Part shown: in pieces, positions 1-64,000 of the stretch
Layout of the letters: each line of letters opens with the position of its first letter
How positions within the stretch are numbered: position 1 is the stretch's first letter
DNA from: Diphasiastrum complanatum
Taxonomy: Eukaryota; Streptophyta; Lycopodiopsida; Lycopodiales; Lycopodiaceae
NCBI GenBank assembly: GCA_029204225.1
Contig: CM055106.1
Location: 48,249,337-48,313,336, forward strand
DNA length: 64,000 nucleotides
Direction of reading: 5' to 3'
Notes under the pieces: model-generated
Databases searched by the model: none
The model's input: only the letters and a program-made list of their open reading frames with translations
What the model was told of the DNA's origin: nothing
Made by a program: the position numbers and the translations under genes

Positions 1-131
1 CTGTGAGTATGAACTTGGGGATTGTTTCGTGGAGGATATTGATGTGATGGGTTCCGTGAAGCAAATTGGTTTCTAGGAGGCTGGTATTGTCCTCCTGATT
101 GGTCGTGATGCTGGTTTCTTGGATTGTAGCA

Positions 132-1016
132 ACAATAAAAAGAGGAATGGCCCACGAAGTCACATATTTTGCATTTAATCAAAGAGGTATCTAGTACCGG
201 TTGATAAGATGGGCATTCATTTCTAGTGTGTGCACCCCTACAATGAGGGCACCATGTATTGTCACGTCTATGAAATACCTGGTCAGTGGGTAACTAGCCA
301 GTGGGTAACTAGCCTGACATGGAACTTTGTATATACTTCAAGGTGTTTTGAAACTCCTTCATAAGTTTCTCCATTTGTTGTTGGTGTTGCTGGTTAAGTG
401 ACTCCATATGAGATTTCCACTGTTGTTCTCGAGTTTCGTCGTTTGGTCTAGATTCATGGACATCATGGTGTGCTCTTCGTTCTCTAGGTTCATCAACATC
501 TGATCCCTCGTCCTCTTCTCGGATGGTGTCAGACATGGCTTGTTTTAATGATATGTATTTATCATTAGATCTGAGTTCACGTTTGATCCATCTGGGAAGT
601 CCGACTAGAAACTAGATGATGAGCATTGACTCCGTGGGTTGTTCTTGTACCTGACTTTTTAAGCGTTTAAATCTTTCAATATAGTCACGTACTTTCTCAT
701 CCTTTGTCATTTTGATATTACTTAGTTTGACAAAGGGACTCTCGATCACATGAAATGGTTTGAATCGCTTGATGAAGGATTCTTTCAAGAGAGACCAATC
801 ACGATTATCTTCATGATCCAGGTTGAAGAACCATTCACGTGCTCGATCGATCATGGTCATCAAGAAAAGTTGTATCATGGCTTCGGGAGATGGCTCACCA
901 TATACATCGCAAACAATCTCAAAGACTTGGAGAAATCTTTGAGGGTCTAAATTCTAGCTTGGGTGTGCATTTTTCAGTACGAGGAACGTGGTTGGCAAAA
1001 GCCCCATTTAAGTGGG
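132..1016 (-). pseudogene. Ty3/gypsy gag remnant
   Basis: This is a decayed gag gene encoding a retrotransposon capsid/nucleocapsid protein. The minus-strand frame contains the retrotransposon gag signature: AREWFFNLDHED (about 820-860), then a block with FIKRFKP and a helix-rich stretch. It continues in the same frame through an acidic/Gln-rich linker (309-536) to a zinc knuckle of exact CX2CX4HX4C spacing at 132-173. A second, degenerate knuckle (CX2CX3HX4C) lies just before it. In-frame stops at 309-311, 612-614 and near 957 break it, so no single product can be made. Further in-frame gag-like sequence (DPQRFLQVFE) runs up to about 950, and the 5' end is not defined. Retrotrans_gag family is clear; the clade within Ty3 is not. 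Confidence 0.85.
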
Positions 1017-2099
1017 CCAATTAAGTGAATTCTTGCATGAGAAGACTCAACAACATGAAATTGTGGTCGGTTGTAGGCAACTTCAACTCTCATAGGCTCC
1101 CATATCTCTTTCTTGATTTCTTATCTCTGGAATCCAGGTGTTTCTACCCATTACAAGCGGTTGGCTCTTTAAATATGATCTTCTTAATTCAAAGCCAGAT
1201 CAAGCAGAAGGATATGGGTTTGTTGTAGTATGTTTCCCAGCTTGTCAGTGGGAAGCTTGGGTAGCGTTCACTCCAGTTGCAAGCACACAATCAAACATGC
1301 AACTTAAACTATTCATCTACAGATTTGCAACAAATACTGATGAATTTCAATCGGTTCTTGCTAATGTCTACTTATGAAACATTAGAAAAACAAACAAGAT
1401 ACTCAATTTAAACTACATATCAACATAACTGAAAGCAATAAACAAGAAACCGATTACTAAACAACATATTGAAAGTCCAAGGATCAAGAAACACTCATTT
1501 CTTGATTCTTGGACAGCCCAAGAACATCAAGAACTGGAATGTCAAGGATATGCAAGATTTACTCCACAAATCCAGCCTGTTTAGTTTACTTGTATGCTGA
1601 AATATACATTAAAAATATGGAACAAGAGATCTAATCCACAATACAAGACGAAAGAGCGCAAGAAATTACTCTAATTCCACAACTATTCCACAACCACACT
1701 CAAAGGAATGGAAGGGCATGCTCATAATAGAATCACTCAAGAAAACCATTATGAACAAGGAGCTTAAAAAATGACAAGAACTCGTGGAAGATCTTCTTAT
1801 TAAAATCAAGAGCAAATTGACAATACATGTAAATCTCCCTCACAAGAGAGGGGAGCTCTTAAATAAACTAAGAGGCTGCCCATGTGGAGCCTAAGTGGCA
1901 GTTCCACAATTTACAAATTCCAAGTGGAATTAGCTCGTCCACTAGAGAAGACATCAGGTAAGCATAATTTGTGGATGATAATTGGGATGACACTCAAGGA
2001 GATGCTACAGTGACAAAATTTCCAAAATTCACACGTGTGGGGAATGTCCACAAGAGTGACTGATCTTAATTAAGCTTTGTGATTGGCACTATAACCTGA
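1017..2099. other. no gene seen
   Basis: AT-rich sequence without a credible reading frame. It may hold the 5' leader of the adjacent minus-strand Ty3 element, but no primer-binding site or LTR boundary was found. A short GA-rich run lies just beyond it at about 2247-2260. Confidence 0.5.
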
Positions 2100-2800
2100 T
2101 TCTAGATTGATCAACAAAATCTAGTTCAAAAGAAATGGCTAATCCACAATCTAGCATGCTAATCAACAGAATATAATAGCAATGAATCAAAGAATGAATA
2201 AAAATACAAGACTTTAGTGTACGAGCATTAGCCTCAACACGAGTTAGAGAGAGAGAGAGCTAGAGAGATAACAAGCAATATTTGTTTAGATCCAAAATGG
2301 CATGAGATAGCTACAAAACTTTGGTTCTTCATCATTCATTGTGTGGAGAGCTACACATATTTATGGAGATTGAGGTAGCTCGAGGTAGAACCATATCTAT
2401 CCATTCCAAAATGACATCTAGAGTCTATGTGACATTTGTCACTTGTCATGCATGAAATTCTACCAACTTTTTACAAGTGTACTAGTTCTAACTAGAAATG
2501 TCCAAATCATCATGCATGTGTCCATTAAACTTTGTGCATGCCTTGCATGTTACTATGGATCACTTACAATTAATGCATGTGAGTTGTCACGAGTTTCTAC
2601 AAGCATAATCATGCTAATTCTATGTCTACAAACTATATGCAAGTTGCATTTATCAAACTAGATAATACATAACCATGTAGCTCGAGTTCTATGTAGGCCA
2701 AACTTGGCATTTTGCATTAATGAGCTACATACTTGCATGGTACAACATTTGTAGCAAGCCAAGAAATCAATATGGATTGTTTTTCAATTTTAACATATAG
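2100..2800 (-). repeat. decayed copia-type LTR (minus orientation)
   Basis: Read on the minus strand, this stretch follows the same order of short blocks as the copia LTR at 55069-55738: the cytosine/thymine-rich element around the aggtagctcgag motif, a TGATGAAGAA-like block, and a block ending in CATTTTGGAT. The match is patchy and both ends are unclear. It is inferred to be an old solo or truncated LTR. Confidence 0.4.
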
Positions 2801-3834
2801 TTGCACATGTATGATACGTCATTGGATGTATAGACAATGTTTTTCAGTTCGTGCATCAATTTTTGTGTGGTGACCTAGGGACATGTCAATCCTACTTGGA
2901 GGTAGGTGGCATGGAGTGTACTTGGAAGTGGTACATATTCTGCGAGCATGGAGTTCATTACAAGGTGATGTGGATCCATCATGTCCATGGTTGTGAGCTG
3001 ACATGGATGGAGATGATTACTCAGGGAGTAATTGCTAATACTTTGGTGAGTATTCAGATGAGCTGTATGGTTATATGCACAGTGATCTCCAAGTTGGCGT
3101 CGCATGTTGTTTTTATCCATCATTATTTGGTAAGCAGGATGCATCTTGTATGGTTAGATCCAGTTGGAGTCTAGTTGCACTACAGGTGGACAAATTCTTG
3201 GAGAGTTATTAGCGGGTAATGTGTACTTGGTGATCAGATGGTACAAGGTACATTTCTAATGGAACTATCCTACCTGATATGTTATGGATCGTGGGTCAGT
3301 TGATCATCATGATTGTTGAATCTAGTATGCATTTGCGTTGGTTTGGTTGACATGTCCTTGGTAGGAGGCCTATGTATTGGTCAAATCGGAGTTGGCAATG
3401 TCAAGCATGGGAAGTTGAGCCTACATGGGATATAGGAGAGAAAAATCATTATCAGTATCTTAGGGAGATGGGCGAGCTATCCTTGTATAGCCTACATTCA
3501 TTCATTGAGTTCTTGGTAGAATCTTGTGCTTGGAGCATGAAATGGATGGGGATCAGCTTTTAGGACTTATTGCACAGGATGTCAGGGCAAAGAGTCTTGG
3601 AGCATGGCTTTTTTCGGGAGATACATCAAGGATGAGGCTTGGAGCGCTCATTGGATCGATATGATTGGTCTTGGGTGATGTATGATGGCATTTGATAGAT
3701 ATATGCTTGGACATGAGGGCATCTTCGTTACAAGTGTGGGGCCATTAGCGAAGACCTGATTTGGTGACCAATGGTGTAGCAGTGGATCTACAGGTGTCAC
3801 AGGTGCTAGTACGACAAGATATAGTTATGGGCAA
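2801..3834. other. no gene seen (host side of the Copia-D insertion)
   Basis: No recognisable protein. Composition (GT-rich, repeated catg/ggatg words) is similar on both sides of Copia-D (here and about 8792-9300), consistent with one pre-existing sequence split by that insertion. The longest open frames here are overlapping on both strands and match nothing known to me. Confidence 0.4.
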
Positions 3835-3839
3835 GCCTT
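3835..3839 (+). repeat. target-site duplication GCCTT, left copy
   Basis: GCCTT directly precedes the first base of the Copia-D 5' LTR and recurs at 8787-8791 directly after the 3' LTR. Five bases is the usual length for copia integrase. Confidence 0.8.
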
Positions 3840-4448
3840 TGTTGGAATTCGATGCTCAGCCTCAAATCCATTCAATAATGAACATCCAAAAAAACCAGAA
3901 ATAGAAGGCTCAAATTTCTAAGCAGAGGATCAAAAAATTCGATCTTGAATTTTTTCTAGAATTCCTCAATACCAGATCGACTCAAAAAAATTCTATATTT
4001 TTTGAGTCATTGTACATTTTTTGATACTTGTAAATTTTGATATTGTCGGTCTAAAATACGAACAATGACTTTGCTTGACAGTCCGCCCACTTTGTACATG
4101 CATTAACTGTAATGAGGCGGTTGTAATAGCTACAACAAAAGGTAGTTGTAGATATTTTTGTAGGATATCAATCCTAGAATCTTCATCAGAAAACTTCTTC
4201 TGATTATTCGAGTTTTTGTAACAAGAGTATTCACTCTAAATGACTGTAAGCTGAACTTATCACTCCAAGCATTGTACTCACTGTTTGATATTAATCAGAG
4301 TGCAAATTTTCAATCCTACTATTGTATTGTTTCTTTGTGCATTTGTCTGAATCATTCAATTTGAATATTCTGCTATTGTTTGTGGCGTTTCCGATCCTAC
4401 ACACACCCGTTGGAGCTTCTACTGACTACTAACCTCTCGATTTTGACA
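3840..4448 (+). repeat. Copia-D 5' LTR
   Basis: Starts TGTTGGAATTC and ends TTTTGACA, immediately followed by the primer-binding site. It aligns over most of its length with 8311-8786. A further copy of its first about 55 bases occurs at 46985-47040. Confidence 0.85.
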
Positions 4449-4460
4449 TGGTATCAGAGC
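4449..4460 (+). promoter_or_regulatory. primer-binding site (tRNA-iMet type)
   Basis: TGGTATCAGAGC directly after the LTR end; complementary to the 3' end of plant initiator methionine tRNA, used to prime minus-strand cDNA synthesis. Confidence 0.85.
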
Positions 4461-4590
4461 AAGAAGTTTAGTAATCTGTATTTTATTGTGGATTATCAAG
4501 TCTTGTTTCTATCAAGATGTTGTTCTAGCAAGCGTGCAACCAACAGTACCTTGAAATCATTGTTTCTACCAATGATCTCGCTCAAATAGA

Positions 4591-7500
4591 ATGGATTCGT
4601 CTTCAAGTTCTTCTCTAATCAACATAGTCAATGGAAGCAACTACCATCTATGGAAACTCAAAATGAAGGTCATACTACTAGCCAAGGAACTGTGGGACAT
4701 CGTTGATGGCACATAAGTTAAACCTGAAGGTGATGCAGCCACTATCACCAAATGGAGGCTGAAAGATGACAAGGCTTTTTTCATGATCACTCTCAACATC
4801 AAACACAATCAAATCAATCACATAAGAGCTGTTCAGAATGCTAAGAGTGCATGGGACATCCTAGCAACACTCTACGATATCAGGGACGTCTCCTCCAAAC
4901 TCCATTGAGGAAGAAATTCTTCACCTTGAGAATGTCTGAAGCAACAAGTGTTTCAAACCATATCAACAACTTTCAAAATCTTATGGACCAGATGACTGCA
5001 ATTGGCTCAATCATTGAAGATACCGATGCTATTATGACTCTATTATCGAGTCTTCTTGAGGCCTATGAAAATTAAGTCCTAGTAATTTCGATTTAGGAAA
5101 ACATCACCCTTTTCAAGAGTGATCTCATTATTTCAACAAGAAGAGGTTAGAAGATCCGCAACCTCCTCAGGCACAGGGTCGGATCCTCAAGCTCCATATT
5201 TCAAAAATCAAAAGTTCAGATCCAAAAAAAAAGAGCAATATGCAGTCAGGATCGAATTTTGACTCAGGCTCAAATTTTGGCTCTGGGTCGAATTCAGGCT
5301 CTAGGTCGAATCCGAATTTTTCATTTTTCCAACCAAAGCATAAACTTTTCTACATATACTGCAAGAGAACTAGACATCAGATCAAGGACTATAGAATTTA
5401 AAATTCAACAATGAGAAGAAGAAGTAGTTCCAACAATAAGCAAATTCTACCTCAACCAGTTTTTTGATACAACAACAAGAGAAAGATGAAGCAGCCTTTA
5501 TGACCAAGGTCGGAGAACAACATGATATCGATTCCTGGTATCTCGATTATGGAGCAACTCAACACATGGCTCGCCATCAAGACTGGTTCAAAGATTATAA
5601 ATCTTGCACCCACTCTTGAGTTGTGCAACTTGGAGACAACTCATCACATTCTATTCGAGGTGAAGGAACAATCAGAATCAAATTTCAGAAAGGTGAAGTC
5701 AAGTTGCTATCCAACATTCTCCACATTCCATATTTGACCAAGAATCTGCTCTCAAATAGCATAATCACTGATTCAGGTTAGAGGGTCGAATTCGATACAA
5801 CTGGTTGCACCATCCTTGACAAAACTCAAAAAGTTCTAGCTTTCGAGAGAAGAACTGGAAATCTCTACAAACTCAGCCATTGTCATTCTTCCAACAATCA
5901 AGCTCTTCACACCCCAGCTTCTGAATCATCTGATATGCTTTGGCATTTTAGATTAGTCCATCTGAAGTTCAATAGTATTCAACAAATGTTGACTCATAAA
6001 CTAGTACAAGATCCGCCTTCTGTCAAAAAGCCAACTTCTCCATGTAAAAGCTGTATAATCAGAAAGCATGCTAAAAGTCCTTTAATTTCTGACTCAGTTC
6101 ATACTTCCAAAGGCCTGCTAGATCTTATACATAGCGACATCTGTGGCCCGATGCAGACTACTTCCAAAGGAGAAGCTCTATACCTCCTAACCTTCATCGA
6201 TGACTTTTATCGAAGGACTACAACCTATTTTCTGAAGAACAAATCAGAGGCATTCAAGTTCTTCATGCAGTTCAAGGCATCTGCTGAAAATCAGACCCAG
6301 AGGAAGATCAAAGCTCTATGCACAGATGGAGGGGGAGAATTTATCTCCACCGAAAGGAGTTCTGCAAGGCCAACAGATTATATCAACAATTCACAACGAG
6401 CTACTCACCTCAGTAGCTGAACGGAAGAATCAGACACTCATCAAAAGTGCCAAGAGCATATTGGCCCATGCCTCTCTTCCAAAGAAAATTTGGGTGGAAG
6501 CTGTTTCCAGCGGCCGCCTACCTACAAAATCGATCCATCACCAAAGTCCTAAATGGCAAGACACCTTATGAGGTGTGGACAGGATCGAAACTAGCACTCA
6601 AGAATATCAGAGTATTTGGTTGCATTGCTTATGTTCAGATCCTTGATAATCTCATAAAGAAGTTGAATGACAAAAGAACAAAATCGATTTTCGTTGGCTA
6701 TTCCCCATATCACAAGGCATACAAGCTCTACAATATGGAAACAGAGAAATCATTCACGAGCATAGATGTCATTTTTGTGGAAGATCTATTTATTAACTAC
6801 AAAGGAAAAGCTCAAGAATTTTTCGGTAAATTATCGAAGAAATTTTTGATCCATGTATCGAAAAAGGCTCCAGGATCGAAAATCAGAAAATCGATACAAA
6901 CTCGAAAAATCAGCCAAGAAGATCAAATCGACCAAGATAGCCTCCATCTAGATTTATGAACGATGCAGCTTGCTACTTCGTATAGGAACCAAATACAGAT
7001 TCGGAGGTGATGTCTACACCTAATGCTGAATTCGATTCTCTGATAGAGAATCAAACATGGATAGTCACTGAGGTGCCATAGGGAAGAAATCTGATTCCAT
7101 GAAAGTCGATATTCAAGGCGAAGTATGATGCTGAAGGAAGGTTGAATCGATACAAAGCCAGGCTGGTCACCAAAGTCTATTTCTAGATTCCATATTTGGA
7201 CTATTCTGAGACCTTCAGCCTAGTTGTCAGGCATGCTTTGATCCGTTTGCTACTCTCCTTTGCAGCTGCAGCATATCTCGCAGTTCATCAAATGGATGTC
7301 CAAATGCTTTTCCTCAATGAGACCATTAAAGAGGAAATCTTTATGTCACAACCAAAAGGATACGAGCTGAGCGGAAAGCAACACCTTGTGTGCAAAATTC
7401 ACAAGGCACTCTATGGGCTGAAACAATCACCCAGGGCCTGGTTCCAGAAAATAAATACATTCCTTATTGAGAATGTTTTCATTCAAATTCAGCAGACTCA

Positions 7501-8310
7501 AATGTCTACTTAAAATCTGTATCAAATTTCTTCATCATCATCACTCTCTATGTGGATGATACACTATTATTCATTAACAATATGAATCTGATGAAGGAAA
7601 CAGAATGCATGCTGGCCAAGGAGTACAAAATGATTGATATGGGTCCAGGCCACTATTGTCTCGAAATTGAAATTTTTTGAATTCGATCCAACCATCTAAT
7701 TTTCATCAGCCAACAGAGATATCTCACAAATGTGCTGGAAAAGTATGGAGGGAATGGCCAACTGCAAATCTAGTCTCTTTCCACTCGACCCTAGACTGAA
7801 GCTGTCAAAAGAACAATCTTCTCAAATCGAGACAGAAAAAGAGGAGACTCAAGCAATATCCGTTTCACTCCAACATCGACTCACTGATGTATTCAATGAC
7901 CTGTACTCGACCTGACATTGCATATTCGATCAGTTCACTCAATCACCAGTATCAAATACAGGTCTAACCCATTGGAAAGCGCTCACAAAGGTCATGAAGT
8001 AAATCCAGACAACCAAACATCTTACCATTTGTTATGGAGGCAACCAACCTGCCAACATACTTGAAGGATACACAGATGCAGATTGGGCAGAGAATATCGA
8101 TACCAGAAGATTGACTTCTAGATTTGTATTTTTATACAATCAAGGCCCAATCTCTTGGAACAACCGAAAGTAGACCTCTATAACATTATCATCAACCGAA
8201 TCAGAATACATTGCTGCCATGAATGCTACAAAGGAGACAATTTGGTTGAGGCACCTGCTAGCAGAAATCGACCTTGCATAGTCATATCCAACGACCATCT
8301 TTTGTGACAA
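4591..8310 (+). pseudogene. Copia-D gag-pol polyprotein, broken
   Basis: Starts with a Ser-rich Met (4591) followed by the copia gag opening NYHLWKLKMKVIL. The protease region at about 5520-5600 reads LDYGATQHM where LDSGATxHM is expected, so the catalytic Asp is kept but the next Ser is Tyr. The GAG-pre-integrase zinc finger (His, His, Cys-x2-Cys) is at 5935-6080, the integrase core follows to about 6430, and the integrase C-terminal part is at 6447-6800. Reverse transcriptase is at about 7130-7680, including QMDVQMLFLNE and LYVDD. RNase H lies at about 7920-8310 and is truncated. Stops and frameshifts occur in every domain. The family assignment is certain; the element cannot act on its own. 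Confidence 0.85.
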
Positions 8311-8786
8311 CTTCGATATCGGATCGACTCGAAAAAATTCTATATTTTTTGAGTCATTGTACATTTTTCAATACTTGTAAATTTCGATACCGTCGGTCTA
8401 AAATTTGACACAATGACTTCACGTTTACAGTTCGCCCACTTTGTACATGCATTAACTATAATGAGACGATTGTAATAACTACAACAAAAGATAGTTGTAG
8501 ATAGTTTTGTAGGATATCAATCCTAGAATCTTCATCAGAAAACTTCTTTTGATTATTCGAGTTTCTATAACAAGAGTTATCACCTAAACCTGTAAGCTGA
8601 AGTTATCACTTCAAGCATCACTGTTTGATATTAATCAGAGTGCAAATTTTTAGTCCTACTACTGTATCATTTCTTTGTGCATTTGTCTGAATCATTCAAT
8701 TTGAATATTCTGCTATTGTTTGTGGCGTTTCCAATCCTACATGCACCCGCTCGAGCTTCCGCTAACTAACATCTCAATTTTTGGTA
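8311..8786 (+). repeat. Copia-D 3' LTR, 5'-truncated
   Basis: Matches 5' LTR positions about 3963-4448 with scattered substitutions and small indels. The first about 120 bases are missing because of the deletion from RNase H. It ends TTTTGGTA where the 5' LTR ends TTTTGACA. Confidence 0.8.
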
Positions 8787-8791
8787 GCCTT
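8787..8791 (+). repeat. target-site duplication GCCTT, right copy
   Basis: Pairs with 3835-3839 and fixes the right end of Copia-D. Confidence 0.8.
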
Positions 8792-9940
8792 GGCATGTAT
8801 TTGATGTATTCATGTTGGTTTGCATGAATGTGTGCTTGCATGTTACCTTGTCACGAGGGTCTAGATCTGAGTCGGAGTTGTATGTGCTTATGCATTTACT
8901 ATGTCAGAAATGAAGTAGTCATTTGATATGCTCATTGACTTGTCGTTATGTCTACTAGTTGTCTATCTGGTGAGCGTATAGTTTTATGGTGGCAATAAGA
9001 TTTCCTTAGGTTGAGCCTCAGTCGCTCATTCATGTCAGCTTTACAGGTTTGTGCTTGTAAGTAATTAGTATGTACAAAGTTATTTACAATACTTACAATA
9101 CTTGCTATACATGGGGACATGTCTCGAGTTTGTCGGTCGAATTTGGCCTGCTGACCTTAGTTTGTCAGGGGGTAGGCCAGTTTTAGGACACTGTCCTTTT
9201 AGGAAGCTTGTGAATACTCTATATGTACAGTTTCTTTAGTAATACAATCAACTTTTGTTGTGCGATCTTTGAGAGCTTGTGAGGAGTGGCTTTGGTGATT
9301 GATTGATGTGATATGAATATTGCACTAGATCCTATCAGAATTTTAACTATAAGAAGATTCTATTTAGAGTAGAAACAATGTCCAAAATCTAGTTGCAGTT
9401 AGGATTTGCATTAAATCTAGCAACTTGCAAATGTAGGCCCATTTAAGAAAAAAAAGGTCTAGGATTTGAATAACACTAGAAAGATTTTAGATATGACTAC
9501 AATTTTTCAAAAAAAATTGTTTAATTGTGTCTTTTAAAAGACAATTATTTTTGTTGTTTCATCTTCTAGTCAACTTTTCCAACTTGTGACATCCAGACCA
9601 TAGGGAGGTATAGGTTTACACTGTTTTTATGCATAATGGTTTTGAACAGCAGCAATATTGCAGTAATATTCAACGTATGTTTGGAAAATGATGCTATATT
9701 CCATAGCATAATCCATCTAGCCATTGAAAAATCTAGCAGCATCATGGGAATATATACTAATACGATCGCCAAGTGAAGATCTCCTTATATCCTATTACAT
9801 GCAACCAAAAGGACAGCAGTGGAGCAAAACCACCCAACCAACAAGAAACTTCTTGTCTTCTAAAGGAGGGGATCTTGGCTTCTGAAATCAGAGATACAAT
9901 GAGGAGATGGGCAAGTTCCTACAAGATATATACTCTCCAA
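8792..9940. other. no gene seen
   Basis: Continuation of the sequence split by Copia-D, then AT-rich sequence. The part from about 9100 to 9330 has an LTR-like look (a TATATGTACAG block, TTTAGTAATACAATC, then a PBS-like CCTATCAGAATT), but no partner LTR was found. Confidence 0.35.
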
Positions 9941-9995
9941 TGAAGAAACAAAACTTTTCTATTACCAAAGCTTTGCTAGCTTTCAGCCCTCAATC
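9941..9995 (+). pseudogene. Copia-B pol 3' tail
   Basis: About 55 bases nearly identical to the end of the Copia-B reading frame at 12586-12640, lying directly before an LTR in the order pol end to LTR. It implies a former Copia-B copy to the left of the LTR at 9996. Confidence 0.7.
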
Positions 9996-10653
9996 TGACG
10001 AAAAGACATGAAGTGAAAATGTTCGTGAACATCACGAAAAGACATGAAGTGACACCCTGACAAAGAGACATGAACGCGAAAAGTTCGTGAAAGAAAATTT
10101 TTTGTGATACAGCAGAAGAAAGTTAGACGACGCGAAAGTCAGACGGCTCGAAGTGACAGGAAAATCTTTGCGACACTTTTCGACCTTCATGCTCCAAAGG
10201 ATCAAGAAGATCATGCAAGTACCAAGAAGTACAAAAAACCCTAATCTGATATGATGATGTCAGCGGAAGAGTGTTAGGACATGCCTAACCCACCTTTCTT
10301 GTAATCCGTGATTAGTTATAGATTGTTTAGTCTATCTAATCTAGTGTGCTGCTTTGAATGTATAAGATACATATAGTAGGAGATAATATATATATATATA
10401 TATATATATATACAAACTACAGAAAAGAAGTCCGCCTGTGAGCGAGACAAGTTTTGTAAGCAGGATTTACAGAGATCCAAGAAGTCCGCTAGTAAGCGAG
10501 ACATTACTCATGGGAGAGCACCGCTTCTCTCACGCCAATGCGCTGTGTGGGTCTGTCATACAGCGCACAAAAAACAAGAGGATCAATAGATGATACTGTA
10601 GCTATTACACACATATCACTCTTATTTTAGTCTGATCTTGAATGAATTATTGT
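9996..10653 (+). repeat. Copia-B LTR, truncated
   Basis: Starts TGACGAAAAGACATG, matching the LTR start at 12641. It contains the paired words tccgcct..gagcgagac and tccgctagtaagcgagac shared with the minus-strand LTR at 35219-36403, a (TA)n run, and the block ending gaatgaattattgtc. It breaks off directly into the integrase/RT linker of the next internal region, so the LTR 3' part and the gag-integrase region are deleted. Confidence 0.75.
10386..10412. repeat. (AT)n microsatellite
   Basis: About 13 AT dinucleotides inside the Copia-B LTR; absent from the LTR at 12641, which has an internal deletion over this part. Confidence 0.95.
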
Positions 10654-12640
10654 CAAATTTGATGAGAGCAGAACGATGGCCAATGATGATTTGGTCAGTT
10701 ATGAAGTCCTTGGTAGACAATACTATGATCTACCAACTATGACAGAGGGAGCAAAGGACGAACACTCAAACAAAGATATTCGAGTCGCACCTCATTCAAG
10801 TGACGAATCAAACGAAGAAAAATTCGCAAGCCAGCCTATTGCTACAGTACCTGTATACCAAAACGGTTCCAGACCTAGCAGAGTTGATAAAGGCAAGAGC
10901 ATTGCAGTCCCAGTAGGATCTCCTAGAAGATCGACAAGAGAACGAAGAGCGCCAACAAGATTTGTGCCAGGTAGCTCAGCTTCTACACCAGAAGAGTTTT
11001 GTGGATTCAGTGGAGAACCGCAAACATTCAAGGAAGCGATTGAATGTCCAAAAAATGACAAATGGATCCAAGCCATGAACGAATAGATGGAATCCATGAG
11101 GAAAAATTAGGTATGGATGTTGCATCCATTACTATATAAGCAAAAGACTATAAAATGCAAGTGGGTATACAAGTTGAAGTACAGACCGAATGGAGATATT
11201 TCTAAATATAAAGCAATACTTGTAGCGAAGGGATTTTTTTAGAGATATGGTATTGCTATGCTGAGATCTTATCTCCTGTCATGAAACATTCGTCCCTACG
11301 TTTACTGTTTGCATATGCAGCTGTTTATGATCTTAGGATTACATCGTGGACAAGAAAACAACTTTTTGCATGGCGAGCTTGATGAGGAAGTCTACATGGA
11401 TCAACCTCCAAGCTACATTTCAAATTCACTTCCTACTTATGCATGCAGAATGCATAGGAGTATCTACGGTCTGAAGCAGTCAGCGCGGCAATGGTACAAG
11501 AAGAAAGATCAAGCCCTCAAGTCTTTAGGATTTAAGCCACTAGTTGTCAATTCTAATGTTTATGTAAGAATAACAGACGGAAATATCATCATTGTAACTG
11601 TGTATGTGGATGACACTTTGATATTTTGCGAAAGTGAAGAGCTTATTGCTGAGGTAATTATGATATCTTGAAACATTTCGAGATCATAGACCTGGGGAGA
11701 AGCCAAATGTTATCTTGGCTTACAGATTGACAAGGACTATGAGGGAGGTAAGTTGTACCTTCATTAGTCTAGATATATCTAGAAAATCCTAAAAGACTGA
11801 TGCTGAGTTGCAAGGGAGCAAATATCCCCATGCTTGTAGGAACAGTCCTGACGAATGAAGACTGTTCGAAGACTGAAGAAGAAAGAGAGTTGATGCAACT
11901 TACACCATACATGAAGCTGATCGGGTCGCTGATGTACCTTACAAATAACACACGTCCTGACATTGCTTATGCCGTATTCATGATGAGCCAATTCTGTATA
12001 AATCCAGGATCAACTCATTGGAAGATTGTGAAACGAATTTTGCAATACCTCCAAATAACGAAGGATTTTGGTTTGTGTTACTCTCATGATGTAGGATTCT
12101 AGATGCTTTCCTACAGTGATGCTAGCTGGGCATCTCTCAAGGATGACTGTGAAAGTTTCTTAGGAGGATGCACCATCACTTAGGAGCAGCAATTCTCTGG
12201 GTCAGCAAGAAGCAGACCATTGTGGCTCAGTCATCCTGCGAAGCAGAGTACGTTGCAACAACAAAGATGGCTAATAAAATTATTTGGCTCAAACAATTCC
12301 TTGACAAACTGGGTGAAACAAAGAGCGAGCCTTTGATTTTGTAGATGGACAATACATCTGCAATACATTTGACAAAGGATCCTGCATTTCATTCAAGGAC
12401 GAAACACATCGCAATCAAGTATCACTTGATAAGGGATCTGATCGGGAAGAAGATGCCGAAGACTATCTTCATTGGAACAAAGGAGATGGTGGCTGACATT
12501 TTCACAAAGGCCTTAGACAAAGGTCTATTTGAGAAACAGAGGAGCTGTCTTGGAGTCATCAAGCTACCACGCTTTGAGAGGGAGCTGAAGAAACAAAACT
12601 TTTCTATTACCAAAGCTTTGCTAGCTTTCAGCCCTCAGTC
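10654..12640 (+). pseudogene. Copia-B1 pol, reverse transcriptase and RNase H
   Basis: 3' half of a copia polyprotein. It begins with the acidic linker between integrase and reverse transcriptase (10676-11086, ending with the conserved FKEAIECPKNDKWIQAMNE block). The RT follows with KCKWVYKLKY (about 11155), a FLHGELDEEVYMDQP block (about 11360) and VYVDDTLIF (about 11610). RNase H spans about 12100-12640, with MDNTSAIHLTKDPAFHSRTKH near 12345. There is a stop just before RT (11084-11086), frameshifts around 11330 and 11670-11790, and stops near 12100 and 12180. Gag, protease and integrase are missing. A closely related copy is at 21936-25670. Confidence 0.85.
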
Positions 12641-13344
12641 TGACGACAAGACATGAAGCGAAAATGTTCATGAACACCCTGACGAAGAGACATGAACGTG
12701 AAAAGTTTGCAAAAGAAAATTATTCATGATATAGTAGGAGAAATCAGATGACGTGAAAGTCAAACGACTCGAAGCGACACAAAAATCTTCGCGACACTTT
12801 TCGACCTTCATGCTCCAAAGGATCAAGAAGATCATGCAAGTACCAGGAAGTACAAAAACCCCTGATCTGATATGATGACGTTAGCGGAAGAGTATTAGGA
12901 GGTGCCTAACCCACCTTTCTTGTAATCCGTAATTAGTTACCAAAAAACAAGAGGATCAATAGATGATACTGTAGCTATTATGCACATATCACTCTTATTT
13001 TAGTCTGATCTTGAATGAATTATTGTCTGCCATTGCTTGTGCATCTCATTCACTCATTTATCAATTCTGCACATTGGTTCAGTTTTTGTTGAATGTTGTG
13101 TTAATCTAAAACGTAGATCAACAGTGTTTGTCTACATTCTAGAGGATTATAGGTATGATATAGCCGGCAGTGACCAACAATCATATATGAAATCCATCCG
13201 AATTGTTTTTCATTCGTGATTAATTTGATTTCACTGCAACAATGTCAATATCAGAGCTTGTTCAAGTTTCGTTTCATTTCGTCCAATTTCACTTCATTTT
13301 CGTTTCGTTTCGTTTGAGAGCCTGATTGATATTTGCAATTAGCG
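12641..13344 (+). repeat. Copia-B 3' LTR, internally deleted and truncated
   Basis: Starts TGACGACAAGACATG directly after pol. It lacks about 250 bases present in the LTR at 9996 (the region with the (TA)n and gagcgagac words). It extends further 3' into a segment with repeated TTTCGTTTCATTTCG words matching the minus-strand LTR at 35219, and breaks off near 13344. Confidence 0.7.
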
Positions 13345-13641
13345 TTACCCACATATTCTTGGCATCATCCAAAAGCTAGAGAATATTCTCTCTAGGATCC
13401 CTCCAATCCTATCAAAAATATTTGACCTCCTATTCTTGCACAAAAGCTGTCAATCACCATGCAAAAGCTCCATAGGTCCAATTAGAGCACATGGGCTCTC
13501 ATAAGATTTTTATTACATTACTGGCCAAGCCCGAAATGATATGGCATAACTAATAATCTTATACACTGGAGTACATGCTATCCATGTCAGGAATTATTTT
13601 GTATCACAAATATTGGACATATATGTAACATGTTCCCCCCC
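13345..13641 (-). repeat. probable Ty3 chromovirus 3' LTR and polypurine tract
   Basis: On the minus strand the pol remnant is followed by a G-rich polypurine tract (13631-13641) and then TGTTACATATATG, a plausible LTR start. The far end of this LTR is not defined and no second copy was found in the window. Confidence 0.4.
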
Positions 13642-14649
13642 TTGAACTATTTCTATCCTCATAAGTGGAAACTAGGGAAGTTCTTCTTTATGCTTTCAAC
13701 CCTTTCCCACGACATCCTCAGTCCAATCCTTCCACCTAATCAAGCACTCAGACATAGAATGATTTCTCAATTCTAAGATATACGCAATCATCAAATTTAA
13801 AATCTTTGAGAGACCTCTTAAGATCAACATAGTGCTTAGCTCTATCCCGAGCACTACAGATACTATCACATGCCACTTGCAACATTTCTTGCATATCACG
13901 CAAGAAATCTGCAACTTTCTGGATCTTAACAGACTTAGACTTCACATTTATCGAAGATCTAGGTTGAAAACCGTACATCAACATAAACGGACTATAACCT
14001 GTAGCATAATGTTTTTGACTATTATAAGCGAACTCCATCAAATGAATGTAATCTTCCCACTGAGACTGCATGTGAGACACATAAGTCCTCAACATATCCT
14101 CTATAGTCTAAGTAGTTCTTTCCATCTAACCATTTGATTCATGATGATCAATAGAACTAAAACTAAGCAAGGTTTCTAGCTTATGGAATACAACTGACCA
14201 AAAGTGACCTGTTGTTATGAGATTTGAGTGGAATCATGATTTCCAAACTATTTATGATACCTCCTATTGCTTCACAAAGATGTGATTCTAGTAACGATTC
14301 CCGAAAAACTCACTTAACTTGATTCATAGTTGAAAACGCCTGTAACTTAGGATCTTTGTCACTAACAATATCACTTGGCAATCCATAAAGCTGAATAATC
14401 TTTCCAAAAAGATCTAGGCTAAATCAGAAGCCTTTGTAGTTGACTTCATTGGTATGTGCGTAGCTAACTTTGTTAACATGTCCACAACAATTCAAATAGA
14501 ATCATTCTGACATATGGGGTCTTTGGAAGTCCAACTACAAAATCAATAGATATGCTTTCCCATCATTTATGAGGGATATCTAATAAGACTCGACAAATGG
14601 CTTGAGTTTTGGCCAATAAAATTCTCTTCCGACCAAGTCCAAAGTCATG
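13642..14649 (-). pseudogene. Ty3 chromovirus integrase and chromodomain, broken
   Basis: The minus strand carries the 3' part of a Ty3 pol. It has a remnant of the integrase zinc-binding region with REFYWPKLKPFVESY (about 14580-14640), a degraded core, and the C-terminal integrase block with MEFAYNSQKHYATGYSPF and the conserved FMLMYGFQP (13960-14095). A terminal piece with ECLIRWKDWTED (about 13710-13760) resembles a chromodomain, as in chromoviruses. The frames are broken by stops and shifts. The 5' end is cut at 14650 by the Copia-E LTR, and the rest of the element is not seen beyond Copia-E. Confidence 0.8.
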
Positions 14650-14651
14650 TG

Positions 14652-15312
14652 TGTTAGAATTAAGCAATTTTCACATGGTTTTTGATGTATTTTGACATCT
14701 ATGTGGATCCACACATGTGAGGACCTGTCCACATGTGTGAAATGACACTTGTAATATTCAGATCCATTTTGATTAGCTTTCATTTGAGTCTAATATGACA
14801 TCTCCTAAATTATAGGAGTTAGGTCCTAAATTGTAGAAATCTAGAAGGTCAACACAAACCACCAATGGATGATGTGGCAAACTTCATAGATCTTATCCAA
14901 AGTGGATATGTACAATGAGCTATCCCACACGTGCTGGATGCAGATTAAAGAGAGATTATGGTGATTTGGTACTTGATTCATGATGGATCCATTGTTGAGC
15001 TAATGATGAGAAATCTTGGTTTGTGAAGCAATCTTTGTGTTTTGACTCTCTTAAGCGCTTTCTTTGTGGATGAATGCTTAGTAAATGATAAGTAAACTAT
15101 TTCTCTGTTATCAGGCCATACAGAAGCTGTACTTCACACGTGTGAAGCCGTGGATCATCTTTTTTGATTGTTCTTGCTTGGAATCACAAAGATTATCAAG
15201 TAGAAGCTAGATTTAGAAGCTAGTCTTGATATAGATCAAGATCCCAAGCTACCAATCACTATTTGTGATCATTTGTAGATCAATTTCAGTCCTTAAACTC
15301 TGAAATTTGACA
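14652..15312 (+). repeat. Copia-E 5' LTR
   Basis: Starts TGTTAGAATT within the Ty3 pol remnant and ends AAATTTGACA, directly before the primer-binding site. It contains several near-palindromes built on CACACGTGTG or CACATGTG. No 3' LTR partner is present because the element is truncated. Confidence 0.75.
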
Positions 15313-15324
15313 TGGTATCAGATC
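15313..15324 (+). promoter_or_regulatory. Copia-E primer-binding site
   Basis: TGGTATCAGATC, one base off the usual tRNA-iMet site, directly after the LTR end. Confidence 0.75.
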
Positions 15325-15935
15325 CAAGTCAAAGAGCTTAGTTGATGATCCAAAAATCTTCACTTTGGTGAAAGCATTGGTGCTAGATTCACTTTGAAGG
15401 AGGGTGACCTTTTCTAATAGTTTACTTGTGATGTTGAGGTTCAGATTAGTGTGTAAAGTTTAGATGTACTTCTCACACATGTGAGAGGCTACTGGAGTTG
15501 TACTTTCACCAAAACTTTGTGTTTTTTCAATATTTAAGCTTCAAACAAGTTGTGTAGAGTGAAACTAGTGATGTGCTTATGAAAAACCATTGTTTCCATT
15601 TTAGATTTGATGAGTGAATGGTGTTAGAATCTTATTAAACCTATAAATCCTTGAGAGAGAATTTGAGGCTTATGTTTTTTAGTTCAAGAGTGAAACTAAA
15701 ACCAATTCTAAACACCATAGGAAGGCATTGGCTCTTCCAAAAATCAAATCCAAGGTTCTAAGTGAATAGATTGTGTAGAATACACTTTCCAAAATCTTTT
15801 TGAGTTCAAGATCATTATAGATCTTGCTTCTTGAGTCTAGTGAGATTCAAGAGAGTAGCATTTTAGCTAAATTCTGAGAAAGGAAGAAGGGAGAGCCTTT
15901 GAATAGTACATTTGTTGTACTTGTTACTAGATAGA

Positions 15936-17641
15936 ATGGGTTCAATTGGAGCCTATCTTCTTGAGACTAGTGAACGGCTAAATTCTAATAATTATTCAAC
16001 TTGGAAAGTAAGAATGGAGTCACTAGTTGTGCTCCAAGATATGTTTGATCTTGTCATAGGAGAGGAAGAAGAACCTCAAGGAGGGCAAGATCAAGTGAGG
16101 TACAAAAAGAGAGCTAGACTAGCATTAAATTGCTTGAAAATGAATGTTAGTAATGAACTTCTAAAGGAAGTGGCATCCTATACCTCGGCCAAGGAGGCAT
16201 GGAACTACCTCAAAGGGATTTATGAATCCAAAAATAGCTCTAGAGTGCTTATGATTAGAAACAAAGTTCTTCAAAGCATTAGAGGGAGTGATGAGAGTGC
16301 TCAAGAGTATGTCTTGAGAGTAAAATCTCTCAACAAAGAACTTTCCATCATTAGTGAGGGTATTCATGATGATGAACTTGTTCAAATCATTTTGAATGGT
16401 CTTGGAGATGAGTTCTCCAATCTTGTACAAAGCTTTGCTATTCAAGATGCACTACCTTCCATTGACAAGCTCCATAGTGTGCTTGTGGCCGAGGAGAGTA
16501 GGATCCTTCATGTCAAGCAAAGGATTTGATCCTTAAAGTTGCATGATGGTGATGAGAAGGCCAACTTCTCAAGCAAGGGAAAGGAAAAGTCAAAGAAGAA
16601 GATCCAACACAAGGAGACCAAGAATGATGATCACCCATCAAGCTCCAAAGGTGGAAAGAAGAACAAAGCCAAACTCAAGTGCTTCTTTTGTGGAAAGACG
16701 AAGAATGCACAAGGAGAGAGCAAACAAGACAACCTCACTCTTGAGGAAGATGAGGATGAAGTGGATTCATCCTTGATGTCTTCTACATCAACATCAAAGA
16801 GCTACTCCAATGACACATGGTGGATTGATAGTGGGGCTAGTTCCCACATGACATTCCAAAAGGATTTTTTCTCAACTCTTGTACCTTTTGTAGGTTGTAA
16901 AAAGTCTATTCTAACAACAAGTGATCAAGAATGTAGAATAGATGGAGTGGGAACTATTCCCTTAAGTCTTGGATCCTCTAAAAGAGTAGATCTTGATAAT
17001 GTACTCTATGTTCCTACACTCACTAAGAATTTGTTAAGCGTAGGACAATTGATGGATGATGGCTTAGATGTCCATTTAAAGCATGGTGTTTTCTCCATAA
17101 TGATGAATAATACTTGCATTGTAAAGGGATTCAAGCAAGGAAGGCTTTTTAAGCTTGATGCTAATGTTTTTTCTGGAAGTGTGGACATGGTGAAGGAGAG
17201 CTCAATCAAGTGGAGCTTTGGCGTAAGAGGCTGGGCCCCCCAACTTCAAATCTATGGAGATGCTATGCACCAAGGATCTTGCTCTCGGCCTTCCAAAGAC
17301 ACTCTCAAAGTGTGGAGAAAGTTGTGAAACTTGTAGCCTCTCAAAGGCACACAAGCTACCTTTTGATATCTCTTCCACTAGATCTACAAAAGCATTAGAT
17401 CTTATTCATAGTGATGTGCACTCTTTTCTCAAGAATCTAATGGAGGTGCATCTATGTATGTATCTTTATTGATGATTACTCTAGATACACTTGGATTGAA
17501 CTTTTGGATTCCAAAATTAAAGTGTTTGAAGCTTTTGTTAAGTTCAAAGAAGTGATAGTGGTGGAGAGTATATCTCCACCAAGATGATAGAGTTTTGTAA
17601 ATCCAATGGCATTAAGAGAGAACTTACATGTACTTATAGGC
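15936..17641 (+). pseudogene. Copia-E gag, protease and partial integrase
   Basis: Gag begins MGSIGAYLLETSERL (15936; the Met at 15912 is less likely because the related Copia-A gag starts at the matching place). It reads openly for about 197 codons to a TGA at 16527. The frame resumes to a Lys-rich stretch and a truncated zinc knuckle: CFFCGK is present but the His and final Cys are missing. The protease signature WWIDSGASSHMT lies near 16820. The GAG-pre-integrase region is shifted in frame near 17205-17250 and the integrase start (DLIHSDVHS, FIDDYSRYTW) follows. The element ends abruptly near 17641 inside the integrase core. Reverse transcriptase and RNase H are absent. Confidence 0.85.
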
Positions 17642-17892
17642 CTGCTTGTAGTCCATCCCGATGTTAGACAATATCTTTCGTGTCTCATCTCTTGTCTCAG
17701 GCATGACATTCCCTTCTGGGAGAATTTTGTTTTTCAATAGTCTGTACATGACAAAAGAAGTCATTGTAAAAAAAATATCACTCGATGTCCAAATTGTAAA
17801 TTTTGTTTCGAAGCAAAAATGACAAGTAGATGAATTTTTTTTTACTCAAATAATGATGTGAGGCTTTGGTCACTCCATCTATATTTGAAGAT
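17642..17892. other. junction sequence, no gene seen
   Basis: Follows the broken Copia-E integrase. No protein or known repeat recognised; the left end of the 17.9-21.7 kb composite is somewhere here but no terminal inverted repeat or target duplication could be identified. Confidence 0.3.
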
Positions 17893-18144
17893 TTAATAGA
17901 AGTAGAGAAGTCGCCAAACGAGATGTCTTTGCTCCAAGATACAATGCGCTCTTTGATTCTTCTCGAAATTTTCTTTCTTCTTTAGACAAAAGTGCCTCCT
18001 CATCTTGTTCATTGTGTCTAGCTGAATATTGTTCTCGTACATATCATCCAACATGTCTCCCATGACTTCAAATTTATCATTCATTGGAAGATCTAGATGA
18101 GCTAGATTCAGATGCATTAGTCTCTTGATTAATGCGCTCATCAA
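17893..18144 (-). other. unrecognised 83-codon ORF (minus)
   Basis: An open minus-strand frame, Met- and Asn-rich, with a predicted helical, charged middle (about 50 residues). It overlaps the last codons of the Arg-rich exon at 18077-18279 in another frame. It could be a further exon, or 3' untranslated sequence of that gene that happens to be open. No family recognised. Confidence 0.25.
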
Positions 18145-18279
18145 TTTCCATCATCTCTTTTAAGCCTTGATGTAGACGACGAGGTAATTGCTTTATATGT
18201 GTACCGTTGTATTGCATTCGTCGTCTACGTCGACCATTACAAGGATTATTGTCTCCAACACTAAATGAGGTGAAGAATC
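18077..18279 (-). pseudogene. probable 3' exon of the SET-domain gene
   Basis: Minus-strand exon-like segment. It is preceded by a splice-acceptor-like TTTTGATATATAG and reads openly to a TGA at 18077-18079. The product has a run of five arginines, then basic and acidic stretches, and ends in a Ser-rich tail. In phase 2 it can be joined to the SET ORF (18603-18902) through weak donor-like GT sites near the end of that ORF. It is therefore inferred to be the C-terminal tail of the SET protein. The join is inference and no homology was recognised. Confidence 0.4.
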
Positions 18280-18305
18280 CTATATATCAAAATAACAAGA
18301 AGTAG

Positions 18306-18357
18306 GTTGAAACAATGTTTGATAAACATTTCCTCCCAATACTTGATAGATCTAAAT
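18306..18357 (-). repeat. duplicated piece of the SET C-terminal exon
   Basis: Similar to 18651-18698 in the same orientation, sharing the words ggttgaaac, ttgat-aaca, tcctccc and cttgatagatct or close variants. On the minus strand it would encode a degenerate version of the SET end block (E-E-x-F-I-K). The 345-bp spacing suggests a local partial duplication. Confidence 0.6.
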
Positions 18358-18602
18358 GTTGCATATGAATATAAATTACCTCTTAGTTTAAAAAGTATGA
18401 ACATACCAATGTATCTATTAGACAGATTTGTCTTTTCAACTTGTTAACATTCAATGAACTCAAAGACGAATAATGCTCCTAACATTTAATCTAGACAAAT
18501 GACGAATAATGCTCCTAACATTTGACATATTTAATGACACAAACCAAATACAATCAAGATGAATGGATTATACATCTCTACATATCAACAAAATTTAAAT
18601 TT

Positions 18603-19480
18603 TCACATTTGACTTATTGTCTTTTGCAAGCATTTGGGTAGAGGATGGTTGAAACTATACTTGATGAACAATTCCTCCCCAAACCTGATAGATCTAGTGG
18701 CACAGACCATTACATAAGTGCCCTTTACATTCCTAGTAACATATTCTTCTTTTCCATTGGTGCGTTCTTCAAAATCACAATTCGTCAATAGAGGGCCCTT
18801 GAGATGTTGCCTCCTTGCATGCGTTGCTCCTCTAAAGAACAAGCATTTGCATTCAAGCCATATACTTGCATCCTCCATTGGTGATGACACAAAGCATGCC
18901 AATCACCCCAATTGTATTGAGGTCCTACATATGGCATCAATGTCACAACACTATTTAAAGGGACCTCAATACTACTCAATGCAAAAAGGCCCAAACCAGC
19001 CTCAGGAAAGTGTTCACTAGGCATGATCATGTACATTCGACCCCAATACGTAAATGGTGTTCCACATAATGGTAATGGTGATTGGAGTGGCCAACACGAA
19101 TATCTACTTCTAATAAAAGTTTTTACTAATGGTTGCAAGCTAGGTGGAAGAGGAAGGTCAGACAAAGAACCTAGAATGTCTTTTGACACATCAACAGTGC
19201 GTAGTAATTTGCAATTATTTTTCAAACTAGTCATAATACGTCCAAGACGTGTTCTCTTTTTTAAAGGGGTGGCCAAGTTTGTGGAATCCACGTGGAGTAT
19301 CGTGGAGGACTCATGTGCAACATCTAGGATAGGTGTGGTTGGGTGGTAAGAACGTTCTAGAGATTTGGAGACATGGATTGAATCACAAGGCATTGATGAA
19401 CTAATTATATCATGCAAGGGATTCTCGATCTCTCTTGCAACTCTTTTTCTTAAAACCAACTTATGGTCCTTCTTCTGCAA
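18603..19480 (-). pseudogene. SET-domain protein (lysine methyltransferase-like) fragment
   Basis: Two overlapping minus-strand frames together make one SET-like domain. The first (19480-18785) has a 130-residue basic N-terminal part, then GLGLFALSSIEV and VVTLMPYVG, matching the opening strands of SET domains (GxGxFA, then V-x-x-Y-x-G). The second (18902-18603) supplies an NCDFE block and ATRSIRFGEELFIKYSF, matching the closing TRDI-x-x-GEEL-x-x-x-Y strand. Reading must shift by one frame near 18800, so the copy is probably broken. The NHSCxPN motif typical of active SET enzymes is not recognisable. The upstream edge at 19478 looks like a splice acceptor, so earlier exons are missing. SET enzymes methylate protein lysines; activity here is doubtful. 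Confidence 0.6.
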
Positions 19481-20417
19481 AAGTTGAAAATGCGTGTAGT
19501 GTGTATTATGATCTTAATCCACGTGGTGGAGTTATAAAAAATACGCGTGGCAATGTAGTTTATGCCCGTTTGCATGATTTAGTTGCTTTAGATTACATGT
19601 TCGATTGGTCCTCCCAATCGCTTGAAGACAAAAATAAAATAATAGAGACTTTGTATTCTGAATTCCCTCAATCCAATGCTTTTAGTAGGACTTGGGCCTT
19701 GAATACAATGTGCCTTTGGATTTGAAACAAAAGGCAATTGATGAGAAGAGCCGTGAGGAATCCCAAGAATCCACAAAGCCTGGATGGTGCTCCAAAAGGG
19801 ATTGGAGGAAGGTGAAAGGGGAATTGTTGCAAAACAATCCCCAAAAGTATGAACAACAACGTAGAGCCACCGCCGAGAAGCTCTTAAAACATGGCCAAAG
19901 TCACTTGGGATTGAGAAGAAGGGGCAATCTAGAGGCCCAATTTGTAAGTGCAATATTTTTTAATATGATTCTATTTTTGTAGTGAGATTGTTAATGTTTT
20001 TTATTGCTAAACTATATTGTATTGCTAAACTATGTTTTTTTTGTTGAAGGTAGCTTAGTGATTTTGGAAGACACATGACCGCCGCAGAGTACAAGCAAGG
20101 CTACGATCATGGATATGCTGACCTTAAGGCTTTTATGGAATCCCATGGATTGTTTCCAATCGTAAACTCTTAACCTGTATTGTTTTGTGATTGTTTACTT
20201 TGTGGTTTACAAGTAAGTTTAATCTCAATTTAATTAAATCTTTGATTCTATTTTGTAGAGAGGCTCTACAACTTCAAGTCTTCGTGATGTGGAAGAGAAT
20301 GTGGAAGAGAACATGGAAGAGTACGTGAATGAGAGCGAAGGGGAGTTTGAAGATGTGGACACCAACGTACACCTACAAGATCAAGGAGGCGAGGAGGGAG
20401 GAAGTGATGATGAGTAG
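19435..20417 (+). pseudogene. multi-exon transposon-accessory-like gene (Transposase_24/TNP1-like), fragment
   Basis: The plus strand shows three exon-like parts. The first, about 19480-19943, has LHDLVALDYMFDW followed by a helix pair, then KPGWCSKRDWRKVKG and a HGQSHLGLRRRG block. The second, 20054-20161, includes AAEYKQGYDHGYADL. The third, 20259-20417, is very acidic and ends at a TAG. The introns at 19944-20053 and 20162-20258 are GT-AG and both keep phase 0. The layout (DW motif, W-R-K helix, H-x-x-G-x-x-S block, coiled acidic tail) resembles the plant En/Spm-associated Transposase_24 family, whose products can bind element ends. A frameshift near 19690 separates the first 80 codons from the rest, and the 5' exons are missing. 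No catalytic DDE transposase is visible. The family call is tentative. Confidence 0.5.
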
Positions 20418-21170
20418 AGGTTTTTAAATTAAATGTAAGGCCTTGTAGAAGGCAATGTAGGAAGAGAGAATTTATTCTCTCATCAATGTACTTGTTTTTA
20501 AATCAATTAATATGATGTTTTGGCATCACATCATTCTTGCAAAATTTTTGAATGCATATATCTTTAATCCATGAATGCAAATGTATAGTCTATTGAATGC
20601 ACATCTATTGATTGCAAATGTATCTATTGATGTATTCAATGCAATGTATAGTCTATTTAATGCACATCTATGCAATGCAAATGTATCCATTGATGAATTC
20701 AATGCAATGTATCACATGATTTGCATGCTAGAATGCACAATAAAAAGTAATGGAAATAGATAACACATTAAGTTATCAACTAAATATTGAATGAATCAAA
20801 ATAAATGTGAATTTACCTTTACTATTGTATCTCCATTGTTTTGCAATTTTTGCTTTTCCTTTTGCATGCACTTGATCTTTGAATCCTTTGCAATGAAAGC
20901 TCATTTTTCATTTTTCATATCCAAACCTACATCACAAACAAAAAAGATCCTAAAACTTATGATCACAAAACACATACTATTAACATCCATCAATGAACTA
21001 AAAATCCTAAACACTATCAATCTTCTCACTCACATTCATCCTCATCTCATTCTCACTCCCATCTATACTCTCTTTTTCTCTCTCTCACACAACACAAAAA
21101 TAGAAAGTCACCTCTAGTTTCGGAGCGAACCACATTTTGGTTCGCGCCAAATGTTTTTTTTGGACAAAAA
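20418..21170. other. no gene; 3' flank of the transposon-like gene
   Basis: AT-rich sequence without credible coding potential; short open frames are chance. Contains the 64-bp tandem repeat listed separately and, near 21060-21090, a CT-rich stretch. Confidence 0.5.
20578..20704 (+). repeat. 64-bp tandem repeat, two copies
   Basis: Units 20578-20641 and 20642-20704 share tgtatagtctatt-aatgcacatctat and tgcaaatgtat-cattgatg-attcaatg with few differences. Within each unit the word tgcaaatgtat recurs, suggesting an older half-unit duplication. Confidence 0.8.
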
Positions 21171-21670
21171 ATTTTGCTTGGATTATCCACGCGTGGATAA
21201 TCCACACAAATTCTAGAAACCTTTCCGCGTGGATACCGTGTGGATATAAAAAAAAATTTATCCACGTGGTATCCATGACCTCAATTCTCTGGATTTTGCA
21301 TGGATAAAGCGAATTTAGCGTGGATAATCCACGCCTGGATAATTATCCACGCAGTATCCACGCGAAAGCCGAGCCTTTTTTATTTAATTTTTACTATGGC
21401 GTGGATTATCTACGCGTGGATTATCCACACAAAATTAGAATTCCTATTTCTGGCTTCGAGTGTCGGAGGTTTGCCCGGCTGTCAGTAGTTGAACTTGGCA
21501 TGGATAATCCACGCGTGGATAATCCACGCATTTTGAATTTCATGACATCCGGCCGATCTGCTGCCGGAAAAGACATTTGCGTGGAACATCCACGCATGGA
21601 TAATCCACGCGTATATCCACGCCAATCCGCGACTATATCCATGCAAATTTTTTTTGCCCGCGCGTCCTCC
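21171..21670. repeat. palindromic GCGTGGAT/ATCCACGC array
   Basis: About 500 bases holding roughly 20 copies of the 8-mer GCGTGGAT or its complement ATCCACGC, many joined as the perfect palindromes GCGTGGATAATCCACGC and ATTATCCACGCGTGGATAAT (for example 21179-21206, 21319-21364, 21398-21430, 21497-21531, 21579-21625). Copies differ by single substitutions (CATGGAT, GTGTGGAT). Clustered short inverted repeats near an end are typical of subterminal binding sites in En/Spm-like DNA transposons, where an accessory protein binds. Here the array lies about 750 bases downstream of the Transposase_24-like gene. Confidence 0.85.
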
Positions 21671-21935
21671 TTTGTATTGTGTGTGGATATTTACTATATG
21701 TGTTCTTGTGCCTAACCAAGTTGCAGATGCTCTTAGTTGAATTGGTGCATCAAATGAACTTTCATTCACCCATATTTCCACTTATCTATATCTTTCATTG
21801 AGAGGAACGCACTTGGAAAATGGTTGAGATTGGAAGAGAGATTAACTCATAGGGATCTCAGAATCCTAAGAAAGATAAAAATATTGTTGAATAGTTTTTC
21901 ATTCGAGGTGGTTTTCTATTTCGAAATGGAAAGTT
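21671..21935. other. no gene; right edge of composite
   Basis: No protein recognised. The word TTGCAGATGCTCTTAG at about 21721-21736 is reminiscent of terminal sequences of plant DNA transposons (GAGCATCT type when reversed), but no matching left end was found. Confidence 0.3.
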
Positions 21936-24900
21936 TGTGTGCCAGCGGATGATAAAATAAAAAAGAGAACTTTAAAATATCTTGATCACAAAGATGGTTC
22001 TAACCAGGCCCTCTATGGCAACAAAGAAAAATCCAAGAAGCAGTTTAAGCCTAAGAGGGAGTCGAATCAGAGGCAAGATCGTGACCAGCAAGTAGAGGAG
22101 ACCAACAAGGGCAACTGGAAGAGCAAAGGAAAGTTGAAATAACAAGGTGCAGACAAGAAGACTTGCGTGAGATGCAGAAGAGACGAGCATACAGTAGATA
22201 CATGCTGGCTCAATCCCAAGATTGAGTGTATCCATTGCCACAAGAAGGGTCACGCAGCCATGGATTGCCGCCAGAACTCAAGAAACAAATAAGCACGAAA
22301 CAGACAAGAGAACAGCAATAGTGCATCCTATGTCGAGGAGTCTGAGAGCTTAAAAATGGGCAAAGAAAACAAACAGAAACTATTCGACCACCTATATTTG
22401 TGAAGACGTTTGTGCAACATCAACATCTGACACACATGAGGTGATTCTAGAGTCAGGAGCCACCTCACATTTTGTGACATCAAGACATATAATGTCTGAT
22501 TTCAGAAGTGCAGATCCCTCAAGATTCATAGTTCTTGGAGGTGGATCTAGACATCAAGTGAACAGTATTGGTTCACTATGGCTCAACACCAACGACAGAG
22601 ACAGAGGACTCGAAGATGTCTAGTTCGTGCCTACTCTACAACAAGACTGCTCTCTGTAGCAAGAATAGCAGATGCAAGGATGCGTGTGACATTTTCTGAT
22701 GAAGCATGCAATGTGATTGATGCAAGTACCAGTACTTTGATCGCTCAAGGCAGAAGGAAAGGAAACCTATATCATCTGAAGGTACGCCTACCTGCAGATC
22801 AGGTGCATCAGACTCATGATGACCAGCCAGACACTCTGTGGCATAGGAGACTTTGCCACATGAACTCAATGGCACTTTACCAAGCAAGCCATCATGGAGC
22901 AGTAATAGGAGTCAGCATCTCGAATGCAACCAGTTCGACCACCTGTGATGCATGTTTGAACGACAAGATGTCATGCACACCATTCGTCAAAGACTCCTAC
23001 AGAACGACTAAGATTCTGGAGCTGGTGCATTTTGACATCTGTGGGCCATTCAACGTGATCTCAATAGGAGGTTCAAAATATTATATAACCTTCATTGATG
23101 ATTAAGCAAATTTGTCAGAGTGTATTTTATCCAAAATAAATCTGAAGCACTTGATAAATTCACAAAATATGTGAAATGGGCTGAGAGATGTACATGCAGC
23201 AAAGTGAAGCAGATCAGAACAGATCGAGGTGGCGAATACATCTCAAATCGCTTCACTGACTTTTACAATGATCGTGGCATCATTCATAGAAGAACTGTAG
23301 CCTAAACACCGCAGCACAATGGTGTCGCTGAACGAAAGAACAGGACCCTAATGGAAGCAGCCAGATGCATGATGACATACTCGAAAGCTCCAAGGGCACT
23401 GTGGGCTGAAGCAGTAGCTATAGCCGCATACATCCAGAACAGAACAGACAAGTCTGGTGTCCCTCACATGACACCACATGAGCTATGGTGGGATAGAAAA
23501 CCCAATCTGTCTCACGTCAGAATCTTTGGCTGTGCAGCTTATGCACATATTTCTGATAAGCTTCAAAAGAAGCTTGATGAGAAGTCGAGCAGAGATTTCT
23601 GGTAGGATATGACAACAATTCGTCATACTACAGAGTATACATGCCAGACACAAACACTGTGAAAACAGTGAGAGATGTCAGATTCGATGAGAGCAGGATA
23701 ATGGCCAATGACGATCCTGTCAGCTATGAAGTTCTAGAGAGACAATACTATGACCTACCACCAATGATAGAGGGAGCAGAGGACGAACACGAAAATGAAA
23801 ATTTTTGAGTCGTCTCCCATTCGAATGACGAATCTAACAAAGAAAGATTCAAGAGGCAACTTGCCGCCGGAGTTCCTGTAAACCAAGATGGTGTCAGACC
23901 AAGCAGAGCAGACAAAGGAAAAGGCATAATTGTCCTAGAAGGATCTCCCAGAAGGTCGACAAAACCACGAAGAGCGCCAGCAAGATATGTGCCAGAGAGC
24001 TCAGCTTCCACATCAGAAGAGTTCTACGGATTCAGTGGTGAACCACAGACTTTTGAGAAAGCGATTGAAAGGCTAGAAAAGGACAAATGGATCGAAGCCA
24101 TGAACGAAGAGATGGAGTCCATGAGGAAGAACTAGTAGGTATGGACGTTGGAGCCATTACCACATAAGCGCAAGACTGCCAAATGCAAATGGGTTTTCGA
24201 GCTCAAATATGGACCAAATGGAAACATCATGAAATACAAGGCAAGACTGGTAGCGAAAGGTTTCTCTCAGAGATATGGTATTGAATACTTTGAATTCTTC
24301 TCTCACGTCGTCAAACATTCATCCCTACGTCTGTTATTTGCATATGCAGCAGTTTATGACCTCAGGATCCACATTGTGGACGAGAAGACAACCTTCTTGC
24401 ATGGCGAATTAAATGAAGAGGTCTACATAGGTCAACCCCCAGGATACATCTCGAATTCACTTCTTGACTATGCATGCAGAATGCATAGAAGCATCTACAA
24501 TTTGAAACAATCAGCCCGACAAGGGTACAAGAAGAGAGATCAAGCCCTGAAATCATTAGGATTCAAGCCTCTGTTGGCTGATTCTAATGTATATGTCAGA
24601 GTTACAGATGGGCAGATCATTATAGTGGCTGTATATGTGGACGACACTCTGATACTTTGCAGGAGTGAGCAGCTAATTGCTGAAGTAAAGGCAGACATCT
24701 CGAAACATTTCGAGATAGTGGATCTGGGAGAAGCTAGGTGTTACCTAGGCTTACAAATTGAAAGAGACTACGAGGGAGGTAAGTTATACCTTCACCAGTC
24801 CAGATACATCCAGAAGATCCTAGAGGACTTTGGGATGCTGAACTACAAAGGAGCGAACACTCCAATGCTCATAGGGATGGTGCTAACAAGCGACGACTAT

Positions 24901-25670
24901 CCAAGGACTGAGGAAGAGAGGGAACAAATGTAGCTCACACCTTACAGGAAGCTAATAGGATCACTGATGTACCTTGCAGACAACACACGTCCTGATATTG
25001 CTTACGCAGTGTTCAAGATGAGCCAATTCTACACGAATCCAGGCTCGACACATTGGAAAATTGGAAAATGTATTTTGCAATATCTTCAATTAACGAGGGA
25101 TTATGGCTTGTGTTATTGTCGTGATGCAGATTTCAGGATATTTTTCTACAGCAATGCTAGCTGGGCATTCCTCAAGGATGACTGTAAAAGCGTCTCAGGA
25201 GGATGCACCATCGCATTAGGAGTAGCAGTTCTCTGGGTCAACAAGAAGTAGATCGTTGTAGCCCAGTCATCGTGCGAAGTAGAATATGTTGCGATAGCAA
25301 AGATGGCCAACGAAATAATCTGGCTAAGACAGTTTCTGGACGAATTGGACGAAATAAGAAACGAGCCCCTCGTCTTGCAGATGGACAACACCTCTGCAAT
25401 ACACCTGACGAAAGATCCCGTGTTCCATTCCAGAACGAAGCACATTGCGATCAAGTACCATTTGATCATGGATCTAATTGAGAAGAAGATGTTGTAGACC
25501 ACCTTCATCAGAACGAAAACATGGTTGCTAACATTTTCACTAAAGCCCTGGACAAAGGACTCTTTGAGAGACAGAGGAGCAGCCTCGGGATCGTAAAGCT
25601 ATCATGCTTTGAGAGGGAGCTAAAGAAACAAAATGTTTCTAACTACAAAGCCTTGCTAGCTTCCAGCCCT
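21936..25670 (+). pseudogene. Copia-B2 gag-pol, broken
   Basis: This is a nearly full-length copia internal region. The gag part is Lys-rich and ends with two zinc knuckles of exact CX2CX4HX4C spacing (22164-22270). The protease near 22440 reads LESGATSHF, so the catalytic Asp is Glu. GAG-pre-integrase (LWHRRLCHMN) is near 22840, with C-x2-C at about 22945, and the integrase core runs about 23000-23350 with stops at 23103 and 23303. The integrase tail is at 23351-23605, the linker at 23690-24140, and RT at 24148-24933 (VYVDDTLIL near 24632). RNase H is at 24967-25670. In-frame stops and shifts recur, including one just before RT. The 5' LTR and first part of gag are missing. It is close to Copia-B1 at 10654-12640. 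Confidence 0.85.
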
Positions 25671-26304
25671 CAGCTTGAATCATAATCTCTCTTGCCTTAT
25701 TTCTTAAGTGGAAACTATTTCAACTTGATGTCTCCAATGCTTTTTTGAATGGCTATCTTGAGGAGGAGATATACATGGAACAGCCTCAAGGATTTATCAA
25801 GGATAAATCTAAGATTCTGATTCCGCAAGTGATAAAATGGATCGAAAGTCCATTAATGCATATACTATCTTTCTTGGAGGCAATCTTGTGTCTTGGCTTT
25901 CAAAGAAGCAAGATACCATATCTTTATCATCTTCTGAGGCCGAGTACAAAGCACTCACTTCAACAACTAAAGAGGCGCTTTGGATCAAGAGGTTAATCAT
26001 GGAGCTAAAGTGCATCAAAGAGGATGATCTTCCCTTGATCAAATGTGACAACATATCGGCACAAGCTCTTGCAAACAATCCTATTTTTCATGCAAGAAGC
26101 AAGCATATAGAAGTGGCACACCATTTTGTAAGGGAAAAGCTCATTGGAGGTGAAATCAACTTAGAACATGTCGACACATCTTTGTGTATTGCTGATCTTC
26201 TCACAAAGCCACTTTGCAAAAGTGCCTTCTCAAAGCATAGGTCCAATCTTGGTCTTATCTCAAGATCAATGCTTGATCCACATTAGATACATTTTTAGGA
26301 GGAG

Positions 26305-27020
<716 letters not shown>

Positions 27021-27180
27021 AAGACAAAGTTTTAAACCGATTTAACATTACTTCCATCTGCTGATCCCTCAAATTGTTCTGACTGTTCATCTCATTAAGT
27101 GCTTGAATTAATTGCTGAAAAATCTGTAAATAGGTAGGCATAGACTTCGTACCCTCAAGACCTGCGTTGTCATCTGCCAT
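27021..27180 (-). pseudogene. gag-like N-terminus cut by the Copia-A2 LTR
   Basis: A minus-strand frame starts at Met 27180 (MADDNAGLEG) and continues with a helical, Gln- and Asn-rich stretch (IFQQLIQALNEMN) typical of the N-terminal part of Ty3 gag proteins. It meets the Copia-A2 LTR end at 27020. The rest of the gene is absent, so this is probably the start of a Ty3 gag. Weak family evidence. Confidence 0.45.
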
Positions 27181-27814
27181 TACTAATTACCTGAAATGGA
27201 AAATGGGCTTAATTAGTCGACGGATCCAAAATCTTCAACTAAAAAAGTAAAAATATATTGGACGTTCATTATTGGCTGATTTCATTTCAGCAAGGACTTT
27301 CACTTTATTAAGCTAATTCTGTTCAATCAATAAATGACAGAATTACAACAATTTTGAACTTTCATGGATCATTCAAAAAATTTACGAATTGGAATTTATC
27401 AACTTCCGTTTGACATGGACCAAACTGTGAGAATCAATTAAAAGAGTCGATCATTTAGTTTCATAGGTGCCATTCCATTCCAAACTTATTTTGAAACATC
27501 TGACATGCATTGATTTTTTGAATTTTTTTTTTTCGTAAATTGCCTAGTAACTGGGAAATTAACTTTTTGGCTAGTTTTTCAAAAATAGCATCCATGCATA
27601 AAAGTACTTTGATCAACCTACTGTACCACCTTGTACCATGCATACAGGTTCATCCAAACATTTTCAACCACTACAAAAGCATGCATGCAATCAGAACAAT
27701 TCAAAAAATTTTAAGTTCTACACTAAAAAATGCCAAACTTTTGACGAGCATTAGTTTTGCTATAGGACTAATATTTGGTCACTATAAAGTACAATACAAA
27801 GGGAGATGAGGTTA
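27181..27814. other. no gene seen
   Basis: AT-rich sequence, possibly the untranslated leader of the minus-strand gag at 27180. No repeat or gene recognised. Confidence 0.4.
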
Positions 27815-28072
27815 TTAAGACACTTGCCACATCACCCTATCATGTTTATCTAGATACTCACTTAATTGTCTCTGTACCTCAGCCTCTTCCGATGCACTCA
27901 TCCTATAAGGGTGTTGTTCAATCGGAGTTGACCCAGGTATAAGGTCAATCTTCTGATCTACAGACTTTTCAAGTGGTAACCCTACAGGAAGATCTAGAAA
28001 AACCTCATTGAATTCTTGCCTAAGTTCACTATAGGCTTCAAATTCAGGAGTGATCTTACTAGGTATATTCAA
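27815..28072 (-). pseudogene. Ty3 pol fragment (protease-RT linker)
   Basis: The minus strand reads FLDLPVGLPLEKSVDQKIDL, then PG-x-x-PIEQHPYRMS-x-x-E, the hallmark that precedes reverse transcriptase in plant Ty3 elements (xGLPPxR..DHxIxLxPGxxPxxxxPYRMS). Only about 85 codons remain. It sits upstream of the gag-like start in minus-strand order, so it belongs to a different or rearranged element. Confidence 0.8.
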
Positions 28073-28981
28073 GGCATTAAGTTTAAGAATTTCATCATTG
28101 CAACAAATTAAATTCTTGTGAAAACATAAATAAATTTATACTCTATGTTCTTCATTAAAGAATTAAGCTCATGCTTAGAGTAAGGTTTAATACAAGTAGC
28201 ATCAACACTTAAACTAGCACTAATATTATTAAAGAACAATCATGCATAAAGTTAAAGATTTTTCAACAAAATTAATTTTCAAAGATTTATTCTTATCATA
28301 ATGCCATTTTTGCCCAAGAACCACATCGACATTTGCCAAATTAACGGCATGGAATTCAAGTTTTTCATGATTATTCAAGGTTCAAAAAGACTATAAATCA
28401 GATTTGAAGTTTTCTAAAGTTTTGTGAAGTCACTAAAGTTCTGTGAAGGGCTGTGAAAAAAAATAGAAACTCAAAATGAAGGGCAGCTTTGGCCTAAGAT
28501 GGGTTGATTCCTCACTAATTTTAGTGTATAAGCAAGACCAATCTTCCAAACTACCTCTACAATTTAGTAACTTTACTTTAGGCACAAACTAAACTTCAAA
28601 AATAAATTTGAAAGTTGAAGTTGGGCTCTTATTGGCTGGGCCCACAGATTTGGACAGCCAATAAAAGATCAAACCTCTACTTCTGTATTTCAAAACAAGA
28701 AAATTCCAACCTCTACTATCATGAAACACCTCTAAATTCAACTACTTTTCAACTTGCAATTGATTCTACCTATCAAATTGATAATGTGCGCATGCTGGCC
28801 ATTATATTCTCAACTTAGAAAGCTTTTCAAAAATAGAAAAAAATAGCACCTAAAAAGAAGCCTACGTATTTCTAGAAACAAGAATTGGTGCTACTTCTAC
28901 CTCACAATCACAAAAACTTGATAGCAGATTTTTATGCAACGAAAAATAGAGGTTCAGAGTTACCATTCACACTTTGGAAGA
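28073..28981. other. no gene seen
   Basis: AT-rich, no coding potential recognised. If the primer-binding site at 28982-28994 is real this would be leader sequence of a minus-strand element. Confidence 0.35.
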
Positions 28982-28994
28982 GGCTCTGATACCA
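28982..28994 (-). promoter_or_regulatory. primer-binding site, minus orientation
   Basis: On the minus strand it reads TGGTATCAGAGCC, the tRNA-iMet type. It implies an LTR on its right (from about 28995), but no TG start was found in the expected place. Confidence 0.6.
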
Positions 28995-30744
28995 CTTTAA
29001 TAACTAGGAAGAGTATCCCACCAAGCCTTTGAGTAGATGTCCACCAATGCTTCTAAAGCCTCCAATGTGCCTCTCCTCCAATGCTCCTAAGATCCTTCCA
29101 AAAGTAGAATTTACCACCCAACCATAGCTAGATCCAAGCTTCAAGCAAGACATATCTAGCACCCCCTTGCTAAACCACAATCACTACCATCGCAAACACA
29201 AGCATGCTCAAGATCCTACTCCCATCTAAGTCCCATACCAAAGATGGTGATCCTCACAAGAAGCAAAATCAAAGCTCTCTACATACTAGCAACTCACTAG
29301 AGGATCGAAGCAAGTCACAACACAAGAAATCTCCCCTCAATTGGGCACCCTCTCCTCTCATATAGATGGCCAATGACACACTCCAAAGCACTATGGAATG
29401 CCTACACAAGCCAATAAGAAATGAAGAGGAGAAATAAAGAGCCAAGAGGCTCACAAGTTAGTGGAATGTCAAAAGACACCTTCCATAACTTGTGGTTCTT
29501 GACTACAACTTCTTGGGTTTCTTTTGAGGCATCTTGGGACCCTAGTAGGTGCGTCCTCCTACTAGTTGTCTTGAATGAGTTCCAACTCAAGAGTCTTAGT
29601 ATAAATCAGAATGAGCCTTCACAGGCTTGGCATGAGGTTTTTGAGTTAACTTCTTGCTTTTGCCGCAAATATTCCCGCTCTCTTCTCTGCTCACGTTCTC
29701 CATACTCCCTTGCCCCATCAAAAAAGAATATGTAGTATAAAAGATTGTCGGTTCTCCAAAGAGACTATTTTATATTGTGATTTTTGATGTTTTTAACTCA
29801 TTTAATGTTCTTGGCTTAAAATTTGGTTGTCAACAGACATTCGACGATCGGCAACTAGTATCACTGATTAAAATGTGGTGTCAATCATACAAACAAAAGA
29901 TATTGATGCTGACAATTCTCCTATCGAGCATGTTTCATTGCTGATTAGTGTATCCGACTTATCGGATAGACCAATTTATCGTTTTATGCACCTAATTAAG
30001 TTTGTCAGACAAGCATAGTTTGTTGCATCAGATAAACCGACCCAAAGAAACATACAAATGTCTTTGCACAATCGAAATGTAGTCCAACAATCTGTCATCA
30101 ACAACTGATTGTGGCTCATTCAAACGATCAACCATAGAGTTAAACTACACGAGTATCCATATGCAAGATTCAGAGTATCGATTCACAACAACACAGAGCA
30201 TACTTTAGGATGTGCAAGAATAGATATACGTCAATGTAATGAAACAATGATTCCGAAGGTTTTCATCACGATTAAGTTTCAAACAATTGATTATTCAATC
30301 ACACGGGCAATTAATGAGTTTTAAGACAAATTTAGTAGTGAATTTACAGTTGCACACATACAATCGTATCAAGGCTAAGGAGTTTTCTGACCAGAGTTAC
30401 AATCACAGGTGCATCCGACAAGTCGAGGCTTACCAACTGTTATAAATAGAAGAACTCAACAAACAGAATGCTTATGAAAGCTACTTTACCAAATAGAGAG
30501 GGATGCATAGCTTTTCTGCCTTATTAAAGACCTTCTCTACCAGCTCTTAGCCACAATTGCAAATCATCGTCAATTTGCTTGACAAAAACTTCAGTCATAT
30601 TGAAAACTATCTACGCTTCTCTCGCTTTTTCTTGAAGTAAACATTTCATCCTTGTTGCATTGCTATGTGTACAATATAGCATATGGTATGCTAGACACAC
30701 GTTGCTATGCAGCAAATTTGAAACTCTAATGAGCAAACCTCCAA
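28995..30744. other. no gene; possible LTR on the left part
   Basis: 28995-29740 is CT-rich and may be the LTR of the minus-strand element primed at 28994. 29741-30600 is AT-rich with no recognised content. The sequence at 30601-30744 is open in places but does not match the copia integrase it abuts. Confidence 0.35.
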
Positions 30745-32480
30745 GTGAGACTATGTTGAAAGGTTCGCAGATGTCAGAATGTATCATCTCCAAGAGCTCT
30801 ATCGTCTTGAATGAGTCTCTTGTGAAAACTGTTCTTGACATCTTGCCTTTGTTACATGCTTCACATGACTTCAAACTGTTTGCATCTTTGATGCTTGCGC
30901 CGGAAAATACTCCGTTTTGTCTGGCCTTGTATAGAGCCATTATATTCATATGACATAGCCTTCAATGCCATAAGATGTGAGTGGACTCGTGAATTTGGTG
31001 TGCTTGTTCAGTTGGAACTTGTATTTTCAAATGATACAAGTTGCCATTGCGCTTTCCTTGTGTGATGATGTGAGTATTGGTTGCTTCAGTCACTTCACAT
31101 GAATCATCTACAAAGGTAACGTTTATGCCTGCATCAACCAACTTTGTGATAGACAATAGATCCTTCTGAAGTATTGGGACATATAGCACACGTCGTCAAG
31201 CTTCATATCTCTTTCATTGGTGTACATCCATAGTCGGCCTGTTCCACTTACTTGGTGCCTTGATCCATCTCTCATAATGATGTATCTAGAGGAATCCGTC
31301 TGACGGTAGTCAACAATCATGTGCGTGGTGGTCACGAAATGTGACGTAGCACCAGAGTCAAGAATGACTTCTTGTACATCAGCTTGAGATGTGGTGCACA
31401 CTTCGGTGCATAGGTAATAAGCTATGGATTGTTGGTTGCTCTCTCCTCAGCCATCTTTGAGGACTCTACGATGAGCTATTGGAGGGCTCCTTCCTGTTTA
31501 GTGTCTTTTTGCTTCTTGGGTTCTTCAAACATTCTACTGCTGCATGAACCATCTTATGACAATGTACACATTGAATGTTTGGATTTAACCAACATGTATC
31601 AACGGTTTGATAGTTGCATGTGCATCTAACGTAGAACTTCTTGTCACCACCTTACAATTTTGCTTGGTAGGTGCCTTGGATCTTCCTTCTTTGTCTACAT
31701 CCTTTGGCTAATTGCAGTTGGATCTTTGAGACGACTCCCTCTTAGCATTAGGCTTCTTCTTGCATTGATCCTTGTTGTTATACAAAACTTGATCAGACTC
31801 TTTTCTGTTATCGTAGTGCTCTCTAGCTTCTACTTCCTCTGTGATCTTGGCTACTGCCTTCTCAAGAGTCATAGTAGGATCCTTAGCTAATAGAGTGTGT
31901 GTCGTTTGGAACGATCTTGGTAGCATGCACAATGGATACATCAGTTGCTTCTCATGTGAGACTGCATGCTCCGTGCCATCACTGTGCAAAGAAACAAATA
32001 GGTTTTTCATCTTCCTGAGCAATGTGATGAGATCTTTACCATCCCAACATAGGTATGTGAGTTGATCTTACAAATGCATGTTTTGGTTTCGTGATTTGGT
32101 TTCAAACCTTGCTATCAATGCATCCCATAGTTCTCGTGCATTTGTTATTGATGAGAGATTGAGTATGATGATGTCTTTGATGGAAGAGAAGATAACAACT
32201 ATTGCCTTATCATTTTTCTTGTTCCATTCATGAAGCTCCTTTTCGGTGTTTACTAGCTTTTTTTTGGTCCCATCCACCCAGAGCCAAAGTGATTCTCCTC
32301 TTAGGATAAGCAAAGTCTTCACCTTCCAGGCTAGGTAGTTTGATGCATCTGCTTGAAGTATTGTGCAAATCTATGATTGAATGCTGCTTATAGACGCCAT
32401 TGTTGTATACAACTTTTTAGCTTGAATGAGGCTCCTTTGTTCTCAATGACCTTGGTCTGATAAAACCTTGGTGTTATGTT
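30745..32480 (-). pseudogene. Copia-B-like gag, protease and partial integrase
   Basis: Minus-strand copia remnant. The gag N-terminal part is at 32322-32068 (LWLWVDGTKK, then NARELWDALIARFE), with middle gag at 32022-31708. The zinc-knuckle region near 31560-31640 has one intact CX2CX4H start. The protease at 31401-31330 reads ILDSGATSHFVTT. The junction with GAG-pre-integrase is at 31190-30960 and the integrase zinc finger (CEACNKGKMS) near 30860. It ends within HSDICEPFNIVSLGG at about 30745, after which the sequence is unrelated. Several frame changes occur, and RT and RNase H are missing. Domain order and wording place it nearest Copia-B2. Confidence 0.8.
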
Positions 32481-32494
32481 ACTCTGATCGAGCA

Positions 32495-32507
32495 GGCTCT
32501 AATACCA
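32495..32507 (-). promoter_or_regulatory. primer-binding site of the minus-strand Copia-B-like element
   Basis: On the minus strand TGGTATTAGAGCC, one mismatch from the usual site. It is followed on the plus side by TGTTGGAAATTCC (32509), the complement of an LTR end. Confidence 0.7.
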
Positions 32508-32508
32508 G

Positions 32509-33009
32509 TGTTGGAAATTCCTAATAGATGAGACGCTTTTCAACTTCACGTTGTGATGCCACTGTTGGAATCTACACGGAATGACATGTAGGGAGACGCT
32601 CTGACACTTGTTAGGTATGATAATGTGCTCTCTGATCTGATTTTTATGATTAAGCTTAGATTCGAACTCTTCGCATCAGCTACTACTATGAACAAAGATC
32701 TATCTTCTTCCAATCCCTAGATGGACACTGCCTATCTAGTATTGATTTTATGATCATTCAACCAACTAGCCTATGTGCAGAAAAACTTAATGACAGCTGA
32801 ATACACATAAACAATGAATGAGCATAAAGGCATTCAAAATTATACAGAAGAGTCAAGATGTGCAAATAGCATATGTATTCTCAAATGATTTGGTGAAAAC
32901 TGCTTGGCATACCGCACAGTGCATCCAATGTAGTATTTGTCTCTAGGGATGTAATATTTCAAGAATATACATACTATGATTTCAAACAACCATCAATAAA
33001 TGATGCTAT
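32509..33009 (-). repeat. LTR of the minus-strand Copia-B-like element, partial
   Basis: The LTR side of the primer-binding site at 32507. Its far end is not defined, because the sequence passes without a clear boundary into a plus-strand copia linker near 33010. No second LTR was found. Confidence 0.4.
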
Positions 33010-34152
33010 GTCATTTCATCCTATTTTACGTAGCATGGAATCTTCTAGTGATAATGTTTCATCTACAGAACCTGCAGCTATAGCTACAGAAGTCGAGCAA
33101 CCGATAGTACCGACCAGACCAAGCTAGCTCGAGCAGATCTGGAGAATTTCAAGAAGAAGCATCATTGCATCTTGGTCAACCAAACATCCGCAGATCCTCA
33201 CGAACTCGGACAGTTCTTGAGAGGTGCACACCTCAATTATTCTGGCCTTCATCAGAAGAACCAGAGAGCCTAGTTGCAGCAATCAACTCCAAGGATGCTA
33301 TGAAGTGGCGAGAAGGTATGAAAAGTACAACTCACTTTTAACGAACCAGACCTGGACACTGGTCGACTTCCCCACTCACAAGAGAGTTATCGACAACAAG
33401 GGAATCTTCAAGAAGAGGATCAACTCTGATGGTTTCATTGCTAAATGGAAAGCATGGCTGGTGGCTAAAGGATTCACTCAAGTCCAAGGAGTGGATTATC
33501 AAGAAATTTTCAATCCTATCGTCAAGATGCAGTCAATCAGGACTTTGATTGCATTAGCAGCCGCAGAAGACCTAGAAATGCATCAAATGGATGTCAAGGC
33601 ATCATTTCTCAATGACAACATGGAGAAAGAGCTGTATACCTTCCAACCGAAAGAATTCGAAGTCAAAGGCCAAGCACAAAATGTGCAAGCTACATAAAGC
33701 AATCTATGGTATGAAACAGGCCACAAGAGCATGGTTTGATAGAATCAACTCTTATCTCATGCAATTGGGATTTGCAAATAATTCAGTTGACTGTTATGTT
33801 TATTCGAAGCATATAGGCACCAATTCAATTCACATAGCTCTCTACGTAGATGATAGATCAAGTTATTACTTCACGACTTATATCACACTCAGTTCAATAC
33901 TACCACCATTTGTGTGACAACTTGAGTTGTATTTCACTGTCATCGAATCCCAGATTTCATGGGAAATCCAAGCACATAGACATCCAGTATCATTTCATTC
34001 AGGAGAAAGTTTTCTCAGGGCAAGTAATCCTTCAATACTACTCCACAACAGAAATGGTCACAGACATCTTCACCAAAGTGCTTCCCAGGATCAAGCATCA
34101 GAAGTTTTTTAACATGTTGAACCTGATGAAGATACCAAGACACCAACCGTGA
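33010..34152 (+). pseudogene. Copia-C RT and RNase H, internally deleted
   Basis: The plus strand begins in the acidic integrase-RT linker. RT runs from about 33330 with NQTWTLVDFP, KARLVAKGFTQ-like wording, QMDVKASFLND and KAIYGMKQATRAWF to ALYVDD near 33850. The sequence then jumps to the RNase H end (CDNLSCISLSSNP, SKHIDIQYHF, TDIFTKVL), with the palm 3' half and the RNase H start missing, roughly 0.7 kb. The frame shifts near 33690 and 33860. It ends at a TGA at 34150-34152. Confidence 0.8.
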
Positions 34153-34696
34153 CTTTAAAGAGAACTATTGGAAATTAAGCCCACAATTGTCTCCTTGGTA
34201 AATGACTATTTCTATTCCAAGATTCTTCCTGCATGCTTATTGATCGTTGATCTAGGGCCAGGTGAAACCAACTTTGGTTTTGGATCTCCAGCAGCTTCAC
34301 ATGGACCAATCAAGACACTCAAATCTGAAATCTACATAACATAACTTTTTGAGTCCACATTAAAAAATGGCATAACTTTTTAATGGTAACTCTGATTTCA
34401 GCGGATTTTAGTGTCTTAGAAAGCGCTCGATGAGGCTTTCCAATGATTTCTTATATGACATAGTTCTGAGCTACGGTTAAAAAGTTATGGCAAGTCAAAA
34501 GTATTAGTTGAAAATAGTGTTATAATATTTTAATAATACAAAAGATATCTTAGCACGAATTCTTATAAGGTCCTTTTGGAGCTCAAAACTCTACATAAAT
34601 ACACTAAGTGTTGTAGTAGTCTACAAAAATACACACTGTGTCACTACAGTCTACAAAAAATGAACTATGTTTTTAACAGTGTCGGCAAAACATGAA
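34153..34696 (+). repeat. probable Copia-C 3' LTR, partial
   Basis: Begins after a short purine tract (AAAGAGAAC) with TATTGGAAATTAAG. It contains the words cataactttt and gcggattttagtg often seen in plant LTRs. No 5' partner is present. The right end is masked by the repeat at 34697. Confidence 0.45.
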
Positions 34697-34876
34697 GCGA
34701 AGGAATTCGTGAACAAGATCAGTTCATCAGGAATTCAGATGTGATCGCTGGTTAGTGTCGGCTGTATCACTCCTACAATCCTTCAGAGAGTAGCCAGACA
34801 CTTCTGATCTACGTTTAACAAATTAATGTAGCATTTAACGAAATCAAACCAAGGGCGAAAATTAAATGGACAAGCC
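34697..34876 (-). repeat. copy of a Copia-B LTR segment (left)
   Basis: Nearly identical, in the same orientation, to 35648-35822: aattcgtgaacaagatca, then ggaattcagatgtgatcgctgg, ctgtatcactcctacaatcctt and gcattc/taa-gaaatcaaacc. The two copies flank the gag fragment at 34877-35204. They are best explained as the 3' and 5' LTRs of one minus-strand Copia-B whose interior was deleted. Confidence 0.7.
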
Positions 34877-35204
34877 TATCTTCGATGGATGATGATAGCA
34901 AGGCTACTGCCTTGTCATTTTCCCCCCTCCACTCGCGTAGCTCTTTGCCTGATGTTGTAGGCATCTCCTCTGTGCCATCCACCCAGGGGAATAAACCTTC
35001 ACTCTTCGGTATCAACGATGTCTTAACTTTCTATGCTAGAAAGTTAGATCCTGAAGTATCCAGAACTGTACAGATCTTGGATTGTATGCTACTGATTGAA
35101 GCCCTTGCTTCTGAATTCGTGTTCACTTGTTGATGGTTGATTGTTTGAATGCTTTAGCCCCTTTCATCTGATAGCTTTTTGGCTATGTCAGATTATGACA
35201 AGGT
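34877..35204 (-). pseudogene. Copia-B3 gag N-terminus
   Basis: The minus strand reads, from the primer-binding site inward, a short gag N-terminal part with IPKSEGLFPWVDGTEE and ELREWRGENDKAVALLSSSIED, homologous to the gag N-terminus at 32322-32068. It breaks off after about 60 codons into LTR sequence. Gag remainder and pol are absent. Confidence 0.75.
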
Positions 35205-35217
35205 GGCTCTGATACCA
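35205..35217 (-). promoter_or_regulatory. Copia-B3 primer-binding site
   Basis: Minus strand TGGTATCAGAGCC; one base separates it from the LTR end (TGATGACAACG on the plus strand from 35219). Confidence 0.85.
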
Positions 35218-35218
35218 C

Positions 35219-36403
35219 TGATGACAACGAATAAATGCACTCGAAAATACCAAATTCTAGCCAAAAAACCTAGTGACAAATTGATAAAATAGATTTTGAA
35301 CGATTCACAAAACTTTTCATGAAACTCGAATTATTTCTATTCGAGTTGGATCAATCAGGCTTTGCAACACAACGAGACAAAATCTGGAAGAAAACGAAAC
35401 GAAACGAAGCGAAGCGAAACTTAGGTAAGCTCTAACATTGATTCATGCTGGATTTTCAGAGATTGCAAAACTTCACGAAACGAAATGAAGCGAAAGAGTT
35501 TGCGGCAAGATCAATCGGGCTGCAACGAGACGAGACGAGACGAGACAAAAACAAGATGAAACAAAACGAAATGAAGATGAGCTCTGTAATTGATTTACTC
35601 TTATGGCTAAGTGATTGTGAAGCGAAGCGAGGCGAAACACAAAGCAAAGGAATTCGTGAACAAGATCAATTCGTCAGGAATTCAGATGTGATCGCTGGTC
35701 ACACCCGGCTGTATCACTCCTACAATCCTTCAAAGAGTAGTCAGACACTTCTGATCTACGTTCGACAAATTAATGTAGCATTCAATGAAATCAAACCAAG
35801 GTGTGAAAATTAAATGGACAAGTGAATCAGACACACAAATAGTAGCAGATGAATTTACATTCAAGATCATACAATTATCTAGAACAATAGTGTGCACAAC
35901 AACTACAAAATTATCTATTGATCTTTCTGATTCTTCAAGCACTGCATGCAGTTCCAAGCAGTGCGTCAACGTGAGAGAAATACAATTCTCTCACAAATTC
36001 GAGTCTCGCTTACTAGCGGACTTGTGGATCTACAAATCCTATGCAGAATTGTCTCGCACGCAGGCGGACTCGTATTCTGAATAATTCATCTTCTGACCTC
36101 TTGTCTTGCTTACTAGCATCAGACTTACTATAATATGCATCAACCAGAAAGTATATAGTTCGCGAACAATTTCATGTTGCATTCTTGTAACTTACAGATT
36201 AGAAAGATTAAACATCTATAACTAATTTGCGAATTACAAGAGTGGCAGATTAGCCACGATCTAGAATACTTCTGATGATGTCATGACACCAGATCAAATA
36301 TCTGTATTCCATGGTATTTGGCTGATTTTCTTGCTGGCTGTTTGTGGGGCACGACTGATTTCGTGTCGTGTCATGTCATGTCGAGTCATGTCGCCTTTTG
36401 TCA
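35219..36403 (-). repeat. Copia-B3 LTR, about 1.19 kb
   Basis: On the minus strand it starts TGACAAAAGGCGACATG and ends GTTGTCATCA before the primer-binding site. It shares with the LTRs at 9996 and 12641 the repeated GACATGA words, the paired tccgc..gcgagac words and TTTCGCTTCG repeats. It is the most complete Copia-B LTR here. A run of GAAACGAAGCG-type words at about 35390-35550 (plus strand) is an internal tandem-like motif. Confidence 0.7.
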
Positions 36404-36460
36404 AAGGTTCAAAATTATAAGCTAGCAAAGCTTTGGCATTAGAAACAAAATGTTTTTTCA
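36404..36460 (-). pseudogene. Copia-B pol 3' tail
   Basis: The minus strand matches the end of Copia-B pol (AATGCCAAAGCTTTGCTAGCTT). It lies directly before the LTR, on the side opposite the gag at 35204, so the LTR is flanked by pol end and gag start of the same family. This repeats the arrangement at 9941-9996. Confidence 0.65.
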
Positions 36461-39061
36461 TTAAACCCACTTTGTGTCCTTTTTGTCACACCTCCACTCC
36501 AAGGCAATAATGCATTAGGCTGAGATCTATCATCTTGAATTGTTCCATTAGGTCTTTCTTGATCATGTCTATCATCTCTTGATTATTTTCCATAATAATC
36601 AAGTCATCAACATAAAGAGCAATCAAAGCAACCATATCATCAAAGCATAAGACATAAAGATTTGGATCAGAATGTGTTCTCACCATCCCCTTAGAACGAA
36701 AGTAGGCATCAATCCTGCTGTACCATGCATGTGGTGCATGTTTAAGACCATAAAGTGCTTTCTTCAAGCGACATACTTTATTCTCCTGTCCTTTTGCTAC
36801 AAAGCCTTCAGGTTGATCCATGAACACCTCTTCTTCTAACTCACCATTTAGAAAAGCAGATTTCACATCCATCTGATGTAAAGGCCAACCAAAATATAAA
36901 GCTAAAGCAACAAGTAGACGTAGAGTATTCCACTTACATTCTGGTGCAAAGGTCTCCTCATAGTCGATCCCTTTACTTTGTGCATACCCTTTGATCACCA
37001 ATCTTGCTTCGTGCTTTGCATACTTCCATCTGCATGGTACTTAGTTCTATATACCCATTTACAACCAATGGGTTTCTTGCCATCTGGTGGTTCCACTAAG
37101 TCCCATGTGCTATGCTTAGCAGTTGACTCCATCTCCTCTCGCATGGCCTTGACCCAAATGTCATCATCCTTCGCTTCAACATAAGTCGAAGGTTCTTTGC
37201 TTTGAATAATGCTAGATCAGAGAGCATAATTTATTTCATACCTTTCAGGTTGTGTCTTCTATCTTGTTGATCTTCGTAGCTCTCCCTGGGTAGATGATCC
37301 TGGAAAGTCATCCATGTCGCGGCTCTTCATCAATCTCTCAAACCACTTAGGGAGCTTCCTGTCAGATCATCGGCTTCCTGGTGAAAATGTATCCCACAGT
37401 ACATCTTTCTCCTTGCGTTTCTCACCTTCAACTTCAATCCTTCTTGCACCAAAAGGTTTATCTCTACGTTTCCAACCTGTCTCTTGAGGTCAAGTAGTAG
37501 TATCATGAGGTGTATCCTCGTGTCCATCACTAGGAAAGTCAATAAATGGATCATCATCAGGAGGAATCCTCACTATACCATCTTTCCCACTAGATGTGTC
37601 CGTATTCTCAGCATCCTCGTCTTCATACATCTTAGATTCATCAAAGATAACATCATGGCTGACATGTATTTTGTTCTCAACTAGATCAAAACATCTGTAG
37701 CCCTTCACACGATCATTATATCCTAGGAATATACACTTGATAGCTTTTACATCAAGCTTACGTCTCTCTTCCTTAGGAATGTGTACAAAGGCCTTACATC
37801 GAAAGATTCGCAAGTGGTTCACCTTTGGCTTCTTCTTCGTGAATGCGTCCTCAGGTGTTATCTTTGGTATGGCAATGGTAGGACCTCTTTTTTGAAAATA
37901 GACTGCCGTACTGCATGCTTCTGACAAAAAATCTTTGGTGGTTTCATCTCAGCTAGCATAGATACGATTCTTGCGCTCAGCTACACCATTGAGTGGAGGA
38001 GTATGAGCTTGCGTAAATTGTCTTTTGATCCCACATTGACAACAAAGATCATTGAAGTCGTTAGACATATACTCACCTCCACTATTTGATCTTAGAACTT
38101 TGATCTTCCTACATGTCTGATTTTCGACCAATGCTTTGAAGCTCTTGAAAGTGGCAAACGCATCCGATTTCTTCTTCAAGAAGTAAATCCACGTCTTACG
38201 TGACATATCATCAATGAAGGTCATGAAATAGAAGGCTTTACCTAAGGACATAGTCCTCATAGGCCCGCATAGATATGTGTGGATCAAATCCAGAATGTTC
38301 TTTGCCCTTGCAACACCACCTTTATTGAGCTTCTCTCGATGTTGCTTCCCATACATGATTTGCACATCGACTTCAAGTGGTCTTCCATCATAGGCACCTC
38401 TCACCATTTCCAATGTTCTCATCAAGCTAAGGATTCCTAGGTTCAAATGACCAAGCCTTTTATGCCACAGTTCAGTTTGCGATGGAATGGACGAGATAAG
38501 TCCATGTTGCCCCTTGATTGTAGCATTCAACCTGTACAATTTAGTGTTGGGCTCCCTTATACCATCCCCAATGACCTTGAAGTTTTGGTTCACATCTTTC
38601 ACAAGGCAACGATCATGGGCAAATTATACTTTCAACTTTTGATCAGTAATGACGCCAATGGAAAGTAGATGTTCTTCAAACCTGGTACGTAAAGTACCTC
38701 CTTGATCATCTTGCTTTTGCCATCAGGTAGTTGGATTGAAACGGTGCCTATCCCCTCGATCTCGCATGCATCACCATTTGCTTGTAAAACGGACGTTCTA
38801 TTATCCAACACTTTCATGCTACTGAACCAATCCTTGTTACCTGTCATATGTCTTGTGGCTCCCGAGTCAATGTATCATGCTTGATCATCTTGATTAGATG
38901 ACAATGCTGATATGAAGATACTAGAGTCTTCAATTTCACCCTCATCGACAAGGTTACCTACTTGCTTTGGTTTCCCCTTGCCTGATTCTGCCAAGAATTT
39001 CCAGCATTCGCTCTTCCAATGTCCCTTTTTGCCGCAATGAAAGCATTTGCCAGTATTCTCA
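36461..39061 (-). pseudogene. Copia-F2 gag end, protease, integrase and RT
   Basis: A minus-strand copy related to Copia-F1. From right to left it has a zinc knuckle with exact CX2CX4HX4C spacing (about 39000-39050), the protease signature YIDSGATRHM (about 38860), GAG-pre-integrase and integrase core (38602-37949) and the integrase tail and linker (37927-37330). RT follows at 37001-36486 with QMDVKSAFLNGELEEEVF and ALYVDDLIIM. It is cut at 36461 inside RT and at 39061 in gag, so LTRs, most of gag and RNase H are missing. Single frameshifts and stops lie between the parts. Parts of the integrase and RT match Copia-F1 closely. Confidence 0.85.
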
Positions 39062-39127
39062 TATATCTATGGGATCAAATAATCTCACCTTTTTATTCTA
39101 TTAATTGTACTTACCATTGTTGTGTGG

Positions 39128-39211
39128 AGTGTCATTCTATAATGAATGAAAATGAAGTGTCATTGTGTAATGAATGAAAATGTAGTGTCAATCTGTAATG
39201 AATGAAAATGT
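39128..39211 (+). repeat. 28-bp tandem repeat, three copies
   Basis: Units 39128-39155, 39156-39183 and 39184-39211, each agtgtcaat/ttctgtaatg-type followed by AATGAATGAAAATG. They differ at a few positions. Confidence 0.9.
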
Positions 39212-39441
39212 CACCTTTTGTGTCGTTATGTGGCATTGTTTGTTGGTGTGTGATTTAGTTATATGGGAGAGCATTGGTTAACACACTACACAATGCACAT
39301 CCAAGTGTGGGTGTGGTTCATAGATATATCATATCACTCTCTCACCCACCAAAGAAGTGCGTGAAACACGTGAATTTGAAATGGCTATTGTGATTGCAAA
39401 TGGGTATGCTCATCATCTTCTTCTTTTTATCACGAGTGCTC

Positions 39442-39445
<4 letters not shown>

Positions 39446-39481
<36 letters not shown>
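39446..39481. repeat. (GA)17 microsatellite upstream of the amine oxidase
   Basis: About 35 bases of GA, some 315-350 bases before the start codon. GA runs in plant promoters and leaders can bind BBR/BPC factors; a role here is speculation. Confidence 0.95.
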
Positions 39482-39486
<5 letters not shown>

Positions 39487-39794
39487 TGTCCGTTTTTATG
39501 TCTGACTTGATTGCTCCATTGGGTTCCGTGTTCTTGAATATTGTGAACTATAAGTCGGAGGGCACGCTCACAAACATAGACACAAACACAAAAGGCACAC
39601 AAAATCCAAGTGATCAGAGTTTGTAGTGTTTTGTAGTGTAGCTGCCATTGTTCCTGCTCGTTGTGATCGTAAGCTGTGTCATGTTGCAGCTAGATTGACT
39701 GCTGTGCATGCATTCGACTTGGGCTTTCAGTTCATTGCAATTACAACAAGTGGGCGATCGGGAATTGGCTTGGAGAGTGTAATTTCGACTGTGA

Positions 39795-42700
39795 ATGGCA
39801 CCAAAGCGGGAGACCACTACTCCAGCTTGTTGCAATGCTGCAGCAGCGGTTGCTCGTCCTGAGGTGGAGGTGCAGAAACTGACCATTCAACCTCAGGCGG
39901 CCGCTGGTGATCTATCCTTGTCTCCAGATTGGATTGGAAATGGTGACATAACAGAGGAGCAGCAAGACCATACAATTGGTATCAGTCCAGAAGTATATGC
40001 AGGAGGCAAAGATGCTGGCACACCGACTGGCAGAAGTACCTCTATGAAGAGTAGGCTCTTACTTGCCCAGTTTTCGGTCAGATCTTGCCTGAAAGCAGAG
40101 AGAGTAATGGTGCATTGATCTCTATTAAAAGAAAGTAGAGAAAACGTTGCCTTGATTACCAGTTTTGAGCGTTTGTTTTAAGCATATTGTCTGATTGTTG
40201 GTGCAGACTCTGCTGGATTGCTTTTCCAATCTCAACACAACCATCCCTTGGATCCTCTTAGCTCAGCTGAGATTCAAGTAGCTACTGAAACAGTCAGAGC
40301 AGCTGGAGCGTCTGCTGAAGTAAGACATTACAGATGCAACTTCAGTGTTTCTATTCATAATCAGACAATCGCAACTTTCTGTCTTTCGATTACTCCTGGA
40401 TGATAATAGCTAGGAGGTAGTCTGGCATCTTATTTTGCAGATTCGGGATGGCATGCGATTCATTGAAGTTGTACTTCTCGAGCCGGAGAAAGACGTGGTA
40501 GCATTGGCAGATGCTTACTTCTTTCCTCCGTATCAACCCACGTTGGTTACTCCCAGGGCTGAAGGAGGAGCTTTACTGCCCTTGCATCTTCCGTTCAGGC
40601 TGGCCAGATTGACTGTTTACAATGTATGCAACAACGAAACAACTACATGGATTGTTGAATTCACAAAAGTGGATGCTGTTACAAGAGGTGGCCAACATCG
40701 TGGCAAAGTCAAATCCTGTGAAGTTGTGCATGATGTCCAGCCCTCAATGGTGAGTCGTTTCTTGAGATAGAAGACAGCTTAATGAAACATTTTGATAATT
40801 CTTTTTATAATTGTATCTGGATGATAATGCTGTGAACTCTGTCAAGATTAGCGAATCTCTTTACCGAGCTTGAGAATTTGAGAAGCCTTCATTATAAAAT
40901 TTCTTGCCGAAGGTTGTCTGCATAAGTAGTTGCTTTTACTAGTCGCATTCCTCGAAATGATCAGGCCTCGATGAATTAAATTCGCTTTGTTGTAGGATGC
41001 GGAGGAATATGCTCTATGTGAGGCAACAATAAAGGCTTTTGGGCCTTTCAAAGAGGCTATGAAAAAGAGGGGAGTGGAGAATATGGAGCTTGTAATGGTT
41101 GATCCCTGGTGAGTTGGTCGAATTGATTGGAGCTAAACAGAACATCGGTCTGTTTACTTGATCGTAGTATGACCTTAATTTGCAAGATTAGTATGCCTAT
41201 CTCTTCGCTATTTGATTTCTTCGAACATTTTGACATATTCTGCGTTTCTCTCCAGGTGCTCAGGCTATTACGAGGAGAAGGATGCTCCCAGACGGCGATT
41301 AGCAAGGCCTCTAGTATTTTGTAGAACAGAAAGCGACTGCTTGATGGAAAATGGATATGCACGACCAGTGGAGGGAATATATGTTTTGGTTGATCTTCAA
41401 AACATGAAAATTCTTGAATTTGAGGATCGTCGATTTGTTCCTCTTCCTCCACCGGACCCTTTGAGGAATTACACCCCTTCTCACATCAGAGGTGGAATGC
41501 GAAGTGATATCAAGCCTTTGCAGATTATCCAGCCAGAAGGCCCCAGCTTTTGTATCAATGGTTACCATGTTGAATGGCAGAAGGTGAGATTACAATAAGT
41601 TAGCTCTTGTGAATATAGTTGATGACCAAGCGGATCAATTTACTCGTTTGCCATACAAATTGTTGAACTTATCACCGCTCATTGCTTACTATAAACTTGC
41701 TCCAAATTTTCAGAATCAAATGATTATAGCGCTAATCGCTAAATTCTTCTATACCTGTGGTCAGCAATGTTCTACAGAGGAACCCATTTCTGTTGGCTGC
41801 GTGTGTTAAGTTAGCATATGTATTTTTCAAGTTTTGCCACTTAGCTTGTCGTTTTGGTTGCAGTGGAACTTTCGAATTGGCTTCACTCCAAAAGAAGGAC
41901 TTGTTATTCATAGTGTTGCTTATGATGATGGTTCTCGTGGTCGAAGATCTGTGGCTTACCGCCTGAGCTTCGTAGAGATGGTTGTACCTTACGGTGATCC
42001 GATGGATCCGCATTATAGGAAGAATGCATTCGATGCTGGGGAAGATGGTCTTGGGAAAAATGCCCACTCACTGAAGAGGGTAAGTTAATCAGGATTGCAT
42101 TTACCTGCATCTTTAACTATGACTTGCTACTAATCTTTCTTTTGCTTGCTGCATCTTATTGACGATTGTTTATGAGGGGAGCGATTGAAAGACGCTATTT
42201 AAATTATCTGGAGGTTTATCGTCTAAAACTACCAAGTTTTTTGGAATTCGCTATATTTATACAGGGGTGCGATTGTCTCGGATATATCCAATACTTTGAT
42301 GCCTATCTCACAAATTATAGAGGCAGCGTGGAGAAAATCGAAAATGCCATTTGCATGCATGAGGAAGACCATGGTATCTTATGGAAGCACCAAGATTGGC
42401 GTTCTGGCTTCTCTGAAGTTAGAAGGTCCAGAAGGCTGACTGTGTCGTTCATTTGCACAGTGGCTAACTATGAGTACGGTTTTTATTGGCATTTTTACCA
42501 GGTAGTCTACTTTCTTTATTAAACTACTTGCTAATTGTTGTCAAGGATGATCTTCATACTTAAGAATTTTGTGGAGGCAGGATAAGATAGTTTGTGCTTA
42601 AAATCAAGAGGTGAAAACGTTTCTCAAATGGCTTATGGACAGCATGAAGCAAAAGCATCAAATGCCAACGAGGTACAGCAAGGGTAAACTTGAACACGTT

Positions 42701-45204
42701 ATACAAGGGCTCATTTATGTGAGCTATAATAAAAAAGCTTAACAGCAAGTGGAGAACAAAACACCCTTAAACCATAACAAATTTTTCTGAAAATTTTACT
42801 AGCATAACAGCACTAACGGCAAGCCGGGATGATCCCCCCAAGCTTGGGCTAATTTGTTTCTACACAGCTAGATGCTTACTTTTTAATGTCTAGCACTGCT
42901 GCTACTCTGTCTAGGATGCTGGGCTTATAAAGTGCATAGATAAAATTGTCAGCTCTGACTTGGCGGAGAGTTTCTTAGCAAAAACATTTTGCCATACTTT
43001 CTTGTTGTGAAAAACAAATTCAGTTTGTAGATAGGTTAAAATAAACCTGCTGTTGCAATATACTACAGAATGTAGTAGTAATCTGTCAGCTGACTGAAAT
43101 TTGTGTTAATATTGCAATTGGTAATTGATTGAATAGCCCGAATGTTTTTAGATCTGCGGTTTACTTTCTTTCGGTTTGATTTCCTAGGATGGGAAAATAG
43201 AAGCGGAAGTGAGGCTGACAGGCATTCTTAGCTCAGGAGCCCTTAAGGCAGGCGAGATAAGGAAGCATGGAACAGTGATCGCACCTGGTCTTTATGCACC
43301 AGTGCACCAGCATTTCTTTGTTGCCCGTATGAACATGGCAGTGGACTGTAAACCTGGAGAAGCTTCCAACCAGGTAAATTTCGACATAATGCACTTTGCA
43401 TGACGAGTCACTACTCAGTCTGAAGCTCATTAAGTACCCCACCCCAATGACACTAAACTCACTCTTCCTGGCTAACTTGGTAGGGCTTGTTTTAGAAACT
43501 AAACGATATGCATCACTTCCATAGAATCTCGAGTTTACTATTACCCACTTTGTTAAGTCAAATGTACAGAGTTGTTGTCACTGGTATCTGAATAGATTTA
43601 CCTCTTCATATGAACTTTTATTTTTTGTTCTTGTATGTTTAGACTATTTTAAAGCATGATAGTCCTCAACGTAAACATGTTTTCTTAGGTCTTTCAAAAT
43701 CGCTGAAAAGTGTCAAATGCCTTGACAGATTGTGGAAGTGGACGTGGTACCCGAGGGACCTGGTCCCGAGAATCCAAATTATAACGCTTTTTATGCCAAG
43801 GAATCTGTGTTGCGCTCCGAGATGCAGGCTCAGAGAGACTGCAATGCACTTTCGGCTCGGCATTGGGTGGTGAGTGTTCACTAGTTTGTGGCCTTCTTCT
43901 TCATCTAGTTTGCTTTATTTGTTTATTCCCGTATTGATGACTAAAACTATTGACGATCTATATTCATGAGAAACCAACTGTATAGATCTGCTATATTGAG
44001 AAACACTGCAAACTTAGGCCTAAATATTCGGCGCAGTTGAGAATTAAAATAAGGAGACTGTCTCTTGAAACATGTATAGCTTAAAAACCATGAACTTTCA
44101 TACTTGGCGAGAAATTTTGTGTGATGACTGGATTCCTTGTGGGCATTTTGCAGATACGGAACACAAGGACTAGTAATCGAGTTGGCCATTTGACTGGCTA
44201 TAAGCTTGTTCCAGGGACTAATTGTCTACCGCTAGTGGATTCTAAAGCAATGATTCTCAGACGTGCTGGATTTTTGAATCACAATCTGTGGGTTACTCAG
44301 TATAATCCAAATGAACAATTTCCAGGAGGTGAATTTCCAAATCAAAGTCCTCGTGTAGGAGAAGGGCTGCCTACTTGGGTGAAGCAGGACAGAAACTTGG
44401 ATGAAGCAGATCTTGTTCTCTGGTGATTGATCATTAGCCTTTTTGCAATTTGCGTATCAGAAGCAATGTATTTGTTGTTGTTATCTGTCTGTGAGCATTC
44501 ATCATCCGAAAGACATACCGTATATAGCTGCACAGGCATCACAAAGCTCAATGACTTTTTGAATATTCTCATAGTTTTCATGCACTTATCCCCTGCTGCG
44601 TTTGAATCTGTTGATGCCATGTGATGAAAAGCTTAATTATAGAATCTGGCTGCTTAAACCAAGTACTGCGTGTAGGTATGTATTTGGTGTGACCCATGTA
44701 CCAAGGCTGGAAGACTGGCCAGTAATGCCTGTGGAGCGCATTGGATTCTCACTCGTTGTAAGTGATTCTTGGGCACCTTACTCCTTCCTTGCTTGGCTAT
44801 ACCCGTTTGTGATAAGCTTCTGTATGCTCAACTGCTTTTTACTCTATCTCACTTTTGATGCTTGTGCACCTTAGTCCTTCAGTGCTTGACTGATAAGCTC
44901 AACTGCTTTGTTACTCTATTCCCCTTGTCTAAAATTCCCAGGTAGTATGCTTGTTTGTACTGGGGATTTTTGCAGCACTTTCGTTGCTTATATCATTGCT
45001 GTTGACACTATCTGTATCCTACGCTCTTAATTTTATGTAATTATTCAAGATTGTGTACTAACTACTGTCCTTGTACAGCCTGATGGGTTTTTCAGTTGCT
45101 CTCCTGCAATCGATGTTCCTCCAAGTGAGCATCAGGTGGATGTCAGCAGCAAAGCAAGCCTTCAAACTCTGAACATCAGACCTGTAGCTGCATCAAAACT
45201 ATGA
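39795..45204 (+). CDS. peroxisomal copper-containing amine oxidase, 12 exons, 791 aa
   Basis: It oxidises primary amines such as polyamines to aldehyde, ammonia and hydrogen peroxide. Exons: 39795-40050, 40207-40319, 40441-40749, 40996-41108, 41256-41583, 41864-42079, 42265-42501, 43188-43373, 43729-43869, 44154-44422, 44676-44757, 45079-45204. All introns are GT-AG and the sum is 2376 bases. The start follows an in-frame stop. The exon 1 donor was chosen by phase and is the least certain. Residues 1-85 are low-complexity; N2/N3 domains are about 90-240; the catalytic domain is about 290-750. Asp457 (YFDAYL) is the probable base. Tyr514 in NYEY is the topaquinone precursor. Copper ligands are His564 and His566 (HQHF) and His730 ([10 protein letters not shown]). 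The C-terminus Ser-Lys-Leu (789-791) is a peroxisomal PTS1. Length and motif order fit the plant peroxisomal family (near Arabidopsis At2g42490). No break is seen. Confidence 0.95.
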
Positions 45205-45990
45205 TGTTATGTTGACTGGGAAATCTAGCTGGATGTAATTTAACTTGAGAGCCAATTTTGACTCATCTCTATATAATATGGCTTTGTTCCATTTATTAAT
45301 CTTGTACCATCTATGCCAAATTCACATAGGAACATGTATTATGGAATGCGCCCAGGGCATACGAATTCTGCCCGATAAAAAATCAAAAAAGGGGTCGAGC
45401 CTAAAACTTTTTGGAAAGTAGAATCGAGTGTTATGTGCTATGCACCTTCCATTGCATAATGGGTACCTTTAACTTTTTTTACATGTATTTTATCCACATA
45501 GTCTAAAGATGCTATGTGGCAGTCGTAAAGTGGAGCCTGAGGAGAGGAAAATGCAGCAAAGGCAGTTGGGAAAAAAAACATAAATATCTTGCTTTTTAAG
45601 ATGCTAAAAAACCAGGCATAATAAGCAAAAGGTATCCATTACAAACCTATAAGCTTCCGACAACGTGCTAAACATTTTTTTAGCTTACAAAGAAAGTTGT
45701 GCCATGCCCGGTATGCCTTGGCCCCCCATATACGTACCCCCCGGGCCCCCCCTACTGGTTCCCAGTTGCCTCGACACCGGTTCTCGGCTTGGCCCCAACC
45801 ACCGGCTCTTGGGCTCTGGTTGCTGGCTCGTTGCTCTTGGAGCACAATGTGGCGGCGTAGACATATCCCATAAGCAATATGGGGAGTTCTCCATTTAGCC
45901 ATATAAGTGGAAACTTGCCCATGTTCCTTTGTGTGCGTGGGTGCCCAGGAGAGCACGTTGTCGGTGATAGGTTGGCGCTAGGACACACGG
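45205..45990. other. 3' flank of the amine oxidase; no gene
   Basis: Contains the amine oxidase 3' untranslated region; no clear polyadenylation signal could be chosen. From about 45700 the sequence turns GC-rich and starts the repeat zone. Open frames on both strands there reflect composition, not genes. Confidence 0.5.
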
Positions 45991-46642
45991 CTGGTTGCTC
46001 GGGACAGTTGGGCGCCGCTGCCTGGGACAGGTGGGCACCCGGACACGTGGTGCTGGGGACATTTGAGTGTGCTGCCCGAGACACGCATCTGCCGAGGACA
46101 GCCCGGTACACCTGGGTGCCCAGGCAGGTGGGTGTCGAGACAACTGGGGGCCTAGGCATAGGTGGGCGTCGGTGCCCAAAATAATAGTGGCCCGTAGAAA
46201 ATGGTGCAACCTGTGCTCGCAAGACATTTTCTCGGGCACCCGGCTATTCTAACTGAGCCTGGGCAATAGCGCCGGTGGCCAGGAGCTGGGCGACGGCCTT
46301 TGTCCCACATTGCCAGGTGGTACAAATGTCCCGAGCACCCCGACACGTGGTGCTCGGGACATTTGAGTGTGTTGCCCGAGACACGCATCTGCCGAGGACA
46401 GCCCGGTACACCTGGGTGCCCAGGCAGGTGGGTGTCGAGACAACTGGGGGCCTAGGCATAGGTGGGCGTCGGTGCTCAAAATAATAGTGGCCCGTAGAAA
46501 ATGGTGCAGCCTGTGCTCGCAAGACATTTTCTCGGGCACCCGGCTATTCTAACTGAGCCTGGGCAATAGCGCCGGTGGCCAGGAGCTAAATATTCTTTTC
46601 GGCTAAGGCATGGGGATAGACTGTGTAGAGGCATGCCTGTAC

Positions 46643-46673
<31 letters not shown>

Positions 46674-46900
46674 TTCGCGCAGGTTGGCGTTAGGACAACT
46701 GGGAGCCCCGACAAAGGTGGGCGTCGGTGCCCACAAAAAATTGTGGCCCGTAGAAAATGGTGCAGCTCGTGCTCGCAAGACATTTTCTCGGGCATCCGAC
46801 GATTCTAACTGGGCTCAGGCAATAGCGCATGTGGCCGGGAGCCGAGGCCTATCCCACATTGCCAGGTGGTACGAACAGGGGGGCGTACAAGCCCATGCGC
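45991..46900 (+). repeat. GC-rich 300-bp tandem repeat zone
   Basis: A 247-base core starting GACACGTGGTGCT is at 46042-46288 and recurs at 46342-46588 with an exact 300-base period and only a few substitutions. A third, diverged partial copy is at about 46681-46850. Each copy holds gcccgagacacgcatctgcc, gtgggcgtcggtgcc and tcgcaagacattttctcggg words. Internal inverted words (CCCACATTGCCAGGTGGTAC) occur near 46305 and 46855. No protein is encoded consistently; frames on both strands are by-products of GC content and periodicity. It may be part of a retrotransposon LTR or a satellite-like expansion. Confidence 0.85.
46644..46672. repeat. poly(C) run, 29 bases
   Basis: An uninterrupted C tract inside the tandem repeat zone. 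Homopolymers this long are also prone to assembly or length errors. Confidence 0.95.
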
Positions 46901-46984
46901 CACGGGCATACATGCATTTGCACAATCTATCCCCAAGCCATCATCTCTTAGCAAAAAAGATTACTTAACTCAAGACACCCCCCC

Positions 46985-47040
46985 GTTGGATTTCAATGCT
47001 CAGCCTCAATTCCATTCAATAATGAGCATCCTGAAAGCGA
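46985..47040 (+). repeat. solo fragment of a Copia-D-type LTR start
   Basis: CGTTGGATTTCAATGCTCAGCC...CCATTCAATAATGAGCATCC matches the first about 55 bases of the Copia-D LTR (3840-3893). It follows a C/A-rich tract. The remainder of the LTR is not present. Confidence 0.7.
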
Positions 47041-47590
47041 TCGTTTTGTAGTCGTCTTGCGGTTTGCGGTTTGGTTGCTCGCGGTTGAACTGTTAGCCGA
47101 ATCTCTCATTAACCAAATTTCTCATTAACCGAATCTCTCATTAATTGTGACTGTTGTAGGAACTTGTTAAAGTATGTCTGAAGTTGATTCGTGACTCTTG
47201 AAAACACAAGGAGTTCTCCTTGTCTCTTCTTTCCTCAGAACAATGTAGAAAGACAAGTGGGAAAAACACAATGGAGAATTATAACATGTAGTTGAATATA
47301 TAACAGAGCGGTGTGAAAAAAAGTAGACAAATTTGTAAGTACACTAAGTGCGTATTGGAATAAGAAGACGTTACAAAATGTGTGGGTTGGAAAAATTTTT
47401 CGCAAGGAGGAGACGTGAAGATATAGGTTTTTGGAAAAGCATGGATATGAATTGCTTACATAAAACCAAGAAACATATTACCTATTTTTTGAAGAGTATA
47501 TACATATATACAAAAAGAAATCACAGTTTTCATAGGATATATAATGTGCGCAATTGAGATCCATTGACCAACGTGTCTAATGGGATCCCA
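47041..47590. other. no gene seen
   Basis: AT-rich. 47098-47146 holds three imperfect copies of a CTCTCATTAACCGAAT-like word. Nothing else recognised. Confidence 0.4.
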
Positions 47591-47883
47591 TCTCATGTTT
47601 CTAGTTGTACAGATCCATTGGTATGAATCTTGGTGATCACATAAGGACCTTGGCCTCGGAATTTGAGTTTACCTGGTTTTTTCAAGTTCTATAGAGTAGA
47701 ACTTGGTCTCCTTCAGCTAGTTGTGCATGATAGCTTTATAACCGAGTTTCACATAGTTTGTGAAGGTCTAGAAATTGGTGCTCGATGGTCGCTTTCTCAC
47801 CAAGTTGTTCGGCATATGCAACTCGTAAAGACGAAATGATAAATTCAACCGGTCATTACCGTTTCTTGGTCGTAAACCAGTTG
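47591..47883 (-). pseudogene. Ty3 integrase C-terminal part, right-hand piece of an interrupted gene
   Basis: The minus strand reads the conserved PFQLVYDQE block (shared with the insertion site at 47884-47888), then SSLRVAYAEQLGEKATIEHQFLDL-type wording of the plant Ty3 integrase C-terminal region, then a GDQVLLY-like patch. There is a frameshift near 47860 and stops at about 47850 and 47720. The other part of this gene is at 53554-54083; the Copia-A1 insertion separates them. Confidence 0.8.
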
Positions 47884-47888
47884 AAAGG
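47884..47888 (+). repeat. target-site duplication AAAGG, left copy
   Basis: Directly before the Copia-A1 5' LTR. The same five bases follow the 3' LTR at 53549-53553. Confidence 0.85.
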
Positions 47889-48501
47889 TGTCAAAATATT
47901 GAAAAATCTATCTAATGTTGTAAGTAGGGGTCCTAAAAATGCCAAAGATGAATTTAGCTCTTTTGGCTTAGTAAGACCCATCTTAGAATAAAATATTCAA
48001 TGTAGGTAGAAGTAGAAACTTGAGCTACCATAGAAATTGCCATTTGTACTTTGCATGCCACATTTAATGCATGAAAAGACTAGGTGGGGCACAATTAGAC
48101 ATAGTGAGGTGGCTTGAATAAGTCTAGATAGCTTGAGAGGTGGATTCATAACTCCAATTCAACTCAAAGTAGGAGGAGAGTCCATGGATCTATATATATG
48201 TGATGTACTCTCATTGAGAAAATGATGAAATTTGTGTGTAATGCAAATTTGGAGACAAGCTCTTTGTGCTCTCTCTCTCTACTCGAGTTTTGTACTTTCA
48301 TTTTCTCACTCTAGCCGAGTTGAGGCATTTATTATGCTTAGTTTCATGTTTTGTTGATAGATCTTGCTTGTAACACAATAATATTTCTTGTATGATCAGC
48401 TTTCCTATTGTCAACCAATGCTAGTCTGATCTTTATGGTATTATTGGGCTTAGGAGATCAAAAGTACATGTGTAGGGCGTCCCACACGTGTGAATTCAAC
48501 A
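47889..48501 (+). repeat. Copia-A1 5' LTR
   Basis: Starts TGTCAAAATATTG and ends CACGTGTGAATTCAACA. It has a TATA-like TATATATATG near 48190 and a short CT run near 48270. Confidence 0.92.
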
Positions 48502-48513
48502 TGGTATCAGAGC
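48502..48513 (+). promoter_or_regulatory. Copia-A1 primer-binding site
   Basis: TGGTATCAGAGC directly after the LTR. Confidence 0.9.
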
Positions 48514-49251
48514 CTACCTAAGATTTACAAGCAAATCTAATAAAAAAGTTTGCAGATTTGATCAAATTTCAAGCTAGAAATGTCTAGATTCTACTTTCTA
48601 GCTAGTTTGCAGTTTTCTGGTGATTTAGGGCTTCAAATTACTTTGAATGGTCTAGATCAGTTACTGTACGGAATTTCTTGTGCTGGCACGTGTGAAATCC
48701 GCCCATTTTCAGTTTGGTGGTTCTCTCTCACCTTAGATCCAAATTTCATGCAAATTAACCCACTAGAAAGCTAGAAATGTGTAGAATCTGATGCAATTTG
48801 AATCATGACAGTTAGATAAGCCAATCAGAAGTTATAAGCTTTTGAAGAGTCGTAGGTAGGGCGCCTAGACCTATGGCAAATCGTGAGTACATGTCATTTA
48901 TTGCCTGAATGATCACAAAAATCATCCAGAAGTTGACCAATCTCATCTATATGTGATTTAGACAAAATTTATAGGTTCTAGGCAAATTGTTTTATACAAA
49001 TAGATTGTATTTGAGTCAATTTGACATTTTTGGAGTATTTCACACGTGTGAAATTCAGAGAACCATAACTTTTGCCATACTTCATCTTTTTTGATGATTC
49101 AAATCTTGTTTTAGAGAGATTGTCAAGCTAGTGAGATCTATCTCATAGTTTTTTTTGCTTAGTCTTACATAGGATTTGGTTTTGTACCCTTGATTGGTTC
49201 CTATAGTGAGAAGATAAGCCATTTTTCCTTTTTTTATTTCCATCATTCTTT
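48514..49251 (+). other. Copia-A1 leader with 18-bp palindrome
   Basis: No coding sequence; the untranslated leader between primer-binding site and gag. At 49037-49054 it holds the perfect palindrome ATTTCACACGTGTGAAAT around a G-box core (CACGTG). Confidence 0.7.
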
Positions 49252-52200
49252 ATGACTTCAATGGGTGTCTTTCTATTAGAAGCAAGTGAAAGATTGTCAA
49301 CCTCCAATTATTCAATTTGGAAGGTTAGGACGGAATCTATCTTAATACTGCAAGATGTGATTGATATTGTTCTTGGAATTAAAGAAGAACCACAAATTCC
49401 TCAAGAAATTCCAAAGTACAAAAAGAGAGCTAGGATGGCTCTGCATTATATTAAGATGAATGTCTCAAATGACATCTTAAGAGAAATTGGTGCTTGTACT
49501 AATGCCAAAGATGCTTGGGATACTGTCAAGTCCATCTATGAGGCAAAGAATACTTCTAGACTTCTTACACTAAGAAACCAAATTTTTCAAAGTGTACAGA
49601 GAAGTGATGAATGTACTTCAGCTTATGTAATGAGAATTAAGGACCTCCATAGAAAATTGTCATGCATAGGAGACTCCATCAACCAAAATGAACTTGTTCA
49701 AGTCATACTTAATGGGTTAAAGGAGGAATATGACAACCTTGTTCGGAGTTATGCCATTGAGGAGCTACCAAGTTTGGAAGCACTCCAAAGTGTGCTCATT
49801 TATGAAGAATCAAGACAAGAGTATAAACTCTTGAAAACAGAGAGACTGTCTCTCAACATTGATGGTAAAGCTCTCTTTACCAAAGACAAGCACAAGACAA
49901 GAAGTACGAATCAACACCAACCCTCTTCAAGCAAGAACAATCTTATTTCCAAGGAGAAAGGAGAAGAGGATGAGTCCTCTCAAGCTTCCACATCCAAGAA
50001 GAAGAAGAAAAACATGAAGTGTTTCTTTTGTGGCAAGAAGGGGCATTATGCCACCAATTGCTTCAAGAAGAAGAGTCAATTCAAGCAAGCCAACATTTCT
50101 AATGAAGAGAAGGAAGATGCTCATGCAAGTGATGGAGAGGGATCTCTTATGGTCTCGAGTTTTTCTTCATCACCTTTCAAGAAGGATGGTTCGTGGTACA
50201 TTGATAGTGGAGCTTCTTCACATATTTGTAGCTCCAAGCATTTTTTTTCATCCATGACACCTTATGAAGGAGCCAAGAAGTCCAGCTACACATCAAATGA
50301 TCATGAGTGTGCTATTGAAGGCATAGGGACCATTCCCTTAAAGCTTTAATCATCAAAAGTTCTTTCTCTGTGTAAAGTACTTTTTGTTCCTAAGTTAACA
50401 AAAAATCTTATTAGTGTTGGGCAATTGTTTGATAGTGGACTAGATGTGAATTTCAATGTTGATACATGTACAATCAAGAAGCATGATGAGATCCTTGCAT
50501 TTGGGTCTAGATATGGTGGAATCTACAAGCTTGATCCCAAAGAGTATGCTAACTCTTGTGATAGTGCTTTTGCTTCTCATATGTCTTTGGAGGAACTATG
50601 GCACAGAAGGTTGGGGCATTCTAACTATAGTTCTATGGTGTCCATGGTCAAGAAAGCCAAAGCTATTGGCTTCCCTAATCTTATCTCCAAGAATTTCAAG
50701 CCATGTGAGGCTTGTGCCATATCTAAGTCTCATAAGAAGCCTTTTTCAAAGTCATCTATCAAGACTACACATCCATTAGAGCTCATACACTCGGATGTGC
50801 ACTTCTCATCTTCAAAGAGCAAGGGTGGTGCTACTTGCTTTGTAACTTACATTGATGATTTCACTAGATTTACTTGGTTATATCTTCTAGCTTCAAAGTC
50901 TATGGTGTTTGACTATTTCCTAAAGTTCAAAGCTCTAGTTGAAAAGTAATTTTTATACAAAATCAAAATTCTTAGAAGTGATGGAGGTGATGAGTACACT
51001 TCCAATAAATTTCATGATTATTGTGAGCTTGAAGGCATTAAAAGAGAGTTTTTTTGTGCATATACACCATCTCAAAATGGGGTGGTTGAAAAAAAGAATA
51101 GAACCTTGTGTGAATGTGCCAAAACCATGAGAATTGAGGCATCCTTGCCAAAAGACTTTTGGGATGAGGCCATCAATTGTTCAAACTATCTTTGCAATCG
51201 ACTCCCTCATGTTGCACTTGGAGGAAAGTCACCATATGAAGCACTTTATTTGAAGAAACCTAAGGTTGAACACCTTAGAGTATTTGGATGCATATGCTTT
51301 GTCCATATTCCCTTGGAAACGAGAAAGAAGGATGATCCTTGTGCAAGCAAAGGAGTAATGGTTGGATATTCATCCAACAAGAAAGCCTGTCAAATCTACA
51401 TGCTCTCTACTTCTAAAGTAATTGATAGTAGAGATGTAGTTTTTCATGAAGAAGAAAAGTCCAATCTTGGAGGGGCCAAGATCAAGCAACCTCAAAATCT
51501 ATCATCTTTTGTTATTGAAGACAATCAACATATGGAGGAGTCGAGATATGAAGATGGGAGTCCTCGGATTTTTACTCCTAGAAGATCCATGACGGAGAGA
51601 TCCGAGCCTAAGAGGCTCACTTATGATGACAAAGGAAAACAAGTGGATCTTGATTCCACTTATGCTTATTTTGTTTCTCACGAGGAGCCCAAAGATGTCC
51701 AAGAAGCCCTCAATACCTAGGAGTGGTATGAGGCCATGAAGATTGAATATGATGCCTTGATCACCAACCACACATGGGAGCTAGTGGATCCACCACCTAA
51801 CATGCATATTATTGGATGCAAGTGGGTGTTCAAGATCAAGTACAATCATGATGGCTCCATCAACAAGTACAAGGCAAGATTATGTGCTAAAGGCTTTGCA
51901 CAAATATATGGCCTTGACTATCCTTTGCTCCTATAGCAAAGATGGTGACAATAAGAATCATAATCTCTCTTGCCTTATTTTTTAAGTGGAAATTGTATCA
52001 ACTTGATGTCTCCAACGCTTTTTTGAATGGCTATCGAGGAGGAGATATACATGGAACAACCTCAAGGTTTTATCAAGGATAAATCTAAGGTGTGTTTGCT
52101 ATTTAGAAGTCTTTATGGCTTGAAGCAAGCACCTAGATCATGGTATTCAAGACTCAACAACTTTCTACTTTCATTAGGATTTGTGCTTAGTGACTATGAT

Positions 52201-52875
52201 CCTTCTATGTACTTAAAGTTTGATGGTAGTAATATTGTCATTCTTCTAATCTATGTAGATGACATTATTCTTAGTGGAAGTTGTTTGATGCTAGTTCAAG
52301 AAACTAAAGATGCATTAGGAAGAGAATTTAAAATGCAAGATCTAGAAGAGATCCATTACATTTTAGGCCTTGAGATTGATTTTCATGAAGAGTATGCTTT
52401 TATTTGTCAATCTAGATATGTCTTTTCTATGTTGAGAAAATTCAATATGCAAAATTGTAAAGGCATAGATACTCCCATGGAGCAACATGTAAAAGATCCT
52501 ATTAAAGGTGATGAAAGATCCTTCGAGGACATCACACTTTATAGGAGTCTTATAGGCTCTTTAATTTGGCTTACTATCACTAAACCCGATTTGAGCTATT
52601 GTGTGCACAAATTGAGTCAATTTATGCAAGATCCTAAGATCCAACATTGGAAAATGGCCAAGAGAGTTCTAAGATATGTATCTTCTACTCAAGATTATGG
52701 TTTATTGTACAAGAATGAAGATCTAACCATTATTGGATATTCGGATTCCGATTTTGCAAGTGATAAGATGGATCAAAAGTCCATTAATGCATATACTATC
52801 TTTCTTGGAGGCAATCTTGTGTCTTGGCTTTCAAATAAGCAAGATACCATATCTCTGTGCCTTCTCAAAGCATAG
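49252..52875 (+). pseudogene. Copia-A1 gag-pol, broken
   Basis: Gag starts MTSMGVFLLEASERL at 49252. A zinc knuckle with exact CX2CX4HX4C spacing lies at about 50018-50060, then protease WYIDSGASSHIC near 50200. Stops at 50347 and 50947 interrupt an otherwise single frame. The integrase zinc finger is at 50590-50720, the core at about 50770-51130 and the tail at 51130-51400. After a third stop (51718), RT starts. Frameshifts at about 51920 and 52035 precede the long RT frame (52027-52700, YVDDIIL near 52255). The RNase H start (YSDSDFAS, WLSNKQDTIS) is present, but about 345 bases covering its second half are deleted before a 60-base tail. With three stops, two shifts and that deletion, it cannot encode a working polyprotein. 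Confidence 0.9.
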
Positions 52876-52928
52876 ATCTAATCTTGGTCTTATCTCAAGA
52901 TCAATTCTTGATCCACATTAGATACATT

Positions 52929-52939
52929 TTTAGGAGGAG
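52929..52939 (+). promoter_or_regulatory. Copia-A1 polypurine tract
   Basis: TTTAGGAGGAG directly before the 3' LTR start, the plus-strand priming site. The same tract precedes the Copia-A2 LTR. Confidence 0.85.
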
Positions 52940-53548
52940 TGTCAAAATATTGAAAATCTATCTAATGTTGTAAGTAGGGGTCCTAAAAATGCCAAAGATG
53001 AATTTAGCTCTTTTGGCTTAGTAAAGACCCATCTTAGAATAAAATATTCAAGGTAGGTAGAAGTAGAAACTCGAGCTACCATAGAAATTGCCATTTGTAC
53101 TTTGCATGTCACATTTAATGCATGAAAAGACAAGGTGGCACAATTAGACATAGTGAGGTGGCTTGAATAAGTCTAGATAGCTTGAGAGGTGGATTCATAA
53201 CTCCAATTCAACTCAAAGTAGGAGGAAAGTCCATGGATCTATATATATGTGATGTACTCTCATTGAGAAAATGATGAAATTTGTGTGTAATGCAAATTTG
53301 GAGACAAGCTCTTGTACCTCTCTCTCTACTCGAGTTTTGTACTTTCATTTTCTCTCTCTAACCAAGTTGAGACATTTATTATGCTTAGTTTCATGTTTTG
53401 TTGACAGATCTTGCTTGTAACACAATAATATTTCTTGTATGATCAGCTTTCCTATTGTCAACCAATGCTAGTCTGATCTTTATGGTATTATTGGGCTTAG
53501 GAGATCAAAAGTACATGTGTAGGGCATCCCACACGTGTGAATTCAACA
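52940..53548 (+). repeat. Copia-A1 3' LTR
   Basis: Starts TGTCAAAATATTG and ends CACGTGTGAATTCAACA, matching 47889-48501 closely. Confidence 0.92.
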
Positions 53549-53553
53549 AAAGG
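53549..53553 (+). repeat. target-site duplication AAAGG, right copy
   Basis: Pairs with 47884-47888 and proves the Copia-A1 ends. Confidence 0.85.
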
Positions 53554-54083
53554 GTGTCATCTTCATGGATCTACGTGGTGTGGTTTGCCCAAATAGTTGA
53601 ATATAACTCAGTCTCCCAGTCGTTTCGGTTGGCTTCAACTATTTTGGTCAGAATGCGGCAGATGATCTTGTTTGAGGATTCTGCTAGCTCATTGCATCGA
53701 GGATAGTATGGGTTGCTTTTGCGATGCTTCATAAAGTAATGGGCTAGGAGGTTATGTACAACATTATTGAGGAAGTGAGTCCCTCTGTCACTCACTAACT
53801 CTATTGGGCATCCGAATCGTGTAATAATGTTTTCAGACAAAAACTTGGCTGTAACTTTGGCAGTAGCTTGCTTCGGTGCTCTAGCTTCTACCCAATTTGT
53901 AGTGTAGTCAGTGGCCACTAATCTAGATGGAGTACCTCGGACGGCTGGGCTGATCGGTCCTATAAAATCAATTTCCCATTTATGAAATGCTACTCTTTCG
54001 ATTTGGAAATTAAAGGCTGGAGTCTTGATTCTTTGGCAGACATCACAGGTCTTGATTTGTGCGTAAGTATCTTTAAATAACAT
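53554..54083 (-). pseudogene. Ty3 integrase core, left-hand piece of the interrupted gene
   Basis: Minus-strand frame of about 170 codons. It has the end of a zinc-binding region (CDVCQRIK), HKWEIDFIGPI with the first catalytic Asp, ATDYTTNWVEA with the second conserved Asp region, and CPIELVSDRGTHFLN. It then runs through the core's helix 4 (SNPYYPRCNELAESSNKII) and ends WANHTT before a stop. The DDE residues are plausibly present (Asp, Asp, Glu). It continues, beyond a stop at 53571 and the insertion, in 47591-47883. Confidence 0.88.
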
Positions 54084-54837
54084 CGACCACCAGTATGAGG
54101 CTAATAAAATTTTCTTAGCGGTACTTTCAAAGGAGAAATGCGCTCACACTAGTCAAACTCACTGTCGAAAATGTCTAGCGAAATACCTAGTCTAGCGACG
54201 ATCCGCCACTTATCAAACAAAGCAGTAGGTATAATCTGTACCGCATGAGCACTTTAGACAGCAAGAAAGACTATGAAAAAGAGTAAGGCACTCCTCATAC
54301 ACATTTGACGACGAGCACCTGGCTAGCAGTAATATTTGCGTGGATTACGCACTACCCATTGACGATTAGTGTTGATTGTATTTGTTTCAGATGACACCAT
54401 CCTAGAAATCATGTGGAACACAAAAACGTATTTGATGATTATTGAAAAAAAATACTCTGACAAGAATCAAGATCCGATTTTGTGATACTTAAATATTTAA
54501 GCTTTTCCTAGATGTTGTTACCCAGCTTCTTCTGGGCATGCAGGAGATGATAGAATCTTTGTTGGATCTCAAGGGTTTTCCTAGGAACTGACATCTCGTA
54601 AGCCGATTTTTGAGCACACTCCATTTAACCGTATAAAGGATACTCGTATCCATTGAGGATCATAGTGCCACGACTTACACACTAGGCCTATCATTTTGTT
54701 AGAGGCCACACTTAATTCGATTTTTGACTGTTGGTGTCCAGAAACGTAAAAAAGCGGTGGGGCGGTGGGTTTCCGGAATGTCTAAGACACAAACTCGAAA
54801 GCTATCAAAGCTTTGTGGCTAGAAACATTAAGTTTCT
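54084..54837 (-). repeat. LTR-like sequence, possibly Copia-B related (minus)
   Basis: No gene. At 54800-54838 the minus strand resembles the end of Copia-B pol (AAAGCTTTGATAGCTTTCGAG), and an LTR would be expected leftward from about 54795. The proposed LTR is only loosely like those at 9996 and 35219. The region 54330-54480 shows no clear content. Confidence 0.35.
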
Positions 54838-55050
54838 TCAGCCAACAATCCAATATTTCATGCAAGGAGCAAGCACATCAAATTTGCACACCATTTTGTG
54901 AGAGAGAAGCTCATTGGAGGAGAGATCTATTTGGAACATATTGATACAATATCATGTATTGCCGATCTACTCACCAAACCTTTGAGTAAAAGTTCCTTCA
55001 ACAAGCATAACCTTGGATTGATTCCAAGATCAATGTTTAAAGTCAAATAG
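54838..55050 (+). pseudogene. copia RNase H 3' end (Copia-A/E type)
   Basis: The plus strand reads ANNPIFHARSKHIKFAHHF, then DTISCIADLLTKPLSK, in frame to a TAG at 55048-55050. Wording is near the RNase H end of Copia-A2 (26050-26280) but distinct. It is only 70 codons, followed by a purine tract and LTR. It may be the 3' remnant of a Copia-E element. Confidence 0.75.
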
Positions 55051-55068
55051 ATAACTTTTTAGGACAAG

Positions 55069-55738
55069 TGTTGAAAATAAAAAAAGCCATTTATCTTGAC
55101 TTTTGGGGTTGATGAAGTTTTCCATCATGCATGTAGATGTAGAACATGAAAAGGCCAAATTTGGCTTGGTAGGAGCTCGAGCCACTTCACATGCATTAAG
55201 TCAAGTTTGTCACAAGTGACATGCAAAGAAAACTAAGACTTGCATTGGCACATGCATGAACATTTGTACATATGTATTCTAGAAAGTGACACGTAGGAAA
55301 AATGTAGTTAAAGTTGCATTTCTCAACATGCAAAGTGGTAGGTGTCAAGTTCTTGGTAGAAACTACTCTTAGAAGTGGGCCAATGAGGTTGAAGGGCTGA
55401 TCTACCTTGAGCTAGTACCATTCACTATATATGTAAGTAGGTTCTCTCACTATTTTTGATGATGAATCAAGCATTGAAGCTATTCTCTTGTCATTTTGGA
55501 TTTTTTTACTTATAAGCTTGAATTGTCCATTCTCTCTCTACTCAAAGAGAAGGCTTTGCTCATACATTATTTTTCTACGTACTTTCCCCACACCTATGAA
55601 AGTAATCAATTACTGATTGTTAGCATGTTAGATTGTGATTTAGCCATAGAATCTAGAGATAGATCTTGTTTTTCAAGCTACAATTGATCTATGTGCAAAC
55701 ACAACGATTAGGAAGATCATTTCACACTTTTTCCAACA
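55069..55738 (+). repeat. copia 3' LTR
   Basis: Starts TGTTGAAAATAAAA after TTTTTAGGACAAG and ends TTTTTCCAACA, so the termini are the inverted pair TGTTG/CAACA. It is about 670 bases and related to the minus-strand LTR at about 2100-2800. No 5' partner is seen. Confidence 0.75.
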
Positions 55739-56399
55739 GGTGTGAACTTCTGGAAATTCACAATCTTCACTTGGAGCTTCTGGGGTCCAGTCAGGATGTG
55801 GACACGACACTCTTCTATGCCCCTATCCCTGATCTTGTCCTAGGTATCTATTGGTACTACCGGCTGATCCAAGTGTGTACCGATGGTTCTAAGTCTAGGA
55901 GGGTTGGGTTACTTTTGTATACTGCATGGAGGTGGCATCCATCAGATACTAGAATCCATTGACTACAAGCTCATATGCCTCGAAATAGCTATATTATCCA
56001 CAATGTTGCACTCTAAGCAGAGTGTCAGCGGGGCATAACTGGTGGTAGAGCTCTAGGGTGTAGAAGTGATAACATAAGGTTCCTCCTCGGGTCAGCTGGC
56101 AAACATCACCAAGTGAGGGTTGAAACTAACTCTCCCCCCTCATCACAGGGGGCCCAAATCATTTTGGGTCTTTTAACTTCAGTGTACTTCCTTTTAGACT
56201 TTAGGGCTATCTCTTTTGCCCTTTAAGGTGTAGCATATGACTTGTAAGGGCGCATCCTTTAAGATCATTTGGTTCTGATCTAGACACGCAAGACAATATT
56301 CATGAGGCTTAGGAGTCATGTTCGTTGGACGTTTAGAGTGCAGAAGGCTATTTGCATATGCTTTGTCCTCAATTCCCAAGGGTGTATCTTAGCCTCTAC
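55739..56399. other. no gene seen
   Basis: No recognised protein or repeat. Open frames on both strands are short and unsupported. Confidence 0.4.
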
Positions 56400-57139
56400 C
56401 GATAATGCCTTTAAAGGGTAAGGGATAACCCTTAAATTATAAGACCTTGACTTCTAGTGAAGTATACAAGTTATATGCCTGAGTTTCTCGCAATTGTTAG
56501 GATTTTTTGAGTTTATCTGAAATTTTTGAGTCACTGAAATTTTTCGAGTCTCATAGGATTTTTTCGAGTTCCTAGGCTCAGAGTTCCATCACCACACTTC
56601 ACCAATCACAAAACATTCAAGAAGACACCCACCACACTACTATCTTACGTTTCTTAACACATTAGGGGATAACTAGCTAACAGTTTAGGATTAAGTGTGT
56701 CTTTTAAATTGTTGCTTAGTGACCTTACAGTGTCCCCAGATAGATGATAAAATAGAATGAACAAAAACTATTCAATAGAGATACATAAACACATACAAAA
56801 AAAATATAGTCGCGTTCAAGCGCTATGAGCTATGCATGAAAGTCTGCCAATGAGCAGAACATAGTTGATTTGTGAGAAGAGTGACATGCCGCCAATGAGA
56901 GAGACACAGATCAACTTACTCATAACAAAAATACAATTTGCAATTGTTCTCTTATCTCGATCTTTTGTCATTCGTGTCGTTGTTTTGATAGAATGATTTT
57001 GTGTTTGTGGCCGATGGTCGTTTGCTTAGGATCCCCTTGCATTAATTTCGCAAGCTAGCCCAAGTAGGTAACAAAAGTCAGGTGCAGACAAGAAATAGAG
57101 CAGTGTCTGGCAAAATGAAAACAATCGCCAACATCTACA
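56400..57139 (+). repeat. probable Copia-B-like 5' LTR
   Basis: Sits directly before a primer-binding site. It contains paired words like those in Copia-B LTRs (tctgccaatgagcag, gccgccaatgagag) and TTGTCATTCGTGTCG repeats. The left boundary is uncertain. Confidence 0.45.
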
Positions 57140-57150
57140 TGGTATCAGAG
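57140..57150 (+). promoter_or_regulatory. primer-binding site
   Basis: TGGTATCAGAG followed by G in place of C; tRNA-iMet type, directly after LTR-like sequence. Confidence 0.75.
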
Positions 57151-57175
57151 GAGTGATTCTCTAAGACAACACAAT

Positions 57176-57309
57176 ATGGCTACAACGATTCAGACGAGAA
57201 TAATAATCAATCTTGATGGAACAAACTACTGAATATGGAAGTTTAAAATCAAAACGCTTCTGAAGCTTGAGGGCATATGGTCAGTGACCGAACTCACATA
57301 GTAGGCACA
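57176..57309 (+). pseudogene. Copia-B-like gag start, truncated
   Basis: Starts MATTIQTRIIINLDGTNY, then TGA, then IWKFKIKTLLKLEGIW, the opening of a copia gag (LDGTNYxxWKxKIxxLL). It stops near 57300, where the sequence switches to the minus-strand fragment. One nonsense codon lies in the NYxxWK motif. Confidence 0.75.
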
Positions 57310-57830
57310 AACAGAACATCTTCGAGTCATCTGTCTATGCCGTTGGTGTTGAGCCATAGTGAACCAATACCGTTCACTTGATATTTAGATCCATCTCAAA
57401 GAACTATGACTTCTGAAATCAGACATGATTCGCCTTGATGTCACAAAGTGTGAGATGGCTCCTGAATCTAGGATCACCTCATGTGGGTCAGATGTTGACG
57501 CTACACACACGTCTTCACAGATGTAGACGGTCGAACAGTTTCTGTTCGTTCTTTCTTCGCCCATCTTCGAGCTCTCGGGCTCCTATGAACTGTTGCTGTT
57601 CTCCTGTCTGTTCTGTGCTGATTTGTTTCTCGGATTATGGCGGCAATCCACGGTTGCATGACCCTTCTTGTGGCAATGGATACACTCAATCTTGGGATTG
57701 AGCTAGCAAGTATCTACTGTATGTTTGTCTCTTCTGCATCTCACGCAAGTCTTCTTGTCTGCACCCTGCTACTTCGACCTTCCTTTGCTCTTCCAGTTGC
57801 CTTTGCTGGTCCCCTCTGCTGATAGAGATG
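57310..57830 (-). pseudogene. Copia-B gag zinc-knuckle and protease fragment, inverted
   Basis: The minus strand matches Copia-B2 at about 22140-22640. The two CCHC-type knuckle remnants are near 57650-57780, the linker is at 57540-57640, and the protease reads ILDSGAISHFVTS near 57460. It keeps the catalytic Asp that Copia-B2 has lost. It is joined head-to-head with the plus-strand gag start at 57176. Confidence 0.75.
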
Positions 57831-58230
57831 GTTGAAGACTTTTTTTTCTTTTTTTCTCTTTTTTCTCTTACTTTTCTCTCAGTCTTTCTTTCTCTCTCTT
57901 TTTCTGTTATATATATATATATATATATATATATTTTCCTTCTGTGCCTTACCCATTGGGCGATGGAGTCACTCCCCACCCCACTGCACTATTTTTGTTC
58001 CCACTTTTTCCTCTCTCAACCCCCCCTCAACTATGCATCTATACAGTCATTTATGCCCATAGAAGCTAGCAAATGCCCAAATGCAGCTCAGAGTTTTTAT
58101 AGAGATGCAATAAATATGTATGCATAGAAAATTGAGACTTGCAACAGATGCTCACCATACCGTGCCTAGTGTATAATGCATAATAGTGAGGTGGGTGGTT
58201 ATAGTGCAATATTGCACATTTCCGTCTGTT
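57831..58230. other. pyrimidine tract, (TA)n and unassigned sequence
   Basis: 57838-57907 is almost pure pyrimidine and is followed by (TA)13 at 57908-57934. The rest has no recognised gene. The open frames over the tracts are low-complexity artefacts. Confidence 0.6.
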
Positions 58231-58235
58231 GGTTC
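58231..58235 (+). repeat. target-site duplication GGTTC, left copy
   Basis: Directly before the left Copia-F1 LTR; the right copy is GGTTT at 61734-61738, one mismatch. Confidence 0.55.
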
Positions 58236-58511
58236 ACTTAGAATTTGCTTTGCACAGGAACACAGATCATGCTACACAATAACACAGACAGAAAATCACT
58301 CTCCTCAGCAAGCTCACATAGCAACTGTATTTCTCAAAATGAAATTACACTGTACATATAGTTGTTCACTCAGGCAACCCATGCATGACCCCAGTTGTCG
58401 TTGACGGGACGCGTGTCCCATCGACTTGCCTCGTGGCGAGGCCACCTGATCCTTATCCATTGATAGGACCCACAATATAGTAACACAGTGATTCTAACTT
58501 TAATTCTAACT
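58236..58511 (-). repeat. Copia-F1 3' LTR (left), 276 bp
   Basis: On the minus strand it starts AGTTAGAATTAAAG and ends GCAAATTCTAAGT, so the usual TG...CA ends are absent; the termini still form a near inverted repeat (AGTTAGAATT/AATTCTAAGT). It includes the word GACGGGACGCGTGTCCC (plus 58404-58419 area), a palindromic core. Confidence 0.85.
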
Positions 58512-58564
58512 CTCTCCCTTAAAGTAGAGTCACTTTTTATACAGTCATATACATAGCTTTAAAG

Positions 58565-61342
58565 TCAACAAACTTTAAATACAGAAAGTTTTGATCTAAA
58601 CTTATCAAACTTTTCTCCAGTAAGTGGCTTAGTGAAAATATCAGCTAGTTATTCTTCTGTGCTACAATGAACAACATGAATTTTACAACTTAGCAGCCTT
58701 TCACGTATGAAGTGATATTGGATCTCAATGTGTTTAGTTCTCGCATGGAACACTGGATTCTTTTCTAGTTGAATGCCACTCTGACTGTCGCTATGTAAAG
58801 TTGTGGGATTTTTTTGCTTTATGCCAATCTCTTCCAAGATTTGTCTCAACCATATAGCTTCTTGTGCAGCACTACACATTACCTTATACTCTGCTTCTGT
58901 GGTTAAAAGAGCAATTGTACTTTGCTTCTTACTAGACTAGGAAAAGCAATTACCATAAAACTGGAATATATATCCTGTGGTGGATCTACGATCATCATAG
59001 TCACCTCCCCAGTCCGCATCCACATAGCCACACAACTCAGGTAAACCATCATGCTTCCTGTAAATCAAGCCATACTCTGATGTGCCTTTCACATAACGCA
59101 AAATGCGTTTAGCTACTTTCCAATGCGTTTTCGTAGGTGCTGCCATAAACCGACTTACAATGCCAACAACATAGCATATATCTGGTCTAGTTGTGGTAAG
59201 ATAAATCAAGCTCCCTACTAACTGTCTATATAGCATAGCATCAAATGACTGTGATTCATCAAGCTTAGAAAGCTTTTTACCTGGTTCAATAGGAGTGTTT
59301 ACTGGTTTGCAATCCTGCAACCTAAACCTGTGCAACAACTCTTTGACATATTTCACCTGTGTTAAACCCACTTCATGTCCTTTTTGCCACACTTCTACTC
59401 CAAGGCAGTAATGCATCAGGCTGAGATCCATCATCTCAAATTGTTTCATGAGGTCTTTCTTGATTATGTCTATCATCTCTTGATTATTTCCCGTAATAAT
59501 CAAGTCATCAACATAAAGAGCAATCAAAGCAACCATACCATCAAAGAATAAGACATATAGATTTGGATCAGAATGTGTTATCACCATCCCCTTTGAACGA
59601 AAGTAGGCATCAATCCTGCTATACCACGCACGTGGTGCTTGTTTAAGACCATAAAGTGCTTTCTTCAAGCGACATACTTTATTTTCCTGTCCTTTCGTTA
59701 CAAAGCTTTCAGGTTGATCCATGAACACTTCTTCTTCTAACTCACCATTTAGAAAAGCAGATTTCACATCCATTTGATGCAAAGGCCAACCAAAATGTGA
59801 AGCTAAAGCAATAAGTAGACGTAGAGTATTCCACTTACACACCGGCGCAAAGGTCTCCTCATAGTCAATGCCTTTATTTTGTGCGTACCCTTTGATTACC
59901 AATCTTGCTTTGTGCTTTGCTATGCTTCCATCTGCATGGTACTTAGTTCTATATACCCATTTGCAACCAATGGGTTTCTTGCCAACTGGTGGTTCTACTA
60001 AGTCCCATGTGCTATGCTTAGCAATTGACTCCATCTCCTCTCCCATGGCTTTGATCCAAATGTCATCATCCTTCGCTTCACCATAAGTCGAAGGTTCTTT
60101 GCTTTGAATAATGCTGGATAACAGAGCATAATTTGCTTCATACCTTTCAGGTAGTATCTTCTCTCTTGTTGATCTTCGTAGCTCTCCCTGGTTAGATGAT
60201 CCTAGAAAGTCATCTATATCGCGGCTCTCCATCAATCTCTCAAACCACTTAGGGAGCTTTCTGTCAGGTGATCGGCTTCCTGGTGAAAATGTATTCCACA
60301 CTACATCCTTCTCCTTGCGTTTGTCACCTGCAATTTCAATGCTTCTTGCACCAAAAGGTTTGTCCCTACCTCTCCAACCTGTTTCATGAGGTTGAGTAGT
60401 AGTATCTTGAGATGTATCCTCATGTTCATCACTCAAAAGGTCAATGAATGGATCATCATCAGGTGGTATCCTCACTATACCATTTTTCCTACTGGATGTG
60501 TTTATCTTCTCAGCATCTTCGTCTTCATACATCTTGGATTCATCAAAGATAACATCTCGGCTTATATGGATTTTGTTTTCGACTAGATCAAAACATCTAT
60601 AGCCCTTCACGCGATCATCATATCCTAGGAATATGCACTTGATAGCTTTTACATCAAGTTTATGTCTTTCTTCCTTAGGAATATGTACAAAGGCGTTACA
60701 TCTAGAGATTCGCAAGTGGTTCACCTTTGGCTTCTTCTTTGTGAATGCTTCCTCAGGTGTAATTTTTGATATGGCAATGGTAGGACTTCTATTTTGAAGA
60801 TAGACTGCCGTGCTACATGCTTCTGACCAAAAATCTTTTGGTAATTTCATTTCAGCTAGCATAGATCTGGCACTTTCCACAATCGTACGATCTTTGCGCT
60901 CAGCTACACCATTGAGAGCAGGAGTATGAGCTTGCGTAAATTGTCTTTTAATACCACATTGATCACAAAGATCATTGAAGTCATTAGACTTATACTCACC
61001 TCCACTATCTGATCTTAGGACTTTGATCTTCTTACCTGTCTGATTTTCGACCAAGTTTTTGAAGTTCTTGAAGTTATCAAAAGCATCTGCTTTCTTCTTC
61101 AAGAAGTAGATCCACGTCTTACGTGACATATCATCAATAAAGGTCATGAAATAGAAGGCTTTTCCTAAGGACATGGTCCTCATGGGCCCGCATAAATCTG
61201 TGTGGATTAAATCCAGGATGTTCTTTGCTCTTGCAACACCCCCTTTATTGAACTTCTCTAGATGCTGCTTCCCATATATACAAGATTCACATATCGATTT
61301 CAAGTGATCTTCTATTGTAGGCAGTCCTGTTACCATCTCCAA
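58565..61342 (-). pseudogene. Copia-F1 pol: integrase, RT, RNase H; two nonsense codons
   Basis: One long minus-strand frame (801 codons from 61342 to 58937) holds the integrase zinc-finger end (CESCIYGKQH), an integrase core with the DLIHTDLCGPM and SDSGGEY blocks and AERKDRTIVE, the tail, RT (KARLVIKGYAQ, QMDVKSAFLNG, ALYVDDLIITG) and RNase H start. At 58937-58939 a TAG replaces the Trp codon of the conserved CFSWSSKKQ-type motif. The frame then goes on (58879-58652) to a TAA in EEQLADIFTKPL at 58649-58651, and ends at 58565-58567 with a TGA. Thus only two point nonsense mutations interrupt it. All other catalytic motifs are present. The 5' side (gag, protease) is missing. Confidence 0.9.
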
Positions 61343-61444
61343 TTTTCTCCGTCTTCAACCCATCGTAAAACCCCGAACTCTCAGAAGACAGTTCTCCCGA
61401 AGCTCTCTTCAACGACGACACTGTATTGTGTACACTCCCTATAC

Positions 61445-61457
61445 GGCTCTGATACCA
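61445..61457 (-). promoter_or_regulatory. Copia-F1 primer-binding site
   Basis: Minus strand TGGTATCAGAGCC, directly after the LTR end AATTCTAAGT. Confidence 0.88.
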
Positions 61458-61733
61458 ACTTAGAATTTGCTTTGCACAGGAACACAGATCATGCTACACA
61501 GTAACACAGACAGAAAATCACTCTCCTCAGCAAGCTCACATAGCAACTATATTTCTCAAAATGAAATTACACTGTACATATAGTTGTTCACTCAGACAAC
61601 CCATGCATGAACCAGGTTGCCGTTGGCGGGACGCGTGTCCCGTCGACTTGTCTCGTGAGGAGGCCAACTGATCCTTATCCACTGATAGTCCCACAGTACA
61701 GTAACACAGTTATTCTAACTTTAATTCTAACTG
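61458..61733 (-). repeat. Copia-F1 5' LTR (right), 276 bp
   Basis: Nearly identical to 58236-58511, same length and termini. Confidence 0.85.
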
Positions 61734-61738
61734 GTTTT
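61734..61738 (+). repeat. target-site duplication GGTTT, right copy
   Basis: Pairs with 58231-58235 (GGTTC). Confidence 0.55.
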
Positions 61739-62724
61739 TCAACTCCCTAGTGTAATTGGGGTCCATTTCCGCCACCTCCACAAGGGCTGGATCGGCACCT
61801 TCCAGGAACTTAAAAACATCTCATTTAGGGTTTTGCGTTCCCTGGAAGTTCTGTCACGCATCCGCAAGTACAATGCTAGGTCTGCTCCTGACTCCATGGA
61901 TTCATTGGGGTTGTACCACCATTTGGTAAGGTGAATCCTGGTGGGTTTAGTCTTAGCACCCCAAGGTTGTAGTAACCAATTTTGCAGGCAGTAGGCATAG
62001 TGGCCGGCCAATCTAATGATATCATCTTTCTGGTGCGCGGCAACAACTAAGAACCTACATAAGCTCTCGCAAGAACCTTTGTAGTTTTCAAAACTACTTG
62101 GGATGAGTGGCCATGTGAATCTGAGGGCGGAACTCGTGGATGGTCGAAGCTCAAAAACTTGGACATCTAGCGGAAACTCCATGGGCGGTAGATATAAACT
62201 GTAAGCATCGAAGTTTTTGTAGAACAGACTGTCTGACAAAATTTCCTTGCGGTGCACAGGGTAAGCGGGTAAAGGGTTGCAGAAACTCTGAGGACTGATT
62301 GGTCCTCGTGCAGCTACTTGTCTCTGGTACTCATGTAACTGCCTAGCTAGCATGGCTACGATAGTTTCGGTTGCAGCTAGTTCCACCTTGGTGTTGGCTA
62401 GGATCTTTTCTTGCCCTTTATACCCCTCCCTATGCTTATCTGTCGTCTATTATTAGCCTCCTTGAGGTCATTGTACTTTTGCTTCTAGGTATCTCGCTCC
62501 TTATTGGTGCTAACCAGCTCGTTAGTGGCTCTGATTCGTAGGTTCTTTTGTTTTTTCAATTCTTCTTTCAGACGTTGGATTTCTATGTCAGTCCTCTGTC
62601 CTTCCTTCAGTATGAACCTCATTAGTTTTCTATGGCGTTGCTCGGACTGATTACTGCTCTGTGGGTCTTCCATTCTCTTTTCAGCAGTGAATTCCATCAC
62701 TTGTGTTTTAGCATTTATATACAT
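61739..62724 (-). pseudogene. unrecognised coiled-coil protein, possibly gag of a Ty3-like element
   Basis: The minus-strand frame starts at Met 62724 and has a long charged coiled-coil (62700-62485, heptad-rich with EEQR/KKQ and LKEELKKQ). A stop at about 62484 and a frameshift near 62410 lead into a second open frame (62386-61739, 215 codons). That frame has a further helix (VELAATETIVAMLARQLHEY) and a compact region rich in aromatic residues (FYKNFDAYSLYLP, TKWWYNPNESM). No zinc knuckle was found. The position beside LTR elements suggests a gag-like role, but no family is recognised. It ends where Copia-F1 inserted. Confidence 0.45.
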
Positions 62725-62795
62725 GAATATACAATGTGTTGAATGTACAAAAAATCTTTAAACCTTTACACTCCTCTCTCCCTCCGTGTGTATCT

Positions 62796-63275
62796 GTCAG
62801 GTTCGTGCTAGGGCAGGGGTTTCTACTATGTACTTAGGCCGTGTGCATTAACCCATGGGTTATGAGTTATGGACTCGGCTCATTACATTCGCATGTCCAT
62901 TTACATTTACTTTACTTTATGCATAGGCAGGCTTTGAGCCTTTTTTTTATTCATTATTGACATTTAGACCATATTATTGGCCTTGGGCCCTATGATTCAC
63001 TATATTGGTTATTTGGTCATATTACTGAGAGTGGGGGCCTTCTTGGAGGGCGCACTATTTTCCCTCTCAGTTTGGCCCTAGCCACTGGAAACTTCCTTTT
63101 AGGGCTTCCTCTTGGCTATAAGTAGGGATTCTGTGTCATTTGTTACTTGGCTTATGATATGATCTCCTTCTTTAGTCTCTTTAAGCTTTCTCTCTCCTGC
63201 TTTCTAGGGTTAAGTCTTGCTTATGTGATGCTTTCATAGACTAAATCTAGATCAGCCGTGGCTACGTTCATAACT
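62796..63275 (+). repeat. LTR-like sequence before a primer-binding site
   Basis: Sequence ending just before TGGTATCAGAGC at 63276. A start at TGTCAGGTTCG (62796) is plausible but cannot be confirmed because the other LTR lies outside the window. It contains a TATA-like stretch at about 62990. Confidence 0.5.
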
Positions 63276-63287
63276 TGGTATCAGAGC
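63276..63287 (+). promoter_or_regulatory. primer-binding site of the right-edge element
   Basis: TGGTATCAGAGC, exact tRNA-iMet type, plus orientation. Confidence 0.8.
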
Positions 63288-64000
63288 ACTTTCCTGAGCA
63301 TCTCCATTGAGCAGATTTTTCTCTCACAGGAGGGCGCCCATCTTCAGCTTGGATCTTCACCATTTTTCAGCCGGATCTTCAGCATTTCTCCACACTTGTC
63401 TTGTAGATTTTCACGACGGATCGGAGGAGGACAGGCGCCCACTTGTTGCCCATTTCTAGCGCCCTCTTGCTGGCTGCCTACTGCTGCATTTTCAACCTTT
63501 TTCCTCCCCTATTTTGGGCGCCCTCCTGCCTCCTATTTGCTGCCCTATTGGGCGCCCTCATGCTTGCTGACCAGCGCCCTACTGCTCCTTCCTTTGCTGA
63601 AAATTTCCGCTTTTTGCTGTCCCTATTCGCCACCTTCCATCAGCCACTCCTAGCACCCTGCCAACCCATCTTTTTTATCCAATTTTTCTTTGCCGTTTAC
63701 TACCTCTCTTGGACGCCCACACTCCACCATAGCTGGCGCCCTACATCCGCCTCAATTTCAGCTCACCCTCCTACACTGCTGTCTGTGTTCGCAACCCTAT
63801 CCCGGACAATACAAACACGCCTAGATGCTTAGAAAGCCACTCCCACCCAACTTCATCGCGCATCGGGATTGCTCCCCGTCTTTATCGCAAACTTTTTTTT
63901 ACCCTTGAAGGGCGATCTCTGATTTTTCAGCCTTGTTTCCTCGCTGCCCATACCTCCTTTTTGTTAGCATCTTTTTTGGAGGCTGCTCGGTACCTCGACA
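63288..64000 (+). other. leader of the right-edge LTR element; no gene start seen
   Basis: A CT-rich region with repeated gcgccct/ggcgccc words (63400-63740). Open frames there (131 and 129 codons, overlapping) are rich in Leu, Ser and Pro as expected from such composition and match no gag; gag would start beyond the window. Confidence 0.45.

Follow-up and report, generated by a model that had tools for sequence, protein, structure and literature searches.

A block of a 64,000-nucleotide stretch of the Diphasiastrum complanatum genome (the window) is, judged by its sequence, a shortened, non-autonomous copy of a high-copy DNA transposon family of the EnSpm/CACTA type. It was previously predicted that a SET-domain gene, a spliced plus-strand gene and a palindrome array, lying at 17893..21670 between two copia remnants, could form one En/Spm-like element. 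We found that SET and transposase genes co-occur in many copies with fixed order and spacing, in support of one element, though the termini start with CACAA and not CACTA. Copia remnants were present on both flanks, and the block is better bounded at 17643-21710, where a terminus, a GCGTGGAT array, a TnpA-like gene, the SET gene and the first tnp2 exons remain (Table 1). The family architecture proposed here, with SET as a functional gene of the element, appears very probable.

Table 1. Parts of the transposon copy in the window.
Feature	Position	Strand	Basis
Left terminus	21690..21710	-	CACAAGAACACATATAGTAAA read inward on minus strand
Subterminal array, GCGTGGAT/ATCCACGC palindromes	21170..21689		CGTGGAT count
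TnpA-like accessory gene, spliced	19493..20418	+	DNA alignment to L034/L035
Deletion junction	19492..19493		Alignment to L034: 3,427 bp absent from window
SET-domain gene, broken	18606..19492	-	Alignment to L034 and L035; relatives match PF00856
tnp2 (Transposase_21) first exons	17643..18271	-	92% DNA identity to L035 and protein match

Alignment of the window copy with the relative L034 showed that 3,427, 78 and 76 bp are missing. The TnpA-like and SET genes abut at 19492/19493 because the 3,427-bp internal deletion joined two opposed genes. The suspected fusion of two halves was thus borne out and the junction, predicted at about 19480, is real, but its exon-like edge proved to be a deletion scar. 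GT-AG was absent at the edges of all three deletions, and splice products were therefore rejected as an explanation of the two halves. Within the SET gene, alignments to L034 and L035 placed an in-frame 78-bp deletion at 19420/19421 and a frame-shifting 76-bp deletion at 18795/18796, the latter taking out a portion of the SET core. At 17643 the far end of the element is truncated by a copia fragment, the right end is lost, and copia pieces are nested throughout the surrounding region. Only the tnp2 exons preceding PF02992 are kept, this domain lying further along in relatives; window positions 18795-17643 are 92% identical to L035 at the DNA level, with a protein match at 17845-18271. As it has neither a full SET, nor a full transposase, nor a right end, the window copy is immobile in its present form. 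It has a duplicate on contig C3395.

The SET piece is real but damaged. Alone it scored 16.5 bits, below the PF00856 cut-off of 22.4, and it aligned with family copies above this cut-off (35 bits in L021 and 28.4 bits in L035); all 9 aligned family members matched PF00856 at E<=1 (best 7.4e-9). Active SET lysine methyltransferases are defined by an NHSC.PN core motif, and G-L-G, tyrosine and G-E-E-L motifs also have roles in SET domains. NHSC.PN was not found in the family, which has GNIAAYINSSIGHP..TNC, while GNVGRFINHSCSPN or close variants occurred in 4 of 5 host proteins compared. Since the canonical NHS reads N-S-S or N-C-S in the family copies read, the protein may have a changed methyltransferase activity or none. 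The G-L-G, Y214, G-E-E-L and Y330 columns were invariant in our alignment (A1). A search for SET homologs beyond Diphasiastrum, using a method that needs shared 5-residue words, returned one protein (P0001), whose structure prediction was too low in confidence to use (pLDDT 30.5); PDB searches gave none in one case and one chance match (E=0.57) in another. A SET-tnp2 fusion protein was rejected as the default because all 8 copies examined had a stop codon closing SET itself and no common in-phase donor was seen by eye. From these reading frames, the default is a SET protein separate from tnp2, a spliced fusion being a possible alternative.

Of 249 genome matches to the window SET ORF, the 150 listed were 86-100% identical to it (scoring covered 150 of the 2,553 first-look candidates). 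The original prediction had named two contrary outcomes, that SET and transposase pieces never co-occur and that SET is the edge of a single-copy host gene; what we found was co-occurrence and many SET copies, and the latter rejects the host-gene reading. When 150 listed SET and 150 listed tnp2 places were paired (duplicate places included), SET was upstream on the same strand in all 36 listed pairs within 10 kb, and the spacing was 1.6-2.0 kb in 32 of them (random mean 0.27). For at least 114 of the 150 tnp2 places listed, the listed SET matches included none within 10 kb. Loci L009-L035, of which L009 and L010 fall outside this family, were also compared as 10-kb stretches. The tnp2 N-terminal exon was downstream of SET in 19 of 25 family loci, at a distance of 227-358 bp in 17 of these 19; because several family loci are near-identical pairs, independent loci number fewer than 25.

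The element ends were consistent with this arrangement. Using patterns that presuppose a CACAA start, we detected 214 genome matches to the left-end pattern CACAASAACAYATATRGTAAA with at most one mismatch, compared with 1 for the reversed pattern, and 158 right ends, compared with 0 for the control; a stricter right-end form, VNNCACAACTAAAAAACTCTGTG, gave just 6 genome matches and was too strict. The window left end is an exact match (C15:48271026-48271046), and the palindrome array adjoins it, in agreement with the idea that the array marks the element end. Pairing was based on 100 of the 214 left ends (99, without C3395, for the right-end test) and 100 of the 158 right ends. Left ends and SET formed 24 pairs within 20 kb: in 19 of these, among them the window and its duplicate on C3395, the left end preceded SET with matching orientation, and 5 had another orientation; the random control, 0.47, refers to C1-C8 (C5 size guessed), where 21 of the 24 pairs lie. 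Of 14 pairs of SET and a right end, 13 had SET reading toward that end (9 of the 14 were on control contigs; random 0.27), and left and right ends faced inward in 11 of 13 listed pairs (11 of the 13 were on control contigs; random 0.54), the right-end control covering right ends of C1-C4 and C6-C8. Further inward-facing pairs were C9:43483644-43498330 and C5:70518567-70528936. In a separate pairing on C1-C5, with 51 of 146 SET entries and the listed ends, SET pointed at the end in 10 of 16 near pairs, and the 6 with another orientation were all in a C1 cluster. One 10.7-kb span (C2:22335951-22346612) had both ends and SET; at C4:17258995, a left end was sought at the expected place and none was there. 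The family order, assembled from several copies, is left terminus, GCGTGGAT array, outward TnpA-like gene, about 3.4 kb, SET, tnp2 on the same strand, array, and right terminus (CACAA...TTGTG).

Inverted termini of the form 5'-CAC...GTG-3' were present at the window left end and at right ends in L016/L017, L030, L031, L011 and L029. The terminal pentamer CACTA was absent: the ends read in examined loci start with CACAA, and a search of these loci for CACTA/CACTG terminal pairs gave nothing useful. The two ends of the window subfamily align poorly beyond CACAA, suggesting that the terminal inverted repeat is short or imperfect. L030 and L031 have four further common bases (AATA) past ...TTGTG, and the last terminus base is uncertain by up to 4 bases. 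The predicted palindrome array was evident from 24 occurrences of CGTGGAT in the window versus 2.9 expected, and 16 of these lay at 21185-21621. Such arrays were subterminal at the window left end, and similar ones were found inside the right ends of L016/L017 and L030; in the family they are palindromic, reading GCGTGGAT or GCGTGGCA. PF02992 was matched in L021 (E=3.5e-33 and 1.7e-11) and in L035 (E=4.2e-23, with a second piece at 27.3 bits, slightly below the cut-off of 28.6). The only Pfam matches in six L021 ORFs were SET, Transposase_21 and DUF4218, with no Harbinger transposase beside SET. The family is filed under EnSpm by its predicted tnp2-type transposase and CAC...GTG ends only, and is not CACTA in the literal sense.

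The plus-strand gene was real and spliced, as predicted, but its Transposase_24-like label was not confirmed and is rejected here: PF03004 was matched neither by window ORFs (E<=1) nor by the better L034 and L035 copies (E<=10, in a search where HMMER filters drop most matches with E above 0.1). Other weak Pfam matches of the L034/L035 ORFs resembled chance. None of 29 candidate homologs of the TnpA-like ORF reached E<=1. This is similar to TnpA and Tnp1, which passages of PMC2613891 describe as having no similarity to known families. In the window the gene is transcribed toward the left terminus, has lost its 5' exon and contains one frameshift; its 3' end, at about 20418, was placed by eye. 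Region 19493-20297 is 92-95% identical at the DNA level to L034 and L035, where the frame is open and the gene is arranged with SET as in the window. Unlike these three, L011 has a TnpA-like relative on the same strand as SET.

Between L035 and six loci of a second subfamily (dS about 1.2-1.4), dN/dS was 0.14-0.16 for SET and 0.12-0.27 for the tnp2 core. Another comparison took the 15 of 26 sequences in which the SET frame ran for 200 aa or more without a stop; here SET values against a third subfamily were 0.23-0.26, the median within subfamilies was 0.78 over 45 pairs, and 4 of the 105 pairs lay outside the bands used. Because the between-subfamily values are near those of the transposase core, the element appears to maintain SET as one of its genes.

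We considered how SET came to be in the element. Chance juxtaposition of SET, the TnpA-like gene and the array from different nested repeats might be suspected, as nested copia pieces fill the region and the two genes run in opposite directions; however, order and spacing repeat genome-wide and L034 and L035 share the TnpA-like/SET arrangement of the window. Consistent SET/tnp2 order and end orientation across the genome led us to reject chance nesting, which is extremely improbable. It is also known, from parts of PMC8616336, that CACTA elements capture host gene pieces, and SET could be a functionless passenger acquired by such Pack-CACTA-like transduplication. The near-neutral decay of SET inside subfamilies and the broken window copy fit this idea, but SET has kept its place before tnp2 across subfamilies at the low between-subfamily dN/dS given above, and the same open 347-aa frame, stop-free, was counted by eye in 19 of the 150 listed matches. 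We strongly disfavor chance capture and regard it as very unlikely.

With SET as a maintained gene, several roles may be envisaged. By analogy with known EnSpm biology, Tnp2 would cut and join the element ends and the TnpA-like protein would bind the palindromes, while the SET protein might act on the chromatin of copies of its own element. Among possible roles, SET may quite plausibly keep element copies expressed or mobile against host silencing. More tentatively, this EnSpm lineage of a vascular plant could depend on SET as an essential chromatin protein, which TnpA/Tnp2 would recruit to the GCGTGGAT arrays and which would rewrite histone marks at all copies, thereby aiding the very high copy number. 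It is also possible, to a similarly tentative degree, that SET is non-catalytic, serving the transposition complex as a scaffold or binding component, or that its methylation substrate is a protein other than a histone, for instance the transposase; the replacement of N-H by N-S or N-C in the core motif and the fixed position directly before tnp2 point this way, although the invariant columns noted above argue against it. Self-restraint, in which SET would mark the element's copies for repression and so hold their number down, seems unlikely: repressive marks are the product of many plant SET enzymes, but the family is abundant and, to our knowledge, selection for self-silencing is rare in selfish elements.

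Plant EnSpm/CACTA elements have, according to passages of PMC2613891, a tnp2-type transposase, subterminal arrays, a second gene of unrelated sequence and deletion derivatives. The clubmoss family has these features in common with En/Spm, Tam1 and Tgmt*, the second gene being small, and also the CAC...GTG ends given for EnSpm/CACTA in part of PMC12730594. It differs in having SET before tnp2, CACAA termini, a divergent TnpA-like gene and palindromic GCGTGGAT/GCGTGGCA arrays. In the mostly open-access journal literature searched, we found no EnSpm/CACTA element, and no plant transposon of any kind, described as having a SET gene. Sections of PMC12730594 describe SET histone methyltransferase genes in HarbingerS and MuDR transposons of Phytophthora, TET/JBP as a standing gene of fungal EnSpm and other transposons, with escape from silencing proposed, and, as cited there, an anti-silencing protein of Arabidopsis Vandal (MuDR) elements that acts on their own silencing. 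The Phytophthora elements belong to other transposase superfamilies and other hosts (oomycetes), TET/JBP are dioxygenases and not SET proteins, the likeness being an enzyme on silencing marks as a transposon gene, and Vandal elements are MuDR whereas the clubmoss family is EnSpm-type. We know of no SET domain in Vandal anti-silencing proteins. In primates, SETMAR has SET next to a mariner transposase, as a single host fusion gene and not a mobile family; in contrast, the clubmoss SET has its own stop codon and accompanies a tnp2-type transposase. Transposons with enzymes on silencing marks would make the arms race between element and host chromatin directly testable, here with SET under selection similar to the transposase core and holding its place in long-diverged subfamilies of a lycophyte, an old land-plant lineage. 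Such transposons can inflate SET gene counts in these genomes, and the family explains one annotated Diphasiastrum "hypothetical protein".

The block proved to be a single element, whose remaining part occupies 17643-21710 of the window and whose own reading direction is the window minus strand (see table). The original prediction had proposed one En/Spm-like element with the palindrome array as its end, and both proposals were borne out: we found a fixed order of the SET gene and the tnp2 (Transposase_21) transposase gene, element ends and multi-copy linkage, and the GCGTGGAT array lies directly inside a terminus at 21710 whose pattern had 214 genome matches vs 1 for the reversed control. CGTGGAT copies at 21185-21621 make up 16 of those in the window. 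A copia fragment truncates the element at its tnp2 end (17643), and a second copia was found outside the terminus.

Parts of the window element, and a span of the same genome holding both ends
Feature	Position	Direction	Details
Left terminus	starts 21710	minus	CACAAGAACACATATAGTAAA
Subterminal array	just inside terminus		GCGTGGAT palindromes; 24 CGTGGAT in window vs 2.9 expected
Small spliced gene (TnpA-like)	19493 to ~20418	back toward terminus	
SET-domain gene	19492-18606	element direction (minus)	
tnp2 transposase gene	18271-17643	element direction (minus)	first exons only
Span with both ends and SET match	C2:22335951-22346612		10.7 kb; placed by listed match positions

In the 1.74-Gb genome, the window SET ORF gave 249 matches from the 150 scored of 2,553 first-look candidates. 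Identity to this ORF was 86-100% across the 150 listed matches, 19 of which (counted by eye) had the same 347-aa stop-free open frame. A PF00856 profile search gave 146 matches from the 150 scored of 875 candidates, most of those listed covering the second half of the SET domain alone. Among 27 stretches (L009-L035) taken around SET matches from both searches, all except L009 and L010 belonged to the family (25/27), with at least three subfamilies judged by divergence. The sole protein relative found for SET was O6H91_01G035400 of Diphasiastrum complanatum, annotated "hypothetical protein"; this protein is itself a copy of the transposon's SET, shares 88% identity with L035, and its core motif carries a small deletion. 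An unplaced contig (C3395:8404-9129) carries a SET ORF copy 100% identical to that of the window and an exact terminus copy; it is probably the other haplotype of the window locus.

Downstream of SET on the same strand, L021 has PF02992 (3.5e-33 and 1.7e-11) and also DUF4218, and L035 has PF02992 (4.2e-23). The tnp2 N-terminal exon was so placed in 19 of the 25 family stretches and the PF02992 part in 17; SET and the first tnp2 exon were separated by 227-358 bp in 17 of the 19, and by 663 bp in both members of the L026/L027 pair. Genome-wide, 36 SET/tnp2 pairs within 10 kb (counting duplicate places) were found among the 150 SET places and 150 tnp2 places listed, vs 0.27 expected under random placement. 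All 36 listed pairs had the order SET-tnp2 on one strand, and spacing was 1.6-2.0 kb in 32; the co-occurrence at fixed order and spacing that the original prediction suggested looking for is thus present across copies. At least 114 of the 150 listed tnp2 places had no listed SET nearby, a figure judged on listed SET matches and not a count of SET-less copies.

The ends showed similar linkage. Among listed places, 24 left-end/SET pairs lay within 20 kb, 19 in the expected orientation; 21 of the 24 were on contigs C1-C8, where random placement gives 0.47. In 10 of the 19 correctly oriented listed pairs the left end was 4.4-6.2 kb from SET, a distance that on minus-strand copies includes the SET match length. 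In the window the left end and the SET edge are 2.2 kb apart (2.9 kb by the genome-wide pair measure), a distance that fits once the copy's own 3.4-kb deletion is added. The right terminus of the window's subfamily was read from L017, which matches L035 at 93-94% identity across the tnp2 region; the terminus pattern had 158 genome matches vs 0 for the control. SET was transcribed toward the right end in 13 of 14 listed pairs, and 11 of 13 listed left/right pairs within 35 kb faced inward, 3 of these 11 with a listed SET match inside. On the contigs covered by the random-placement control, where 9 of those 14 SET/right-end pairs and 11 of those 13 left/right pairs lie, 0.27 and 0.54 pairs are expected, respectively. 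In a second subfamily the right ends read CACAACTACAYATATG (258 matches, control 0) and the arrays GCGTGGCA, so the array motif varies by subfamily. The terminal base of the ends was placed to within four bases.

L034 and L035, recovered with the window SET ORF as query, carry both the TnpA-like and SET genes ~3 kb apart. In alignment with L034, three segments are absent from the window copy: 3,427 bp at junction 19492/19493, 78 bp at 19420/19421 and 76 bp at 18795/18796; none of their edges is a splice site. The 76-bp loss causes a frameshift and deletes a portion of the SET core. The two halves do abut, as had been predicted, because the 3,427 bp between them was deleted; the suggested fusion gives way to an internal deletion. 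CACTA elements are reported to yield deletion derivatives (PMC2613891), which the window copy resembles.

Selection on SET was estimated by simple pairwise dN/dS, with non-independent pairs. Comparing L035 with six L021-type loci, two of which are near-identical, gave a SET dN/dS of 0.14-0.16 at dS 1.2-1.4. For L035 against L021-type loci, values were 0.12-0.27 for the tnp2 core, 0.32-0.55 for the tnp2 N-terminus and 0.27-0.54 for DUF4218 (five loci). SET dN/dS was 0.23-0.26 against a third subfamily (L011, L026), and the median was 0.24 for pairs with dS >0.4 (n=56) and 0.78 within subfamilies (45 pairs, dS 0.02-0.15), where single pairs exceed 1. Such a pattern is what a gene required by moving copies, and neutral once landed, should show.

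Fixed order, ends and selection on SET thus characterize a single element. By analogy with known EnSpm biology, Tnp2 would be the transposase and the TnpA-like protein would bind the palindromes. The predicted SET protein may act on chromatin at element copies. Such action, against silencing, is the role we rank most likely, at slightly below even chance. Invariant columns in family SET include G-L-G, Y214, G-E-E-L and Y330, presumably corresponding to SET motifs; the core motif, however, is NSS..HP..TNC vs NHSC.PN in 4 of 5 host proteins, so that methyltransferase activity may have changed or been lost. A non-catalytic protein, or one acting on a non-histone target, is a somewhat less probable reading, and a SET protein that restrains the element appears improbable. 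SET closes with its own stop codon in all 8 copies printed and was therefore treated as a separate protein or alternative exon. In En/Spm, two proteins are reported to be produced through alternative splicing (PMC2613891), and something similar could possibly make SET and tnp2. Known counterparts are the HarbingerS and MuDR families of Phytophthora, in which SET genes occur according to a 2025 study of transposons in fungi (PMC12730594); a literature search of partial coverage turned up no SET gene described for EnSpm/CACTA elements or for any plant transposon.

Several copies have a copia gag/protease fragment upstream of SET, which may be an old insertion inherited within one subfamily: that at L030:2013-2831 is 93% identical to window 16581-17367, and those of L012, L013, L015, L018 and L024 are 80-86% identical to L030. 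At L018:6270-6580 (also in L019), a stretch of ~310 bp similar to the GCGTGGAT array of the window type replaces ~60 bp inside the other subfamily's tnp2 exon, without termini, and looks like filler from gap repair. Of the 65 right ends with the CACAACTACAYATATG pattern listed on C1, 53 fall within a 1.7-Mb mid-contig region (C1:48603447-50267982), perhaps at a centromere, and 44 of these 53 share one orientation. Tandem or segmental duplication accounts for at least part of this cluster's growth, since L011, L028 and L029 have a common flank outside the right end.
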